Shown in pieces: positions 1-59,119 of a stretch of DNA of 59,119 nt. The position numbers and the translations under genes were made by a program. The number at the start of each line of letters is the position of its first letter. Within the stretch, counting starts at the first letter, position 1. The DNA comes from Chloroflexota bacterium (lineage in GTDB: Bacteria; Chloroflexota; Anaerolineae; Anaerolineales; UBA11858), in contig JABGRQ010000098.1 of NCBI GenBank assembly GCA_018648225.1, positions 1-59,119 on the forward strand. Direction: 5' to 3'. The notes below the pieces were generated by a model, which was given only the letters and a program-made list of their open reading frames with translations, was not told the origin of the DNA and searched no databases.

Positions 1-44
1 GCACCCTGTACAGCCCTGTTTTTGGTTAAATTTCGTTAGCCAAT

Positions 45-1079
45 TTATTCGTCTTTGAAAGGCTCCAGATAAGGGTCGTTGGCTACCGGTTCTATCCCGG
101 CGGCTTTCAGTTGTGCGCGCAGTTTACGAATGACTTTCTTTAAATCCGCCATACGCACTTCGCGCCCAGCCATCGCATTGACCAGGGTCTGTAAATCATT
201 TGTGCGCCTGGCAACCCGATCTTCCAGATCGAGAGTTAAGGCCTCCAGGGCAATTTGAGCTTGTTTTTGTTCGGTTATATCGCTATAGACTGCCACAATT
301 TCCCCTAAAGGCAATTTATACACGAAATTCGCGCGCCATCCAATCAGACGTTCATCCTGATATTGTGAGATGGGGTGATGCTCGGGTACACCTGTCTGCC
401 ATACTCGTTGAAAAACATCAAATAAACCAAAGTCTTTCACGCCTGGAAACACCTGCAAGACGCTCTTCCCAATCAGGTCTTCTTTTTGTACATTGTCGAT
501 CTTTTCACCAGCCTGGTTGAAATCCACAAAAATAAAATCTTCGCCATCGGCAACGGCTTCGTAAACCGCCACGCCGCTGCTCATATTATTGAATAACTCA
601 CGATAGCGGACCGCATTATTCACCAACTCGGCATGGGCGGCTTTGCGAGCCGTAATATCCAGATGGGTTCCCACCATGCGTACTGGTTTGCCCGCGGTAT
701 CCCACTCGACAACTTTGCCGCGGTCCAGCACCCAAATCCACTCCCCTGATTTATGCTTCATTCGCACTTCGCACTCATACACCTCGGTTACGCCCAAAAA
801 ATGCTGTTCGATGGCTGCGTTCGCTTTTTTTAGATCGTCCGGGTGAGCATTTTGGAGCCAGGTTTCAATGCTGACGGGCTGAAGTTCATCCAGCGTAAAA
901 CCAATCATTTCCGCCCAACGTTCATTATATTCAAACTCACCAGTCTGCACGCGCCAATCCCACAAACCAACCCCTGAGCCATCAATGGCCAACTGATACT
1001 GTTCTGTGAGGCGGATTAAATCGTCAACAGATACCTTCAGCGGATCCAGTGAATCACGGGAAGACATTTTTTCTTTCAT
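45..1079 (-). CDS. PAS-domain sensor protein without an output domain
   Basis: A soluble protein of about 344 residues. Two PAS domains can be read: the first around residues 25-150, with a PAC-like 'GTHLDITARK' end, and the second around 155-275, ending 'VAVYSDITEQK'. A coiled coil follows from about 280 to the end. No histidine kinase, GGDEF, EAL or HTH domain is present, so signalling must go through a partner. The coil carries a 'MAGREVRMADLK' segment that I recall from PAS proteins, but I cannot assign it a function. I chose the ATG at 1079 because GGAGG lies just upstream (complement of 1084-1088). A longer reading to 1127 lacks this site. No signal peptide or membrane segment is visible. 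Confidence 0.85.
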   Translation of the reverse strand: MKEKMSSRDSLDPLKVSVDDLIRLTEQYQLAIDGSGVGLWDWRVQTGEFEYNERWAEMIGFTLDELQPVSIETWLQNAHPDDLKKANAAIEQHFLGVTEVYECEVRMKHKSGEWIWVLDRGKVVEWDTAGKPVRMVGTHLDITARKAAHAELVNNAVRYRELFNNMSSGVAVYEAVADGEDFIFVDFNQAGEKIDNVQKEDLIGKSVLQVFPGVKDFGLFDVFQRVWQTGVPEHHPISQYQDERLIGWRANFVYKLPLGEIVAVYSDITEQKQAQIALEALTLDLEDRVARRTNDLQTLVNAMAGREVRMADLKKVIRKLRAQLKAAGIEPVANDPYLEPFKDE

Positions 1080-1220
1080 TTTTCCTCCTCGCCTTGATTG
1101 CAGAAATCCAACCCTATCGCTCGGCAATAAGCGCGGTTAGCTGCGCGTGTTAGGATTTATGATACCACTTGAATCCAAATTCTCTATGTTGAATTTCGTC
1201 TAGCCACCCGACAGTTTTAA

Positions 1221-1280
1221 TCACGAATGACACCGAATACCCAAAGGGCACATGTGCCACAAATTGCACGAATTTTCTTT
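1221..1280. repeat. Degenerate CACGAAT-type dispersed repeat in the 316-base spacer
   Basis: The spacer 1080-1395 holds no convincing gene. Its left half contains a short-period sequence (CACGAAT, CACCGAAT, CACAAATTGCACGAATTTT) around a perfect palindrome GGCACATGTGCC at 1247-1258. The same word style recurs at 27078-27130. Its right half is the promoter region of the next gene. Confidence 0.5.
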
Positions 1281-1315
1281 TTTGAAACAAAGAATATCGT
1301 TCTAAACGAGACAAC

Positions 1316-1343
1316 TTGACAAATTCATTATTAATGATATATT
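1316..1343 (+). promoter_or_regulatory. Sigma-70-type promoter of the GbsR-like regulator gene
   Basis: TTGACA at 1316-1321 is followed, 16 bases later, by TATATT at 1338-1343. The gene starts 52 bases further on. This is one of the better consensus promoters in the window. Confidence 0.6.
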
Positions 1344-1346
1344 TCA

Positions 1347-1376
1347 TTTAGTTTATACTAAACATATTGTACAATA
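1347..1376. promoter_or_regulatory. Two palindromes at the start of the GbsR-like gene transcript, possible operator
   Basis: TTTAGTTTATACTAAA (1347-1362) has 6-base arms around 4 bases. TATTGTACAATA (1365-1376) is a perfect 12-base palindrome. Both lie just after the -10 element, where a repressor would block transcription. Autoregulation by the protein encoded downstream is an inference. Confidence 0.5.
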
Positions 1377-1395
1377 AAGAAGGTTAACTAAAACT

Positions 1396-1935
1396 ATGAA
1401 CACACCCCTTTCAAACGCCCGTCAAAATTTCATTCAGGGGATGAGTCGTATCAGCCACTTTTGGGGTTTTCCGAGGGCCATGGGCGCGATCTTTGGTGCG
1501 ATCTACCTCTCCCCGCAGGCGCTTTCATTGGATGAGCTTGTCGAACAGGCCGCCGTTAGCAAGGGAGCCATCAGCACGAATGTGCGCCAGCTCGAACGCC
1601 TGGGGATGGTACACAAAAAAATTCGCATCGGCGACCGCAAAGATTATTACACCGCCGAAACCGATTTCTGGAAGATTATCAAAGGCATCTTGCGCGAGCG
1701 CGAGAAAAACGAGTTCGATGCCGCCCTGAGAACCGTGGATGAAAGTTTGAAACTCTCACAAAGCGAAAATATCACCCCCGAAGAAGCAGAATTGGCGGCT
1801 TTTTATAAAATCCGCCTGGAAACCATGCAACGCTTCTTCCATAATCTGGACAGCCTGGTTGCAACTGTCATGGCGCTGGACGAATTACGCCATAACACCA
1901 TCCAGCGTTTATTCAGCAACACATCCGATCAATAG
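1396..1935 (+). CDS. GbsR/MarR-family transcriptional regulator
   Basis: A 179-residue winged-helix regulator. The N-terminal part matches the GbsR group in layout: a short helix with 'SRISHFWGFPRAMGAIFGAIYLSP', then a helix-turn-helix around residues 45-75 ('AVSKGAISTNVRQLERLG') and a wing ('RIGDRKDYYTAE'). A C-terminal helical part would form the dimer. In known GbsR proteins this family responds to choline or osmotic signals, but the ligand here is unknown. The gene is followed after 22 bases by an NmrA-like reductase in the same direction, so the two are probably co-transcribed. Two palindromes near the transcription start suggest self-repression. Confidence 0.85.
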   Translation: MNTPLSNARQNFIQGMSRISHFWGFPRAMGAIFGAIYLSPQALSLDELVEQAAVSKGAISTNVRQLERLGMVHKKIRIGDRKDYYTAETDFWKIIKGILREREKNEFDAALRTVDESLKLSQSENITPEEAELAAFYKIRLETMQRFFHNLDSLVATVMALDELRHNTIQRLFSNTSDQ

Positions 1936-1957
1936 CCCCCAACGATTAGAGGTATCC

Positions 1958-2881
1958 ATGACCACACGATCTGCCGTCACTGGCGCATTTAGTTACACCG
2001 GAAAATATATCACCCGTTTGCTGCTTGAACAGAGGCAGCACGTGATTACCCTGACCAGCCGTAAAGACGATCAAAATCTTTTCGACGGGCAAGTCCAGGC
2101 CTACCCCTTCCAGTTCGATAATCCCAAAGCGCTGGCCGAAACCCTGCGCGGCGTCGATACGCTCTATAACACCTACTTGGTGCGTTTCGACCACGGCAAA
2201 GCCACCTTCAATAACGCCGTAGAAAACACGCGCACCCTGATCCGTGCCGCCAAAGTTGCCGGAGTGCGGCGCTTCGTTCACGTTAGCATCAGCAACCCAA
2301 CTTTGGAATCACCACTGCCCTATTTCAGCGGCAAAGCCCAACTCGAAGAAAATCTCAAAGCCTCCGGGCTATCCTACGCCATCTTGCGGCCTACGGTTAT
2401 CTTCGGCGACGAAGATATTCTCATCAATAATATCGCCTATCTGCTGCGGCGCTTTCCGCTCTTTGCCATCCCCGGCGCGGGCGAGTATCAACTTCAACCG
2501 ATCTTTGTTGAAGATATGGCACAACTGGCTGTGGATGCAGGCCATCGGGAAGAAAACCTTACCTGGGATGCAGTTGGCCCGGAGATTTACACCTTTAACG
2601 AGTTGGTGCAACTGACTCGCTCGGTGGTGGGTAGCCGCGCCGGGTTGATCAACCTGCCCCCAAGCATGGTGCTGCAACTCTCCCGCCTGATCGGCTTCGT
2701 CGTCGGGGATGTCGTCCTGACCGAAGAAGAAATCCAGGGCCTGATGGCAAATCTGCTCATCTCGGCAGAACCGCCTACCGGAAAAACATCCCTGCGCGCC
2801 TGGTTACGCGCCAATGCCAACCACGTCGGCAGCCGCTACGCATCGGAACTCAAACGCCACTATAACGCCCAAAATCGGTAA
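1958..2881 (+). CDS. NmrA-like NAD(P)-binding atypical SDR protein
   Basis: A 307-residue Rossmann-fold protein of the atypical short-chain dehydrogenase group. It has an N-terminal dinucleotide motif 'VTGAFSYTGKYI', a 'DTLYNTY' strand and a 'GVRRFVHVSI' segment, as in NDUFA9/NmrA-like proteins. The classical YxxxK catalytic pair is not obvious, so it may bind NAD(P)H as a sensor or act on an unknown substrate. I chose the ATG at 1958 because AGAGG precedes it by 5 bases and the upstream extension would lie inside the regulator gene. Its position behind the GbsR-like gene suggests regulation by that protein. Confidence 0.85.
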   Translation: MTTRSAVTGAFSYTGKYITRLLLEQRQHVITLTSRKDDQNLFDGQVQAYPFQFDNPKALAETLRGVDTLYNTYLVRFDHGKATFNNAVENTRTLIRAAKVAGVRRFVHVSISNPTLESPLPYFSGKAQLEENLKASGLSYAILRPTVIFGDEDILINNIAYLLRRFPLFAIPGAGEYQLQPIFVEDMAQLAVDAGHREENLTWDAVGPEIYTFNELVQLTRSVVGSRAGLINLPPSMVLQLSRLIGFVVGDVVLTEEEIQGLMANLLISAEPPTGKTSLRAWLRANANHVGSRYASELKRHYNAQNR

Positions 2882-2930
2882 TCGTCAAGAATAGCTTGAA
2901 CAGATGCGGCAAATAGCCATGTATTCAAAA

Positions 2931-2976
2931 GTAAACCAGGAACACAGGAAGAAAAATTCATGGCTTCCTTATAAAA
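2931..2976. repeat. Dispersed repeat, AAACCAGGAA family, copy 1
   Basis: The sequence runs AAACCAGGAA, then CAGGAAG, a short spacer, and GGCTTCCTTATA. It matches copies at 16743-16797 and 45449-45506. The AGGAAG and CTTCCT parts can pair as a hairpin. All three copies lie between genes. Confidence 0.65.
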
Positions 2977-3151
2977 ATTCAGTATTCAAGCTTCTGTTGA
3001 CCAATACAAAATTCGGCAAATTCACAAAAAAAACAGCTATAATATACACAATCAACCAGTCCCCACACAATGGGGACTTTCTCTTAATGTACCGATATTC
3101 CAGAATATGACTCAATCTCCCCGAAATTCAAACCGACCCAGGAAGTGTAAG

Positions 3152-3739
3152 ATGAACCAGAATCACCCCATCCTTTCACCACGTTTCACGCAAGCCATCT
3201 GCATGGCTGCAAAACTGCATGCCTCACAAACCCGAAAAGGCAACAATACACCCTATATTGCACATCTGATGAGCGTCAGCGCGCTGGTACTCGAAGCCGG
3301 TGGCAGCGAAGACGAAGCTATCGCCGCGCTCCTACACGATGCCGTGGAAGATCAGGGCGGGATACCCACACTCGACAAAATTCGAGAGAACTTTGGAGAA
3401 AAAGTTGCCAATATTGTTCAACAATGTACCGATGCCGATACCCAGCCGAAACCACCCTGGCGTCAACGTAAAGAAGAGTATATTTCCCATGTTGCCCAAG
3501 CAATGCCAGAAGCGCGCCTGGTTTCACTGGCCGACAAAGTGCATAACGCCCGCTCGATCTTGCGCGATCTCCAATGCGATGGCGATGCTATTTGGAAGAA
3601 ATTTAACGGCGGCAAAGATGGCACGCTGTGGTATTATCGCAGCCTGCTCGACAAATTTCGAATCATGGAAGATAACTTTCTCATCCAAGAATTTGAGCGC
3701 GTCGTCGTTCAAATTGAAATAGTAGCTCAAAAATCATGA
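3152..3739 (+). CDS. HD-domain phosphohydrolase (SpoT/Mesh1-like)
   Basis: A 195-residue protein that is essentially one HD domain of the type found in (p)ppGpp hydrolases. Visible metal-site residues are His38 ('YIAHLMSV'), the His62-Asp63 pair in 'LLHDAVED', and an Asp in 'SLADKVHNARSIL'. The family removes pyrophosphate from guanosine alarmones or acts on other nucleotides, and the real substrate is not known here. There is no synthetase domain. The ATG at 3152 follows GGAAG. The stop overlaps the start of the MazG-like gene (ATGA), so two nucleotide-hydrolysing enzymes are translationally coupled. Confidence 0.85.
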   Translation: MNQNHPILSPRFTQAICMAAKLHASQTRKGNNTPYIAHLMSVSALVLEAGGSEDEAIAALLHDAVEDQGGIPTLDKIRENFGEKVANIVQQCTDADTQPKPPWRQRKEEYISHVAQAMPEARLVSLADKVHNARSILRDLQCDGDAIWKKFNGGKDGTLWYYRSLLDKFRIMEDNFLIQEFERVVVQIEIVAQKS

Positions 3740-4071
3740 ACCCACTCACACTGAATGAATATCAACAACTGGCACAACGCACCGCCGGAGCGGGCGGCAA
3801 CGGTGAACGCAGGCTGATCATCGCAGCCCTGGGCCTGGCAGGCGAAGCTGGAGAATTTGCCAATATCGTCAAAAAGCACACCGCCCACGGTCACGAGCTT
3901 GGCGCAGAAATTTTTGCTGACGAATTGGGCGATGTACTCTGGTATCTGGCTGAAGCTGCCAGCGCGGTGGGCGTCTCGCTTGAGCAAATCGCTCAAGAGA
4001 ATGTCGAGAAATTACGCCAACGCTACCCCGAAGGATTCAGCCAGGAACGCAGTATCAACCGCGAGAAATAA
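3736..4071 (+). CDS. MazG-like nucleotide pyrophosphohydrolase
   Basis: A 111-residue protein with the all-alpha NTP pyrophosphatase motif: Glu37 and Glu40 in 'GEAGEF', then Glu63 and Asp66 in 'DELGDVLWYL'. These are the magnesium ligands of the MazG fold. Its length fits single-domain MazG-like house-cleaning enzymes that cut NTPs to NMP and pyrophosphate. The ATG overlaps the stop of the HD gene by 4 bases. The pairing with an HD hydrolase suggests nucleotide-pool or alarmone clean-up. Confidence 0.9.
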   Translation: MNPLTLNEYQQLAQRTAGAGGNGERRLIIAALGLAGEAGEFANIVKKHTAHGHELGAEIFADELGDVLWYLAEAASAVGVSLEQIAQENVEKLRQRYPEGFSQERSINREK

Positions 4072-4108
4072 AAAGGAAAACTGAATAAAGAAGTTCGGAG
4101 ATGACACG

Positions 4109-4558
4109 ATGGCCCCAGACCCTGAAATCCATGCCTTTTTGCTCGAGCACCTGCAAAGCATTATGGAGAATGACATCGCTGCCTATCACAGCAGCACCAG
4201 CGCTGACCTGACTCTCTACGAATGGTGGGTCACACCCCATCGCATCGATGGATTGCCCTTCCATGATTTTATGATGGTCGAAAATGCGCGCCGCGGCACC
4301 GTTTTCGGCGCTGAAGGCGATTCGGCTACAACAACGCCCAACTTCCGTTTTGACCTGGCAAACCTGCACATTCAACGGTATGGCGATACCGCGATTGCCA
4401 GCTACACCCTGCTGCTCAGCAGCGGCCAACCTGAGGGCGTTGTAGTTGCCTCGCATAATGAAAGCCGGGTTATCGTAAAACTGGACGGGCGTTGGCAGGT
4501 CGTACATGTGCATAAATCTCCGGCCTGGGCCGCGCCACATCTGCCGCCGACACTATGA
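4109..4558 (+). CDS. SnoaL/DUF4440-like NTF2-fold protein
   Basis: A 149-residue soluble protein that reads as a cone-shaped NTF2-fold domain. It has an N-terminal helix 'FLLEHLQSIMENDIAAYHSSTS', a central acidic strand region, and a final strand pair 'VIVKLDGRWQVVHVHKSPAW' that is typical of DUF4440/CaMKII-association-like proteins. Members bind small hydrophobic ligands or act as isomerase-like enzymes, and no specific reaction can be assigned. GGAG sits upstream of the start. The stop overlaps the next start (ATGA), so it is coupled to the lipoprotein gene that follows. Confidence 0.75.
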   Translation: MAPDPEIHAFLLEHLQSIMENDIAAYHSSTSADLTLYEWWVTPHRIDGLPFHDFMMVENARRGTVFGAEGDSATTTPNFRFDLANLHIQRYGDTAIASYTLLLSSGQPEGVVVASHNESRVIVKLDGRWQVVHVHKSPAWAAPHLPPTL

Positions 4559-5874
4559 AATCCTTTGCCTTCATGCTGCTGACTTTTTGCCTGGTAAGCT
4601 GCACCCCAACCCCGACCGCAATAGCTACATTCACCACAACTGTTGCCCCTGTTGAGCAAGCGACGCTTCCCCCGCCATTGCCCCCTACAGCCCAACCCAA
4701 AATACTTTATTTTGGCTATACGCAAAGCTCATCAGATGGAAACCATTTGATCGATGGCACTGGCAATTTGCCAAAAGCGGCCTGGATTGACATCCCGCTG
4801 GGCGGGACGCCGGTGTGGCTGGCGGCTGTGCCCGATGGTGAGACCAGTCTTTGGGCGGCAGTACTCGCCGATGGGCGCGTCCAGGCTTTTCGCGTATCAG
4901 CCGAGGGTGCAGAACCCATCGCCATCGTCCCGGATCAACTCAATCCATCCACGCCGCCGCTACTGCTCTTCGATGGCGACCAACTTCAGTTACTCGCCCA
5001 CGCTCCGGACAGCGCTTCCCCATTCACCCATCCAATTCAAGTTCAGGGAGAAATTGCTTTCATTGACCCATCCGGAAACCTTCACGTCGGTGAAGTGATT
5101 TTGCCGGTGAACGCGCTGCCCGATGCGCGTTTGTTACAAGACGAATTTGGCCGTATCTTATTACTGAGCGGTCCCTCAGAGATTTATTCGCACGGCGTGC
5201 TCGGCGATGCACTCGAAGCAACCCAAATCAGTTTGGTGGAAACCCATCCGGTAACACAGCTTGTACATGTATTTAAGATTCCAGAGGGTCGAGTGATTGA
5301 GGGGATTGCTCCGATTTGGGCTGACCTGACCGGCGATGGACAACGCGAGATCGTTATAACGCTTAGCGATGCAACTCATGGCGCCCAATTAGCCGTCTTT
5401 GATGAAACCGGTGCGCTGATTGCACGCAGTGATGTGATTGGGCAAGGCTATCGCTGGCGGCATCAAATTGCGGTAGCCCCTTTTGGGCCGCATGGCGAAA
5501 TGGAGCTTGTTACGGTATTGACACCACACTTAGGGGGGATTGTAGAGTTCTATCAGTTGACCGGTGACCATCTCAGGCTCACCGCACAATTAGGCGGCTA
5601 CACATCGCATGTGATTAATTCACGCAATCTGGATATGGCGCTGGCAGGCGATTTCGATGGCGATGGAAACCTGGAATTGCTGACCCCAAATCAGGCCCGC
5701 ACTGAATTGGGCGCTATTCGGCGGGATGAAAACGGGGCCACAGTGGTATGGAGTTTGCCGCTTCAAGGTGTGTTAAGCAGCAATCTGGCTTCCGCCACTT
5801 CCGATGACGGGAAAATTTGGCTGGGCGCGGGATTAGATACAGGGATGCTGCGCGTGTGGCTATCCGATCAATAG
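4555..5874 (+). CDS. Lipoprotein with FG-GAP/VCBS-like repeats
   Basis: A 439-residue secreted protein. It starts with a lipoprotein signal peptide ending 'LVSC' at about residue 16, followed by a Thr/Pro-rich linker. The body looks like a beta-propeller. Two calcium-loop segments of FG-GAP type are clear: 'DLTGDGQREIVIT' and 'DFDGDGNLELLTPN'. Such proteins usually bind partners or polysaccharide at the cell surface. It is the last gene of a tightly packed set that starts at 3152. Its stop lies one base from the stop of the convergent GGDEF gene, and no terminator hairpin is visible between them. Confidence 0.75.
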   Translation: MKSFAFMLLTFCLVSCTPTPTAIATFTTTVAPVEQATLPPPLPPTAQPKILYFGYTQSSSDGNHLIDGTGNLPKAAWIDIPLGGTPVWLAAVPDGETSLWAAVLADGRVQAFRVSAEGAEPIAIVPDQLNPSTPPLLLFDGDQLQLLAHAPDSASPFTHPIQVQGEIAFIDPSGNLHVGEVILPVNALPDARLLQDEFGRILLLSGPSEIYSHGVLGDALEATQISLVETHPVTQLVHVFKIPEGRVIEGIAPIWADLTGDGQREIVITLSDATHGAQLAVFDETGALIARSDVIGQGYRWRHQIAVAPFGPHGEMELVTVLTPHLGGIVEFYQLTGDHLRLTAQLGGYTSHVINSRNLDMALAGDFDGDGNLELLTPNQARTELGAIRRDENGATVVWSLPLQGVLSSNLASATSDDGKIWLGAGLDTGMLRVWLSDQ

Positions 5875-5875
5875 A

Positions 5876-7846
5876 TTAACTATTCGCACGCACGCAATTC
5901 CGCCCGGCTTGTTTGGCGGCATATAATGCGGAATCCGCACGATCGAGCAGTACGGCCAGATCAGAAATATCAACAGATAGTTCGGCCACACCCAAACTGA
6001 TCGTCACAGATACTGTTTCAGTCTCTGTGAGATTAGCAAATACTTGCGCAACCGCCCACTGACGCAGCCGTTCGGCTGTAGCCAATGCTTCGGCCAGGTC
6101 TGTCGTGGGTAGTAAAACTGAAAATTCTTCGCCCCCGTAGCGCCCGATAATATCAAATTCGCGAATATTCTGGCGGCACCCCTGCGCTAATTCATATAAA
6201 ACCTGATCGCCCAAAGCGTGCCCATAGGTATCGTTGATTTGTTTAAAATGATCGATATCAATCATAATCACCGAGAGGGGATGCTGATAGCGCCGCGCCC
6301 TTTCAATTTCAATACGGCCAAGCTCAAAAAAACGGCGCCGATTATTGACATTGGTTAAACTATCCGTGGTAGCCAACCACTGAGTTTCCTTAAACAAGCG
6401 CGCATTCTCAAGAATCAGAGCTGCTCTTTCGACAAAAATCGTTAGTAAACGCTCATCATTGGCGCTAAACGCATCCGGCTGTTCACTCTGAATATCAAGA
6501 ATGCCAATGATGCGCTTGCCAATTTTTAATGGAATCACCAGTTCAGAGCCAACGTCTTTCCAGCGCGGAATATACTCAGGCACGTACTGCACATCAGGTA
6601 AGCGAATAGACTTGCCCAGGCGAATGGCGGCAGCAAAATGATTCGCTTCCAGACGAGTGTCCGCGGTAGAAATTTCTGCCGCAAATGGCCCCAGGCCAGC
6701 AATATGCTCCAATGCTTGGTCGTCTTTGCCAAACATCCACAAACTACAATTCGAGTGGCCAAATACGTCAAGCACAGTTTTCACAATCACCTGACCGATT
6801 TCCTCAACAACAGGGACACCGCTAAAAAATAGCGTTTCTGAGGCGCGGAATAGCCGATTCAACTCCAAATTGCGTTCTTTCAGGGCGGCTTCTGAAGCGC
6901 GCAATGCGGTCGTCCGCTGGGTGATTCGACGATTCAGATCTTCGGCATGATCGTGAATTTGCTCGTACAGGCGTTCTTTTTCGATCGAAATTGCCGCGTA
7001 ATTGGCTAACATGGCATATAAATCGCAATCTTCCTGAGTAAAAGCGCCCTTTTTTTTGTTGATTGCCGTTAATACACCAATGGTTTTACCATCTGTCGAA
7101 AGTGGTACCACGAGATACGAATGCGTTTTCACGCCTGTTTTTAGATCAATTTCTGGAAAGTAATCCGCATCTTGTGAGACATCCACAACAAATTCAGCTT
7201 GTCCGGCTTTTAACACCCGCGAGACGACCCCCTTTCCCTGGGGAATACGCACGCCAATCAGATCATCCACCGAGGCCATAAAAACCAATTCGCCGGTTTC
7301 CCAATCGGGCATCAGTAGTGAACAACTCGTTACATCTAGCAATCCAGTTGCCTGGCTGACAATGAACTGTAACAAACCGCCAACATCGCGTGAGGAAGCA
7401 ATTGAAATTCCAATTTCGTGCAAAGTTTCAAGTTGGGCAATTTTTTCGGCCAGCAATTTTAGTGCAGTTACCCTGGCTGTAATATCACGCACCGAAATAA
7501 TTACAATCGGCCCTGTTTTAGTATCAACAGGATTCAAGGCAATATCGGCAAAAAAGCTACTGCCATCTTTTCGCAAACTTATAAAATCTTTCCCCAAATT
7601 CATGGAACGAACACTTGGCGCGAGAAAAAATTCTTTCCGAAGTTCCTGATGGCGTTGCCGTTGGGAAATCGGGATCAGGTTCTCTATTGAAATGCCAATC
7701 ATTTCGTCAACAGAATATGCGAATAATTCTTCCGCGTGGTGATTCACAACCTGAATCAAACCTTGCTGATCCACAACGATCGTGGCTTCAGGCATGGCTT
7801 CGATAAAAGTTTTAGACAAAAATAGATCGTTCAAAGAAAAGATCAT
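5876..7846 (-). CDS. PAS-GAF-GAF diguanylate cyclase
   Basis: A protein of about 656 residues that should make cyclic di-GMP. In order: a PAS domain (about 10-130), a first GAF domain (about 150-300), a coiled coil, a second GAF domain (about 335-480) and a GGDEF domain to the end. The active site reads 'RYGGEEF', so it is a GGEEF variant and should be active. An RxxD product-inhibition site ('REFD') lies five residues upstream, as in feedback-controlled cyclases. There are no membrane segments, so sensing is cytoplasmic. The start is uncertain: the ATG at 7846 has only GGG nearby, and a TTG at 7864 is possible. Confidence 0.9.
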   Translation of the reverse strand: MIFSLNDLFLSKTFIEAMPEATIVVDQQGLIQVVNHHAEELFAYSVDEMIGISIENLIPISQRQRHQELRKEFFLAPSVRSMNLGKDFISLRKDGSSFFADIALNPVDTKTGPIVIISVRDITARVTALKLLAEKIAQLETLHEIGISIASSRDVGGLLQFIVSQATGLLDVTSCSLLMPDWETGELVFMASVDDLIGVRIPQGKGVVSRVLKAGQAEFVVDVSQDADYFPEIDLKTGVKTHSYLVVPLSTDGKTIGVLTAINKKKGAFTQEDCDLYAMLANYAAISIEKERLYEQIHDHAEDLNRRITQRTTALRASEAALKERNLELNRLFRASETLFFSGVPVVEEIGQVIVKTVLDVFGHSNCSLWMFGKDDQALEHIAGLGPFAAEISTADTRLEANHFAAAIRLGKSIRLPDVQYVPEYIPRWKDVGSELVIPLKIGKRIIGILDIQSEQPDAFSANDERLLTIFVERAALILENARLFKETQWLATTDSLTNVNNRRRFFELGRIEIERARRYQHPLSVIMIDIDHFKQINDTYGHALGDQVLYELAQGCRQNIREFDIIGRYGGEEFSVLLPTTDLAEALATAERLRQWAVAQVFANLTETETVSVTISLGVAELSVDISDLAVLLDRADSALYAAKQAGRNCVRANS

Positions 7847-7928
7847 CCCTTTTACAGTTAGCAATTAGGATAATCTTACCACGGCAAAAATTTTGACTAT
7901 AAAGCAATCTTCTGGGGTTTTGAAGTAG

Positions 7929-8681
7929 TCAGTAGAATTTCGTAAGCCAGACAGGGAGTACGGCTAACAAGTTTTCCATAATCTGGCGCGCACCGATCTC
8001 AAAATAATCCATATCCCCATAGGCCGGGCTGCCCTGCCCTCCAACCACATCGCTGACACCGCGCAAGATCAGGCACGGCGCCTGATGGCGCGCCGCGACC
8101 CATGCAATCGCGCCACTCTCCCAATCACCTGCAATTGCTCCATATTTTGCTATCAGATTGGGGATTTCATCGTAGAACAGGTCTCGATCGGCTGAGGCAA
8201 GCACCCCGCGCCGCGCTGGCAATGGCAATTCAGCGCCCAACCATGCCAGATCAATCTCGGTGGCATAATGTTGGATATGCGCGTCAAAATCGTCCATCTG
8301 CTCGATGATGTCATACACTACAGTGCGTTCCGCCAGGATAATTTCCCCCTTTTGGACATGCCCATCAAAGCCGCCGCAAGTTCCCAAATTCACCAACAGA
8401 TCGGGATTCCAGCGTTGGATGGCATATTCTGTGGATGCAGCCGCAGCGATTTTCCCCCAGCCCCCATGCAGGAAATTCACATCCAGGCCCAGGGTGGGCG
8501 CGCCCACCCGCAGGGAGAACCACTCTCCATAGGGAGTCGGTTGAATCTCGGTTTCAGGTAAAATTTCGCGGACAATCTGCCATTCCATATCCGCCGAGAT
8601 AAGTACGACTGCTTTGGGATGAGAACTCTCCCCGGATTTATTGCCCCACTCCGGGGAATTCTGATGCGTCCGCTGCGACAC
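7929..8681 (-). CDS. MTA/SAH nucleosidase-like phosphorylase-superfamily protein
   Basis: A 250-residue protein of the PNP/UDP phosphorylase superfamily, closest in layout to 5'-methylthioadenosine/S-adenosylhomocysteine nucleosidases. Visible motifs are 'LVNLGTCGGF' in the core, 'DWESGAIAWVA' (the position of the ME-x-x-A substrate motif, here changed) and 'LRGVSDVVGG' with the catalytic-type Asp. It would split a purine nucleoside into base and sugar, but the substrate is uncertain because of the changed motif. The start is GTG, with AGGA 7 bases upstream. It overlaps the stop of the preceding membrane-protein gene by one base, so it is the last gene of that operon. Confidence 0.8.
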   Translation of the reverse strand: MSQRTHQNSPEWGNKSGESSHPKAVVLISADMEWQIVREILPETEIQPTPYGEWFSLRVGAPTLGLDVNFLHGGWGKIAAAASTEYAIQRWNPDLLVNLGTCGGFDGHVQKGEIILAERTVVYDIIEQMDDFDAHIQHYATEIDLAWLGAELPLPARRGVLASADRDLFYDEIPNLIAKYGAIAGDWESGAIAWVAARHQAPCLILRGVSDVVGGQGSPAYGDMDYFEIGARQIMENLLAVLPVWLTKFY

Positions 8682-9748
8682 TATTTTCCTGCAATAATTT
8701 CGATATTGCCAATCGCCTGGCTGATATTCAAATCCACTACATAATCCGCATTCTCATAACCCGGCGAATAATAATACCCGTCGCGCAACTCAAAAGCCGA
8801 AGGGACATTCAACGCAGAGAGCGCCTTGCTGATTTCGATGCGCACGGCGACATCGTGTGGAACCTGAATTGTGATTTTACCAATCGCCTGGCTGACATCG
8901 GCCTGCAGGGCAACCCCGGCAGGCAACGACAGAGAAAGTTCGCCAACCCCCTGGCTGGCATCCAGGTTCTCAAGTTGCAATTCACTCGCGTCTAAGTTCA
9001 TCTGGCCTGCGCCCATCGAGGCATCTAAATTCAGTGGTGTTTGCGCATGGAGCGCCAATGTCCAGCCGCGAGCGCTGCCCGGCAAAGCAGCCGTGCTATG
9101 GCTACTCAGCGAATAAACTGCCACGCCATCATGCAACTGATAATCGCCGCGCACATCGTTTGGATTTGTCATGTTGACCTCACCCTCAATCAACGCGGCG
9201 TCATCCTCCGAGGCGGATAAATTTAGCAAACCGGTAGCCGGTGAGAGCGAAATCTCTGCCGCCTGCGCAGTGCCCAACTCCTGATAAATGGCCTCACCCG
9301 GGAGGGGTTGTCCGCCCAATGCCGGAAGACCACCCCCCAGCATCCAAACCAGGCCAAACAGCATGGCAAAGATCGCCAGCACACCCAGAATAGAAAGCCA
9401 CAGATGACGCCGCCCCAGCATAATATCCACACCGATGGCGATGACCATAATCGGCCATAAGCGCCAGAGCGTATCCCAGGCAGGCCAGGCCAGCCAGCCA
9501 AAATTACTCAGCAAAAAGACCGCCCCCAGCCCAAACATAAAAACAGGCCCGGCAATTTCTTTACGGCGAATCAAAGAATCAAACCCGATGGCAAAGAAAA
9601 TCAACGGCCACAAGCGCCAAATTGATTGTGTAGCGATGGGGTCAATGATGCCCATATTAGCCAGCAGGTAAAGCACGCCAACCAAAATCAGAATCAGCGG
9701 CCAGACAATGCTGCCGCGGTGTTGTTTTCGATAGGGTTTATGTTCCAT
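8681..9748 (-). CDS. LiaF-like membrane protein with a toastrack domain
   Basis: A 355-residue protein. The N-terminal half has five or six hydrophobic helices in the LiaF-TM/DUF5668 pattern ('WPLILILVGVLYLLANMG', 'IWRLWPLIFFAIGFD', repeated). The C-terminal half is a beta-helical toastrack domain (DUF4097/LiaF C-terminal type) with repeating 'LDAS..VGELSLSLP' units. LiaF proteins in Firmicutes sense cell-envelope stress, but no LiaRS two-component pair is present here. GAGGAG precedes the ATG at 9748. It is the fourth of five related genes, and its stop overlaps the start of the nucleosidase gene. Confidence 0.75.
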   Translation of the reverse strand: MEHKPYRKQHRGSIVWPLILILVGVLYLLANMGIIDPIATQSIWRLWPLIFFAIGFDSLIRRKEIAGPVFMFGLGAVFLLSNFGWLAWPAWDTLWRLWPIMVIAIGVDIMLGRRHLWLSILGVLAIFAMLFGLVWMLGGGLPALGGQPLPGEAIYQELGTAQAAEISLSPATGLLNLSASEDDAALIEGEVNMTNPNDVRGDYQLHDGVAVYSLSSHSTAALPGSARGWTLALHAQTPLNLDASMGAGQMNLDASELQLENLDASQGVGELSLSLPAGVALQADVSQAIGKITIQVPHDVAVRIEISKALSALNVPSAFELRDGYYYSPGYENADYVVDLNISQAIGNIEIIAGK

Positions 9749-9761
9749 ATTTTCAATCTCC

Positions 9762-10187
9762 TCAACGTTTCCAGCGCAGCAAAAGGACGATACCGGCGAT
9801 AATGAGCAAACCCGGCCAGAGAATGTCAAAGTCGAACCACCACAGCCAGGGGATTCCCAGGGCTTCGAGCAGCCACACCGTTCCCATAATAATCAACCCA
9901 CCGCCAATGATCAGTCCCGATTTCGGGTGTGGCTGATTCATGGCTTTGGCAAAATCATCACCGACCACGCGAAAGCGTTCGCCAAAATCACTTGAAATAG
10001 TGGTATTTTGCTCCGGGATGAGAATCCACATGAGGATATAGACCCAAAATCCAACGCCGCCGCCAAAGACCAGCAAGAAAAAGGCCAACCGAATCCAGGT
10101 GGGGTCCATGCCGAGAAAATTGCCCAGCCCGCCGCACACGCCGCCTAACATGCGATCTTCACGGCTGCGATATAGTCTGCGTTCCAT
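9762..10187 (-). CDS. PspC-domain membrane protein
   Basis: A 141-residue protein. The first 60 residues are a PspC domain: 'RLYRSREDRMLGGVCGGLGNFLGMDPTWIRL', then a hydrophobic helix to 'WILIPE'. The rest contains two more hydrophobic segments like those of its DUF5668 neighbours. PspC proteins take part in the phage-shock response to membrane stress in other bacteria. No PspA is encoded in this window. The gene lies 13 bases upstream of the LiaF-like gene and probably shares its transcript. Confidence 0.88.
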   Translation of the reverse strand: MERRLYRSREDRMLGGVCGGLGNFLGMDPTWIRLAFFLLVFGGGVGFWVYILMWILIPEQNTTISSDFGERFRVVGDDFAKAMNQPHPKSGLIIGGGLIIMGTVWLLEALGIPWLWWFDFDILWPGLLIIAGIVLLLRWKR

Positions 10188-10263
10188 TTTTGTCTCCTAA
10201 AAATATCATAATTGCTAAAGCTTGAGCTTTCGCAAAAAGTTCTCAATTCGAGAAATATTCTGG

Positions 10264-10893
10264 CTATCGACGGAAATTGCGCAAAACGAAGTAGCCGCCC
10301 AAGACAATCAATCCAACCGGCCAAATATAGTTGAATACTGGCAATAATGCTTCCGATGTAAGTATTCCCAACAAGAACAACACCAAAGCCGGGATAAACG
10401 CCCAGGTCATGCGCCCAGAGGGTGTAGGCAATACGCCCACCAACGCAAAGGTAGCCGCCAACCCCAGAAAGAATATAAAGCCAGTATCGTTAAAATATGC
10501 GTCTGCAAATGTAACCACGGCCAGCGTACTCAAAACTCCCGCCGGGATAACGGCCCACCACATTTCCCGATTGGCAAAATAGACCGCCCAAAACCCCACG
10601 GCAATCCCGCCCAGAAAAATGGCACCGCCCCAATGCCCGCTAAAGCCGGGGATGAATTGTTCTCCCAAAACCAGCACGGCCAGCCCCAACAAGCTCAGGC
10701 CAGGGATCAAAGGCCACCATTGCGAACGGTCGCTGAGATATGCATATAAAAACACCACACCCGCAGCGCCAAAGAACACTCCCCAAAGCGCGCTCCACGC
10801 GCTGGGGATCAGCGACATATTTTGCAACATGAACAAAATCCCGGATGCAATCAGTAATATGCCCCAAAGCCAACGACGATCGATGTATTTCAT
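10264..10893 (-). CDS. DUF5668-like polytopic membrane protein
   Basis: A 209-residue protein that is nearly all membrane helices. The opening 'RRWLWGILLIASGILFMLQNM' and the closing 'IWPVGLIVLGGYFVLRNFRR' both show the LiaF-TM/DUF5668 pattern, suggesting two copies of a short helical unit with further helices between. There is no toastrack domain. The ATG at 10893 follows AGGAG by 8 bases. A TTG three bases upstream is also possible. The function is unknown. Its four similar neighbours suggest a membrane complex. Confidence 0.75.
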   Translation of the reverse strand: MKYIDRRWLWGILLIASGILFMLQNMSLIPSAWSALWGVFFGAAGVVFLYAYLSDRSQWWPLIPGLSLLGLAVLVLGEQFIPGFSGHWGGAIFLGGIAVGFWAVYFANREMWWAVIPAGVLSTLAVVTFADAYFNDTGFIFFLGLAATFALVGVLPTPSGRMTWAFIPALVLFLLGILTSEALLPVFNYIWPVGLIVLGGYFVLRNFRR

Positions 10894-10911
10894 CAAAGAT
10901 ACTCCTGAATA

Positions 10912-11718
10912 CTATTGAACCGAGATCGAACCCACCCCGGCATCTACATTGATTTCCACGCGCTGAGCAGCCGTTTCATAATCTGCCGATTGATACACGC
11001 CGCCAACTTTCGGGAAACGCGCCAGGTCGACATCCACACCCAGCAAGCCGCCATCGACATTCACGCGGGCAGCAACGCCAGCGGGAACATTCAATGTTAC
11101 CGACGCGACCCCGGCGCTGACTTTGACACGCGTAAATTCAGCTTGAGCGGGCAAATCGACTTGTGTAGCACTGGCGCCGGTTTGTATTTTCAATTCGGTT
11201 AACTGAACCGCACTCAAATCAAGGTGTGTGTCATTGGCTCCGGTGTGAAGCTCCAATGCCAGGGGAATATCAGCGTTCATACGCATATCCCATGCAATGC
11301 GGCTGCCAGAGTTGAACATTCCGGGGAAGAATACAAACGGGATGCCCTGGTGATGTACTTTCAAGGATACGTCCAGATTATCGTCACGGCGGCGGCTTTG
11401 CTGATCCACACCGCCATCGAAAGCGCCCTCCAGCAAATTGTGCGGGGAGGCGCCCGAACGCAGGCGCAATTCCCCGGCTCCGTGGTGAATCACCACCCGG
11501 GCCTGGCGCGCGCCCTCGAGAGGAATGACAATATTCTCGGATTCGAGCGCGGTTCCACCCATCTGTGCTTGCCATAACACCCAAATCCCCAGCAAAATGA
11601 CCATACTCGGCCAGAACACGCGCCAAATATTGAAGTGCAACCAGCCAAGTGTATTCAGCATCATCAACCCGCCGAATAGAATGAACACAAACCCCCAAAA
11701 GGCACTATTGCGCTTCAT
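10912..11718 (-). CDS. LiaF-like protein with short membrane anchor and toastrack domain
   Basis: A 268-residue protein with two hydrophobic segments near the N-terminus ('FWGFVFILFGGLMMLNTLG', 'VFWPSMVILLGIWVLW'). A long beta-rich domain of the DUF4097/LiaF C-terminal type follows ('VRINVDAGVGSISVQ'-like repeats up to the end). It is a second, shorter version of the protein at 8681-9748. AGGAG precedes the ATG at 11718 by 9 bases. The start overlaps the end of the upstream gene by 14 bases, which supports co-translation. Confidence 0.75.
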   Translation of the reverse strand: MKRNSAFWGFVFILFGGLMMLNTLGWLHFNIWRVFWPSMVILLGIWVLWQAQMGGTALESENIVIPLEGARQARVVIHHGAGELRLRSGASPHNLLEGAFDGGVDQQSRRRDDNLDVSLKVHHQGIPFVFFPGMFNSGSRIAWDMRMNADIPLALELHTGANDTHLDLSAVQLTELKIQTGASATQVDLPAQAEFTRVKVSAGVASVTLNVPAGVAARVNVDGGLLGVDVDLARFPKVGGVYQSADYETAAQRVEINVDAGVGSISVQ

Positions 11719-12262
11719 CAATATGCTCCTGAGGATCAGAGACAACATTCGGTATGGTTTTTCGACGGAACAAAGGTTGCACCAACAACCATAGCCCAAA
11801 GAGAATCAACCCTATCGGCCAATAGTCGCCCAAAATACTGTTGCCAAAGATGCCGCTAAAGACAGCAAACACACTGAAGCTGATCACTGCCATCCATGTG
11901 CCCACCCGGAATCCATTTTTACCACCTTCGCCTAAGATTGACGCCAGCATCAAACCAACACCCACAAAACCAGGAATCAGCGACCAGGCATACGCCCAGC
12001 TTTCCCAATTATCCATTGCGTTTTGCCAATACAACAGGCCGCCAATCCCACCCACAATTACAGCAGGGATAGCCATACCCGGAGCGCCGAGCAACAGCCC
12101 CAAAAGTAACAAGAAAACTCCGACACCAACGATCCACATCGGCCAAGTAAAGATGCTCCAAACCCAATTCAGATCCGGAACAAGCTGAATGGCAAGAAAT
12201 AGCCCGCCAATCAAAATCAACAAAAAGCCAAAACCCAAATTTGTACGCGTGGTGCGATCCAT
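11705..12262 (-). CDS. DUF5668-like membrane protein, first gene of the LiaF/PspC cluster
   Basis: A 185-residue protein with six or so hydrophobic helices. The first ('NLGFGFLLILIGGLFLAIQLVP') and the last ('YWPIGLILFGLWLLVQPLFR') have the LiaF-TM look, and the end is short and polar. I chose the ATG at 12262 because AGGAG lies 7 bases upstream. A much longer reading exists but its first 71 residues do not look like protein. It heads an operon of five related membrane proteins plus the nucleosidase. No enzyme motif is visible. Confidence 0.75.
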   Translation of the reverse strand: MDRTTRTNLGFGFLLILIGGLFLAIQLVPDLNWVWSIFTWPMWIVGVGVFLLLLGLLLGAPGMAIPAVIVGGIGGLLYWQNAMDNWESWAYAWSLIPGFVGVGLMLASILGEGGKNGFRVGTWMAVISFSVFAVFSGIFGNSILGDYWPIGLILFGLWLLVQPLFRRKTIPNVVSDPQEHIDEAQ

Positions 12263-12417
12263 AGTTTTTCTCCTATATTTTTCAACTTGTCCAAAGTTGT
12301 TATAAAAAAACCTACGCCAAAGCAGTTGCAAATTGATTATAGCCGAAATTAATCGACTCAACTCAGGTGACATCCACATGCAAGGATATTTACGGGTAAA
12401 AGATCGAAAAGTTGCAG

Positions 12418-12464
12418 AAACACAAAGAGAGTGGCTGTGCACCTTTGCCACTCTCTTTGTGTTT
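12418..12464. terminator. Hairpin with 18-base arms after the CBM48 gene
   Basis: Perfect arms (12418-12435 and 12447-12464, core AGAGAGTGGC) flank an 11-base loop, with T-rich sequence on the right side. It lies between the CBM48 gene and the LiaF/PspC operon on the same strand, and would separate their transcripts. Confidence 0.75.
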
Positions 12465-12486
12465 TTTAGCTTCAACTACAGCAAAA

Positions 12487-12780
12487 TTAAACGGCCACTA
12501 TAGAATCTTCGCTGCCGAATTCGTTCGGCATATATTTCTCACCATTCCAATCGTTTTCCCAGCGGTCTCCATCTACCCAAAAGCGGTAGCGATATTCTTT
12601 GCCAGTTTCAAGGGCAAGCGAACCGCTAAAACGACCATCTTTGCGTTGAGTCAACGGATTGGCTTCTTTATCCCAATTATTGAATTCTCCAACGAGAGAA
12701 ACTGTTTTGGCATTGGCTTCTGCTGGGAATTCAAAGGTCACCCGGCAAGTTTTGCCTGATTTTGCGTATGTTTTTTTCAT
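12487..12780 (-). CDS. Small stand-alone CBM48 (isoamylase N-terminal) protein
   Basis: A 97-residue protein that is one carbohydrate-binding module of the CBM48/AMPK-beta type. Signs are 'VSLVGEFNNWD' near residue 30, 'GRFSGSLALETGKEYRYRFWVDG' in the middle and a short acidic tail. This fold binds glycogen or other alpha-glucans. Stand-alone copies without a catalytic domain are known, and their role is usually unclear. GGAG is found upstream of the ATG. No glycogen gene is next to it. A perfect hairpin lies just downstream. Confidence 0.88.
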   Translation of the reverse strand: MKKTYAKSGKTCRVTFEFPAEANAKTVSLVGEFNNWDKEANPLTQRKDGRFSGSLALETGKEYRYRFWVDGDRWENDWNGEKYMPNEFGSEDSIVAV

Positions 12781-12920
12781 TTTTTAGCTCCTTTAGCATT
12801 TATGTTGCAGGAATCCGGATCGTTTACACAACTTATGGCGCAATTCCCGAGTATTCCTACCGTAACAGCCGGGAAGAATACCACATAAATCGCAAGCCGC
12901 CAACGGAGACAGAATCGGGC

Positions 12921-14213
12921 CTATTTTCTGGAACTCACCAAAAAGGTATCCCCGCGCAGCCTGTGCCCGGATAATTCCACCCGCCGCATAAAGGATGGCC
13001 GCATGCCGGTAGCGCGCATTGTCCCCATAATTTTGCCGCGCTCATCCAGCCCGGTTTGCTCGAAACGGAAAAGATCGAGCAGAGTAATCACTTCACCCTC
13101 CATACGCGAAACCTCAGAAATTAAAGTGATCTTGCGAGACCCATCTGAAAGCCGGTCCATGTGAACGATTAGATCAATCGCTGAAGCAATTTGTTGGCGC
13201 AAGGCCGATAGCGGCAGGTTAAGTCCAGTCATTAGTGCCATGGTTTCAATGCGAGCAAGCGCATCGCGGGGCGAATTCGCATGCAGCGTTGTCAGCGAAC
13301 CTTCGTGGCCGGTATTCATCGCCTGAAGCAAATCGAGGGATTCTTCGCCACGTACCTCACCAATCACCAAGCGGTCCGGGCGCATTCGCAGGGCATTACG
13401 TACCAGATCGCGGGTGGTAACCAGGCCCTTGCCTTCGGTATTGGCAGGCCGAGTTTCGAGGCGAACGGTATATTTTTGCTGCAATTTCAGTTCGGCAGCA
13501 TCTTCGATCACAACAATTCGCTCTCCATCGGGAATATGGCTTGAAAGCACATTCATAAGCGTAGTTTTTCCTGAACTGGTATTCCCGCTGATCACAATAC
13601 TTAGTCGGGCAACAACGCAGGCCTCCAGCAAATTCGCCATGCTTTCATTCAGCGAGCCGCTGCGGATCAGTTGCTCTATCGTAAAGCTATCTTTGAGAAA
13701 ACGGCGCACAGTAATGCAGGGGCCATCGATAGAAATTGGGGGAATGACCACATTGACACGCGAGCCATCGGGCAAGCGCGCATCGGCGGTTGGGTTGTCT
13801 ATACTGACTTGCCGCCCAACGGGGTGCAACATACGGTTTATCACGCGAATAACGTGCGCTTCATCATCAAATTTGATGGGTGTATCTTCGAGATGGCCTT
13901 CGCGCTCGATATATACTTGATTCGGCCCATAAACCATGACTTCATTAATCCCCGGATCTTCCAATAAAGGCTGGATTGGGCCATAGCCAATGAGTTCAGC
14001 CAGCACTTCACGGATCAGAGCCTGCCGAGCGGGTGCGCTCAAATTGTGGCTGGTGCCATCTAACGCTTTTCCAATCCAATCAGCGATTTTGTTGCGATAT
14101 TCAGTCGCAGAAGGCGGGTAACGCTCAATTTGTTGCGCCACAACATCCATCAGGTAGGTTTTGATGGACTGGGTATCGTTGAAATTGAAGGGTTTGACTT
14201 CAGAATTACTCAT
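12921..14213 (-). CDS. CpaF/TadA-type secretion ATPase, copy 2
   Basis: A 430-residue ATPase of the CpaF (Tad pilus/type II secretion) family. The N-terminal helical part is followed by an all-beta hinge ('DDEAHVIRVINRML'). The Walker A is 'SGNTSSGKTTLM', then come 'VVIEDAAELKL' (Asp box), 'RPDRLVIGEVRGEE' (Walker B) and a His box 'TGHEGSLTTLHANSP'. It would power assembly of a Flp-type pilus or secretion. AAGGAG precedes the ATG. A close paralogue lies 40 bases upstream. No TadB/TadC platform genes are in the window. Confidence 0.92.
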   Translation of the reverse strand: MSNSEVKPFNFNDTQSIKTYLMDVVAQQIERYPPSATEYRNKIADWIGKALDGTSHNLSAPARQALIREVLAELIGYGPIQPLLEDPGINEVMVYGPNQVYIEREGHLEDTPIKFDDEAHVIRVINRMLHPVGRQVSIDNPTADARLPDGSRVNVVIPPISIDGPCITVRRFLKDSFTIEQLIRSGSLNESMANLLEACVVARLSIVISGNTSSGKTTLMNVLSSHIPDGERIVVIEDAAELKLQQKYTVRLETRPANTEGKGLVTTRDLVRNALRMRPDRLVIGEVRGEESLDLLQAMNTGHEGSLTTLHANSPRDALARIETMALMTGLNLPLSALRQQIASAIDLIVHMDRLSDGSRKITLISEVSRMEGEVITLLDLFRFEQTGLDERGKIMGTMRATGMRPSFMRRVELSGHRLRGDTFLVSSRK

Positions 14214-14253
14214 AACCGCTCCTTAGATCTGCTTCGGCATATATATCAACAAA

Positions 14254-15504
14254 CTATACAGCGCCAAAAATTTCGCCACCTAATTTAAACCCGGCCACTT
14301 CCAGACGCGGCGTGAATAACGGACGTAACCCGGTGGCGCGCAATTTGCCTTCAATTCTTCCTGCCGCGTCCATACCGGTTTGTTCAAAGACAAAAATATC
14401 AGATAGTGTGGCAATATCACTTTCCATACGCGGGATTTCGCTGATACGCACAATTTTTCGAGAGCCATCCGTAAAACGCTGCATATGGACAATTAAATCT
14501 ACAGCCGAAACGATTTGTTTGCGAATCGCCATCAGCGGGATTTCCAGTCCGGCCATCATGGCCATGGTTTCCAGCCGCGAGATAGCATCTCGGGGAGCAT
14601 TGGCGTGCAGCGTGGTCAGCGAACCCTCATGGCCCGTATTCATCGCCTGAAGCATATCCAACGCTTCGCTGCCGCGCACTTCTCCAATTACGATTCGGTC
14701 GGGACGCATCCGCAGCGCATTGCGCACCAAATCACGCGGCGAAACCGCACCGGAACCGTCCACATTTGGGGATTTGGTTTCCATACGCACTGCGTATTTT
14801 TGCCGCAAGCTCAATTCGGCGGCATCTTCAATGGTAATTATACGCTCATTGCCCGGTATATACTGCGTTAAATTATTCAACAGCGTAGTTTTCCCCGAAC
14901 TGGTATTCCCGGTCACTACGATATTGAGCCGCGCTGCAACGCAGGCTTGTAAAAATTGCGCCATGTGGGTTGTGAGCGACCCCAATTGGATGAGTTGCTC
15001 TATGGTGAGATGCTGTTTCAGGAATTTGCGGATTGTAATCACCGGGCCGTCCAACACCACTGGCGGGATGGCAATATTGACCCGCGAACCATCTGGCAAG
15101 CGTGCATCTGCTGTGGGCGAATCGTAATTTACCTGCCGTCCCAACGGGCTTAGAATACGGTCGATGATGCGCATCACATGATTGTCATCCTCAAAGGTGA
15201 TATTTGTATCCCGCAATTCTCCCATGCGTTCTACATACACCTGCTTGGCGCCATTTACCATGATTTCACTAATATCTTCATCGTCCAGCAATATCTGAAG
15301 CGGCCCATATCCAAGTAGCTCGGCGCGCACATCCCGAAATATTTTTTTGCGGAGCGGTTCATCGAGTTCAAAATCTGCGTGTTGATAGGCTTGCTGCAGC
15401 CAGGTTTCTACTTGCGGCTGATGCTCAAACGTAGCCAATGATTCGCCCTGCGATCTACGTGTGACCGCTTCCAGCAAATAGGCTTTGATTTGATATTCGT
15501 CCAC
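14254..15504 (-). CDS. CpaF/TadA-type secretion ATPase, copy 1
   Basis: A paralogue of the downstream ATPase, about 416 residues with the same motif order: Walker A 'TGNTSSGKTTLLNN', 'TIEDAAELSLRQKYAVRME', 'MRPDRIVIGEVRGSEALD' and 'GHEGSLTTLHANAP'. Both copies keep the catalytic residues, so both should hydrolyse ATP, perhaps as mixed rings or for two pilus modes. I prefer the GTG at 15504 because GAAAGG lies 7 bases before it. A TTG at 15519 directly abuts the stop of the M24 gene. The ATPase genes and the M24 gene probably form one transcript. Confidence 0.92.
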   Translation of the reverse strand: MDEYQIKAYLLEAVTRRSQGESLATFEHQPQVETWLQQAYQHADFELDEPLRKKIFRDVRAELLGYGPLQILLDDEDISEIMVNGAKQVYVERMGELRDTNITFEDDNHVMRIIDRILSPLGRQVNYDSPTADARLPDGSRVNIAIPPVVLDGPVITIRKFLKQHLTIEQLIQLGSLTTHMAQFLQACVAARLNIVVTGNTSSGKTTLLNNLTQYIPGNERIITIEDAAELSLRQKYAVRMETKSPNVDGSGAVSPRDLVRNALRMRPDRIVIGEVRGSEALDMLQAMNTGHEGSLTTLHANAPRDAISRLETMAMMAGLEIPLMAIRKQIVSAVDLIVHMQRFTDGSRKIVRISEIPRMESDIATLSDIFVFEQTGMDAAGRIEGKLRATGLRPLFTPRLEVAGFKLGGEIFGAV

Positions 15505-15519
15505 AGGGATGCCTTTCAA

Positions 15520-16716
15520 CTACGCTGGGATGGTGAGCGCTTCCAGTTCGCGCGGATAGTAGGTTAGAATTTCGATGCCAGCTTCATTGATGGCTACTGT
15601 ATCCGAATGCCGGAATCCACCCAGAGCGGGGACGTATAACCCCGGCTCGACGCAAAAAACCATCCCCGGCTGGATGATCGTCTGGTCGCCAATATCCAGA
15701 TACGGCCCTTCATGGTATCGCAAGCCGATGGTATGCCCCACATGATGTTTCCAGTAGGGCATCAGATCGTGTTTTTCATAATAGGCGCGCACCGTTTTAT
15801 CCACCTCTGCGCAGAGGATTCCCGGCTGTATGGAGGACAAGGCCAAATCTTGCAATTGGCGCATGTGGTCAAAGATGCGTTTCTGCTCATCACTGGCTGG
15901 CCCGATAATCATGGTACGTTCAAGCTCTGAGTTGTAGCCCCACACCGGAGCGTTGGATTCGCCCACCAACACATCGCCCACCTGAAAAATAATATTATTC
16001 GCCAACGCATGTGGAATGGCCGAGTTGCGCCCAATCTGGCCGCGGTACACCGCCTGCGCGCCATTGGCAAAAGCGCTTTGGGCACGATAGAGCGGGCCTA
16101 ATGTATCTAACATGGCAAGTGTGGCTTCATTGCTGGCGCGCATGGACACTTCGGTCTCGCTGGTTCCTGGATGTGTATAGCGTTGCAACAACGTCAGAGC
16201 CAGATTACCCCACCTGGCGCTTTCACGAATCAAATCTAACTCGGCGTCGCTCTTGACCATCATCTGATCTTCGATGAACCCGGCCAGGGGGGTGGGTTTC
16301 ACCCCGGTGAGTTCACTCAACGCCGGACCGCGGTAGCCGAATATCCACGGATAACCATCATGGTCGGCGCCAAAATCGCCCTGGATTTTCATCTCGGCCA
16401 GCAAATCCTTGAAAATGAACATCGGGTGCGGGTGATGCGGGTATTCGAGATAATAATCGACGCGATCAATCAACGCGTTGCCCGAAGCATGTTCCACTTC
16501 CAGACGGGGAACGAACATGGCCCTCAGACCAGCAGCATTGACCGTAAAACCAATCGGGCGCTCGGTGGGGATAAATGCGAATCCGGTGTAATAGAGAATA
16601 TAGTCGCGATCAAAAATCACCGCACCAGAAAGTTTTTGCTCTACAAGGTGGTCAATCAGACGATTAACACGCATCTGGTACTCTTCGGCCTGAATATGCA
16701 ACGATACTTTTCTCAT
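15520..16716 (-). CDS. M24-family (pita-bread fold) peptidase-like protein with altered metal site
   Basis: A 398-residue protein with a creatinase-type N-terminal domain (about 1-160) and an M24 catalytic domain. The conserved His ('VGHTIGLRYHEG') and one Glu ('VFCVEPGLYVP') are present. The two Asp ligands of classical aminopeptidase P are replaced by Glu ('GES' and 'GYNSELERT'), and the final Glu is replaced by Ser ('GFRHSDTV'). It may therefore be a metal-free, creatinase-like or otherwise unusual hydrolase, and calling it Xaa-Pro peptidase would be unsafe. AAGGA precedes the ATG. The stop touches the CpaF gene start region. Confidence 0.85.
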   Translation of the reverse strand: MRKVSLHIQAEEYQMRVNRLIDHLVEQKLSGAVIFDRDYILYYTGFAFIPTERPIGFTVNAAGLRAMFVPRLEVEHASGNALIDRVDYYLEYPHHPHPMFIFKDLLAEMKIQGDFGADHDGYPWIFGYRGPALSELTGVKPTPLAGFIEDQMMVKSDAELDLIRESARWGNLALTLLQRYTHPGTSETEVSMRASNEATLAMLDTLGPLYRAQSAFANGAQAVYRGQIGRNSAIPHALANNIIFQVGDVLVGESNAPVWGYNSELERTMIIGPASDEQKRIFDHMRQLQDLALSSIQPGILCAEVDKTVRAYYEKHDLMPYWKHHVGHTIGLRYHEGPYLDIGDQTIIQPGMVFCVEPGLYVPALGGFRHSDTVAINEAGIEILTYYPRELEALTIPA

Positions 16717-16742
16717 TTTATCCTTGTACTATTGATTGTATT

Positions 16743-16797
16743 CTATGAGGAAACCAGGAATGCAGGAAGTTTTTCTTCCTGATTTCCTGGCTTCCCT
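16743..16797. repeat. Dispersed repeat, AAACCAGGAA family, copy 2
   Basis: ATGAGGAAACCAGGAA, then GCAGGAAG, five T, and the inverted half CTTCCTG-ATTTCCTGGCTTCC. This is the most symmetric copy and can form a long hairpin. It fills most of the spacer between the lipoprotein hydrolase and the M24 gene, both on the minus strand. Confidence 0.7.
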
Positions 16798-16837
16798 TTG
16801 TCGAAAAGTGTATCTCAGTGTCTCTTGTAGAACCAGT

Positions 16838-17824
16838 TTACTCGATGGCAAAAACCATTTCCACAAAATCGAGCATGAGCTGAATGGCAGAGGGGTCAAT
16901 CTCGGGGCGAATCAGCATCATGCCGTGATCGCTGCCCGGCCATTCGTACAACTGATAGAAATCGCCTGTTGCCGATTTACAGGTGCGGGAGGATTCGCTA
17001 TCGCCCGCGGAAAAGAAACACCAAACGGGGTAGCCATCCTCATCGACAGCGGTTACGGCTTCGGCATAATCAATTGTCAAGTACGATCCTGGGGAAAGCG
17101 ACAACGCCCCCAGACAACTTCCGGGGTACAGATCATTTAGCCAGAAACAGCCATCCGGCGCGCCATCCGCGCCGATGCTGGCTCCCATTGCAACGATCTG
17201 AAGTTGATCGACGCCTTCGAGACTATAGGCCGTTTCCATCGCCGCCTGAGCATCCAATAACCAGCCTGCCGGTTCAAACGAAGAACACCCCCCCGCACAT
17301 TTGCGGTATGTGAAGGAGAATACTCCAAAGGACCGGCCTTCAAGCATTGGCGGGAACCAGGTTGGGTCAAGCCACGGCTCGGCGCCCACATTGGGGCTGG
17401 TTCCACTCAATCCGCGGTTTTGGAACCAAAAAGCAATCTCGTTCCAATCGTTCATATCGCCGCCCGCCCAATGGTGCAGCACAATCATTGGGGCAGGGTT
17501 CACCGCGGCGGGGTAATAGCGCCCTTTGAGGGTAAAGCCATCCGCGGCCTGGAACTCGATCTCCTGCGGATCAGCAGGTAACGGTTCCAGAGTCGGTTCT
17601 GCCGTAGGCTCCGGCGTCGCGGTAGGCGGCACTGGAGTCGGTTCCGGGGTCTCGGTGGGAGGCGGCTCCGTGGGCGGGAGTTCAGTGGGTTCTTCGGGCT
17701 GGGCAGCCTCAGGTTGGGCTTGCTCTGGCTGAGCATCTTCAACCGCGGGGGGCGCATCCGGCTTGCAGGCCGCAAATATCAGCGCCAACGACAACAACAC
17801 AATCAATATATTCCACTTTTTCAT
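16838..17824 (-). CDS. Lipoprotein with alpha/beta-hydrolase domain
   Basis: A 328-residue exported protein. The signal peptide ends with a lipobox 'IFAAC' at about residue 20. A Pro/Glu/Thr linker (about 25-80) then spaces the catalytic part from the membrane. The domain has 'MIVLHHWAGGDMNDW' (oxyanion-strand type), a nucleophile elbow 'VAMGASIGADG' (GxSxG) and a late His in 'GSDHGMMLI'. This fits a serine esterase or dienelactone-hydrolase-like enzyme at the outer face of the membrane. The substrate is unknown. GGAGG precedes the ATG. Lipoproteins with such linkers are common in this window. Confidence 0.82.
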   Translation of the reverse strand: MKKWNILIVLLSLALIFAACKPDAPPAVEDAQPEQAQPEAAQPEEPTELPPTEPPPTETPEPTPVPPTATPEPTAEPTLEPLPADPQEIEFQAADGFTLKGRYYPAAVNPAPMIVLHHWAGGDMNDWNEIAFWFQNRGLSGTSPNVGAEPWLDPTWFPPMLEGRSFGVFSFTYRKCAGGCSSFEPAGWLLDAQAAMETAYSLEGVDQLQIVAMGASIGADGAPDGCFWLNDLYPGSCLGALSLSPGSYLTIDYAEAVTAVDEDGYPVWCFFSAGDSESSRTCKSATGDFYQLYEWPGSDHGMMLIRPEIDPSAIQLMLDFVEMVFAIE

Positions 17825-17878
17825 CGGTATCCTCCTTTACGATACAGTTATGTGGTTTTATCTCCGCAAGTGGATGTA

Positions 17879-18304
17879 TTACTCCACAAATTCATACGAA
17901 CTCGTAATCGCCACGGTTGGACGCAAGGTAGCCAACACAGAGCAGTATTTATCTTCCGAGAGTTTAATCGCCCGCGCCAATTTTTTCTCATCAACCGCTC
18001 CACGGACAAGATATTTCAAGTGCATCGTCACAAACACGTAGGGCGGCTCTGTTTTCTGCTCGCCGGTACACTGCACTTCAAGCGCTTCCAATGGCTCATG
18101 TTGTTTTTCCAAAATTGTGACTACATCATAACTTGAGCACGACGCTGCCGACATCAATAACAAATCGGAGGGTTTTACCGCGTTCCAGGCGGGTTCCCGC
18201 TGGCGGTCAAACCCGATACTGATGGTGCTGCCCCGTGAATCTGAACCCACAAAAAAAGTGGCGTCCACCCATTTTAGTGAAACCGTTCCTGAGACTGTAT
18301 CCAT
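17879..18304 (-). CDS. OsmC/Ohr-family protein
   Basis: A 141-residue protein of the OsmC fold. Both redox cysteines are visible: one in 'SAASCSSYDVVTIL' at the start of the long helix and one in 'DKYCSVLATLRP'. Family members reduce organic hydroperoxides with thiol cofactors as dimers. The size and the 'KPSDLLLMSAASC' motif favour the general YhfA/OsmC group rather than Ohr. AAAGGA lies upstream of the ATG at a long spacing. It sits between two unrelated minus-strand genes with its own spacers. Confidence 0.92.
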   Translation of the reverse strand: MDTVSGTVSLKWVDATFFVGSDSRGSTISIGFDRQREPAWNAVKPSDLLLMSAASCSSYDVVTILEKQHEPLEALEVQCTGEQKTEPPYVFVTMHLKYLVRGAVDEKKLARAIKLSEDKYCSVLATLRPTVAITSSYEFVE

Positions 18305-18403
18305 ACGATGATTTAATTCCTTTCATTGCTTCGTTGGGGTTTCATCTTCCCCATTATGTGAGAAGGATGCCTGAAAGTCAAGCATCACCCGCGTACTAAG
18401 ATT

Positions 18404-19429
18404 TTATAGTTCCCAGAGATTTTTCGCCTGCCCCAGCATGGATTTCCAGGACTCGGTCTCGGGCTGGGGAGGCGCGCCCAGAGGATCATCCCATCCCTGA
18501 GAAAGCAACGCCGCAACCACACCCTGGGCGCAGGCCGCTGCCGCATCCAGATCATAACCACCTTCGAGAACCAGGGCAATGCGTCCCTGGCAGTTGGCAT
18601 CAGCCCAGGCGCACAGCCGCTCGATGATGGTTTTATAGCCCCCCGCTGTCAGCAGCAGATTCCCCAGGGGGTCGCGCCAATGCGGGTCGAAGCCGTAACT
18701 GACCAAAATCATCTCGGGGGCAAAGCGCTCCAGCAGGGGCAGAATCAACTCATCGGTTACAGTGACGAAAGCCGTATCCCCCGAATAGGCGGGCAGCGGG
18801 AAATTGGCTGTCGTCCCCTCGCCTTCCCCCACACCGATCTCATCCACGCGGCCGGTACCAGGATAATGCGGCGATTGGTGCGTTGAGATATAGAACACAT
18901 CCCCACGGGCGTAGAAAATATCTTGCGTGCCGTTGCCGTGATGCTGGTCGAGATCAAGTATGGCAATGCGCTGCGCCCCGGCGTTTTGCAGCAAATCTTC
19001 GGCGGCCAGGGCGATGTTGTTGAGCAGGCAAAAGCCCATGCCGCGGTTTTGCGTGGCATGATGTCCCGGCGGGCGGGTGAACGCAAAACCGCGCCGAGCT
19101 TCTCCGCTCCACACCGTCTGGCAAACAGCTAACGCGCCCCCGGCGGCGTTGACGGCCAAATCCCATGATTCGTGCGTTGTGTAGGTATCCATATCCAGAT
19201 GCTGGCCGCGGGCTGAGGCGCGCTGCAATGTTTTTAGATAATCTGGCGTATGGACCGCTTCGAGTACCGCGGCGGGCGTTTCAACCGGCGGCAATTTGGG
19301 GTAAGGCTGCCACCAGCCGATTTCATCCAGGGCGCGGCACATGGCTTCGACACGTTCCGGGCGTTCGGGGTGATCACGTTCATAGTGAGCTGCGTGGCCT
19401 TTGGGGTAAAAGTAGACAAGTTCGAGCAT
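18404..19429 (-). CDS. Histone-deacetylase-family (AcuC/acetylpolyamine-type) hydrolase
   Basis: A 341-residue zinc hydrolase of the arginase/deacetylase fold. Motifs in order: 'HPERPERV' near the N-terminus, 'RPPGHHA' (active-site His pair), 'GFCLLNNIALAA', 'LDLDQHHGNGTQDIF' (zinc Asp and His), 'SYGFDPHWRDPLG' (second zinc Asp) and 'LEGGYDL' (catalytic Tyr). All are intact. Bacterial members act on acetylated lysine, polyamines or small amides, and the target is unknown here. GGAG precedes the ATG. It is divergent from the pilin-fusion gene. Confidence 0.92.
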   Translation of the reverse strand: MLELVYFYPKGHAAHYERDHPERPERVEAMCRALDEIGWWQPYPKLPPVETPAAVLEAVHTPDYLKTLQRASARGQHLDMDTYTTHESWDLAVNAAGGALAVCQTVWSGEARRGFAFTRPPGHHATQNRGMGFCLLNNIALAAEDLLQNAGAQRIAILDLDQHHGNGTQDIFYARGDVFYISTHQSPHYPGTGRVDEIGVGEGEGTTANFPLPAYSGDTAFVTVTDELILPLLERFAPEMILVSYGFDPHWRDPLGNLLLTAGGYKTIIERLCAWADANCQGRIALVLEGGYDLDAAAACAQGVVAALLSQGWDDPLGAPPQPETESWKSMLGQAKNLWEL

Positions 19430-19487
19430 GAATGGCTCCGGAAATCAGCGATTGGTGATTTGCTTGTAGTTGATTTTTTTAGATGAA

Positions 19488-19504
19488 CAGGTTTGACAAA
19501 CCTG
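19488..19504. repeat. Small perfect inverted repeat in the divergent spacer
   Basis: CAGGTTTGACAAACCTG has 7-base arms around 3 bases and contains a TTGACA word. It lies in the 248-base spacer between the deacetylase-like gene and the pilin-fusion gene. It could be an operator or simply a small dispersed hairpin. The rest of this spacer shows nothing I can name. Confidence 0.4.
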
Positions 19505-19677
19505 ATACCTTTGCTAACATTGTACCAGTCCTTCGTAAGACAAAAACCATACTTTTTAGGTCTCTTTGGGAACTGCGGTGAGAAACCCCACATTTAGGGT
19601 TGCTGCAACAAATCTCATATGGGTTAGTGATAAAATCATTATATGTCGATTTCTCCCAATTTTTCAGGAGCTAAAAA

Positions 19678-20382
19678 ATGAGAACATACACCGACGAATC
19701 AGGCCAGGGGTTGGTTGAATATGCCCTGATTTTCACAGCCGTCGCGCTGATTGCCCTGCTGGCGCTTTCAACGATGGGCACCAGCTTGCAACAAGTATAT
19801 TGTAGTGCAGTCAGCGAACTGGGCGGCTCTGGATGCGGCTGCCAATTTACCTTTGATGATGCAAGCGCGCTGGATTCTTGGGAGGGAGGCAATCGAGATA
19901 GTTTCAGCGTAGAAAATGGACAAGCCTGCATCACCGGGAATGGAAAGGACGCCTATTCTTATCTCAACAGTTGTGCAACTGATTTCGGCAGCGACAATGT
20001 GGTCATCAATGTTACGGCTGCCAATATCGATAAAGCTGTCGATAACGATAAGAATACCGGCCTTGATGTGTGGTTTCGCGCGCAGGATGAAAAGAACGGT
20101 TATCACTTCACATACAATACAAAAAATAATTTCGTGCGTATCTGGAAGCGCGTAGATGGAGCATGGATCCGTCTGGCGCACACTAACGTGCCCAATGCGT
20201 GGAACACACAAGCTAATGACTTTGAGATCAAAGTTGTCGGTGATACTTTTCAGGTTTTCCGTGAAGGCGACCTGCTTCTCCAGGCCACCGACGACGCATA
20301 CACGCAGGGCAAAGTGGGCCTGCGGAATAAACCCAGCTCAAAAACTTGCCTCGATGGCCTGAGTGTTGGCTTACTTCCCTAG
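19678..20382 (+). CDS. Flp-type pilin fused to a jelly-roll (LamG/DUF1080-like) domain
   Basis: A 234-residue protein. The N-terminus is a class IVb (Flp/TadE-type) prepilin: a short leader, cleavage site G|QGLVEYAL with Glu5 and Tyr6 of the mature pilin, then a hydrophobic helix to about residue 35. Instead of stopping like an ordinary 50-70 residue Flp pilin, it continues into about 180 residues rich in beta strands ('CQFTFDDASALDSWEGG', 'GLDVWFRAQDEKNGYHF', 'FEIKVVGDTFQVFREG') that resemble ConA-like or DUF1080 glycan-binding domains. It would place a binding domain on a pilus or membrane stalk. AGGAG precedes the ATG. Confidence 0.8.
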   Translation: MRTYTDESGQGLVEYALIFTAVALIALLALSTMGTSLQQVYCSAVSELGGSGCGCQFTFDDASALDSWEGGNRDSFSVENGQACITGNGKDAYSYLNSCATDFGSDNVVINVTAANIDKAVDNDKNTGLDVWFRAQDEKNGYHFTYNTKNNFVRIWKRVDGAWIRLAHTNVPNAWNTQANDFEIKVVGDTFQVFREGDLLLQATDDAYTQGKVGLRNKPSSKTCLDGLSVGLLP

Positions 20383-20405
20383 CAAAAATAATTAAGGAGA
20401 TAATC

Positions 20406-20843
20406 ATGAAATTAGAAGACTCCCCTCAACTTGATGATATGAGCGGCGAAATATTTCCGCACTCTGGGGAAGAAAAACCTGAAAAAAAATCACCGGCGCG
20501 GGTGTTGCTCGCGCTGCTCGGTTTAACACTTATCGCTCTGGCAGCTTATAATTTTTTCGCCAGCGGAACTGCCGCCACATTGATGCGCAAAGGGGCTATC
20601 AGCGGTTACGTTATGGACGAAAGCAACACCCCCCTTGCCGCCAGGGTCATCGTCTTTGGCACATCTATGCGGGGTGAAAGCAGCACCGATGGTTATTTCT
20701 ACCTCGATGGCGTTCCCGCCGGAGAACAATCTGTAATTTTCATTTTCGGTGAAATTGGAGCCGAGGTCACGGCTCAAATTAACCCCGGTAGTGAAACAGA
20801 TCTCGGAAATATTCAAATACCCACAGATTTAGACTTGGAGTAA
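20406..20843 (+). CDS. Single-span membrane protein with carboxypeptidase-regulatory-like domain
   Basis: A 145-residue protein. An acidic cytoplasmic N-terminus of about 30 residues is followed by one membrane helix ('VLLALLGLTLIALAAYNFF'). Outside is a beta-sandwich of the CarboxypepD_reg type: 'GAISGYVMDESNTPLAARVIVFG', then 'STDGYFYLDGVPAGEQSVIF'. No catalytic residues are expected in this domain, and it usually serves in adhesion or scaffolding. GGAGATAATC precedes the ATG. It follows the pilin fusion by 23 bases, so the two are likely co-expressed surface proteins. Confidence 0.8.
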   Translation: MKLEDSPQLDDMSGEIFPHSGEEKPEKKSPARVLLALLGLTLIALAAYNFFASGTAATLMRKGAISGYVMDESNTPLAARVIVFGTSMRGESSTDGYFYLDGVPAGEQSVIFIFGEIGAEVTAQINPGSETDLGNIQIPTDLDLE

Positions 20844-20867
20844 CATTTCACCCCCCAGGAAAAAAAC

Positions 20868-21587
20868 ATGACTGAAGCCCTATATCATATTGACAGCTAC
20901 CTGCAAGAATTCAACGCCACCATCACCGCCATTGACGAAGAGAACCACGGCATCGTGCTCGACCGCACCATCTTCTTCCCTGGTGGCGGTGGCCAGCCCG
21001 CCGACAAGGGAACCTTGACCGTTGACGGAAAAATTTATACACTCAAACGCGGCAAGCGTATTGGCAACCAGCTTGTGCATCTGCTCGAAGGCGACGATCC
21101 GTTGCCCGCGGTCGGCGCAAAAGTTCACGGACAACTCGACTGGGAACACCGCTATAGAATTATGCGCACGCACACCGCCATGCACATCTTGTGCGGGGTC
21201 ATCTTCCGCGATTACGGTGCCTCCGTCACCGGCGGCAATATGGAACCGCTCAAAGGCCGCATGGATTTCGAGTTCGAGACGATGCAGAAAGAACTCGTCG
21301 AGGAGATCAACCAGACCATCATCGCCGAGGTCGCCAACGCCCGCCCAGTGAGTTGGCGCGCGCTGCCGCGTGAAGAAGCCTTCCAAATTCCCGATCTGAT
21401 CCGCACAAAAATAAACCTGCTGCCTGAAGGCATCAGCGAAGTGCGCGTCGTCGAAATCGAAGGGCTAGACCTGCAAGCCGACGGTGGCACCCATGTGCGC
21501 AACACATCTGAAGTCGGCACGATCCGCGTCACCAATTATAAAAGCAAAGGGGCGATCAACAAGCGCATCTATGTCGAACTCGACTGA
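20868..21587 (+). CDS. alaX: Alanyl-tRNA editing protein AlaX
   Basis: A 239-residue free-standing editing domain that removes serine or glycine wrongly attached to tRNA(Ala). It has 'TIFFPGGGGQPADKG' near the N-terminus, the zinc motif HxxxH in 'HTAMHIL', and a C-terminal 'GGTHVRNTSEVGTI' segment supplying a further His. The Cys found before GGTH in alanyl-tRNA synthetase is Asp here ('QADGGTH'), as I recall from some AlaX proteins. The next gene starts inside its 3' end (17-base overlap), which suggests coupled translation. Confidence 0.92.
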   Translation: MTEALYHIDSYLQEFNATITAIDEENHGIVLDRTIFFPGGGGQPADKGTLTVDGKIYTLKRGKRIGNQLVHLLEGDDPLPAVGAKVHGQLDWEHRYRIMRTHTAMHILCGVIFRDYGASVTGGNMEPLKGRMDFEFETMQKELVEEINQTIIAEVANARPVSWRALPREEAFQIPDLIRTKINLLPEGISEVRVVEIEGLDLQADGGTHVRNTSEVGTIRVTNYKSKGAINKRIYVELD

Positions 21588-22935
21588 AATTCTGATCTGC
21601 GGAGCGGGCATCGCTGGTATCGCCGCTGCTTATCACCTATCTGTGCGGCACGGCATTCGCGATATTATTCTCGTCGACGAGCGCGCCCCTCTCTCACTGA
21701 CCAGCGACAAATCCACGGAATGCTATCGCAACTGGTGGCCCGATGCGCCTATGGTCAGCCTGATGAACCGCTCGATTGACATCCTGGAAGAACTCGCCGA
21801 AGAGAGCGGGAATAGTTTTCACTTGAACCGGCGCGGCTATTTATATTTGACGGCTGACCCGCAGAAAATCTCTGCCTTTGAACAGGACACGCAGACTCCC
21901 TCGCAGTTGGGCGCTGGCCCCCTGAGAGTGTACCGCTCCCCGAGGGAGGCCACAACCTACCAGCCATCCAGCCCCGAGGGCTTCCGTGGCAACCCCGCGG
22001 GCGCTGATCTTTTCCTAAATCCGGTCGCCATCCAGCAGTATTTCCCCTATTTGCCCGATACCATCACCGCCGCGCTGCACGCCCGGCGGGCGGGCTGGTT
22101 CAGCGCCCAACAATTGGGCATGTATATGCTCGATCAGGCGCGCGCTCATGGCGTGAAATTTGTCAAAGCCCGCGTCACAGGGGTGGATGTCTCTCAGGGA
22201 CGTGTATCAGCCGTCCACTTGAACAACGACTCGACGATTGCAACCAACCATTTCGTCAACGCTGCCGGCCCAATGCTCAAAGAAGTTGGTCAAATGCTGG
22301 GACTTGATCTCCCCATCCACACCGAGTTGCATCTCAAAGTTGCCTTCCGCGATCACTTGGGCGTAGTGCCGCGCCACGCCCCGATGCTGATCTGGACCGA
22401 TCCGCAAACCTTGCAGTGGAATGCCGAAGAACAGGAATTCCTGGCCGAAGATAACGAGACAGGCTGGCTGCTAGATGAAATGCCCGCCGGAGCGCACACA
22501 CGCCCCGAGGGCGCAGGAGACAGCGATATTATTTTGCTGCTGTGGGAGTATCACACGCATGTGGTGGAGCCGGTTATTCCACCGCCCCTGGATGAGATGT
22601 ACCCTGAGATCGCTCTGCGCGGTATGGCGGCGCTGCTGCCGCGTTTCAGCGAGTATTTCGAGCGCATGCCCCAGCCGATGCTCGACGGCGGCTACTACAC
22701 CAAGACCCAAGAGAACCGCCCGCTGATCGGGCCGCTGCCTGTGAAGGGGGCCTATATCATCGGGGCGCTTTCCGGCTATGGCCTCATGTCTGCCTGCGGG
22801 GCTGGGGACCTGTTGGCAGCCCACATCACCGGTATTGAATTACCATCGTATGCCCCGTCATTCTCCCTGGAGCGATACCAGAACGCTGAATATCAAAAAC
22901 TGCTTGAAGATTGGGGAGATGAAGGACAGTTATAA
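21571..22935 (+). CDS. FAD-dependent oxidoreductase, DAO (glycine/sarcosine oxidase-like) family
   Basis: A 454-residue flavoprotein. The N-terminal FAD motif is 'ILICGAGIAGIAAAYHL', with an acidic strand end ('IILVDERAP'). 'TSDKSTECYRNWWP' follows, and a late 'YIIGALSGYGLMSACGAGDLLAAHI' closes the FAD site. The family oxidises N-methyl or amino acids such as sarcosine or dimethylglycine. The substrate cannot be told from sequence alone. I chose the ATG at 21571, inside the end of alaX. An MttB-type gene two genes further may point to methylamine or betaine chemistry, but it is separated by an opposing gene. Confidence 0.87.
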   Translation: MSNSTEILICGAGIAGIAAAYHLSVRHGIRDIILVDERAPLSLTSDKSTECYRNWWPDAPMVSLMNRSIDILEELAEESGNSFHLNRRGYLYLTADPQKISAFEQDTQTPSQLGAGPLRVYRSPREATTYQPSSPEGFRGNPAGADLFLNPVAIQQYFPYLPDTITAALHARRAGWFSAQQLGMYMLDQARAHGVKFVKARVTGVDVSQGRVSAVHLNNDSTIATNHFVNAAGPMLKEVGQMLGLDLPIHTELHLKVAFRDHLGVVPRHAPMLIWTDPQTLQWNAEEQEFLAEDNETGWLLDEMPAGAHTRPEGAGDSDIILLLWEYHTHVVEPVIPPPLDEMYPEIALRGMAALLPRFSEYFERMPQPMLDGGYYTKTQENRPLIGPLPVKGAYIIGALSGYGLMSACGAGDLLAAHITGIELPSYAPSFSLERYQNAEYQKLLEDWGDEGQL

Positions 22936-22941
22936 AAAAAA

Positions 22942-22969
22942 CTCCCGTAAGTTTTGAGAACTTCCGGGG
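22942..22969. terminator. Hairpin between convergent genes
   Basis: CCCGTAAGTT and AACTTCCGGG pair with one mismatch around a short loop. It lies between the convergent oxidoreductase and zincin lipoprotein genes and is flanked by A-rich and T-rich sequence. Confidence 0.55.
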
Positions 22970-22994
22970 GCTGCTTATTTTAGGGATAATCTTT

Positions 22995-24170
22995 TTAGGG
23001 GCAATTAAGAGTCCACTCAAAGCCGCGGAATATTTCTTCAACCAAACTGTATAAATCGGGATCATATTCTTGTAATTCGGCTTTCGTGTTGACCGGATGA
23101 TTTTCATAGTTTGTTGGACTAGCTTCGAAATACATGACAACACCTTCTGCCCAGTATTCGTACTTATTAGTAGCGGCGTAGTGGTCTTCCCATTTACCAG
23201 CAGACATAGCTGCGCTATATGCCGTCGCTAAACGATTATCAAAACCGGGTTCAACCGAATTTAGGCCAACCATATGAATAGAGTGGGCAAATTCATGAGC
23301 GGTGACTGAATACCCCTGGTACTCTTGCCCGCCACCAACACACATAAGATTATTCTCACCTGTAATAAATCGAGGGTCAGCGTCAGCATCCGCATTCGCG
23401 AAGGCTTCGGTTGCGTCAATAGCTGCGGGAAGATCAGAAGCATTTTTCCCAGCCGGAAAGATCATTACTTCCAACCCTCGATTAGATAACTGCTCGCGCA
23501 CATCCGGGCGGGATGCCAGCATATTTGAGACAATGTACCACGCTTGCTTCAGCGCTTGATCTTGAACCGCATCAGAAGCCAAGATTTTAATACCGTCAAT
23601 ACTGCACTCTTTTCCAAAGTAACTATGCCCCGGATCCGTAATTTCGCACCCATCGCCATTTTCTACCAAAACCGAGACAATGGTCGGGGTGGGTTCGAGG
23701 GTGGGTAAATTGGCAATACTTGATGGAACGAGGATTGGCAGATTGGTTTCCCGGCTTTTGACAACAATATCCTTGACGATCTCGCCGCTGGCTTCGTCGC
23801 GCACCCGCCAGGCGTGCTCTACAAAGGTTTCCTGCGTATAAGATTGACCCGGCGTCAGACGTTTGGCGAATTCTTCCTCACCGTTCAGATTCAACCAGTA
23901 GATTGCAAGATTGCGATCCGATGTATTGGACAAGACCAACTCAGCAGACATGCCGCCATCTACGGAAGCTAAGGGAATTGGCGTTTCTGTGGGGACTGGT
24001 GTATCTGTAGCCGTTGGCTCTGGAGTCGCAGTGGGTTCGGGAGTAACCGTAGCAGTAGCTGTCGGTGGCTCCGTAGGAACAGCCGTGGGTTCTGGCGTTG
24101 CGGCTGGGGAACAGGCTCCTACCCAAAGGGATATCGCGAGCAATAATGCAAATAACAGTTTTCGGTTCAT
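22995..24170 (-). CDS. Lipoprotein with a zincin (HExxH) metallopeptidase-like domain
   Basis: A 391-residue exported protein. The signal peptide ends with a lipobox 'WVGAC' near residue 20. A strongly repetitive Thr-Pro-Glu-Ala linker follows to about residue 70, then a small beta domain. The C-terminal domain has 'TAHEFAHSIHMVGL' (HExxH) and a downstream 'EYWAEGVVMYFEA', which looks like the third zinc ligand on a Glu. This fits gluzincin-type peptidases. The exact family is not recognised. It would act outside the cytoplasmic membrane. GGAGG precedes the ATG. Confidence 0.78.
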   Translation of the reverse strand: MNRKLLFALLLAISLWVGACSPAATPEPTAVPTEPPTATATVTPEPTATPEPTATDTPVPTETPIPLASVDGGMSAELVLSNTSDRNLAIYWLNLNGEEEFAKRLTPGQSYTQETFVEHAWRVRDEASGEIVKDIVVKSRETNLPILVPSSIANLPTLEPTPTIVSVLVENGDGCEITDPGHSYFGKECSIDGIKILASDAVQDQALKQAWYIVSNMLASRPDVREQLSNRGLEVMIFPAGKNASDLPAAIDATEAFANADADADPRFITGENNLMCVGGGQEYQGYSVTAHEFAHSIHMVGLNSVEPGFDNRLATAYSAAMSAGKWEDHYAATNKYEYWAEGVVMYFEASPTNYENHPVNTKAELQEYDPDLYSLVEEIFRGFEWTLNCP

Positions 24171-24337
24171 TGTGATCCTCCAATAGAATCTGTTTTCTCA
24201 AATATATCATAAATTGTCTGTGTGTTTTGGGAAACCGGCACTAATAACTTGCGATACAATATCCTTCAACTGATTTTTAATTTCAGGTATTTGTGTATAT
24301 CCAACCGCCATCACACGCCAACAGGAGAGAATACATC

Positions 24338-25801
24338 ATGCGTCCTAAAGTACATTTTCTCAGCGATGAAGTCGTACATCAAATTATTGACGAAGCCTTC
24401 CAACTTCTGATGGACCCCGGGATTCAAATCCATAACCGGGAGGGGCTAGAATTATTAGCTGAAGCCGGGGCGCAAGTTGATTTTGAAACCCAGGTCGCCC
24501 GCATCCCTGAAACCATCGCTCGGCGAGCCTTAGAAACGCGCCCTTCAGAATTTTATCTCTACAATCTAGACGGCGATCCGGCAGTGCATTACGGTGGCGA
24601 CAGCGTGCAATTTGATCCCGGTTCCGCGGCTCTGCTACTACTCGACAGTGAGACGCAAAAGATGCGCCAGCCCAACACCGCCGATTTTGTAAACTTCGTC
24701 AAATTGGTCGAAATGTTGCCCCAATTAGACGCCCAAAGCACAGCCTTCATCCCCGCGGATGTCGCCATCGGGATTCATGATCTGTATCGCCTGTATCTGG
24801 CCCTGAACTTCATGCGCAAACCCATCATCACCGGGGCTTTTGAGAAAGACACCTGGTGGTATATGAAAGATATGCTCGTTGCAACCGCCGGGAGCGAAGC
24901 GGCGCTGGCTGCAAAACCCATCGCTGTTTTCGACGTTTGCCCCTCCCCACCCTTGCTCTGGAGCGACATCACCTGCCAAAACCTGATCGACTCGGCCCGC
25001 TACAACATCCCCGCCGAACTGGTCTCCATGCCTCTAACCGGCGCCACCGCCCCAATCACGCTGGCCGGAGCGGTAGTACAGCATACCGCGGAGTGTCTCA
25101 GCGGAGTGACGCTTTCGCAACTTGCGAATCCGGGTGCGCCCATTATTTGGGGCGGCTCGCCCGCGGCCTTCGACATGCGCCAGGGTACTACACCGATGGG
25201 AGCGGTCGGCACCTGGATGATCGATTGCGCTTACTCGCAGGTCGGCAAAGCTCTGGGGATGCCCACCCACGCCTATCTGGGGATGAGCGATGCCAAAGTC
25301 GTGGATGCCCAATGCGGGCTGGAATCGTCCGGCGGGGCGCTGATGGCAGCCCTGGCTGGCGTCAATATGGTTTCGGGCGCGGGGATGATGGCCTTTGAAA
25401 ACTGCCAAAGTTTCGAGAAACTGGTCATTGATGCCGAAATCATCGGCATGGCAAAACACATCATCGGCGGGATTGAAGTACGCGACGATCCTATTGGATT
25501 GGATCTAATCCGTGAGATGGGACATAATGCCGAATATTTCTCACATGACCATACTTATCAATGGTTCCGCAAAGAAGATTATATCCCTTCAATGGTGATT
25601 GACCGCCGCGAACCCGAAGACTGGGAGCGTTCCGGCGCGTTGACAACCTGGGACAGAGCCAAAGCGCGCGTCAGCCAACTATTGCAGACCTACAAACCCT
25701 CACCTATCGCTGACGAATTGCGCGTCGAGTTGCGCGCCATCACCACCCGAGCCGCCAAAAATATCGGCATGGACGAATTGCCGCCGCTACCGCGTGACTA
25801 G
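24338..25801 (+). CDS. MttB-family (trimethylamine/betaine-type) methyltransferase homologue, pyrrolysine-free
   Basis: A 487-residue TIM-barrel protein of the MttB superfamily. It has the usual start 'HFLSDEVVHQIIDEAFQLL', the central 'PAELVSMPLTGATAPITLAGAVVQHTAE' and 'WGGSPAAFDMRQGTTPMG', and a C-terminal 'HIIGGIEVRDDPIGLDLI'. Its reading frame has no internal TAG, so it belongs to the non-pyrrolysine group, which includes glycine betaine methyltransferases that feed a corrinoid protein. No corrinoid (MtbC-like) gene is in the window, so its partner must be elsewhere. AGGAG precedes the ATG at 24338. Confidence 0.9.
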   Translation: MRPKVHFLSDEVVHQIIDEAFQLLMDPGIQIHNREGLELLAEAGAQVDFETQVARIPETIARRALETRPSEFYLYNLDGDPAVHYGGDSVQFDPGSAALLLLDSETQKMRQPNTADFVNFVKLVEMLPQLDAQSTAFIPADVAIGIHDLYRLYLALNFMRKPIITGAFEKDTWWYMKDMLVATAGSEAALAAKPIAVFDVCPSPPLLWSDITCQNLIDSARYNIPAELVSMPLTGATAPITLAGAVVQHTAECLSGVTLSQLANPGAPIIWGGSPAAFDMRQGTTPMGAVGTWMIDCAYSQVGKALGMPTHAYLGMSDAKVVDAQCGLESSGGALMAALAGVNMVSGAGMMAFENCQSFEKLVIDAEIIGMAKHIIGGIEVRDDPIGLDLIREMGHNAEYFSHDHTYQWFRKEDYIPSMVIDRREPEDWERSGALTTWDRAKARVSQLLQTYKPSPIADELRVELRAITTRAAKNIGMDELPPLPRD

Positions 25802-25812
25802 CCGGGGAAATT

Positions 25813-28506
25813 GTGCATAAACCCTTAAATGTAGTACGCATCTATCTTGCCTTGCTCTGTCTGGGTGGTGTTGTCGCGCTCCTGACCCTATTTGCGATAC
25901 CTTCAGAGCAATATGCATCTGGGCTTTTTGGCTATTCACGCAACCGTTTGCTGCTCACCGCGAGCATGGCTGCCATCGAAATCAGCTTGCTGGTTTTTAT
26001 CCTCGTGCTCTCGCATAAACCATCCGTGTGGGAAAACCGCCTCAACTCCAGCGTGACTCGTCTCAAAAATCACAGCATCTTCTACGGTAGCTTGTCTGGC
26101 GCTCTCGGCATCTTCATCCTGGGGGGCGATTATTTATATGCCCTCGCATATACCTGGGATCAAACCGCTTTTCCCTTGCTTGTGCGCATCGCCCCGCTGG
26201 TTGGATGGACAACCTGGAACGCGGGCGTTACCATCATCATGTTCACAACGGTGAAAAGAAATATTCACCACGAAGACACAAAGACACAAAGAAAAGTAGT
26301 TTCTTCGAGCCTACGTACTGCTCGTACCCTTCAGGGTATTGTGGTAAAAACTAGCCAGCATCTGGAAGAAGTATTTTCTGCAAAATTTGGATTTTCTCTC
26401 CTAATCGCCTGGATCACCCTCGCGGGATTGGCGGTGGTGATTCAGGCAACCGGCATGGGACTAATCCCCGACATTGTTGGCTGGGATTTTCCCGGCACTC
26501 CATTATTGTTCAGCCAAATCATTCTGGCATTGATCGCGGGTAACGTTGTCTATATTGTGGCTACACGCACAACCAAAATCAGTGACCGGCTGATTTTCTT
26601 CGTCATTTGGGCTGCGGCGTTGGGTGTGTGGGCCGCGCAACCAATGCAGCCCACACACTATTCGCTGGAGCCGAACGCTCCCAATTTCATGTATACGCCC
26701 TATTCCGACGCGGCCCTGCTGATGATGAACGCCGAAGATATGCTCATCGGCGAGGGCTTCCAGTTCCCGGCGGAAAAACCGCTCTATAATGTACTGCTGG
26801 GACTGTTAACCGCCCTCGGCGGGCATGACTATAACACCATCATCTTGCTGCAAGTCGGGACTTTGGCCTTCTTCCCCGCGGTGGTTTACCTCTTCTCCGT
26901 GGGCATGGATCAACGCCTGGCGGGGCTGGTCGCCGCCGTAGCCCTGATTCTGCGCGAACAAAATGCGATTGCGCTTTCCAGCCGCATCAATGTATCCCAT
27001 TCCAAATTAATAATGACCGATTTTCCGGCGGCGTTAGGGATGGCGGTTTTCGGGCTGTTATTTGTAAAATGGTGGAACACGCATGTCACGAATGCAGTGA
27101 ATGACACAAATAAAAACAAGAAAAATTCGCGCCATTTGCCCATACGCGATATTCGCGTTCCCAGTGATGCCAGTGCCATTGCATCTGCGATGATTACCGG
27201 GAGCGCGTTGGGCGCGCTTATTCTCATCCGTTCACAGGCAATTATTTTTGTTCCCGTGGTGTTCGGCGTGGTGGTGTTTCAATTCTGGGGTCAATCGCGC
27301 AAAATTCTCCTGCCGTTGGGGGCTTTTTTGCTCGGTACAGCGGTTTTTATCCTGCCGTGGATGGTCCGCAATGGATTCGTAGTTGGCAAATTTGGCTATT
27401 CACAGCCCATGCAGGCGGTTTATTTGGACAGTCAATACACACGCGAACCAGGCGTTTTTGATCTGGCGCAAGCCGCGCCAAATGAGCGCATCGAGCAGGG
27501 TTTCGGCAATGCGGCAGATTTTGCCCGCGCCAACCCAGGTTACGTAGCCCAATTTATCAGCAATCACTTTTTCCATAACGAAGTGACGGCGTTATTGTCA
27601 TTGCCCATGCGCTTTGATCTGACAGATTATTGGCTATCCCGGCTGAGATACATACCCTCCGGCGAGGCATCACACCGGAGAGCCTACATCGAAAACCTCC
27701 CCTTCTGGAGCTTTCAAGAACGCTGGCAAGGCAATTGGCCGCCCGGCGCTGTAATTCCCATCATCTTTAATCTGGCAATACTCGGCATGGGGATCGCAGC
27801 CGCGTGGCGGCGGACACGCTGGATTGGCCTTATGCCGCTGGGCATTCATTTGGCGTATAGTTTTAGCACGGCGATTGCGCGCGTCTCCGGTTCACGGTTT
27901 ATGTTGCCAGTCGATTGGATCATCATCTGGTATTACATCATCGGCTTGGTGGTTTTGGTGCGCGCCCTGTTCGGGATAAGAAAAATCCCTGTGAAACAAA
28001 CCCCCACCCCAGGCTGCGCGCGAGCATCCCAGTTGATGCGCCCGCTGCCCCTCCTGGGAAGTATCGCATTACTCGGCGCGCTGATCCCCATCCTGGAATT
28101 TCTACCCCCAACCCGTTACCCGGAACGCACAACCGAAGCCGTCACTGCCGTGCTTCCCATTGAGCTGGAAGAAATTTGCGGTCTGGATGAAGGTGTGACC
28201 GTGATTCAGGGGCGAGCGTTGTATCCCCGGTTTTATGCAGCCAATCAAGGCTACGGCTGGGGAGTTTGGGCAGCCTATAACCATTATCCCTACGCCCGGA
28301 TTGGCTTTTTGGTCGCCGGGCCAGAAAATGTAAATGTGATCTTGCCGCTCGAAGAAGCACCCGCTGCTTTCCCCCACGCCGAGGATGTTTTCGTCATCGG
28401 GACACAGGCGGAGGGGCATCTTCTGGCTCAGGCGGTTGTCGTGCAAAATCAGGATGGAAGTCAGCAGACGATTTTATCGAATCAAGTACACTGGTGTACA
28501 AAATAA
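25813..28506 (+). CDS. Large polytopic membrane protein, GT-C glycosyltransferase-like
   Basis: An 897-residue protein with many hydrophobic helices and a loop-rich middle ('MYTPYSDAALLMMNAEDML', 'YNVLLGLLTALGGHDYN'), as in dolichol- or undecaprenyl-phosphate-dependent GT-C/ArnT-like transferases. A DxD or other catalytic motif is not certain. The start is GTG at 25813 with GGGGA just upstream. Two blocks inside it (about residues 150-180 and 422-450) look like absorbed dispersed repeats, for example 'HHEDTKTQRK' and 'HVTNAVNDTNKNKKN'. They would fall in loops between helices. The gene lies 11 bases after the MttB homologue. Confidence 0.6.
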   Translation: MHKPLNVVRIYLALLCLGGVVALLTLFAIPSEQYASGLFGYSRNRLLLTASMAAIEISLLVFILVLSHKPSVWENRLNSSVTRLKNHSIFYGSLSGALGIFILGGDYLYALAYTWDQTAFPLLVRIAPLVGWTTWNAGVTIIMFTTVKRNIHHEDTKTQRKVVSSSLRTARTLQGIVVKTSQHLEEVFSAKFGFSLLIAWITLAGLAVVIQATGMGLIPDIVGWDFPGTPLLFSQIILALIAGNVVYIVATRTTKISDRLIFFVIWAAALGVWAAQPMQPTHYSLEPNAPNFMYTPYSDAALLMMNAEDMLIGEGFQFPAEKPLYNVLLGLLTALGGHDYNTIILLQVGTLAFFPAVVYLFSVGMDQRLAGLVAAVALILREQNAIALSSRINVSHSKLIMTDFPAALGMAVFGLLFVKWWNTHVTNAVNDTNKNKKNSRHLPIRDIRVPSDASAIASAMITGSALGALILIRSQAIIFVPVVFGVVVFQFWGQSRKILLPLGAFLLGTAVFILPWMVRNGFVVGKFGYSQPMQAVYLDSQYTREPGVFDLAQAAPNERIEQGFGNAADFARANPGYVAQFISNHFFHNEVTALLSLPMRFDLTDYWLSRLRYIPSGEASHRRAYIENLPFWSFQERWQGNWPPGAVIPIIFNLAILGMGIAAAWRRTRWIGLMPLGIHLAYSFSTAIARVSGSRFMLPVDWIIIWYYIIGLVVLVRALFGIRKIPVKQTPTPGCARASQLMRPLPLLGSIALLGALIPILEFLPPTRYPERTTEAVTAVLPIELEEICGLDEGVTVIQGRALYPRFYAANQGYGWGVWAAYNHYPYARIGFLVAGPENVNVILPLEEAPAAFPHAEDVFVIGTQAEGHLLAQAVVVQNQDGSQQTILSNQVHWCTK
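26264..26297. repeat. CACGAAGACACAAAG dispersed repeat inside coding sequence
   Basis: A short-period run (TTCACCACGAAGACACAAAG, then ACACAAAG) of the kind that in my recollection lies between genes in many bacterial genomes. Here it is translated in frame as 'HHEDTKTQRK' in the large membrane protein. Confidence 0.65.
27078..27130. repeat. CACGAAT-type dispersed repeat inside coding sequence
   Basis: CACGCATGTCACGAATGCAG and following GACACAAAT and AAAAATTCG words match the style of the spacer repeat at 1221-1280. It is translated in frame as a hydrophilic loop in the large membrane protein. Confidence 0.5.
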
Positions 28507-28507
28507 T

Positions 28508-28590
28508 AAAATCGCAGATAAACACGGATACACGCTGATTTTCGCTTTTCATCTGTGTTCACGTGTGCCCCTCAGGGGATCTGTGGTTAT
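28508..28590. repeat. CGCAGATAAACACGGAT-type quasi-palindromic repeat
   Basis: CGCAGATAAACACGGATACA on the left is mirrored by ATCTGTGTTCACGTGTG and ATCTGTGGTTAT on the right, with a small CCCCTCAGGGG palindrome inside. It fills the spacer before the saccharopine-dehydrogenase-like gene. Confidence 0.6.
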
Positions 28591-28616
28591 AAAACTATCC
28601 CTACAAGGAGCAAATT

Positions 28617-29780
28617 TTGACCCAATACACTTACGCTATTTTGGGCGCCGGGCGGCAGGGAACCGCCGCGGCCTACGATCTCGCCAAGTTTGGTGCGGCG
28701 CAAAAGATCATCATGGCCGACCTGGATGCACAGGCCGCTCAAAATGCCGCAAAACGTATCAACCAGCTCATCGGGCGGGAAGTGGCTGTTGCGCAGCAAT
28801 TGGGTGTTAGCGACCGCGCCGCACTGGCGCGCGTGCTACAGGGCGTGGATGTAGCCCTTAGCGCCGTGCCCTACTACTATAATCTGGAAATCACCAAAGC
28901 CTGTCTAGCAGCGGGTTCCAGCCTGTGCGATATGGGCGGGCACACCGGCGTTGTGCGCGAGCAATTGGCGCTGGATACCGAAGCCAAAGCCGCGGGAATC
29001 AGTATTGTGCCCGATTGCGGCATGGGACCGGGACTTAACGTGACCATGGCAGCCTACGCTAAAGACCTGCTCGATGCACCGCGCGCTGTGCATATCTTTG
29101 ATGGCGGCCTGCCGCAAAAACCCATCCCGCCGTGGAATTACCAGGCCACCTTCCACATCAACGGCCTGACCAACGAGATGGATGGACAGGCTACCTTCCT
29201 GCGAGATGGTAACCTGACTCCCGTAGATACCCTCACCGAATCGGAATTCATTGAATTCGCTCCGCTGGGCAAATTGGAAGCGGATGTCACTTCGGGCGGG
29301 CTTTCCACTTCGCCGTGGACGTTTGAGGGCCAGTTACAGGATTTCACCAACAAAACCCTGCGTTACCCCGGCCACTTCGAATGGCTGCGCGCCTTCAAGG
29401 AATTAGGGCTTTTCTCGGAAGAAGCGTTGCAGGTGAATGGCTCCACTATCGTCCCGCGCGAGGTCTATCACACCCTGTTGGCTCCCAAACTCAGCGCAAC
29501 TGAAATTCGTGATGTGTGCGTAATACGCGTAATCGGCTATGGGGTGAAAGATGGTAAAGAAACCACCGTCACGATTGACCTGATTGACTATTACGACGAA
29601 GCCACCGGCTTCACCGCTATGGAACGCTTGACCGGTTGGCATTGCGCCATGATGATGGGTTTTCAGGCGCGCGGTCGCGTTCCGGCGGGCGGCGTCTCGA
29701 TGGAAGTGGCTGTGCCGGCAACGGAATTTATGCAAGCTGTGCGTGAACGGGGGATTAAGTTTGAAGTGAATCTTTCCTAA
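28617..29780 (+). CDS. Saccharopine dehydrogenase-like (lysine-dehydrogenase-type) oxidoreductase
   Basis: A 387-residue protein. The N-terminal Rossmann motif is 'YAILGAGRQGTAAAYDLAKFG', followed by 'MADLDAQAA' for cofactor choice. The middle has 'PDCGMGPGLNVTMAAYA', and a C-terminal substrate domain follows. This layout fits saccharopine dehydrogenases and bacterial lysine 6-dehydrogenases, with amino-acid-type substrates. The start is TTG at 28617, supported by AAGGAG 6 bases upstream. A strong hairpin directly follows the stop. Confidence 0.87.
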   Translation: MTQYTYAILGAGRQGTAAAYDLAKFGAAQKIIMADLDAQAAQNAAKRINQLIGREVAVAQQLGVSDRAALARVLQGVDVALSAVPYYYNLEITKACLAAGSSLCDMGGHTGVVREQLALDTEAKAAGISIVPDCGMGPGLNVTMAAYAKDLLDAPRAVHIFDGGLPQKPIPPWNYQATFHINGLTNEMDGQATFLRDGNLTPVDTLTESEFIEFAPLGKLEADVTSGGLSTSPWTFEGQLQDFTNKTLRYPGHFEWLRAFKELGLFSEEALQVNGSTIVPREVYHTLLAPKLSATEIRDVCVIRVIGYGVKDGKETTVTIDLIDYYDEATGFTAMERLTGWHCAMMMGFQARGRVPAGGVSMEVAVPATEFMQAVRERGIKFEVNLS

Positions 29781-29823
29781 AAAGAGAGTGGCTCTCGGCT
29801 TTGCCGAGAGCCACTCTCTTTTT
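29779..29823. terminator. Strong bidirectional terminator
   Basis: Perfect 21-base arms (29779-29799 and 29803-29823, core GAGAGTGGCTCTCGGC) around TTT, with A and T runs on each side. It separates the convergent saccharopine-dehydrogenase-like and subtilase genes. Confidence 0.9.
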
Positions 29824-29827
29824 AGGT

Positions 29828-32572
29828 TCATTTTTCAATCAAGGGCAAGAAAATCTGGTACTCTGTCGCTCCGCTGCGACACCAGGCAAGGGTGTGTTCA
29901 AGCAATTCGGCGCGGTCGGCGGCGGGACTAACCGCTTCAAAGGGGAAGGCCCAGAGCGTGGTTTTATAAACGCCTGTATCCACCAGCAGCCCGGCGGAGC
30001 CTTTATCGCCTTGCAAGGCCACCGAAACGCCCGCTGTTGGCGAAAGCACATCGCTGAAGTTATAGAAGGGATAACTCAACGAGTAAGGCCCCACCCCTGA
30101 AAACGCCTCCCCAACTCCGGTTACTGAGGTTTGCGCCGCGTCGCCCGCAAAGGAAGCCACACCCAGATATTCCCCGATAAAATCGGTCACCTGACGATTC
30201 CACAAATAATCCTGCCCGCTGACGACCAGACAGCCCCCTGTATCCAACCAGTTTGCCAAAGCCGCCTCCCCCGAAGTTCCCGGCCCGGCGGGCGATTTCC
30301 ACCCATCCCCCACAAACCAGATCACAATTTCATAAGGGGCCAACTGCGCTGCACTCGGCTCGGTGTCGCTATTGTGCGTATCCCAAACGGCGTAGGATTG
30401 CCCCAGCGTATCCAGCGCAGCGGTGTAATAGCCGCGCACATCGGGGTTATTGTCATCATCATCCACCAGCAAAACCGATACCGGCGTACGAGTAGTAAAG
30501 CTGGCCGCGGTGGGCGACGAAAGGCCGCAATAATTACCCGCCTGGACACGCCAATAATAACGCGTGCTATTTTCCAGCCAGGTTGGCAGCGTGTAGCTGG
30601 TTTCGACGACTTCGGCAGTTTGCAAAATGATGTTAAAAGCCGCGTCGGCAGCAACCTCGATACGATAATAATAGGCCTGTGAGATTGCCTCCCAGCGCAA
30701 CGTCGGCGCCACCGAGATATTATCTGCGCCATCGGCAGGAAAGCTCAACTCGGGCAAATTGGGCGTAGTCTGATCGACATGCAGCGTGACGATATCGGTG
30801 TGGACAAGATCGCCAGATGTGGCGACAACAGAAAATTCATGATCGCCTGCGGCGATGGATTGAGTGGCGCCGAGGGTGAGTACACTACTCCCCGGCGGGG
30901 TAAGCGAATCCGGCTCGAAGTGGAGCGTTGCCCCCGAGGGTTTATTTTGCACGCTGAACGTCACCAACTCGTCAAAGCCCAATAACGGGTTGATATTAAC
31001 ATCATACAGGGCCGCTTCTGGCGCGCAGATATTCACGGTTTCGGGCGCAGCGTCAATACGGAAATCGGCCCCGCAATAATCTTTAGCGGCCTGCACCGCA
31101 GCGAGCGCGTCAATTTCGCCCCAACCGGTAGCATAATTGGGTGAACGCACGCCATTACCCGTACCATCGTCATACAGCACAGGATTGGCCGTGACCTGCA
31201 AAATACTCTCCGTCGTGGCATACTCCCCAATCAGGCAGGGCGCGGCATCCCACATCAGGGCAATCAACCCGCTGACATGCGGCGCCGACATGGATGTGCC
31301 ACTCATCAGGCGATAATCGCGATCTCCGCTGCGCGCCGCCGAACGGATGTCGACGCCCGGGGCAACTACCTGTGGTTTTAAATTCGGGTACTCCGCGGGA
31401 TTGAGTACATCCGGGTCGTCGGTAGGCCCCCAGTTGGAATGCGGCGCGTACACGCCACCCGTATTGCCAGTAGAACCCACCGCGGTGACATTGCCATAGC
31501 GTGCCGGGTTGCCCACCGTATTCAATCCCGGCGGCGAAGCATAGCCACACGATGTGCTATTACCATTCGAGAAAACCGGGTAAATTCCCGCGGCCAGCCA
31601 ACTCTCGATCATGCCCAAATACCAGGTATCGAGATACTGCACGCAATCGCCCCATGAGTTGTTGATAATATGCGGGCGTCTGGACGAATCGGGATTCTGG
31701 CCGTTCAAATCCCAGGGAGCCAGTAAAAACTGGCCGCATTCGAGCAATTCGCTGTCGTTACCCTCAAACGCCTGACAGGCCATCCATTGCGCACCGGGGG
31801 CCATGCCGATCCCCCCCGAGCCAAGAATCGTGCCCATTGTGTGCGATCCATGCCCATGCCAATCGTTTGGCTCGCGGTCGCTGCCGCCCAGCGCCGGATC
31901 CCACCAGTTGTAATTATGGTCATACGTCCCATCCCCCAGATTACCGCGGTAGGTATCTACCAGGGCTTCATGCGTATAACGCACCCCGGTATCAATATTC
32001 GCCACCACAATCCCCGAACCATCGTACCCCAAATCCCAAACTACAGCCGTGCCAATCTGGGCAATATTACTTTGCGCCACGTTGGGAACATTCATCGGCG
32101 CGGCAATATCTTCAATCGGCTCGACCAATTGCGGGCGGCGACGGGCGCGTAGCGCATCAATTTCCACAAAACTCAACAGCCCGTTAAATGTCGTTTGATC
32201 CGAGACATTTACCAGAATGGTATTATTAATCCAAAAAGATTGATAATCGATCCCCTTGACATCGAGATAAGCGCGCACGCGCTGTTGTGAGTTATCTGCC
32301 GATATTTGCAACATATTGATCACAAAACGGCCGCGCGTCTCCCAGTCTAACTCGTAAGCTAAATCCAGGTTGGGTTGGTGGCGAAACTGGATCATATATC
32401 CGGCTTCTTGCTCCACCATAAACTGCGCCTGCAATTCTGGCTCAATCACAGGCTGCGGGTCTTCGCCTGCATCCGCGGCCAGCGCCACCAAAGATTGCAC
32501 AACGGGTGCGGCGAGGGCAAACAGTGTTGTAAAAATGAGTATGCCGGTTAGTATGCGTTGCTTATGCTTCAT
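29828..32572 (-). CDS. Secreted subtilisin-like serine protease (S8) with fibronectin-like domain
   Basis: A protein of about 914 residues. A signal peptide ('KQRILTGILIFTTLFALAAPVV') and a propeptide of about 130 residues precede the S8 domain. The triad is clear: Asp in 'VVANIDTGVRYTHE' (about 194), His in 'DWHGHGSHTMGTI' (about 241) and Ser in 'MSGTSMSAPHVSG' (about 427), with the oxyanion Asn in 'IINNSWG'. After this come beta-rich regions, including a fibronectin III-like unit ('APTLRWEAISQAYYYRIEV'), and a final globular part. I prefer the start at 32572. A start ten codons earlier (32602) is possible. Confidence 0.92.
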   Translation of the reverse strand: MKHKQRILTGILIFTTLFALAAPVVQSLVALAADAGEDPQPVIEPELQAQFMVEQEAGYMIQFRHQPNLDLAYELDWETRGRFVINMLQISADNSQQRVRAYLDVKGIDYQSFWINNTILVNVSDQTTFNGLLSFVEIDALRARRRPQLVEPIEDIAAPMNVPNVAQSNIAQIGTAVVWDLGYDGSGIVVANIDTGVRYTHEALVDTYRGNLGDGTYDHNYNWWDPALGGSDREPNDWHGHGSHTMGTILGSGGIGMAPGAQWMACQAFEGNDSELLECGQFLLAPWDLNGQNPDSSRRPHIINNSWGDCVQYLDTWYLGMIESWLAAGIYPVFSNGNSTSCGYASPPGLNTVGNPARYGNVTAVGSTGNTGGVYAPHSNWGPTDDPDVLNPAEYPNLKPQVVAPGVDIRSAARSGDRDYRLMSGTSMSAPHVSGLIALMWDAAPCLIGEYATTESILQVTANPVLYDDGTGNGVRSPNYATGWGEIDALAAVQAAKDYCGADFRIDAAPETVNICAPEAALYDVNINPLLGFDELVTFSVQNKPSGATLHFEPDSLTPPGSSVLTLGATQSIAAGDHEFSVVATSGDLVHTDIVTLHVDQTTPNLPELSFPADGADNISVAPTLRWEAISQAYYYRIEVAADAAFNIILQTAEVVETSYTLPTWLENSTRYYWRVQAGNYCGLSSPTAASFTTRTPVSVLLVDDDDNNPDVRGYYTAALDTLGQSYAVWDTHNSDTEPSAAQLAPYEIVIWFVGDGWKSPAGPGTSGEAALANWLDTGGCLVVSGQDYLWNRQVTDFIGEYLGVASFAGDAAQTSVTGVGEAFSGVGPYSLSYPFYNFSDVLSPTAGVSVALQGDKGSAGLLVDTGVYKTTLWAFPFEAVSPAADRAELLEHTLAWCRSGATEYQIFLPLIEK

Positions 32573-32655
32573 TCGGGCGTTCCCAAAGTAATTCTCCGCC
32601 ATGAATTTTTCAATCGTTTATAATTCGCAACAACTCAACATCGAACCAAAAGAGG

Positions 32656-32708
32656 CCGAAAAAGGGTGTGCGTGGGGTGCTGCGCACCCCACGCACACCC
32701 TTTTTCGG
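32656..32708. repeat. Perfect inverted repeat with 25-base arms between divergent genes
   Basis: The arms at 32656-32680 and 32684-32708 pair exactly around TGC (core GGGTGTGCGTGGGGTGC). It resembles a terminator, but it lies between two divergent starts, so no annotated gene ends there. Confidence 0.85.
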
Positions 32709-32734
32709 AATTCTCTCTGTGAAGCTTACGTGCC

Positions 32735-32762
32735 TTAGTATAGCCTGAGCAGTTACTATAAT
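32735..32762 (+). promoter_or_regulatory. Likely promoter of the epimerase-like operon
   Basis: TTAGTA at 32735-32740, then 16 bases, then a consensus TATAAT at 32757-32762, 45 bases before the start codon. The spacer contains CCTGAGCAGTTAC, a word that recurs in the hairpin at 35948-35990. Confidence 0.5.
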
Positions 32763-32807
32763 TCTACCATTGACCGCGGACAGAAGTCATTACCAAAGAG
32801 GCACACT

Positions 32808-33782
32808 ATGAAGATACTCGTACTCGGAGCCACCGGTTTTATTGGCGGGCAAATCGCCCGCGCAGCATTGGATGCAGGCTGGGAAGTGAGCGCCCTGCGT
32901 CGTAACCCCAACAGCAATGGGGACCTCGACGGCGCGCCTGTAGCGTGGGTTGCCGGAAATTTGGCCGATTCTGCCTCCTTACGGGCGGCAATGCAAGGCA
33001 TGGATATTGTCTTCCATGCCGCGGCCTACTATCCCAGCGGCACACATCCGCGGCAGGTGCCCGCAGCCGTTACCCACGCCCGGCAGGAGATCGAAACTGT
33101 GCTCAATGCTGTGCGCGCAACCCAGGCACCGCGACTGATCTTCACATCCACGCTCTCCACCATTGGGCAACCCCCACCCGAAGAAAAGCGTCTCGCCGAT
33201 GAACGCGATATTTACCAACCCGGCTCAATGCCAAAAAACGCCTACTACGAGTGCAAAATTGCCATGGAAAACGCCGTGCTGACTGCTGAAGATATAGACT
33301 CGATCGTACTCTGCCCCACAGCCGTATTCGGCCCCGGCGATGTGCACCTGACAATGGGTAAATTGCTCATCGGTGTGGCGCGTGGGCGCATCCCCGCGTG
33401 GCTACCGGGCATCATCAATGCCATAGATGTGCGCGATGTCGCCACGGCACATATTACCGCGGCGCAACATGGCAAACGCGGCGAGCGTTATATTCTTGGC
33501 GGGTATAACTTCACGGTTGAAGAAGCGCTGCGTCAGGCCGCCCACGCGGCTAATATGCCCGAGCCGCGTTTCGAGATTCCACTATGGGTTACGCGCGCCC
33601 TCGTCGCTCTCGATGACGCGCTGCCCTTCGTTTCGATTTCTGGCAATCACCTGCGCGCCCTCCCCCATTGGCAGGGCTATAACACAGCCAAAGCGCAGAC
33701 TGAATTGGACCTGGTGCCGCGTCCCTTTGATGAAACTGTACGCGACGCGTTACACTGGTTCAAACAAAAAGGTTATTTGTGA
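32808..33782 (+). CDS. NAD-dependent epimerase/dehydratase (extended SDR) family protein
   Basis: A 324-residue extended SDR. The cofactor motif 'ILVLGATGFIGGQIARAAL' is at the N-terminus, 'MDIVFHAAA' is the next strand, and the catalytic YxxxK appears as 'YYECKIAMENAV'. The layout is close to dihydroflavonol reductase or hopanoid-associated sugar epimerase proteins, and the substrate is not certain. AAGAGG precedes the ATG. The stop overlaps the start of the next lipoprotein gene by one base. Confidence 0.88.
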   Translation: MKILVLGATGFIGGQIARAALDAGWEVSALRRNPNSNGDLDGAPVAWVAGNLADSASLRAAMQGMDIVFHAAAYYPSGTHPRQVPAAVTHARQEIETVLNAVRATQAPRLIFTSTLSTIGQPPPEEKRLADERDIYQPGSMPKNAYYECKIAMENAVLTAEDIDSIVLCPTAVFGPGDVHLTMGKLLIGVARGRIPAWLPGIINAIDVRDVATAHITAAQHGKRGERYILGGYNFTVEEALRQAAHAANMPEPRFEIPLWVTRALVALDDALPFVSISGNHLRALPHWQGYNTAKAQTELDLVPRPFDETVRDALHWFKQKGYL

Positions 33783-34912
33783 TGATACGATCCAAACGTC
33801 ACAGAATAATTGTCGGTATCATTGCACTCTTGCTCACAACCTTAGCCTGCGGCAACGCCGCCCCAACTTCGGCCATCCCCCCTAAACCTGAAATTTCTGT
33901 CTTTGATTCCGGGCGCACGGTTTACGGATTCTTCCCCAGCCCGCCGGAACTGACCACTGAAAGTCTGCTATCTACACTGGATGGCATCCACCAGCACGGC
34001 GACGTGATTCTGGTGCAACGTCCCGTCCCCTGGGAAGCTTTCATCGAGGCCTCGGATGCCGAGTCGCAAGAATACACCGATCTGGTCGACTTGCTGACCG
34101 TGGCTTCCCAGCACAATCTGGAATATATTCTGGTGATCGACCCTCTCAACGGCCTCGACCGCCGCCAGTTCGCCAGCTTGCCAGCCGAACTCGAAGGTAG
34201 TAATTTTGGCACGCCCGAAATACGCGCCGCCTTCAAAAATTACGCCACCCGGCTGGCAGGCGATCTTCAGCCGCGCTATTTGGGATTGGCCTCCGAAATC
34301 AACACCTACGCCGACGCCCAACCTGCCGATTTTGAGAATTTCGTCAATCTGTACCGTGAAACCTATGCCGCAATAAAAGCCGTTTCACCGCAAACACAGG
34401 TTTTCGTCACCTTTCAATGGGATGATCTCAACAACGTAATTCCGTTTGATATCGCCGATGGAGAGCCTTTCCAGCCCAAGTGGGAGCAAATCGAAGTCTT
34501 CGAACCGCAATTGGATCTTTGGGCAATTTCATCCTATCCCTTCGTGGTCTTCGATTCCGCCGCCGACATCCCCGCCGATTATTACACTCCCCTGCTGACG
34601 CGCACGGACAAACCGCTGGCTGTGGCCGAGGGCGGGATGAACTCACGCCCGATTGGGCAATTCCCCGGCACGCCACAAGACCAAAGCGATTATCTCAACG
34701 CCATACATCAGCAAATTGGGTCACGGCTGGATTTTTGGATCTATCTGATGCTGGACGACATCAACGGCGAAGCCTACCGCGAATTCCTGGCCCAGAATGG
34801 TATGCAATCCACCGCCGACACGATTCTGTGGTTTGCCGCTGTGGGGCTGCGCGAGATGGATGGCGCCCCGAAACCAGCGCTGGAAACCTGGGATCAAATT
34901 CGCACTGAATGA
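33782..34912 (+). CDS. Lipoprotein with a TIM-barrel glycosidase-like domain
   Basis: A 376-residue exported protein with a lipobox 'LTTLAC' near residue 22. The body alternates strands and helices as in clan GH-A glycosidases. 'YLGLASEINTYAD' could hold the acid/base Glu after strand 4, and 'PLAVAEGGMNS' the nucleophile Glu after strand 7. An 'AISSYPFVVF' segment, typical of barrel strand 6, lies between. The enzyme class is inferred, and it may be an inactive relative. The ATG shares a base with the preceding stop (TGATG). Confidence 0.68.
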   Translation: MIRSKRHRIIVGIIALLLTTLACGNAAPTSAIPPKPEISVFDSGRTVYGFFPSPPELTTESLLSTLDGIHQHGDVILVQRPVPWEAFIEASDAESQEYTDLVDLLTVASQHNLEYILVIDPLNGLDRRQFASLPAELEGSNFGTPEIRAAFKNYATRLAGDLQPRYLGLASEINTYADAQPADFENFVNLYRETYAAIKAVSPQTQVFVTFQWDDLNNVIPFDIADGEPFQPKWEQIEVFEPQLDLWAISSYPFVVFDSAADIPADYYTPLLTRTDKPLAVAEGGMNSRPIGQFPGTPQDQSDYLNAIHQQIGSRLDFWIYLMLDDINGEAYREFLAQNGMQSTADTILWFAAVGLREMDGAPKPALETWDQIRTE

Positions 34913-34938
34913 AGAATTAAACTAAACGGAGCCGAGAC

Positions 34939-35931
34939 ATGAAACGCTATTCTATCATTCTCCTGCTTTTGTCTGTCTCTCTGGCCTGCGCATCCACATC
35001 TGTTTTGCAAGCCTCCCCGACACCGATCTCACGCCAGAGCAGCATCCCTTCCGATAATATCAAAAAAACTCCCGATGATGATGTTTGGCCGCCGGTGATC
35101 GCCACAGGCTGGAGCCAGCCGCAGCCGCTGGGGGCGCCGATCAATACCGCTGGGGGCGAAGACAGTCCCTTTATCCCCGTAGATGGCAGCGCACTGTACT
35201 TCTTTTTTACGCCGGATGTGCGCGTCCCGGCGGGAGAACAGCTTCACGATGGCGTAACCGGTATCTGGGTGGCGGCCAAACTTGGGGAGGGGTGGGAGGC
35301 GCCAAGCCGCGTGATTCTGGCGCCCGAAGATGAACTCCACCTGGATGGCTGCCCCTTTGTGCTGGGAGATTGGATGCTATTCTGCTCGGTGCGCGAAAGT
35401 ACGGGGAGCGAAATCCGCTGGTTCAGCGCCCAAAAGGCGGATTCAGTTTGGGTAGATTGGCAAGATTGGAGCGACGAAATTGACCCGGCCTATCAGGTCG
35501 GCGAACTGCATATCTCAGCCGACGGAAATGAATTGTACTTCGGCTCGGAGCGCTCTGGCGGGTATGGCGGTTTTGATATCTGGATGTCGGTAAAATCAGA
35601 TCAGGGTTGGGGCGAACCCATTAACCTGGGGCCGGGGGTCAACACCGCCGCTGATGAGAATCGCCCCTTTTTAACGGCGGATGGTGCGGCCTTGTGGTTT
35701 GACTCTACCACTCGCAGCGGCTTGTACTACCCCGGGCCAGCCGTTTTCCGTTCCGAACGCCAGACCGATGGCACATGGGACACAGCGCAGGAGATTGTCT
35801 CACAATTCGCAGGCGAACCCATTCTCTCGCCAGATGGGAACACGCTCTATTTCGTGCATCATTATTTCGACAAAGACTTAAGCCAAATGCTAGAAGCCGA
35901 TATTTACGTTTCCCACAAAACGATACCCTGA
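34939..35931 (+). CDS. Lipoprotein with PD40/WD40-like beta-propeller repeats
   Basis: A 330-residue exported protein with a lipobox 'VSLACAS' near residue 17. Four or more PD40-type blades are visible: 'PVDGSALYFFFTPD', 'ISADGNELYFGSERSGGYGG', 'LTADGAALWFDST' and 'LSPDGNTLYFVHHY'. Such propellers bind partners or polymers, and are seen in TolB-like and OmpA-linked proteins. No catalytic motif is seen. It follows the glycosidase-like lipoprotein by 26 bases, so the two probably work on the same surface or polymer. Confidence 0.82.
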   Translation: MKRYSIILLLLSVSLACASTSVLQASPTPISRQSSIPSDNIKKTPDDDVWPPVIATGWSQPQPLGAPINTAGGEDSPFIPVDGSALYFFFTPDVRVPAGEQLHDGVTGIWVAAKLGEGWEAPSRVILAPEDELHLDGCPFVLGDWMLFCSVRESTGSEIRWFSAQKADSVWVDWQDWSDEIDPAYQVGELHISADGNELYFGSERSGGYGGFDIWMSVKSDQGWGEPINLGPGVNTAADENRPFLTADGAALWFDSTTRSGLYYPGPAVFRSERQTDGTWDTAQEIVSQFAGEPILSPDGNTLYFVHHYFDKDLSQMLEADIYVSHKTIP

Positions 35932-35947
35932 TGCTTAAATAAAAAAA

Positions 35948-35990
35948 TGTAATTGCTCAGCCTCGAACAGAAAAAGGCTGAGCAGTTACA
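35948..35990. terminator. Bidirectional hairpin terminator with CTGAGCAGTTAC arm
   Basis: TGTAATTGCTCAGCCT pairs with AGGCTGAGCAGTTACA, with one G-T pair, and A runs lie on both sides. It lies between the convergent propeller lipoprotein and the outer pstB gene. Nothing else is seen in 35991-36056. Confidence 0.8.
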
Positions 35991-36056
35991 AAAAAGCGTA
36001 TTCATCAACGGAAATGAGAACACAGAAACGCGTCACCGCGTAGCGTGAACATGGGG

Positions 36057-36821
36057 CTATCCCATACGCCCGGTAATATAGGCTTCGGTAAGTTCGTGTT
36101 CCGGATTTGTAAAGATTCTTTCAGTAACATCAAATTCGATTAATTCACCTAACCAGAATAACCCCGTAGAATCGGATACCCGTGCGGCCTGTTGCATATT
36201 ATGTGTCACAATCACAATCGTGTAACGCTCCTTCAGTTCATGAATCAGCTCTTCGATTTTTGCGGTTGCGATCGGGTCCAGCGCCGAAGCCGGTTCGTCC
36301 ATAAGAATGACTTCGGCTTCAACTGCCAATACGCGGGCAATGCACAGACGCTGCTGCTCCCCCAGCGAGAGACCCAGCGCATCATCATGAAGTTGATCCT
36401 TTACATCATCCCAAACCGCAGCACGCTGCAAACTGCGCTCGACAATTTCGTCGAGGTCGGCGCGGCTCTTCGTCATCTGGAGAACCCGTGGGCCAAAGGC
36501 CACATTATCGTAGATACTCTGCGGGAATGGATTCGGCTTCTGGAAGACCATCCCAACCCGCTGGCGCAGGTACGCCAAATCCATATCCGGAGCGTAGATA
36601 TCTTCTCCATCCAATAGTATTTGTCCTTCAACGCGCGTTCCCGCGATGGTATCGTTCATGCGATTGAGACAACGCAGGTAGGTGGATTTTCCGCAGCCCG
36701 ACGGGCCGATTAACGCGGTCACTTTTTGAGGCAGAATATCCATATTGATCTGGCTCAAGGCTTTGCTGACCCCATAGTAAAAATCTAAATCTCGGATGGC
36801 GAAGACAGGTGGTTTGCTCAT
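36057..36821 (-). CDS. pstB: Phosphate ABC transporter ATPase PstB (divergent copy)
   Basis: A 254-residue ABC ATPase of classic PstB type. Walker A is '[10 protein letters not shown]', followed by '[10 protein letters not shown]', which is typical of PstB. The Q-loop region is '[19 protein letters not shown]', the signature '[16 protein letters not shown]', Walker B '[13 protein letters not shown]' and the switch His 'IVTHNM'. It energises phosphate import through PstCA. It is transcribed away from pstSCAB-phoU and lies just across the shared promoter region. A second pstB lies in the main operon. The start at 36821 lacks a clear ribosome site. Confidence 0.95.
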
Positions 36822-36884
36822 ACAGGAGATTATACACAAGGCATAGCGCATTGCGTAGATAGAGTTTTACCCAACCAAGTTCTC

Positions 36885-36913
36885 TTGTATTCGATTTTAT
36901 TTGCGGCTATAAT
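36885..36913 (+). promoter_or_regulatory. pstS promoter, probably giving a leaderless transcript
   Basis: TTGTAT (36885-36890), 17 bases, then consensus TATAAT (36908-36913). The pstS ATG is at 36923, only 10 bases after the -10 box, and no ribosome site lies between. Transcription would start within a few bases of the ATG. Confidence 0.55.
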
Positions 36914-36922
36914 CTGCAACCA

Positions 36923-37804
36923 ATGAAGTATTTACGCATTCTTCCATTTGTTATATTCTTGCTTTTCCTGGCCGGGTGTGCCACCCAGAACGGTGCGGCG
37001 AGTTCATCTTCCACGAACGCGGATACGATCGAGAATAAAGGCTCCGACACGATTGTCAATCTGGCACTGGCATGGGCTGAAGCATACCAACACGTCAATC
37101 CTGATATTCGTATCTCGGTCACTGGCGGCGGATCGGGAACCGGCATCGCGGCGCTGATTAACGGCACGGTGGATATTGCCAACGCCTCACGACAAATCAA
37201 AACCGAGGAAATTGAAGCCGCCCAGGCCAACGGCAGCGACCCGGTGGAGTTTGTGATCGCCCGCGATGCGATTGCGGTGATTGTGAATCTGGAAAACCCG
37301 ATCAATGAACTCACCTTGCAACAAATTTCGGATATTTACAGCGGGAAGATCAACAATTGGCTTGAAGTTGGCGGCGACGACCGTCCAATTGTACGCCTGT
37401 CGCGCGAAACCAACTCCGGTACGCATGTCTATTTTCTCGAAGAAGTTCTGCGCCTGGGCGAGAAAGACAACACAACCCTGTTCTCTCAAAATACGCTCTT
37501 GCTGCCTTCGTCGGAGGGCATCAGCGTTGAGATCCGCCAAAACCCCAATGCGCTTGGCTACGACGGGCTGGGTTATGTGACCGATGAAATGAAAGTCATC
37601 GCGGTTGCGCGCGAAATCAACACCGGTTATATTCTGCCCTCCGCAGAAACCGTTAACAACGGCAAGTACCCCATTGCACGCGATTTATATATGTATACCA
37701 ACGGCGAACCTACGGGAGCGGTCAAGACCTATCTCGATTGGATACTTTCTGCCGCGGCCCAGCCAATTGTGACCGAGCTTGGCTTTGTGCCGGTTTTCCC
37801 ATAG
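36923..37804 (+). CDS. pstS: Phosphate-binding lipoprotein PstS
   Basis: A 293-residue solute-binding protein with a lipobox 'FLAGC' near residue 19. The phosphate-site motifs are 'ENKGSDTIVNL' (binding loop), 'VTGGGSGTGIAALINGTVDIANASR' in two parts, and 'SRETNSGTHVYFLEE'. It captures phosphate outside the membrane and hands it to PstCA. The ATG has no Shine-Dalgarno site and lies right after a strong -10 box, consistent with a leaderless message. A small hairpin follows its stop and separates it from pstC. Confidence 0.93.
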   Translation: MKYLRILPFVIFLLFLAGCATQNGAASSSSTNADTIENKGSDTIVNLALAWAEAYQHVNPDIRISVTGGGSGTGIAALINGTVDIANASRQIKTEEIEAAQANGSDPVEFVIARDAIAVIVNLENPINELTLQQISDIYSGKINNWLEVGGDDRPIVRLSRETNSGTHVYFLEEVLRLGEKDNTTLFSQNTLLLPSSEGISVEIRQNPNALGYDGLGYVTDEMKVIAVAREINTGYILPSAETVNNGKYPIARDLYMYTNGEPTGAVKTYLDWILSAAAQPIVTELGFVPVFP

Positions 37805-37809
37805 ACACA

Positions 37810-37840
37810 GGTGAGACGCACTTGACAAGTGCGTCTCACC
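37810..37840. repeat. Hairpin between pstS and pstC
   Basis: Perfect 14-base arms (GGTGAGACGCACTT and its complement) around GAC. There is no long T run, so it more likely stabilises the pstS message or weakens read-through than acts as a full terminator. Confidence 0.75.
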
Positions 37841-37854
37841 CTTACGATACCCCC

Positions 37855-38751
37855 ATGAATAACGCTCTCAACTGGCGCGAAAAAATCATTACCCGTTTCA
37901 TCAAAGTATCCGGATACTCCGCCATTATTTTTGTCGGCCTGATATTCTATTTTCTGCTGCGCGAAGGCTTGCCTACGCTCGGCGAAGTTCAATTCAACAG
38001 TCTGTTCGCCACTCGCTGGTATCCCATCGAAGACTATTTCGGCATTTTGCCGCTGATTGGCGGCTCGTTGATCGTCACGATCGGGGCGACACTGATTGCA
38101 GTTCCGTTTGGCGTGGGAGCCGCAATCTACATCTCCGAAATCGCGCCCCGCTGGATGCGTGAAATCCTCAAACCGCTGGTGGAAGTTCTCGGCGGGCTGC
38201 CATCGGTCGTTCTTGGCTTTCTGGGGATTTTAGTGCTCTCGCCATATTTGCGCGTTTTGCTCGATTTACCCACCGGGCTGACCGCTCTGGCCGGGTCGCT
38301 GCTTTTGGGGGGCATTGCTATCCCCACGGTGGTCTCTGTAGCCGAAGATGCCCTCGACGCGGTGCCAAAATCGTACCGGGACGCGGCCCTGGCGCTGGGC
38401 GCCTCCGAATGGCAAACCATCTGGCGAGTGACGCTGCCCGCGGCGCGCTCCGGCGTGCTAACCGCCGTGATGCTCGGCATCGGGCGCGCCATCGGCGAAA
38501 CCATGACGGTAATGATGGTCACGGGCAACGCCCCAGTGTTGCCAACCGGCCTGAGCGCGCTCTTCGCCCCTGCCCGCACCATGACCGCCACCATCGCCGC
38601 CGAAATGGGCGAAGTTGCCAACGGCAGTGTTCACTACCATGTGCTATTTTTCATCGGCATAATTTTGTTCCTGATCTCGCTGATTGTCAACGTCACCGCT
38701 TCGGCGGTTGTCTTCCGGCAGCGCAAACGCCAGGAGCGTATTCTTTCGTAA
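37855..38751 (+). CDS. pstC: Phosphate ABC transporter permease PstC
   Basis: A 298-residue inner-membrane permease with six hydrophobic segments. The ABC-contact (EAA) loop reads 'SYRDAALALGASEWQTIWRVTLPAARSG' across two parts, and a preceding 'GGLPSVVLGFLGI' is typical of PstC/PstA. It forms the channel with PstA. A long cytoplasmic N-terminus is absent. I chose the ATG at 37855, after the hairpin. A longer reading would overlap pstS. It lies 6 bases upstream of pstA. Confidence 0.93.
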   Translation: MNNALNWREKIITRFIKVSGYSAIIFVGLIFYFLLREGLPTLGEVQFNSLFATRWYPIEDYFGILPLIGGSLIVTIGATLIAVPFGVGAAIYISEIAPRWMREILKPLVEVLGGLPSVVLGFLGILVLSPYLRVLLDLPTGLTALAGSLLLGGIAIPTVVSVAEDALDAVPKSYRDAALALGASEWQTIWRVTLPAARSGVLTAVMLGIGRAIGETMTVMMVTGNAPVLPTGLSALFAPARTMTATIAAEMGEVANGSVHYHVLFFIGIILFLISLIVNVTASAVVFRQRKRQERILS

Positions 38752-38757
38752 ACCATC

Positions 38758-39618
38758 ATGGCTTCTACATCCAAATCTCGTCTCACCACCCAACGCATCG
38801 GCTTCGGCCTGCTCACCAGCATGACACTGCTCACCGTGCTGCCGATTCTAGCCGTGGTCATTTATATTGTCGTTCTCGGCGCACCGGCAATATCCTGGGA
38901 ATTCCTCAGCGGCTTTCCCCGTGAGGGAATGCGCGCCGGGGGCATCTGGCCTGCCATCGTGGGCACGTTCTACCTCACCCTGGGTACAGCCGTCTTTGCT
39001 GTGCCGCTGGGCATCGGCGCGGCGATCTATCTCTCGGAGTATGCCCCCGAAAACCGCTGGACGCGGCTTATCCGCATTGCAATTATCAATCTGGCGGGCA
39101 TACCTTCAGTGGTCTACGGATTGTTTGGTCTGGGCTTGTTTGTGCTTTTCCTGCAATTCGGCACCAGCATCCTGGCCGGTTCGCTGACGCTCTCGATCAT
39201 GACGCTGCCCGTCATCATTAGCACCACTGAAGAAGCCCTGCGCGCTGTACCGCAAGCTTTTCGCACAGTGAGTATTTCTCTCGGAGCCACCAAATGGCAA
39301 ACCATCCGCCGGATTGTGTTGCCGCAGGCGCTGCCCGGTATGCTCACGGGCGTAATCCTGGGCCTGGAACGCGCCGCGGGGGAAACTGCGCCCATTCTGT
39401 TCACTGTAGCTGCCTTCTTCCTGCCGCGCTTGCCCTCCTCACCGCTGGATGCCACCATGGCGTTACCCTACCATCTTTTTGTCATCTCCACCCAGGTTCC
39501 AGGGATGCCGGTCAAAATTCAATATGGCACGGCGCTGGTGCTGCTCACCTTCGTCCTCGGCATGAACTTCATCGCCACCACCATCCGCTCGCGGGCGCGG
39601 GCGCGGCGTCAATGGTAA
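38758..39618 (+). CDS. pstA: Phosphate ABC transporter permease PstA
   Basis: A 286-residue permease, the partner of PstC. It has six hydrophobic segments and the motifs 'GIWPAIVGTFYLTLG', 'NLAGIPSVVYGLFGLG' and the EAA loop 'TVSISLGATKWQTIRRIVLPQALPG' (in two parts). The closing 'QYGTALVLLTFVLGMNF' is also typical. It is placed between pstC and the second pstB with only a few bases on each side, so one transcript is likely. Confidence 0.93.
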   Translation: MASTSKSRLTTQRIGFGLLTSMTLLTVLPILAVVIYIVVLGAPAISWEFLSGFPREGMRAGGIWPAIVGTFYLTLGTAVFAVPLGIGAAIYLSEYAPENRWTRLIRIAIINLAGIPSVVYGLFGLGLFVLFLQFGTSILAGSLTLSIMTLPVIISTTEEALRAVPQAFRTVSISLGATKWQTIRRIVLPQALPGMLTGVILGLERAAGETAPILFTVAAFFLPRLPSSPLDATMALPYHLFVISTQVPGMPVKIQYGTALVLLTFVLGMNFIATTIRSRARARRQW

Positions 39619-39624
39619 CTCAGC

Positions 39625-40380
39625 ATGAATAAAATCTCCATCGAAAACCTGACTCTGCATTATTCGGATGGCACTGAATCCTTGCGCAATATCACGATGG
39701 GCATCCCGGCCAACCAGATTACGGTTTTGTTCGGCCCGGCAGGAGGGGGCAAGTCGAGTTTGCTGCGGGTTTTAAATCGTCTCAACGATTTAGCGGATGT
39801 CACCTATCTGGATGGGCGCGTGCTCCTGGACGATGAAGATATTCTCAGCCCCAAGATCGATGTGATTAAACTGCGCCGCCGTGTGGGGATGGTCTTCGCC
39901 CGACCGGTGGTGCTGCCCATGAGCATCCGCCAGAATATAACCTACGGCCTGGAAGTTGCCGGAGTGAAAGACCACGCCCGCCTGGAATCCGCCGTAGAAC
40001 GCAGCCTGCAGCAAGCTGCGCTGTGGGGTGAAGTCAGCGACCGCCTGGACGATGCCGCGATTGCGCTCTCTGGCGGGCAGCAGCAGCGTTTATGTTTAGC
40101 GCGTGTATTGGCCCTGGAACCCGAAGTGATCTTGCTCGATGAACCTACCTCCGGCCTGGACCCGATTTCAACGGGGAAAGTCGAAGAGTCGCTGCAAGTA
40201 TTAAAGAAAACCTACACCATCATATTGGTCCCCCACTCGGTGCAGCAAGCCGCCCGCACCGCCGATTTTGCCGCTTTCTTCCTTCAGGGTGAGTTAATCG
40301 AGTATGCCGCCGAAAAAACCCTGTTCACGAATCCCCAACATCAACAAACCGAAGATTACGTCGAAGGCCGCTTTGGATAA
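39625..40380 (+). CDS. pstB: Phosphate ABC transporter ATPase PstB (operon copy, divergent sequence)
   Basis: A 251-residue ABC ATPase. Walker A reads 'FGPAGGGKSSLLRVLNRLND', so it deviates from the usual GPSGCGKST. The signature 'ALSGGQQQRLCLARVLA', Walker B 'VILLDEPTSGLDP' and switch His ('VPHSVQQAA') are intact. The Q-loop Gln of 'VGMVFQKP' is replaced ('VGMVFARPVVLP'), which may alter coupling to the permease. It is probably active but distinct from the copy at 36057-36821. It lies 6 bases after pstA and 24 bases before phoU. Confidence 0.9.
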   Translation: MNKISIENLTLHYSDGTESLRNITMGIPANQITVLFGPAGGGKSSLLRVLNRLNDLADVTYLDGRVLLDDEDILSPKIDVIKLRRRVGMVFARPVVLPMSIRQNITYGLEVAGVKDHARLESAVERSLQQAALWGEVSDRLDDAAIALSGGQQQRLCLARVLALEPEVILLDEPTSGLDPISTGKVEESLQVLKKTYTIILVPHSVQQAARTADFAAFFLQGELIEYAAEKTLFTNPQHQQTEDYVEGRFG

Positions 40381-40404
40381 TAATTTATTGGAAAGGAAAA
40401 TTGC

Positions 40405-41079
40405 ATGACCAGAGAGACATTAGATCACCAAATTCAGGGTTTACTCGACAGCATCCTGGCATTGGGCAGCATGGTTGAAGAAGCCATCATCAAAGCTGTT
40501 AACGCGCTGAAAAACCGCGATATCGAATCGGCGAAGAGCATTTATGATGCCGATTCGATCATCAATCAAAAACGCTTTGAAGTCGAAAATGCGGCCATTA
40601 TTACCATTGCGACCCAACAACCCATGGCGCGCGATCTGCGCATTTTGGCATCCGTGATTGATGTTGCCGGAGAATTGGAGCGCATGGGCGACTATGCCAA
40701 AGGAATCGCGCGAATTACGCTTCGCCTGGGAACCGAAGCGCCTATCAAGCCGCTGATCGACATTCCCCGCATGGCCGATATTACCGCCGGGATGCTCCAC
40801 CGTGCGTTAGGCGCTTTTGTCAGTGCGGATAAAGATTGCGCGCTGGCCCTTCCCAGAGAGGATGACGAAGTTGACCAACTGTATAATCAGGTATATCGGG
40901 AATTACTAACTTTTATGATCTCAGATCCCACCACCATTGATCGAGCTACCTATCTCTTGTGGGTGGCGCATAATCTGGAGCGCACCGCCGACCGCGTGAC
41001 CAATATTTGCGAGCGCACTGTGTTTATCGCGACGGGTGTTCTGGACGAGATTGACGTTTCAGACGACGAAGCGCGCTAG
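40405..41079 (+). CDS. phoU: Phosphate-signalling regulator PhoU
   Basis: A 224-residue all-helical protein made of two PhoU repeats. Each has the metal-cluster Glu/Asp pattern, seen as 'ELERMGDYAKGIARI' in the first half and 'NLERTADRVTNICERTVF' in the second. PhoU links transporter state to the PhoR/PhoB response and limits phosphate uptake. No PhoR or PhoB is in the window. GGAAAGGA precedes the ATG. A terminator hairpin follows at 41130-41176. Confidence 0.95.
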   Translation: MTRETLDHQIQGLLDSILALGSMVEEAIIKAVNALKNRDIESAKSIYDADSIINQKRFEVENAAIITIATQQPMARDLRILASVIDVAGELERMGDYAKGIARITLRLGTEAPIKPLIDIPRMADITAGMLHRALGAFVSADKDCALALPREDDEVDQLYNQVYRELLTFMISDPTTIDRATYLLWVAHNLERTADRVTNICERTVFIATGVLDEIDVSDDEAR

Positions 41080-41129
41080 CCTGTATCAATTCTCTACTGC
41101 AACGAAAGTAATCGCGTGGTATCACCATA

Positions 41130-41176
41130 AAAACAGGAGTGTCTGTGCTGCCGCGCAACCCAAACACTCCTGTTTT
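41130..41176. terminator. Terminator after phoU
   Basis: AAAACAGGAGTGT pairs with ACACTCCTGTTTT around a 21-base loop. It ends the pst-phoU transcript before the next operon. Confidence 0.8.
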
Positions 41177-41205
41177 CGTATCTCATGAGGGTGATGAATC
41201 TCCAA

Positions 41206-41234
41206 TTGCTTTCAATTCCAGATAATGCTACACT
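41206..41234 (+). promoter_or_regulatory. Promoter of the Cys-tail/radical SAM region
   Basis: TTGCTT (41206-41211), 17 bases, TACACT (41229-41234), 40 bases before the first start codon of the cluster. It lies just after the phoU terminator, so the downstream genes form a separate unit. Confidence 0.5.
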
Positions 41235-41274
41235 ACATGAAGCATCATCCCTTATCCGTTTTGGAGGTCTCGCT

Positions 41275-41643
41275 ATGTCTGCCGGAAAAATTATTGCGTA
41301 TGTCTTTGCCGCTATCCTGATTTTCTTTGGTGTGCTGTTTATCTGGGGCACATTCAGCCCGGAGGGGCAAATCGGATGGCTCGTAGTGGGTGTGATCAGT
41401 GTCGCCATCGGATTTGGATTAATCTGGTTTGCCGGGCGCAGCAAAGCCACACCCGCTGGTCAGGGGGAGAACGTAACCCTCAATATTGAACTCTCTGGCG
41501 ATGTCAACCTGGAAACGATGAAATGCCAATCTTGCGGCGGCGCGCTGACTGCAAATAATATCCAAATGCTGGCCGGAGCGCCAGTGGTCAACTGCCCGTT
41601 TTGCAATTCCAGCTATCAGCTTACTGAAGAACCGAAGTGGTGA
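41275..41643 (+). CDS. Small membrane protein with C-terminal zinc ribbon
   Basis: A 122-residue protein. Two hydrophobic helices ('IIAYVFAAILIFFGVLFIWG' and 'LVVGVISVAIGFGLIWFAG') are followed by a soluble part with two CxxC pairs ('KCQSCGG' and 'NCPFCNSSY'), a rubredoxin-like zinc ribbon. Both helices in a hairpin would keep the ribbon in the cytoplasm. The function is unknown. GGAGG precedes the ATG at 41275. It is 40 bases before the DUF2207-like gene and may belong to the same operon. Confidence 0.8.
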   Translation: MSAGKIIAYVFAAILIFFGVLFIWGTFSPEGQIGWLVVGVISVAIGFGLIWFAGRSKATPAGQGENVTLNIELSGDVNLETMKCQSCGGALTANNIQMLAGAPVVNCPFCNSSYQLTEEPKW

Positions 41644-41683
41644 CGCATCTCTGTCCTGACGTCAAGCGTGAAGGAGAAAACAA

Positions 41684-43351
41684 ATGAAGAAAAAACTGAT
41701 TTCTTTTCTTTTTATTCTCACGATTCTACTATCCATACCGATTGACACATTGGCTCAGACTTATTATTTCAGTCTCGACCAGGAGATTGTCAATGTTTAC
41801 TGGCAGGAAGATGGCACCCTAGCGCTGGAATATGTCTTCTTCTTCACCAACGGCGCTGGCGTCTCACCGATTGATTTCGTAGATGTGGGTATGCCGAATA
41901 ATAATTACAACATCTCAAACATCACCGCCGATGTCGATGGGCACCCCATTCTCGATATTGAATCATCTCCCTACGTAGATAACGGCGTGGCGCTGGGTTT
42001 GGGCAGCAATGCCATTCAGCCCGGGCGCAGCGGACGCGTGCGCGTGGCGGTGGCAGGCATCCGCAATGTATTGTATACAGACTCGACAGACAGCGCGTAT
42101 GCCAGCGCTGTTTTCAGCCCAACCTGGTTTGGTTCGGAGTATGTATTCGGTTCTACAGATATTACTGTGATTTATCACTTGCCGCCAGGGGTCACATCTG
42201 AAGAACCCCGTTGGCACGCTTCCCCCTCGGGCTTCCCGGAGCAACCCCAGGCCGCGATCGACAACCAGGGCAGGGTTATGTATACCTGGCAAAATCCAAA
42301 TGCCAATGGTTATACACAATATAAATTTGGCGCATCCTTCCCGAAAAGTTATGTGCCTGAAAGCGCCATCTACGCGCCCGGCCTGCTCGAACGCCTGGGT
42401 ATTGACCCGGATGCGATCATCGGCTTCATGTGTTGCGGCGGGTTTGGGCTATTTTTCGTCTTCCTGAGTTGGGTCGGAAATCGCAGCGCCAAGAAACGTA
42501 AAATGAAGTATCTGCCGCCCAAGATTCGCATTGAAGGGCATGGCATCAAACGCGGACTGACCGCCGTAGAAGCGGCGATTTTGATGGAGCACCCCGCCGA
42601 TAAAGTGCTGACGATGATCCTTTTCGCCGTGTTGAAAAAAGAGGCCGCCAGCGTAATTTCGCAAGACCCCTTGAAATTGGATATTCAGCATCCGATTGAT
42701 GCCAAATTGCGTTCGTATGAACAAAAATTCCTGGAAGCTTTCCGCGAACCCAAAGCCGCCCAGCGACGCAAAAAATTACAAGACCTGATGATTGATCTAA
42801 TCAAGAGTGTTAGCACGAAGATGAAAGGTTTCAGCCACAAGGAATCGGTGGCCTACTATAAGCACATCATGCAAAAAGCCTGGCAACAAATCGAGCAATC
42901 CGATACGCCCGAAGTGCGCAGCGAACGCTACGACGAACACATGGGCTGGACCATGCTGGATAAAGATTTCGACCAGCGCACGCAGGATGTCTTTCGCGGT
43001 GGGCCGGTATTTGTGCCAATCTGGTGGAATCGCTACGACCCCACCTGGAGCCGCAAAACCATCTCCCGACCCGTATCGACCGGCAGCGTACCCAGCAGCG
43101 GCAGCGGGCGCTCTGCGCCCTCCATGCCAAGCCTGCCCGGCGGCGAGTTTGCCGCCTCGATGGTGACCGGGATGCAAGGCTTTGCCAGTGATGTGGTCGG
43201 CAATGTGACCGACTTTACCAGCCGCGTCACCAACAAGACAAATCCGGCGCCTGTTGCCACGAGCAGCGGAGGCCGCAGTAGCGGCGGCAGTTGCGCTTGT
43301 GCTTGCGCCTGTGCCGGTTGCGCCTGCGCCTGCGCAGGAGGAGGACGATAA
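41684..43351 (+). CDS. DUF2207-like membrane protein with a Cys-Ala repeat tail
   Basis: A 555-residue protein. A signal peptide ('KLISFLFILTILLSIPIDTLA') is followed by a beta-rich outside domain to about residue 240 and one membrane helix ('FMCCGGFGLFFVFLSWVG'). A cytoplasmic part of DUF2207 type follows ('RGLTAVEAAILMEHPADKV'), then a Ser/Gly/Pro-rich linker with one amphipathic stretch. The last 19 residues read CACACACAGCACACAGGGR: seven cysteines alternating mainly with alanine. With one span the tail is cytoplasmic. DUF2207 tails I know are Gly/Ser-rich, so the cysteines are unusual. A radical SAM gene with a PqqD domain follows within 51 bases. GAAGGAG precedes the ATG. Confidence 0.8.
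   Translation: MKKKLISFLFILTILLSIPIDTLAQTYYFSLDQEIVNVYWQEDGTLALEYVFFFTNGAGVSPIDFVDVGMPNNNYNISNITADVDGHPILDIESSPYVDNGVALGLGSNAIQPGRSGRVRVAVAGIRNVLYTDSTDSAYASAVFSPTWFGSEYVFGSTDITVIYHLPPGVTSEEPRWHASPSGFPEQPQAAIDNQGRVMYTWQNPNANGYTQYKFGASFPKSYVPESAIYAPGLLERLGIDPDAIIGFMCCGGFGLFFVFLSWVGNRSAKKRKMKYLPPKIRIEGHGIKRGLTAVEAAILMEHPADKVLTMILFAVLKKEAASVISQDPLKLDIQHPIDAKLRSYEQKFLEAFREPKAAQRRKKLQDLMIDLIKSVSTKMKGFSHKESVAYYKHIMQKAWQQIEQSDTPEVRSERYDEHMGWTMLDKDFDQRTQDVFRGGPVFVPIWWNRYDPTWSRKTISRPVSTGSVPSSGSGRSAPSMPSLPGGEFAASMVTGMQGFASDVVGNVTDFTSRVTNKTNPAPVATSSGGRSSGGSCACACACAGCACACAGGGR
43292..43348 (+). repeat. Coding repeat: Cys-Ala tail of the DUF2207-like protein
   Basis: Nineteen codons before the stop encode seven Cys, seven Ala, four Gly and a final Arg. 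Cys uses both TGC and TGT, and Ala uses GCT, GCC and GCA. The DNA is therefore not a simple slippage tract, and the protein pattern appears to be kept. Confidence 0.85.
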
Positions 43352-43366
43352 ACGTTCCAACTTCCC

Positions 43367-43388
43367 AACGTTTGAATGTTCAAACGTT
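43367..43388. repeat. Palindrome in the spacer before the radical SAM gene
   Basis: AACGTTTGAA and TTCAAACGTT are perfect arms around TG. It follows the short-period words CGTTCCAAC and TTCCCAACG. It could be a weak hairpin between the tail protein and the radical SAM gene. Confidence 0.6.
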
Positions 43389-43402
43389 TTATGGAGCCAC
43401 TT

Positions 43403-44800
43403 ATGCACCTTTTTAGCGGTATGCAATCCTTTATAAAAAAAGATGTTTTCCCACCCCCTGGCCTGCATCATTACCTGCGCGAAGCGCCCGGCGAGCGCAC
43501 GCGCGTCCATTTGCGCGTAGACCCTGACGGGCACGGCACGCTGATGATCAATGCCAATCAGGTAGTGCATCTTAACCCGACAGCGACGTTGATGGCTTTT
43601 CTCTTTCTTGAAAAAAAAACGCAAGAGCAGGCTGTGCGCCTGATTCAGCGTCAATATAAAATTTCTGCCGCCGACGCGCAGCGTGACTACTATCAATTTC
43701 TGGATGAATTCGAGGTCATCTTACAACCGGGTGGCTGCCTTGCCTGTTCGCTGGACGAGCTGGAAATCGCCATGCCTTTCAGTACGCGTCCATTGGCCCC
43801 CTATCGCATGGATTTAGCGCTCACCTATCGCTGCAACGACGATTGCGCCCACTGCTACAATGCCCGACCGCGCGACTTCCCTGAAATGAGTACCGACGAC
43901 TGGAAACGCGTCATTGACCGCACCTGGGAACTGGGCATTCCGCATATTGTTTTCACCGGCGGCGAACCCACCCTGCGGGACGATCTCCCTGAATTAATCG
44001 CTCACGCCGAGGCCAATGGGCAGATCACCGGGATGAACACCAACGCCCGACGGTTGAGCGATCCCCAGTTTGTGGCAGCCCTCACCGGGGCTGGTCTCGA
44101 TCACATCCAGATTACGGTCGAATCCCACGATGAAGCCATCCACGATCAAATGGTACGAAAAAATGGCGCCTGGCGACAGACCATCGCCGGGCTGAGAAAT
44201 GTGCTCGCCAGCCCACTTTTCGTGATGACGAATACTACTATGCTGCAAGCCAATTACGCCGGTATCGGCGCTACGCTCGATTTTCTGGCCGACCTGGGCG
44301 TGCCAACCATCGGGCTAAACGCGCTGATTTATGCCGGGCGCGGTCTGGATGTAGGCACTGGTCTGCATGAAAATGAACTGCACCCACTGTTGGAAACTGC
44401 CATCCAGAAAACCGAGGCCCGCGGCCAGCGCCTGATCTGGTACACGCCCACGCAGTACTGCCATTTTGACCCCATGCAATATGATCTCGGCGTCAAAGGC
44501 TGCACAGCGGCGCTCTATAATATGTGTGTGGAGCCGGATGGCGGCGTGCTGCCTTGCCAGTCCTATTATCATCCGCTGGGGAATATCCTGCACGATACAT
44601 GGGATTCGATTTGGAACCACAAGTTGGCTATTGGCATCCGGGAGCGCAGCTATGCCCCCGAGGCCTGCCATAATTGCATGTTGCTGCCCGAATGCGGGGC
44701 GGGCTGCCCGCTCTCGCTAGATGCAAACCAACCGGCGTTGATCCCTTTTAACAGCATTGCTACATTGACAGAAAATTTGGAACAACTGATTGCTTTGTAA
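43403..44800 (+). CDS. Radical SAM/SPASM maturase with N-terminal PqqD (RRE) domain
   Basis: A 465-residue enzyme. Residues about 30-110 look like a PqqD-type peptide-recognition domain. The radical SAM core follows with a canonical CxxxCxxC (Cys144, Cys148, Cys151 in 'CNDDCAHC') and a GGEP motif ('FTGGEPTLRDD'). The C-terminal SPASM part has many cysteines ('KGCTAALYNMCVEPDGGVLP', 'CHNCMLLPECGAGCPL') for auxiliary iron-sulfur clusters. This architecture is typical of enzymes that modify ribosomally made peptides. I chose the ATG at 43403: GGAG lies 6 bases upstream and it aligns with the paralogue at 47054. The tail protein upstream is the obvious candidate substrate. Confidence 0.92.
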   Translation: MHLFSGMQSFIKKDVFPPPGLHHYLREAPGERTRVHLRVDPDGHGTLMINANQVVHLNPTATLMAFLFLEKKTQEQAVRLIQRQYKISAADAQRDYYQFLDEFEVILQPGGCLACSLDELEIAMPFSTRPLAPYRMDLALTYRCNDDCAHCYNARPRDFPEMSTDDWKRVIDRTWELGIPHIVFTGGEPTLRDDLPELIAHAEANGQITGMNTNARRLSDPQFVAALTGAGLDHIQITVESHDEAIHDQMVRKNGAWRQTIAGLRNVLASPLFVMTNTTMLQANYAGIGATLDFLADLGVPTIGLNALIYAGRGLDVGTGLHENELHPLLETAIQKTEARGQRLIWYTPTQYCHFDPMQYDLGVKGCTAALYNMCVEPDGGVLPCQSYYHPLGNILHDTWDSIWNHKLAIGIRERSYAPEACHNCMLLPECGAGCPLSLDANQPALIPFNSIATLTENLEQLIAL

Positions 44801-44837
44801 AAGGCGCTAAAGACAACAACTGACGAACCAACCACCC

Positions 44838-45431
44838 ATGGCAAATCTGATTACTTTATTTCGTTTCCCCCTATTGTTTGGATACGTCGCTCTGCTATAT
44901 TCTGAAAACGCGGCGATTCAGTTGTGGTGCGTCCCTTTCATCGTTGTAATTATATTGATGGATACCTTCGATGGCATGATTGCCCGCGCGCTCAAAGAAA
45001 CCAGTTTGATCGGCAGCGTGCTCGATATTGCCACCGACCGCACGCTCGAAATCGTTCTGTGGGTCGTCTTCGCCCACCTGGGTCTGATCCCAATCTTCAT
45101 TCCGCTGATCGTCATCACCCGCGGCACCACCGTAGATGCGGTGCGCTCGGTGGGCATGCAAAAAAGCCTGAGCGCCTTCGAGCAGGTCAAGCATCCCATC
45201 ACTCGTTTTCTGGTATCTTCGCGCTTCATGCGCAGTAGCTATGGTATTGCCAAAGGTTTTGCATTTGCTTTTCTAACACTTGATCTCGGCCTGACCACTG
45301 CCGCTTCACCGTGGAGCCCGGCAATCCACACCACTGCATTAATTTTGTCCTGGCTGGCAGTCAGCTTTACCATTGCCCGCGGCTTACCCGTGCTAATTGA
45401 AGGCTATAGCTTGCTGAAGGAAACCGCGTAA
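44838..45431 (+). CDS. CDP-alcohol phosphatidyltransferase family protein
   Basis: A 197-residue membrane enzyme. The full catalytic signature of the family is present in 'LMDTFDGMIARALKETSLIG' and the following 'SVLDIATD', giving D-x2-D-G-x2-A-R, then G-x3-D-x3-D. Members join a CDP-activated lipid with an alcohol such as glycerol phosphate, inositol phosphate or another head group. Several hydrophobic helices follow. The alcohol used here cannot be predicted. It lies between the two radical SAM-type genes and is followed by acyltransferase and PAP2 genes, which suggests a shared lipid product. Confidence 0.9.
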   Translation: MANLITLFRFPLLFGYVALLYSENAAIQLWCVPFIVVIILMDTFDGMIARALKETSLIGSVLDIATDRTLEIVLWVVFAHLGLIPIFIPLIVITRGTTVDAVRSVGMQKSLSAFEQVKHPITRFLVSSRFMRSSYGIAKGFAFAFLTLDLGLTTAASPWSPAIHTTALILSWLAVSFTIARGLPVLIEGYSLLKETA

Positions 45432-45448
45432 AATTTCCTTGATTTTTC

Positions 45449-45506
45449 CTATGAGGAAACCAGGAAGCCAAGAATTTTTTCTCCTGCATTCCTAGCTTCC
45501 TTATAG
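45449..45506. repeat. Dispersed repeat, AAACCAGGAA family, copy 3
   Basis: ATGAGGAAACCAGGAAGCCA, a T-rich centre, then CTGCATTCCTAGCTTCCTTA. The left side matches copy 2 almost base for base, and the right side matches copy 1 (GCTTCCTTATA). It lies between the CDP-alcohol transferase and acyltransferase genes. Confidence 0.7.
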
Positions 45507-45521
45507 AAATACATCAAAACC

Positions 45522-46430
45522 ATGAATCTGAACTTCCAATCCCTCACCAACAGCCGTGCTGCCGTAGGGTTGACCCTGTGGATCGGCAAAACTCTGCCTC
45601 TAGGCATGGCCTACCGGCTGGCCGAATGGTTTGCCGGGCGAATTGCGCGCCGCGAAAACAGTATCACCCGCGCTGTACGCAGCAATCAGTGGGTGGCACG
45701 CGGCGAAAAATCTACCCCCGCTGAGTTGGATGAAGCCGTCCATGAAGTACTATGCCACGCCGGACGCTGTTTTGTCGACCTGTATCACAATATCACCGAT
45801 CCAGAAGGTCTGAAGACCCTCTTTGTACTCAGCGATAATGTGCGTAAATTGATTGAGCGCAGCCAATTCGACACTCCCGGCGCATTCATCGTCGCACCGC
45901 ATACCAGCGCCTTCGACCTGGTCTTGCTGACGTTGGCCTATCACGGCATGAATGGAAAAGTACTGACCTATGGCAACCCAACCGGCGGTTACAAATTGCA
46001 AAATGATCTGCGCGCCGCCACCGGATTGGAGATCACCCCCGTGCGCGGCCACGAAACCGAAGTCGAAGTCATCGAATATATGCGTAGCGGTGGCATCGTA
46101 CTCACGGCTATAGACCGTCCAATTCGTAATAAAGCCCACACGCTGACCTTCTTCGGGCAGCCCAGTCCACTCCCGGCGGGGCATATCCGCATGGCACTCG
46201 AAGCCGAAGTGCCGGTCATCGTTGTCGCACCGCAATTCATGCCCGATGGCACATATCACCTGCGCCTTTCAGAACCGATCTATATCCAGCCGCACGCTGA
46301 TCCGGCTGAGGCCTTACGCCTGCACGCCGAGGCTGTATTGAAGGTCATCGAGGGCTATATTCGCCAAACTCCAGGGCAATGGATGATGTATTATCCGGTT
46401 TGGCCGGAGCTAATTGGGAATGACGAATGA
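45522..46430 (+). CDS. LpxL/HtrB-like lysophospholipid acyltransferase
   Basis: A 302-residue membrane-bound acyltransferase. The HxxxxD catalytic motif appears as 'APHTSAFDLVLLTLAYHG', and 'PVRGHETEVEVIEYMRSGGI' and 'VPVIVVAPQFMPDG' mark the substrate strands of the LpxL/HtrB group. Such enzymes add an acyl chain to a glycolipid or lysophospholipid. Organisms of this type are thought to lack lipopolysaccharide, so the target is more likely a phospholipid or glycolipid. Its stop overlaps the PAP2 gene start (ATGA). Confidence 0.88.
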   Translation: MNLNFQSLTNSRAAVGLTLWIGKTLPLGMAYRLAEWFAGRIARRENSITRAVRSNQWVARGEKSTPAELDEAVHEVLCHAGRCFVDLYHNITDPEGLKTLFVLSDNVRKLIERSQFDTPGAFIVAPHTSAFDLVLLTLAYHGMNGKVLTYGNPTGGYKLQNDLRAATGLEITPVRGHETEVEVIEYMRSGGIVLTAIDRPIRNKAHTLTFFGQPSPLPAGHIRMALEAEVPVIVVAPQFMPDGTYHLRLSEPIYIQPHADPAEALRLHAEAVLKVIEGYIRQTPGQWMMYYPVWPELIGNDE

Positions 46431-47044
46431 TGAACTCACAAGGGTCAATTCACAATTCACAATTCATCATTGCTCTCGGCATCGCGCTCTTCCTCCTGGG
46501 AACCACCCACTTCGCTCCTGCCGTCGCCCTGTGGGATGCGCGCCTGTTCCTTGCCCTGCACCCCCCGCTGCGGCGTTGGACACGCACTTTCCAAATCCTG
46601 TGGCACCTGGGACGCACACCTTTTACCATACTATGCCTCATCGTCGCCGCGCTCTTCAATCTACAAAGCGGCGTGCAGGCTGCCATCGTCTTCGCCCTGA
46701 TCGCCTCCATCGAATGGAGCATCAAACGCACGCTGCAACGCGTCCGTCCCTTCACAGTTTTGCCCAATGTAGAAATGGGACAACCGCGTCAGCCGTACGA
46801 TGCGTCCTTCCCCAGTGGGGATGCCATGCGCATCTGGTTTTTAGCGTTGGCGCTGCCGACGACCTTCGGGGTGCCCCTGTTCGTCGGCGTAGTGATGAGC
46901 ATCCTGGCGTTGACCGTTTGCCTGGGGCGCGTGGCCCTGGGTGTTCACTATCCCCTCGATGTGCTGGCTGGAGCCGGGCTGGGCATTCTCGGCGCAGGAA
47001 TATTTCAAATGATGCTTGCCAATTTTCAATTTGCAATTCTTTAG
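46427..47044 (+). CDS. PAP2-family phosphatase
   Basis: A 205-residue membrane phosphatase. The three PAP2 motifs are 'KRTLQRVRP', 'SFPSGDAM' and 'GRVALGVHYPLDV'. The second motif has Asp where PSGH is usual, so catalysis may be weakened or the substrate changed. The family removes phosphate from phosphatidic acid, phosphatidylglycerol phosphate or undecaprenyl diphosphate. The first 13 residues ('MMNSQGSIHNSQF') are encoded by a dispersed repeat, so the true start is less certain. It overlaps the acyltransferase gene and lies 9 bases before the second radical SAM-like gene. Confidence 0.85.
   Translation: MMNSQGSIHNSQFIIALGIALFLLGTTHFAPAVALWDARLFLALHPPLRRWTRTFQILWHLGRTPFTILCLIVAALFNLQSGVQAAIVFALIASIEWSIKRTLQRVRPFTVLPNVEMGQPRQPYDASFPSGDAMRIWFLALALPTTFGVPLFVGVVMSILALTVCLGRVALGVHYPLDVLAGAGLGILGAGIFQMMLANFQFAIL
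46445..46470. repeat. CAATTCACAATTCACAATTC short-period repeat at the PAP2 start
   Basis: Three near-copies of the 8-base unit CAATTCAC run through the first codons of the PAP2 gene, just after the end of the acyltransferase gene. Similar words (CAATTTTCAATTTGCAATTC) also end the PAP2 gene. Confidence 0.6.
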
Positions 47045-47053
47045 GAGGCCGCC

Positions 47054-48199
47054 ATGAGCAACCTTGTCAATTCTATCCGAGAACTTTTTGTGCAAAAAGA
47101 ACCCCTACCCGTGGGCGTATTTCATTATCAAACCCCGCCCGAGGTCGAGAATCCTTACCGTCTGCACCTGCGCCTGGATGCCAGCGGTGAAGGCATTCTG
47201 ATCGTCAACGCTGCCACGGTGCTGCACCTCAACCAGACGGCTGCCGAATATGCCTACCATCTCGTACAGGAAACTCCCATTGAACAGGCCTCCCGCCAGA
47301 TCGCCCGCCGTTATCGCGTACCCGCCAAACGAGCACAGCAAGATTTCGCTGATCTCAAAGAGCGCCTGCTGACGATGATCGATATGCCCGATCTCGACCC
47401 GGTGTCATTTCTGGGGTTCGAGCGCGACGATCCATACGGCGGCGAGATTGCTGCACCTTACCGTCTGGATTGCGCCCTGACCTATCGTCTACCCAAAGGC
47501 GTAAACCCCGAAGTTGCCCCGACCAAACGCGTCGATCGCGAACTAACCACTACCGAATGGCAGACGATTATCGACAAAGCATGGCAAGCCGGAATTCCGC
47601 ATATTGTCTTCACAGGTGGCGAACCCACCCTGCGCGACGATCTACCCGAATTGATCGCCCACGCCGAAGCCAACGGGCAGGTGACGGGGTTGCTCAGCGA
47701 TGGGCTGCGCCTTGCTAATAAAGATTATTTCAATATGTTGCTTCAAACCGGCCTCGATCACCTGCTGATGGTGCTGCGCCCCGAAGACGAAGCCGCCTGG
47801 GCCGCACTTGAAAAGATTCTCCCTGAAGATTTGCATACCACTGTACATCTGAGCATCACCCCCGAGAATGCCAGTGCCACCCCCGCTCTGTTAGAACGTC
47901 TTGCCGAAATGGGCGCCAATGCGATTTCGCTCAGCGAATCCAGCCCCGCTCTCAACGAGACGCTTCAATCCGCTAGCGCGTTGGCTGCCGAATTGGGACT
48001 CTCGCTGGTCTGGGATGTACCTGTGCCGTACTCTGAACGTAACCCTGTAACTCTTGAAATTGAAGAAGATGCCCCACCGCAGGGAGCCGGACGCGCCTGG
48101 CTCTATGTAGAACCCGATGGCGATGTGCTGCCCACGCAGGGCGTTAACCAGATATTGGGCAATCTTCTGCGGGATGAGTGGGAACAGATTTATCGCTAA
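47054..48199 (+). CDS. Radical SAM-like pseudoenzyme with PqqD domain, all cluster cysteines lost
   Basis: A 381-residue paralogue of the protein at 43403-44800. The PqqD region (about 30-110) and the core motif 'FTGGEPTLRDDLPELIAHAE' are nearly identical. The CxxxCxxC stretch has become 'TYRLPKGVNPEVAP', and the protein has only one Cys in total (Cys140). The SPASM region stops early, at 'VEPDGDVLPTQGVNQILGNL'. It cannot hold the SAM-cleaving 4Fe-4S cluster. The reading frame is intact and AGGAGG precedes the ATG, so it is an expressed pseudoenzyme rather than a decayed gene. It may bind leader peptide for the active paralogue. Confidence 0.9.
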   Translation: MSNLVNSIRELFVQKEPLPVGVFHYQTPPEVENPYRLHLRLDASGEGILIVNAATVLHLNQTAAEYAYHLVQETPIEQASRQIARRYRVPAKRAQQDFADLKERLLTMIDMPDLDPVSFLGFERDDPYGGEIAAPYRLDCALTYRLPKGVNPEVAPTKRVDRELTTTEWQTIIDKAWQAGIPHIVFTGGEPTLRDDLPELIAHAEANGQVTGLLSDGLRLANKDYFNMLLQTGLDHLLMVLRPEDEAAWAALEKILPEDLHTTVHLSITPENASATPALLERLAEMGANAISLSESSPALNETLQSASALAAELGLSLVWDVPVPYSERNPVTLEIEEDAPPQGAGRAWLYVEPDGDVLPTQGVNQILGNLLRDEWEQIYR

Positions 48200-48236
48200 A
48201 AAAGAGCCGGTCAATTTCATTGACCGGCTCTTTTTT
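48198..48236. terminator. Bidirectional terminator at the end of the radical SAM region
   Basis: AAAAAAGAGCCGGTCAA pairs with TTGACCGGCTCTTTTTT around five bases. It lies between the convergent pseudo-radical SAM gene and the next minus-strand gene. Confidence 0.9.
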
Positions 48237-48967
48237 TAGCGCCTTCGCCTACCCAATATGGCCGCCAGGCCACCCCCAATCAATACGACTGGCGAACATA
48301 CCAACATGATAATCCCGGCAATTAGTAGGCCTTGCGCCGCGGCATGTTGACTCTCTACAAAAGCCACCCGATCGCCAGCAAATAACTCATCGGGCAAAAT
48401 GCCCCCCGAGGCAGCTTTCTTCCCCAGAGTGGTCACCAGATCACCATCGTAGAAGCCCAGATAGCGGTAAGAGCCGTCGGGCAGCGATTGTGAATCATAG
48501 GGGGCTGTCTCTCGCGAATTGGAGAGAATCAACACCTCGTGCAACGGGCCACTCAAATTGACGTCTGTTGCCCCCCATAAATCCACCCACTGTCCCCCTA
48601 CATCCAGGCGTAAATCGGGTATCCGAGTTTCGATTCTCTGCCAGGAGCCGCTGGGCTGGCTATCGCTAGTTTCAGATGTATCTTGGCGAACCTGCCACTC
48701 ATCCACCTTATAGGCCACAAAATTATTAACATCTGGCAGCGCCTCGCCCTGCAAAATCCCGGTGACCAGCAACTCATCGCCCGGAGCCGAGCTCGTGACG
48801 GTTGCAGCATCCATCAGCGGCAATTGCTCAATGCGCCGCGCCTCCAGTTTTTGCCGGGGGGCGAGAAAAAACACGAATAACAGGCCGCAGCTCAGCAGCA
48901 CAACCGCACCAATCCCTACCCAAATCAGGGCGCCAAAGCGTTCTCGCAACGATCGAAAAAGATTCAT
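48236..48967 (-). CDS. Two-span membrane protein, GIDE-like domain possible
   Basis: A 243-residue protein with one hydrophobic helix near the N-terminus ('GALIWVGIGAVVLLSCGLLFVFF') and one near the C-terminus ('GLLIAGIIMLVCSPVVLIGGG'), ending in Arg residues. About 170 residues lie between and should face outside. The layout, with 'LLVTGILQGEAL' and 'FVAYKVDEWQV', recalls GIDE-type proteins, but I am not confident. AGAGG precedes the ATG at 48967. It is a single gene, divergent from the nitroreductase-like gene. Confidence 0.6.
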   Translation of the reverse strand: MNLFRSLRERFGALIWVGIGAVVLLSCGLLFVFFLAPRQKLEARRIEQLPLMDAATVTSSAPGDELLVTGILQGEALPDVNNFVAYKVDEWQVRQDTSETSDSQPSGSWQRIETRIPDLRLDVGGQWVDLWGATDVNLSGPLHEVLILSNSRETAPYDSQSLPDGSYRYLGFYDGDLVTTLGKKAASGGILPDELFAGDRVAFVESQHAAAQGLLIAGIIMLVCSPVVLIGGGLAAILGRRRR

Positions 48968-49071
48968 TAAGCACCTCTTGAAAACTGATACAATGTAGGT
49001 TCCATCTACACATCTTAACAATTTCCATTTTACCGTGTTTTCCTTGTTAATTTGCAAGATTGTGAGGCATC

Positions 49072-49674
49072 ATGCAATCCCAATATTCTCCATCCCAAAC
49101 CAGGCAACTCAAGAATATCTTCAAATGGCTCAACCGCTGGATCGTATTTGTCTTCCGCGCTGGCTTTGGCCCTTTTTTCACCCGACAAACATTTGCCGGG
49201 AAAATCATGGTCATCGAAAACGTTGGACGCAAAAGCGGCCTCATCCGTCAGGCTCCGGTCAACTATGCGATCGCGTCCGAAGGAAACGCGGTCTACTGCC
49301 TGAGCGGATTTGGCGCCAAATCCCAATGGTATCGCAATATTCAGCATAACCCGCAGGTAAATGTCTGGATCGGTGTGCAACGCATCCCCGGCATGGCTCA
49401 TTCGTTGGAGAATTTCGAAAATCATCTGGATATCTACCGTCGGGTGTTGATCAATAGCGGTTTCGCCGCACCGCTTTTTGAAGGCCTGAATCCCAAAACT
49501 GCGCCCAAAGAAATTATTCGCTCGATGGCACAACGCTCGCCTTTGATCCGCATTGAACTCGAAACCGCTCCCGAAACCACGCAACCACACCCCGCCGATC
49601 TGGCCTGGATCGTGATCAGCGCCCTGTTCGCCTGGGGCCTGCTGCGTCGAATGCTGTGCCGCAATCACGCATGA
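49072..49674 (+). CDS. Deazaflavin-dependent (F420) nitroreductase-family protein
   Basis: A 200-residue protein of the split-barrel DUF385/Ddn group. It has 'IENVGRKSGLIRQAPVNYA' (cofactor-binding strand), 'GAKSQWYRNIQHNPQVNVWIG' and a C-terminal hydrophobic segment that could attach it to the membrane. Members use F420 or a flavin to reduce various substrates. Whether this organism makes F420 cannot be judged here. GAGG precedes the ATG. Its stop overlaps the start of the methyltransferase gene (ATGA). Confidence 0.87.
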   Translation: MQSQYSPSQTRQLKNIFKWLNRWIVFVFRAGFGPFFTRQTFAGKIMVIENVGRKSGLIRQAPVNYAIASEGNAVYCLSGFGAKSQWYRNIQHNPQVNVWIGVQRIPGMAHSLENFENHLDIYRRVLINSGFAAPLFEGLNPKTAPKEIIRSMAQRSPLIRIELETAPETTQPHPADLAWIVISALFAWGLLRRMLCRNHA

Positions 49675-50432
49675 GTCTCACCCCGCAAGACTGGCACGCC
49701 CGTTTTAGCCAACAAGCCCAATGGACACGCGCCCTGCGCGCGCACCTGTTTCCGCGAATGGGATTTAATGTTGCGCGACAAATTTTGGATGTGGGCTGTG
49801 GTACAGGCGCGCTATTTGGGGAATTATTGGCCCAAAGCGATGCGGCTATTTTCGGCGTGGATATTCAACGCCAACACCTGAGGCTGGCGCGTACTCACAA
49901 AGATGTACTACTCTCGCAGGGGGATGCCCTCCAAATGCCATACGCCAATGAAGTATTTGATATCACCCTGTGCCATTTCCTGCTCCTGTGGGTCGCTAAC
50001 CCGGTGCAGGCGCTCAGCGAAATGGCGCGTGTGACACGTCCCGGTGGCATGGTGCTGGCTCTGGCCGAACCCGATTACGGCGGACGGATCGACTTTCCCA
50101 CGGAACTGGAGCAAATCGGTGCATGGCAAACCGAATCACTCAGACGTCAGGGCGCAGATCCGCTGATCGGGCGTAAACTCTCTGGGTTATTTCATCATGT
50201 TGGATTCGAAAATATCGAAACGGGGGTTTTAGGCGGGCAGTGGCGCGGTGCGCCGACAGATGATGCATGGAAAAGTGAGTGGAGCGTATTGGAATCAGAT
50301 TTCGCGCAGACGTCCGAGTTCTCTGGGAACTCGAACGTCTTAAAACAACTCGATGCTGGTGCCTGGGCAAGTGGCCAACGGGTACTCTTTGTGCCCACAT
50401 TTTACGCGATAGGTTGGGTCAGACAGCTATAA
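49671..50432 (+). CDS. Class I SAM-dependent methyltransferase
   Basis: A 253-residue methyltransferase of the UbiE/Methyltransf_11 type. Motif I is 'ILDVGCGTGALFGELL', the following acidic residue is in 'IFGVDIQRQHLRLA', and motif IV is 'DITLCHFLLLWV'. The substrate is unknown. The start at 49671 overlaps the nitroreductase-family gene by 4 bases, so the two are coupled. The last 6 bases overlap the end of the convergent HD-domain gene, with no terminator visible. Confidence 0.9.
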   Translation: MSLTPQDWHARFSQQAQWTRALRAHLFPRMGFNVARQILDVGCGTGALFGELLAQSDAAIFGVDIQRQHLRLARTHKDVLLSQGDALQMPYANEVFDITLCHFLLLWVANPVQALSEMARVTRPGGMVLALAEPDYGGRIDFPTELEQIGAWQTESLRRQGADPLIGRKLSGLFHHVGFENIETGVLGGQWRGAPTDDAWKSEWSVLESDFAQTSEFSGNSNVLKQLDAGAWASGQRVLFVPTFYAIGWVRQL

Positions 50433-51263
50433 ATCATGCTCTACTTCATGCACATGGGCATAAAGATTCGCCAGCCATATTTTGCCTTCTTGCGTCACAT
50501 CCAGATAACTCATGGCATCTGACAAATAAGGATATGCCACTTCCCAATAGAATTTAATATAATTACTACGCATATTCCCCGGGCTTTCATAACCAAGCTT
50601 CTGATTCATCCCAATCTCTTCAAACTCATAAAATAGCGCCGGAGTTTTGCGCAAATAATTCAAATCGCCAAGCTGACCAATTAGATCGGCTGCCCGCACC
50701 AGGCCAGCATAATCGCCTGTCTCCTGATAGGCATCGTCTTTCGGAATGGGGAAACGCGTGCGTTCAATATACGCGCAAATCAATTCGGCCTCTACTTCTG
50801 CGGTTAATTTATGGATGTCAAAACGCTCTTGCACAAAAAGTTTGCTGCGGTCAACATGGTATGCTGACAGGGCCGCATCGGTGCCGTCAGCCGAAATCTG
50901 CACGGTTTGACCTGCAATGCCCGTGGCATATTCTCCCCGTTTATCGGCCCGGCAAACACCGCGTACATAACCAATATCATGGCACAACAAAGCCATCATA
51001 ACATGCAGCCAGTCGTGTGGTGTAACCCCTCCCCGTAGAATATGTTTGCCCTTCAGGATCGATTGACCAGCCAGCGTAACCAGAATGGTATGTTCTACAT
51101 TATGATAGAGCGCATCGGAGTTGGCGATATTTTCAAGCGCTAATCGGCCTGTCCATTCGATAATGTTGGCAAATTGTGGCTCCAGGGCAGAATACGTCTG
51201 CTGATAGGCAGCTTTGAGGCTTTTTACAAAATGCTCAATGACCAATTCTTGATAGTAAAACAT
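50427..51263 (-). CDS. HD-domain metal-dependent phosphohydrolase
   Basis: A 278-residue soluble protein. The HD signature is spread as 'ALYHNVEHTILV' (His), 'MMALLCHDIGYVRG' (His-Asp pair) and 'LVRAADLIGQLGD' (late Asp), in the order seen in HD/PDEase-type hydrolases. The substrate may be a nucleotide or cyclic nucleotide. AAGGTGAG precedes the ATG at 51263. It lies 48 bases downstream of the Rieske gene on the same strand and may be the last gene of the suf transcript, though a role in cluster assembly is not obvious. Confidence 0.85.
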   Translation of the reverse strand: MFYYQELVIEHFVKSLKAAYQQTYSALEPQFANIIEWTGRLALENIANSDALYHNVEHTILVTLAGQSILKGKHILRGGVTPHDWLHVMMALLCHDIGYVRGVCRADKRGEYATGIAGQTVQISADGTDAALSAYHVDRSKLFVQERFDIHKLTAEVEAELICAYIERTRFPIPKDDAYQETGDYAGLVRAADLIGQLGDLNYLRKTPALFYEFEEIGMNQKLGYESPGNMRSNYIKFYWEVAYPYLSDAMSYLDVTQEGKIWLANLYAHVHEVEHDL

Positions 51264-51311
51264 CGAATTCAACTCACCTTTTCGAGATAAGTCACGTAAG
51301 TAAAACAAAGA

Positions 51312-51656
51312 CTAAGCTTTCGGCAAACCGACTTCAATCTGCTCATTCTGGATTCGCACCGGATAAGCGGGAATTGACTCGACAGCGGGCAGAGTCAACG
51401 CTTCGCCAGTCCGTACATCAAAACGCGCCCCATGCCGCGGGCAAGCGATCTCACAACCAGCCAGTTCGCCATCCCCCAGCGGGCCGTCATCATGCGAACA
51501 GAGATCGGCAATTGCGTAAATATCCCCGGCGATATTAAAAACCACCATATACAAGTCGTCAATTTCGATGAATAAACGCTCTCCATTGGAAAGTTCATCC
51601 AGCGCGGCAACGACGACAAATTCGCATTCCGAAGGATCTAGCCGATGGTAATGCAT
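51312..51656 (-). CDS. Rieske [2Fe-2S] ferredoxin-like protein in the suf operon
   Basis: A 114-residue soluble Rieske protein. The cluster ligands are Cys53 and His55 ('DLCSHDDGPLGDGEL') and Cys72 and His75 ('ACPRHGARFDV'). It resembles the ferredoxin parts of aromatic-ring dioxygenases, but no dioxygenase gene is near. It lies directly after sufU with 2 bases between, so it may carry electrons for sulfur or cluster transfer, or simply be a client of the operon. Its association with SUF genes is context only. Confidence 0.92.
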   Translation of the reverse strand: MHYHRLDPSECEFVVVAALDELSNGERLFIEIDDLYMVVFNIAGDIYAIADLCSHDDGPLGDGELAGCEIACPRHGARFDVRTGEALTLPAVESIPAYPVRIQNEQIEVGLPKA

Positions 51657-51658
51657 AG

Positions 51659-52060
51659 CTATTCCACCAGGTCATCGCTGACTTCATCTTTGCCCAGACC
51701 ATAGGCTCCGGCTTTGAGCACTTTCAACGAGAGCAGGGCACATTTGAGACGCACCGGACCGAGTTCAATGCCCAATAATTCGAGCAAATCATCTTTAGTT
51801 AGCGCCTTGACTTCATCCAGCGTTTTCCCGTGGATAAATTCAATTAGCAAGTCAGCAGAAGCCTGCGAAATCGAGCAACCCTCACCACTATAAGCGGCTT
51901 CGATAACAACATCGTTATCGTCCACACGCACATCCACACGAATATGATCGCCGCAATAGGGATTATCATCTTCAAATGTAAAATCATGCGGATCAAGCTC
52001 GCCGCGGAATTGGGGATTTTTATAGCGGTCAATAATTAGTTCGCGGTATAGGTCATCCAT
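51659..52060 (-). CDS. sufU: SufU-type iron-sulfur assembly protein
   Basis: A 133-residue IscU/SufU-fold protein. The three cysteines are in 'NPYCGDHIRV', 'SGEGCSISQASADLL' and 'RLKCALLSL', with the conserved Asp next to the first. SufU in Gram-positive bacteria is a zinc-dependent sulfur acceptor for SufS. The gene is 26 bases downstream of sufS and 2 bases upstream of the Rieske gene. A weak AGAG lies upstream of the ATG. Confidence 0.95.
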   Translation of the reverse strand: MDDLYRELIIDRYKNPQFRGELDPHDFTFEDDNPYCGDHIRVDVRVDDNDVVIEAAYSGEGCSISQASADLLIEFIHGKTLDEVKALTKDDLLELLGIELGPVRLKCALLSLKVLKAGAYGLGKDEVSDDLVE

Positions 52061-52086
52061 GATCTTGTGTTCTCTTGTAACGAAAC

Positions 52087-53337
52087 TTATGAAAATAATT
52101 TCTTGACTTTATAAATACCATCTACCAGGCGATCTACTTCTTCGAGGGTGTTATAGACATAAAAACTGGCTCTGGCAGTCGCCGGGATACCGAATTTTGT
52201 ATGCAGGGGCATGGCACAATGATGACCCGCACGCACGGCAATACCGTCTGCATCCAGAATTTGGGAGATATCGTGTGCGTGCGCTTCGGGCAAGGTAAAC
52301 GATGCTACCCCGCCCCTTTGTTCTGCCGCTGGGCCAAAGACCTTCACACCGGGAATTTCTTCCAGGCGTTCCAGCGCATAGGTGATGATCTGGCGCTCGT
52401 GCCGTTCAACAGCTTCCATGCCCAAATTGGCGAGATAATCCACCGCTGCGCCAAAGCCTATCGCTTCGGCGATCGCCGGGGTTCCAGCTTCAAATTTGTA
52501 AGGCAAAGCATTGCTTTGGAAAGAACGCAACTCCACACGCTTAATCATGTCGCCACCACCCAGAAAAGGCGGCATGGCTTCGAGCAATGCTTTGCGCCCA
52601 TAAAGAATACCAATTCCGCTGGGACCAAGCATCTTATGAGCTGAAAAAGCCACGAAATCCGCATCCAGCGCCTGCACATCCACTGGCAAATGCGGCACCG
52701 ACTGGGCCCCATCTACCAATGTCAGCGCGCCGACTTCATGCGCCATGCGGATGATCTCTGCCGCGGGGTTGATCGTGCCCAACACATTCGACATATGTGT
52801 GAAGGCGACCATTTTGGGTTCCAGTCTGAGCAGACGGGCATACTCATCCAAATCGAGCAGGCCATCCCCAGTCACGGGAATAAACTCAAGGCGCAGGCTG
52901 CGCTCCTGGGCCAGCATCTGCCAAGGAACCAGGTTCGAGTGATGCTCCATCTCGGTCAGGACGACCATATCGCCCAGATTGAGATTGGCACGCCCCCAGG
53001 ATTGAGTCACCAGGTTGATCGATTCTGTGGTGTTGCGGGTGAAAATCACCTCTCGGGGGGTCGCCGCGCCAATGAACGCGGCAATCCTCTCGCGGGCCGA
53101 TTCGTAGGCCGCGGTCGATTCTTCCGCCAGCACATGAATCCCGCGGTGAATATTGGCATTCGAATACCGATAGAACTCATCCATCGCCGCGATCACCTGA
53201 AGCGGTTTCTGGCTAGTTGCCGTCGAGTCGAGGTAGATCAATGGCACCGCGGGATGTACTTCCCGACTCAAAATTGGGAAATCAGCCCGAATTTTTTGCA
53301 CATCAAATGCTGCTATCATATGATCTGTTGTAGACAT
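52087..53337 (-). CDS. sufS: Cysteine desulfurase SufS
   Basis: A 416-residue PLP enzyme of the group II desulfurases. The PLP lysine is Lys235 in 'FSAHKMLGPSGIG', the cofactor His pair is in 'EMEHHSNLVPWQ', and the active-site Cys374 is in 'VRAGHHCAMPLH'. It takes sulfur from cysteine and passes it to SufU. The start at 53337 lacks a clear ribosome site, and a second ATG follows six codons later. An AT-rich hairpin with T run separates it from the gene upstream, which may lower its expression or mark a separate promoter. Confidence 0.96.
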   Translation of the reverse strand: MSTTDHMIAAFDVQKIRADFPILSREVHPAVPLIYLDSTATSQKPLQVIAAMDEFYRYSNANIHRGIHVLAEESTAAYESARERIAAFIGAATPREVIFTRNTTESINLVTQSWGRANLNLGDMVVLTEMEHHSNLVPWQMLAQERSLRLEFIPVTGDGLLDLDEYARLLRLEPKMVAFTHMSNVLGTINPAAEIIRMAHEVGALTLVDGAQSVPHLPVDVQALDADFVAFSAHKMLGPSGIGILYGRKALLEAMPPFLGGGDMIKRVELRSFQSNALPYKFEAGTPAIAEAIGFGAAVDYLANLGMEAVERHERQIITYALERLEEIPGVKVFGPAAEQRGGVASFTLPEAHAHDISQILDADGIAVRAGHHCAMPLHTKFGIPATARASFYVYNTLEEVDRLVDGIYKVKKLFS

Positions 53338-53355
53338 GCGTAATTATCCAATATA

Positions 53356-53385
53356 AAAAATGTGGCTTTTCTCAGCCACATTTTT
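53356..53385 (-). terminator. Hairpin between the SH3-like gene and sufS
   Basis: Arms AAAAATGTGGCT and AGCCACATTTTT surround TTTCTC, followed on the minus strand by more T. It lies inside the suf gene row, so it may act as a partial terminator that lowers sufSU relative to sufCBD. Confidence 0.75.
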
Positions 53386-53395
53386 GTGCTTTTAA

Positions 53396-53671
53396 TCACC
53401 CGCGGCTGCGAGTTTTCGGGCGGCGGATATTTTCGGCCTCTTTAGGACACCATAATACATGATCGGGGACCATCCAGCCATTTGTCAAATAAACATTCTC
53501 ACGAAACTGGATAGCAACCATTTTGTCATCTACCTGAACGACAACACCAGTAAGCCAATCGCGCACGCGGTCTTTTTTGTCGTTGTCGTGGTCGCATAGA
53601 ACTTCAACCATGTCGCCAACTTCATATTCACGCCTTGCTTCGGGAGGAGCGGAAAAAGGTAAACCTGCCAA
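53396..53671 (-). CDS. Small SH3-like barrel protein in the suf operon
   Basis: A 91-residue protein with no recognised family name. It reads as a compact beta barrel ('YEVGDMVEVLCDHDN', 'DWLTGVVVQVDDKMVAIQF', 'GWMVPDHVLWCP') like KOW, Tudor or agenet-type folds, and has a basic tail 'RRPKTRSRG'. The start is TTG at 53671: GGAGG lies 5 bases upstream (53677-53681), and no ATG has such support. It sits between sufD and sufS. A role in nucleic-acid or protein binding is a guess. Confidence 0.65.
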   Translation of the reverse strand: MAGLPFSAPPEARREYEVGDMVEVLCDHDNDKKDRVRDWLTGVVVQVDDKMVAIQFRENVYLTNGWMVPDHVLWCPKEAENIRRPKTRSRG

Positions 53672-53710
53672 TTTAACCTCCAAATAAGAAAATCTCACTA
53701 AATAATACCA

Positions 53711-53797
53711 GGGCTTACGCAGTTCAAAACAATTGCGCCGATGTCGGGGAATGACACCCCCTATTTACAGGCTTATCGCTGAAAAATGCGTAAGTTT
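53711..53797. mobile_element. MITE-like element inside the suf operon
   Basis: GCTTACGCA at 53713-53721 is mirrored by TGCGTAAGT at 53787-53795, giving an 87-base element with inverted ends and a small inner GGGG/CCCC hairpin. ACTTACGCA ends are, as I recall, seen on small transposon-derived elements in other bacteria. It has no gene and occupies the spacer between sufD and the SH3-like gene. Confidence 0.45.
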
Positions 53798-53826
53798 AAA
53801 ACAATCTATTATAAGGCAAAACTTGC

Positions 53827-55176
53827 TTATTGTGCGTCCATTTTTTCTTGAATTGCTTCCTGAAACCGATTGCGCACACCATCAAAGGGGATTCGCTGCA
53901 TAATCGGATCGAAGAAACCTTCCACAACCAGGCGCTCGGCCTGCTCATTGGGAATGCCGCGGCTGCGGAGATAAAACACGAGATCAGGGTCAATCTTCCC
54001 CACGGTAGCGCCATGCGTGCAACGCACGTCATCAGCCAGAATTTCCAGGCCAGGGATCGAATCGGCGCGGGCATTGTTGCTGAGGATCAGGTTACGATTG
54101 GCCTGATAGCCATCGGTTTGTTGTGCGTCGGGGGCCACGTAAATCATCCCCTGCCACACGGAACGGCTCTCGCCTTTCAGTGCGCCCTTAAATAGCAGGT
54201 CGCTGGTGGTGTGCGGGGCAAGATGATTTTGCTGGGTATCATGGTCGAGAAGCTGCTGTCCATCGGTAAAATAAAAGCCCGACATACGGCCATTGGCACC
54301 TTTCCCGGCTAAATCCAAATCGGAGAAATTTTTGGTCAGGCGAGTGCCAATCGCGCCAAAAATCCAATCAATATTGCCGTCTTGTTCCACGCGGGCGCGC
54401 TCATGGGTGAAATTCCACACAGTATCGCCCAGGGATTGCAACTCAACAAAACGCAGATTTGCACCTGCGCCCACACACAACTCAACAATGCCTCCGTGCA
54501 ACGTTTGTGCCTGGGCGCCATTTGGCGAGGCCACTTCATGAACATAGGTTAGCTCAGCGCCTTCTTCCAGCCAGATTACTAAATGAGAAAAATGAGCCAA
54601 GTTTTCGCCAGCCGCCCACACAAGGCTGTGCAATGGCTCTTTCACCTGTACACCCCGCGGCACATACACAAAAACGCCGTTAGGTGTTAAAGCCGCCGTC
54701 AGGGCGGCAAATTTCCCTTCTGCCGGATCAACGACTTTCCCCAACGCTTTTCCAAATTCTTTGGGATATTCGCGGGATGCAGTTTCAAAATCCGTGAAGA
54801 TAATGCCTTTCGGAGCCGATTCTGACTCGAAGTTTTTCTCCATCCCACCGGGGAGCAACGTGATCTGGCCCCCGTGTTGATTGCCAACCAGTGGCTTCAA
54901 CAACCGCGAGGGGATCGCGGGCAAATCCAAATAGGCATCTGCCCCAGGCAATAGAAAATCGCCTTCCAGGCCGCGAATATCGGTGCGACGCCAGGGTTCG
55001 TCTTTCGTCGTTGGGTAAGGCAATTTCTCAAACGCATCCCAGGCACGGGCGCGAAAATCAGCCAAAATTCCGTCTCCCTCGCCGGGAATTGCCATATCCC
55101 GTGAAAAATGGAAACCTTCAAATTGCGTTTTTCGACGCGTTCTTTGTGTTCTCGCAACTATTTTTTTCGTTGTCAT
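53827..55176 (-). CDS. sufD: SUF scaffold protein SufD
   Basis: A 449-residue SufB/SufD-family protein with an N-terminal helical part and a long beta-helix. It has 'KDEPWRRTDIRGLEGDF' early, 'NGVFVYVPRGVQVKEPL' in the middle, and a C-terminal 'DDVRCTHGATVGKIDPDLVFYLRSRG' in two parts, with the SufD Cys and His near the SufB interface. It forms the SufBC2D scaffold on which clusters are built. GGATATATT precedes the ATG. It lies 50 bases after sufB. Confidence 0.95.
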   Translation of the reverse strand: MTTKKIVARTQRTRRKTQFEGFHFSRDMAIPGEGDGILADFRARAWDAFEKLPYPTTKDEPWRRTDIRGLEGDFLLPGADAYLDLPAIPSRLLKPLVGNQHGGQITLLPGGMEKNFESESAPKGIIFTDFETASREYPKEFGKALGKVVDPAEGKFAALTAALTPNGVFVYVPRGVQVKEPLHSLVWAAGENLAHFSHLVIWLEEGAELTYVHEVASPNGAQAQTLHGGIVELCVGAGANLRFVELQSLGDTVWNFTHERARVEQDGNIDWIFGAIGTRLTKNFSDLDLAGKGANGRMSGFYFTDGQQLLDHDTQQNHLAPHTTSDLLFKGALKGESRSVWQGMIYVAPDAQQTDGYQANRNLILSNNARADSIPGLEILADDVRCTHGATVGKIDPDLVFYLRSRGIPNEQAERLVVEGFFDPIMQRIPFDGVRNRFQEAIQEKMDAQ

Positions 55177-55226
55177 AATATATCCATCTTAGTGTCGACA
55201 TCTTGACGTCAAGGTGTCTGACGCAA

Positions 55227-56633
55227 CTATCCGATCGAGCCTTCCATTTGCAATTGAATCAGCCGGTTCATTTCGATCGCATATTCCATTGGCAATTCTT
55301 TGACCAGCGGTTCGATAAAACCCGAAACGATCATCGTGGTAGCTTCTTCTTCAGACAAACCGCGGCTCATCAGGTAGAACATTTGCTCCTCGCCAATTTT
55401 TGATACCGAGGCTTCGTGCCCAATATTGACATCTTCGTCATCGATTTCGATATATGGATAGGTATCGGAACGCGAACCCGGGTCCAGCAACAGGGCATCA
55501 CAAACCACGTTCGAGCGCACATCCCCCATCCCTTCATGCACTTTGAGCAAGCCGCGGTACGATGCTCGCCCGCCGTCTTTGCTAATCGATTTCGATACGA
55601 TCTTGCTGCTGGTATGCGGAGCAAAATGGATCACTTTCCCACCGGTATCCTGATGCTGGCCTTTCCCGGCGAATGCCATCGAAAGAATTTCGCCATGCGC
55701 ACCCGGCCCCATCAAATAGCAGGAGGGGTATTTCATGGTCAGTTTGGAGCCCAGGTTGGCATCTACCCATTCCATGGTGGCGCCTTCTTCTACGATGGCG
55801 CGCTGGGTCACCAGATTATAAACATTATTCGACCAGTTCTGGATGGTGGTATAGCGCACGCGGGCATTCTTCTTGACCACAATCTCGATCACGCCGCTGT
55901 GGAATGAATCGGTTGTATATTGCGGAGCGGTACAGCCCTCCACATAGTGAACCTGTGCGCCTTCATCCGCGATAATCAGACTACGCTCAAATTGGCCGAT
56001 ATTGGCGATATTCAAACGAAAATACGCCTGCAAGGGCAAATCAACTTTCACGCCCGGGGGAATGTATACAAAAGAACCACCCGACCAGACCGCACTATTG
56101 AGAGCCGCCAGCTTATTATCTTCAATCGGAATGACGGTGCTAAAATATTCTCGGAAAAGTTCGGGGTGCTGACGCAAGCCTTCTTCGATGCTCAGGAAAA
56201 TAACGCCCTTTTTTTCAAGGTGCTCCTGAATGCTATGATAGACCATTTCGGATTCGTATTGCGCACCCACACCAGCCAGGAATTTTTGCTCGGCTTCAGG
56301 AATGCCTAATTTGTCAAAAGTATCTTTGATACTATCGGGAATATCATCCCAGGATTTACCTTCACCATCTGAAGGCCGAACGTAATAGTAAATATTTTCC
56401 AGGTCAAGTTTGGCAATATCGCCCCCCCAGGTGGGCATTGGACGCTGTTCGTAATGCGCCAAAGCGCGCAAGCGGAAATCCAGCATCCACTGTGGCTCAC
56501 CTTTCATGGCCGATATTTGTTCGACAACATCTCGACTCAACCCTTTGCCGGTGTTATACACAGAAACATCGGGATCACTAAACCCATACTTGTAATCGCC
56601 AATACCTTCTAAAAGTTGATTATCTGAACTCAT
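55227..56633 (-). CDS. sufB: SUF scaffold protein SufB
   Basis: A 468-residue SufB. The N-terminal '[19 protein letters not shown]' and '[12 protein letters not shown]' are characteristic, as are '[20 protein letters not shown]', '[19 protein letters not shown]' (with the Cys thought to receive sulfur) and '[20 protein letters not shown]'. It is the main site of cluster assembly with SufC and SufD. GGAGAAATT precedes the ATG. The spacer to sufC is filled by a short-period repeat. Confidence 0.97.
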
Positions 56634-56642
56634 AATTTCTCC

Positions 56643-56732
56643 AGTAAGATAGTTGAGTAATTATTAATTGGATAGTTGATATTGAACTTTCAAAAACTAT
56701 GCAACTATCTAACTATGCCACTACCGAACTAT
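56643..56732. repeat. AACTATC/CAACTATG short-period repeat between sufC and sufB
   Basis: Words such as GCAACTATCTAACTATG, GATAGTTGAG and GGATAGTTGA recur here on both strands. The repeat runs into the sufC 3' end and encodes its last residues ('HSSVVA'). Confidence 0.6.
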
Positions 56733-57486
56733 GTTTCTCGCGCACCCAATCGTAGCCCTGTTCCTCAAGTTGAAGCGCCAATTCGGGGCCGCCAGATTCG
56801 ACCACACGTCCGTCGAGCATGACATGCACAAAATCAGGCTGGATATAATTTAAAATCCGCTGGTAGTGCGTAATCACCAAAGCGCCAAATTCGCTGTTAC
56901 GCAAGGCGTTCACGCCTTCGGAAACAATTCGCAAGGCATCAATATCCAGGCCAGAGTCGGTTTCGTCAAGGATGGCGATCTCGGGTTGTAGTGTTGCCAT
57001 TTGTAGAATTTCAGCACGCTTCTTTTCGCCGCCTGAAAAACCTTCGTTGAGATAACGTCCGGCAAAAGCATGATCCATTTTCAACATATCCATGCGCTCT
57101 TTGAGCATGGTACGAAACTGGGGAATTTTAATGCCCTTATCTTCTGGGTCGGCTGCTTTGCGGTGGGCGTTGATCGCTGTGCGCAAGAAATTTGCCACGG
57201 TCACCCCCGGGATGGAAACCGGATACTGAAAAGCCAGGAACAACCCCAAGTGAGACCGCTCGTCCGGCTCTAATTCCAGAATATTTTCGCCCTTAAACCA
57301 AACTTCCCCACCAGTAACATCATAATTGGGATGTCCCATCAACGCATAAGCCAGGGTAGATTTACCGGTGCCATTCGGTCCCATAATGGCATGAATTTCA
57401 CCCTGACGCACCGTCAGGTTCAGCCCTTTTAGAATTTCGTTTCCTGCCACGTTAACGTGCAGATCCTTAATCACCAACTCAGACAT
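56713..57486 (-). CDS. sufC: SUF ATPase SufC
   Basis: A 257-residue ABC-type ATPase. Walker A is '[18 protein letters not shown]', the signature is '[15 protein letters not shown]', Walker B '[16 protein letters not shown]' and the switch His 'VITHYQRIL'. This motif set, with '[11 protein letters not shown]', is diagnostic of SufC. It drives conformational change of SufBD. AAGGAG precedes the ATG. It is the first gene of the operon, facing away from sufR. Its last residues are encoded by a dispersed repeat. Confidence 0.97.
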
Positions 57487-57558
57487 GAAAAATACTCCTT
57501 GGTCGACATGACGAAAACACCATCGATGTCGGAAATTTCTATTGGTTGAACGGGCGGT

Positions 57559-57587
57559 ATTATAGCACGCGGCTTGTTTTAGGTCAA
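57559..57587 (-). promoter_or_regulatory. suf operon promoter
   Basis: On the minus strand, TTGACC (57582-57587), 17 bases, then TATAAT (57559-57564), 73 bases before sufC. The -35 box carries TATTGAC, the same word as in the divergent sufR promoter. Confidence 0.65.
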
Positions 57588-57614
57588 TATTTCAGATAAA
57601 TTTCATATATATTA

Positions 57615-57643
57615 TTGACATTCGAATTAACGGATGATATACT
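57615..57643 (+). promoter_or_regulatory. sufR promoter
   Basis: TTGACA (57615-57620), 17 bases, then TATACT (57638-57643), 25 bases before the ATG. It is back to back with the suf promoter, with 27 AT-rich bases between the two -35 boxes, including two direct ATTTCA copies. A single regulator bound there could control both. Confidence 0.65.
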
Positions 57644-57667
57644 GCCTTTACTAAGGAATAGCATTAA

Positions 57668-58312
57668 ATGTCTACTACACGCGACAAAGTTCTCAAAACC
57701 CTGCTCACCCGCCAACGCTGCACGATCAATGATCTGGCAGAGGCTGTGGGGATAAACCCAATATCAGTGCGTCACCACGTCAACAAGCTGGAAGCCACCG
57801 GACTGGTAGCTTCGGAAGAAGAACGGCATGGCGTAGGCCGTCCGCGCCTGGTATATTTTCTGACTGAGAAGGGTATGGAAAAATTCCCCAGCCGTTATCT
57901 TAAACTTACTGTAAGGTTGCTTCAGCAACTCAAAGAAACCCTGCCTGCCGCGATGGTGGGAGAACTCTTCAGTCAGATGGCCGATGATTTGGCCGCCGAT
58001 TACACTGCTGAAATGAATCTGGCAGAACTCCCCATGGAAGAACGCCTTGATTTAGTCAAAGACCTCTTGAGCGCTGAAGGCTTCAATATGGAGTGGGAAC
58101 AAAAGGCTGATAGTTACCACATCCGTGAGGTAAGTTGTCCGTACCTGCATGTTGGCCAGTCGCATCCCGAGGTTTGTGTGGTTGATGAAACCCTGATCTC
58201 AAATATGCTGGCTGTCCCTATAGAAAAAGTAAAATGCATCTTGCAGGGGGATTCGTTGTGTACTTATATCGTCCCCAAACACAGCATTACTACAGAGGAA
58301 ATTAAGAGTTAA
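57668..58312 (+). CDS. sufR: SufR-like iron-sulfur-sensing regulator
   Basis: A 214-residue winged-helix regulator. The helix-turn-helix lies around residues 17-45 ('TINDLAEAVGINPISVRHHVNKLEATG') and is followed by a wing with 'GVGRPRLVYFLTEKG'. The C-terminal half has four cysteines in C-x12-C-x19-C-x7-C order ('SCPYLHVGQSHPEVC', 'VKCILQGDSLC'), fitting cluster-binding regulators such as cyanobacterial SufR. It probably represses suf when it holds a cluster. AAGGA precedes the ATG. It is divergent from the suf genes and 1 base before the MIP18-like gene. Confidence 0.9.
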   Translation: MSTTRDKVLKTLLTRQRCTINDLAEAVGINPISVRHHVNKLEATGLVASEEERHGVGRPRLVYFLTEKGMEKFPSRYLKLTVRLLQQLKETLPAAMVGELFSQMADDLAADYTAEMNLAELPMEERLDLVKDLLSAEGFNMEWEQKADSYHIREVSCPYLHVGQSHPEVCVVDETLISNMLAVPIEKVKCILQGDSLCTYIVPKHSITTEEIKS

Positions 58313-58313
58313 T

Positions 58314-58658
58314 ATGAGCGCAATCCGTCCACGCCCAAAATGGCTTATCGAAGATACACACCCAGATTTGTTTCAACCCGTTGATGCTGCCTTCCGGGAG
58401 GTTATGGACCCCGAAATTGGCCTCAACATTATGGAACTTGGCCTGATTCGCGATGTCAGCATCAATGAAGAAAATCTTGCCCATGTGGTGATGATTATGA
58501 CCACCCCGTTCTGTCCCTACGCACCGGCATTGCTCGAAAACGCACGTTCAAAGGCTGCCGAAGCTCTCGAACGGGAAGCCACCATCGAGATGGGTATGGA
58601 ATACTGGGATCCCAGCTACATGGAAGACGGCGTCGGCGCGGATTGGGGTTTATTCTAA
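58314..58658 (+). CDS. MIP18/DUF59-family (SufT-like) assembly factor
   Basis: A 114-residue protein with the DUF59 fold. Key parts are 'REVMDPEIGLNIMELGLIRDVS' (the DPE motif) and 'MIMTTPFCPYAPALLE' with the conserved Cys. Family members (SufT, MIP18, PaaD) help mature iron-sulfur proteins. The C-terminal 'YWDPSYMEDGVGADWGLF' is an extension. It is co-transcribed with sufR (1-base spacer), which supports a role in the same process. A strong terminator follows. Confidence 0.9.
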   Translation: MSAIRPRPKWLIEDTHPDLFQPVDAAFREVMDPEIGLNIMELGLIRDVSINEENLAHVVMIMTTPFCPYAPALLENARSKAAEALEREATIEMGMEYWDPSYMEDGVGADWGLF

Positions 58659-58678
58659 ACATCAAAAAACTATTCTCA

Positions 58679-58715
58679 AAAAAGCGAGGGCGTCAATGCC
58701 GCCCTCGCTTTTTTG
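58679..58715. terminator. Terminator after the sufR unit
   Basis: AAAAAAGCGAGGGCG pairs with CGCCCTCGCTTTTTT around seven bases. It ends the sufR/MIP18-like transcript before the ribosomal-protein unit. Confidence 0.93.
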
Positions 58716-58824
58716 ATGGAATCTGTACTTCACAAATCAAATCCTTTATGTTATCCTTGCACGGCTTTCCGCTCCTAGACGCATTCGCGGTGTCAGGGGC
58801 AAATTCCATGGAAAGGAGGTAATT

Positions 58825-59112
58825 ATGCGCGATTACGAACTCATCTTCATTATTCATCCCGACCTGGATGATACCGCCAGCAATGACGTATTAGAAAAGG
58901 TTAAAGGTTGGATTACCGAAGCAGGGGGGGCTGTCAACAAAGTTGACCCTTGGGGAAAACGCAAGTTGGCTTACCCAATTCGCAAACAGAATAGCGGCCA
59001 GTATTTTCTGCTCAATATTCAGATCGCCCCTAGCTTTGTAACCGAGTTAGAGCGCAGTTTACGGTTCCAAGAACCTGTAATGCGCTTTATGGTCACTTCG
59101 ATTGAAGAATAA
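58825..59112 (+). CDS. rpsF: 30S ribosomal protein S6
   Basis: A 95-residue S6 of normal bacterial length. It starts 'MRDYELIFIIHPDLDD' and has 'VNKVDPWGKRKLAYPIRKQNSG' in the middle and 'RFQEPVMRFMVTSIEE' at the end. S6 binds 16S rRNA with S18 in the small-subunit platform. A full AAGGAGGT ribosome site lies upstream. The usual ssb and rpsR genes would be expected just past the window edge. The 109-base leader after the terminator may hold an S6:S18 control element. Confidence 0.97.
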   Translation: MRDYELIFIIHPDLDDTASNDVLEKVKGWITEAGGAVNKVDPWGKRKLAYPIRKQNSGQYFLLNIQIAPSFVTELERSLRFQEPVMRFMVTSIEE

Positions 59113-59119
59113 GCATTAG

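Follow-up and report, generated by a model that had tools for sequence, protein, structure and literature searches.

The window, a stretch of 59,119 nucleotides from a Chloroflexota genome, carries a run of genes on the plus strand that comprises, according to the ORF list and Pfam, a membrane protein with a Cys-Ala tail (the tail protein), the radical SAM protein rSAM1, three lipid-type enzymes and the second radical SAM homologue rSAM2, in agreement with the original prediction for this DNA (Table 1). The adjacency of the tail gene and rSAM1 also stood, whereas the proposed distance of 51 nt did not, as it corresponds to a start at a later Met (43403) and the gap counted from the first in-frame ATG is 24 nt. 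Two further parts of the system, absent from that prediction, are the small membrane protein ZnTM upstream, whose ORF opens at 41185 and whose homologues begin at MSAGK, and a methyltransferase 1.5 kb downstream of rSAM2.

Table 1. Positions of the genes and the tail within the window
Feature	Position	Strand	Basis
ZnTM, small membrane protein with zinc-ribbon-like domain	41275..41643	+	Homologues at other loci
Tail protein, 555 aa	41684..43351	+	ORF; AlphaFold2 model
Cys-Ala tail CACACACAGCACACAGGGR, predicted core peptide/substrate	43292..43348	+	Alignment of homologues
rSAM1, PqqD(RRE)-radical SAM-SPASM enzyme, predicted tail maturase	43376..44800	+	Pfam, motifs
CDP-alcohol phosphatidyltransferase, local neighbour	44838..45431	+	PF01066; outside conserved module
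LpxL/PIM-type acyltransferase, local neighbour	45522..46430	+	PF03279; not conserved
PAP2 phosphatase, local neighbour	46427..47044	+	PF01569; not conserved
rSAM2, PqqD-radical SAM pseudoenzyme	47054..48199	+	Pfam, motif loss, model
Class I SAM-dependent methyltransferase, recurrent partner	49656..50432	+	Homologues at other loci

In the AlphaFold2 model of the tail protein (pLDDT 85), a signal peptide is followed by a beta-sandwich ectodomain (residues 29-220) and a transmembrane helix (242-274), and the C-terminal half consists of a cytoplasmic domain (294-461), a Gly/Ser linker and the Cys-Ala tail. The ectodomain resembles the N-terminal domain of M1 aminopeptidases and ribophorin I at about 11% identity, and sequence searches of the PDB gave no useful match for the protein. 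Because there is a single span after the signal peptide, with the positive flank RSAKKRKMK, the tail is predicted to be cytoplasmic, as had been proposed. The description of the protein as DUF2207-like could not be upheld, since Pfam gives no DUF2207 match for it and no family member tested reaches the gathering score of DUF2207 (PF09972, PF20990); DUF2207_C matches 1 of 30 homologues, the best of the 30 at E 0.079, and DUF2207 matches one relative with an HSAC tail at E 0.015. Apart from these marginal profile matches, DUF2207 membrane proteins share the predicted ectodomain-transmembrane-cytoplasmic layout, but only the family linked to radical SAM enzymes has the Cys-Ala tail.

The last 19 residues, CACACACAGCACACAGGGR, contain the seven cysteines originally noted (Cys-537, -539, -541, -543, -546, -548 and -550). 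When back-translated, the CACAGCACA(x)GG pattern has an expected count of 0.00 for the window and occurs once, at the tail gene, and no other gene in the 4 Mb genome contains the Cys-Ala run. A blind DNA scan for the tail pattern in 84,980 species genomes returned at least 106 membrane proteins that end exactly in (CA)nG(CA)mGGGR, from at least about 15 phylum-level groups that include more than a dozen bacterial phyla and the Asgard archaea, and every aligned protein among the matches listed is a homologue of the window tail protein. A search for homologues with no filter on the tail found it in every intact homologue of the window type. The end CACACAGGGR is invariant in 59 aligned homologues, with the alanines as constant as the cysteines and GGGR as constant as the CA repeats; some Bacillota tails deviate from pure CA repeats (CACVSCACACVS...GGGGAGC), and some carry GGGG in place of GGGR. 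Among the matches listed, whose tails were selected by pattern, the coding DNA comprises 71 distinct 60-mers with a mean of 12.2 differences per 60 nt, all of them synonymous and none changing an amino acid. This synonymous variation rules out a DNA-level repeat or recent copy as the origin of the tail. A phage or mobile origin was also rejected, as none of seven viral-contig matches to the pattern (0/7) was a tail protein. Chloroflexota and Asgard archaea have the identical tail on carrier proteins that diverge to ~30% identity, which implies a chemical requirement for precisely this Cys-Ala sequence.

rSAM1 exceeds the Pfam cut-offs for all three of its domains, namely PqqD (PF05402, 30.5 against 23.4 bits, which identifies a PqqD/RRE domain of the leader-binding kind), Radical_SAM (PF04055, E 1.2e-24) and SPASM (PF13186). 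The cluster cysteines of its CX3CX2C motif (Cys-153, Cys-157 and Cys-160) are invariant, with the motif recovered in 127 of 128 selected homologues, and all 128 have the six-cysteine SPASM motif (CX9-15GX4C ... CX2CX5CX3C), whose cysteines are present in rSAM1 itself. A seventh SPASM cysteine is present in 38 of the 128 and absent from the window enzyme, and in the Lachnospiraceae relative L344 the PqqD domain is undetected by Pfam.

The tail protein and rSAM1 are found in the same 30 of 400 genomes of the phylum (Fisher p 7e-46, uncorrected for phylogenetic descent) and are jointly absent inside families f11, f13, f1 and f14; in an order-level sample the three discordances between them all lie at contig ends. 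The original prediction had proposed two checks, on whether such tails occur mostly without radical SAM genes and on whether the enzyme always accompanies lipid genes and never the tail protein. Among the matches listed, 91 of 106 tail loci have the enzyme family in the 8 kb of the locus, and 14 of the 15 genomes with the remaining loci encode it elsewhere. The enzyme almost always adjoins the tail protein and seldom the lipid genes. A radical SAM relative adjoins the tail gene in 15/15 Bacillota loci read; to the contrary, two Asgard genomes (Sigynarchaeota and Promethearchaeota) have the enzyme away from it. The two checks, neither of which refuted the proposal, strongly support the tail as the substrate of the adjacent enzyme, and from these sequence relationships we infer that rSAM1 very probably acts on it. 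The sister family f19 has a related scaffold whose Cys tail is different, (HSAC)n, and highly conserved, and its gene adjoins that of a PqqD-radical SAM-SPASM enzyme 31-36% identical to rSAM1. This second tail/enzyme pair is a natural swap test.

A distinctly improbable alternative is a tail that stays unmodified and binds metal through its thiolates, or an Fe-S cluster, akin to a short metallothionein, with the radical SAM enzyme acting elsewhere in the same pathway. Small metallothioneins have cysteines in CxC spacing, as the seven of the tail are, and a zinc-ribbon protein is encoded nearby. Plain metal binding is nevertheless disfavored because the alanine spacers, which it would not need, are as invariant as the cysteines across Bacteria and Asgard archaea, and the exact co-occurrence with a peptide-type, PqqD-bearing radical SAM enzyme and the change of the tail to HSAC where that enzyme diverges also argue against it. 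Modification of the tail and metal binding by it can both be true.

As had been noted, rSAM2 lacks the CX3CX2C motif and the SPASM cysteines, and both motifs are missing in 88/88 homologues. In Pfam it exceeds the cut-off for Radical_SAM, has no SPASM match and falls just under the cut-off for PqqD (20.5 against 23.4 bits alone, 23.5 in context). It keeps an RRE-like domain, the barrel and a GGEPT motif in which GGE is invariant, and is 35% identical to rSAM1; its model has a pLDDT of 87, and it matches SkfB over its whole length (386 columns), with PqqE also among the nearest structures. Within Chloroflexota, rSAM2 is a pseudoenzyme that lacks the clusters and is conserved, and it offers a clean example of such a protein in the radical SAM superfamily. 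The loci read in Asgard archaea, Aminicenantes, Fermentibacterota and Lachnospiraceae have a single live enzyme and no dead copy; rSAM2 is an add-on to the system. Two kinds of second radical SAM copy are placed apart by the tree, and independent origins were rejected as a claim because a single origin is compatible with the data (AU p 0.27).

ZnTM has two hydrophobic segments, a CxxC...CxxC zinc-ribbon-like domain and the conserved C terminus YQLTEEPKW, and no Pfam or NCBIfam family matches it over the cut-off. In 69 clustered loci a homologue lies immediately 5' of the tail gene or, in loci of type 2, of rSAM1. Of the 65 loci that leave 2.5 kb or more of room, 54 have a homologue of the methyltransferase. 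Such homologues lie on the same strand in 82 of 85 cases and mostly less than 100 nt away. The nearest named family is the DVU_1556 family of NCBIfam (NF045667), at 70 against a cut-off of 155, which goes with the radical SAM family TrsS and was probably defined beside a radical SAM system. In the window genus and several members of its family the lipid genes separate rSAM1 from rSAM2, an arrangement that would suit a product linked to lipid or a phospholipid pathway in which the module works with the three enzymes. Of about 170 loci, 7-12 have them, and these all belong to close relatives of the window, whereas ZnTM, the tail protein, the radical SAM enzyme and the methyltransferase recur across phyla. 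The lipid genes are outside the system, and the lipid-linked product once suggested, which finds no comparative support, is very improbable.

The PDB entry closest to the rSAM1 profile is SkfB (4.9e-30), followed by PqqE (2.2e-27), with the Lys-Trp cyclase SuiB close and anSME also matched. In NCBIfam no named sactisynthase cut-off is reached (SkfB 69.9 against 300 bits, AlbA 70 against 850, StsB 72 against 625), nor are the equivalog cut-offs of PqqE (117/381), NirJ2 (120/500) and AhbD (98/500). The PqqE and NirJ2 families outscore the sactisynthases for rSAM1; for 39 homologues the PqqE, NirJ2 and AhbD families lead, and the PqqE profile matches all 39. Given these scores and the proximity of SuiB, the type of bond cannot be read from the sequence, and a thioether is a tentative assignment with slightly less than an even chance. 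Other radical chemistry on the tail, such as formylglycine or thioaldehyde formation from Cys, D-epimerization, beta or gamma C-S bonds or modification of GGGR, is unlikely, if still a serious contender. SPASM and related enzymes (anSME, PapB, QhpD, PqqE and EpeE) perform such reactions, and the matches of rSAM1 to SuiB, PqqE and anSME, the invariance of GGGR and the conserved methyltransferase, which is not a usual partner in sactipeptide systems and counts against a sactionine, are consistent with them. Against them, SkfB is the top match among solved structures, the repeated Cys-Ala pairs suit many donor-acceptor pairs, and the GGGG of some Bacillota means that Arg is not always the target.

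The modified product probably stays attached to the membrane protein. Release of the tail, with the membrane protein as an oversized leader of an exported RiPP, is improbable, although the RRE domain is RiPP-like and a cleavage site could lie in the Gly/Ser-rich linker that precedes the core. No recurrent protease, exporter or transporter, or immunity gene was found in the locus neighborhoods, the scaffold is a large conserved protein with ecto- and cytoplasmic domains, unlike a leader, and the core is near-invariant across phyla, unlike antagonistic peptides. A released RiPP has a short leader-core precursor and a cleaved product, and the precursor here is a 555-aa membrane protein.

Sactipeptide maturases (SkfB, AlbA, ThnB and StsB) have the same RRE, radical SAM and SPASM/Twitch architecture and Cys-rich substrates, but here the predicted substrate is the near-invariant tail of a large membrane protein, accompanied by a zinc-ribbon membrane protein, a methyltransferase and a pseudoenzyme partner. 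PqqE/PqqD and the mycofactocin enzyme MftC share the PqqD domain and a SPASM radical SAM enzyme; in place of a PqqA- or MftA-like peptide, of which none was seen, there is the Cys-Ala tail. QhpD and anSME are radical SAM enzymes that modify whole proteins, and there, as predicted here, the protein on which a SPASM-type enzyme acts retains the modification; those targets are themselves enzymes, which carry a built-in cofactor or active-site residue, in contrast to the flexible repeat at the end of a membrane protein. The tail protein is not named by any NCBIfam (June 2026) or Pfam model, no equivalog cut-off is reached by rSAM1, and literature searches on DUF2207 with radical SAM, on the tail strings and on membrane-anchored thioether precursors found nothing relevant.

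Our overall reading, to which we assign a probability of about 0.6, is that a membrane-protein precursor has its cytoplasmic tail modified by a SPASM radical SAM maturase. The ectodomain would lie outside and the tail, on its flexible Gly/Ser linker, in the cytoplasm, where rSAM1 would use its PqqD/RRE domain to dock on the cytoplasmic part and its radical SAM cluster and SPASM auxiliary clusters to modify the tail. The most likely chemistry would be hydrogen abstraction from Ala and formation of a Cys-S to Ala carbon thioether (sactionine type), by which (CA)4-G-(CA)3 may fold into a cross-linked cap. rSAM2, with both cluster sites lost, would probably hold the substrate or regulate, the methyltransferase would probably add a further mark, and ZnTM may be an accessory at the membrane; candidate jobs for the mature tail are a metal or redox site, a sensor or an anchor. 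There is roughly an even chance that these loci represent a widespread and hitherto undescribed class of membrane proteins modified by radical SAM enzymes, in Bacteria and Asgard archaea, whose near-invariant Cys-Ala tail is cross-linked at the cytoplasmic side of the membrane and kept anchored as a built-in metal, redox or signaling center and not as a secreted product, with (CA)n and (HSAC)n each paired with its own enzyme and the pseudoenzyme as a partner subunit.

The system points to an undescribed kind of modified, membrane-attached peptide. An identical terminal peptide on diverging carrier proteins is rare, and the defined enzyme-substrate pair, with the HSAC pair as a natural second one, lends itself to tests of radical SAM specificity in cultivable hosts such as Ornatilinea, Leptolinea and the gut bacterium Hungatella. 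If the tail is modified, radical SAM chemistry would here produce a modified peptide that remains part of a membrane protein.

Reading of the ORFs placed all six genes of the original prediction, with the tail, on the forward strand as described; the three lipid-type genes (for a CDP-alcohol phosphatidyltransferase, an LpxL/PIM-type acyltransferase and a PAP2 phosphatase) and the cysteine-less second radical SAM copy (rSAM2) are real. The gap between the gene for the tail protein, a membrane protein with a C-terminal Cys-Ala tail, and that for the live radical SAM enzyme (rSAM1) had been put at 51 bases and is 24 nt when counted from the first in-frame ATG. The tail protein does resemble DUF2207 proteins in layout, but membership was not borne out by Pfam, where one relative matches DUF2207 at E 0.015. 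The tail pattern, with a chance expectation of 0.00 in the window, has no second occurrence anywhere in the window's genome. As in the window, phoU lies near the gene for a small zinc-ribbon membrane protein in several relatives, which is probably chance synteny.

Features in the window
Feature	Position	Strand	Remarks
Phosphate-transport genes	37738-41079		pstC-pstA-pstB-phoU-like; directly upstream
Tail protein	41684-43351	+	C-terminus CACACACAGCACACAGGGR, seven cysteines
rSAM1	43376-44800	+	PqqD, Radical_SAM and SPASM above Pfam cut-offs
F420H2-dependent quinone reductase-like protein	49072-49674	+	PF04075; just ahead of the methyltransferase gene
Class I SAM methyltransferase	49656-50432		1.5 kb past rSAM2

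A scan of 84,980 species genomes with the back-translated nine residues CACAGCACA matched at least 119 stretches, and in at least 106 of these the ORF ends exactly in (CA)nG(CA)mGGGR. At the scan stage, the terminal GGGR and the other residues beyond the searched motif were an outcome and not a requirement; the figure of 106 counts ORFs selected for this ending. One more match (L213, Bacillota), with the motif followed by an extension, lies outside the 106. Among the 106 matches listed, (n,m) is (4,3) in 58, (3,3) in 15, (5,3) in 13, (3,4) in 12 and (2,4) in 8. Going by the titles of their records, the tails listed come from Chloroflexota (71), Armatimonadota (7), Fermentibacterota (5), Planctomycetota (4) and Aminicenantes (3), with one or two each from Hodarchaeota, Heimdallarchaeota, Promethearchaeota, Sigynarchaeota, Coatesbacteria, Edwardsbacteria, Myxococcota, Zixibacteria, Acidobacteriota, Actinomycetota and Hydrogenedentota, where single-record phyla call for caution because many records are metagenome bins. 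The last ten residues are invariant in 59 aligned sequences, and the carrier proteins diverge to about 28-35% identity; 71 tails give 71 distinct 60-mers with a mean difference of 12.2 nt, every change being synonymous. Intact homologues from homology searches without a tail filter also end in the tail; the homologues that do without it are paralogues, either short or fused. The tail is thus both invariant and widespread.

The co-occurrence of tail and radical SAM genes that was to be checked was found: the enzyme family lies inside the locus (8 kb or less) in 91 of the 106 tail loci listed, and 14 of the 15 remaining tail genomes encode it elsewhere. One Armatimonadota MAG with a tail encodes no enzyme of the family, and two Asgard loci (L156 and L206; Sigynarchaeota/Promethearchaeota) have the tail and zinc-ribbon genes together with the radical SAM gene elsewhere in the genome. 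Among 101 relatives, 59 have the tail protein and 60 have rSAM1, and the two sets of genomes all but coincide; the three discordant cases (G054, G060, G076) are at contig ends. In an even draw of 400 genomes from the phylum, 30 contain both, with identical lists (Fisher p for co-occurrence = 7e-46, ignoring common descent). Both are jointly absent inside families f11, f13, f1 and f14, which argues for linked gain or loss.

Natural variants were found in two groups. In 14 of 15 genomes of family f19, which belongs to the same class, a related membrane protein carries a different, equally conserved tail of HSAC repeats, a long (H-S-A-C)n stretch ending in CHSACHSACHSACVS[RSN][VF] (L304, L305, L306, L313-L327), and in nearly all f19 loci read it adjoins an rSAM1 relative (31-36% identity) of PqqD-rSAM-SPASM architecture. 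A pattern search of Bacillota was positive in 9 of 150 Lachnospiraceae genomes and in 7 of 398 from the phylum (reversed control, 0), and the tail protein directly adjoins an rSAM1 relative in all 15 distinct loci read. These shorter membrane proteins, from gut and other Bacillota (L330, L340-L347, L348-L353), carry CACACAGGG(R/G) and then extensions such as AGC(S/T)xKDFY, or end in GGGGCT; some of the tails are interrupted by VS. Thus, tail and enzyme vary together.

Clustering of all neighboring ORFs, by which module membership was judged, yielded four families that recur much more often than all others: tail protein (T), rSAM (R), class I SAM methyltransferase (M) and zinc-ribbon membrane protein (Z). 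Anaerolineae loci run Z-T-R1-R2-M and Asgard loci T-R-M; loci of the (3,4)/(2,4)-tail type run Z-R-R'-T-M, R' being their second copy. Of 65 loci offering 2.5 kb of room or more, 54 include the methyltransferase, which shares the strand in 82 of 85 cases. Only 7-12 of about 170 loci, all from close relatives, contain the lipid genes, which are therefore bystanders or a local addition. In family f8 (L100, L109, L115-L117), the tail gene adjoins the dead rSAM2 rather than rSAM1, which is convergent to it and next to a short paralogue (335 aa) that lacks the tail and ends near TTFYG.

The second copies are of two kinds, which separate in the tree, although one common origin is not rejected. rSAM2 shares 35% identity with rSAM1. 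Its homologues lack both the CX3CX2C and SPASM motifs (88 of 88) but retain the PqqD-like domain, and their GGE motif is invariant; the structure model of rSAM2 aligns to SkfB over the full length. R' is without CX3CX2C; 10 of 11 copies of R' still have the CX2CX5CX3C pattern, and GGE has been lost in the sequences aligned.

In rSAM1 homologues, CX3CX2C is present in 127 of 128 and six SPASM cysteines in 128 of 128, a set preselected for the CX2CX5CX3C part; a seventh is optional and absent from the window enzyme. rSAM1 falls far below every NCBIfam equivalog cut-off. A profile search of solved structures placed SkfB (4.9e-30) and PqqE (2.2e-27) closest, followed by BlsE and SuiB, with CteB (5wgg) at 2.1e-10. 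In the AlphaFold2 model of the tail protein, a signal helix and a beta-sandwich ectodomain precede a single TM helix (242-274); an alpha/beta and helical domain follows on the cytoplasmic side, and the tail is disordered. The tail is predicted to be cytoplasmic because the flank past the TM helix is strongly positive; radical SAM enzymes work in the cytoplasm. The ectodomain is similar to ribophorin I and to the M1 aminopeptidase N-terminal domain, a non-catalytic fold, and a homologue of the ectodomain is fused to a Ser/Thr protein kinase and an FGE/SUMF1 domain (L308:4442-7078, reverse strand), suggesting a mobile sensor-like module.

Most likely, rSAM1 modifies the Cys-Ala tail. The best-fitting bond would be a thioether from Cys sulfur to Ala alpha carbon, given that Ala and Cys are equally invariant and that SkfB is the closest relative of solved structure; alternatively, the tail may be changed by PqqE-, SuiB- or anSME-type chemistry, PqqE and SuiB also being among the closest structures. 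The locus neighborhoods show no recurrent protease or exporter, so the product of tail modification by rSAM1 probably remains attached to the membrane protein. Neither NCBIfam nor Pfam has a named family for the tail protein, and no open-access PMC paper was found on the tail or its pairing with a radical SAM enzyme. Peptide modification by SPASM radical SAM enzymes is known; what would be new is a membrane-protein substrate, here predicted from sequence.
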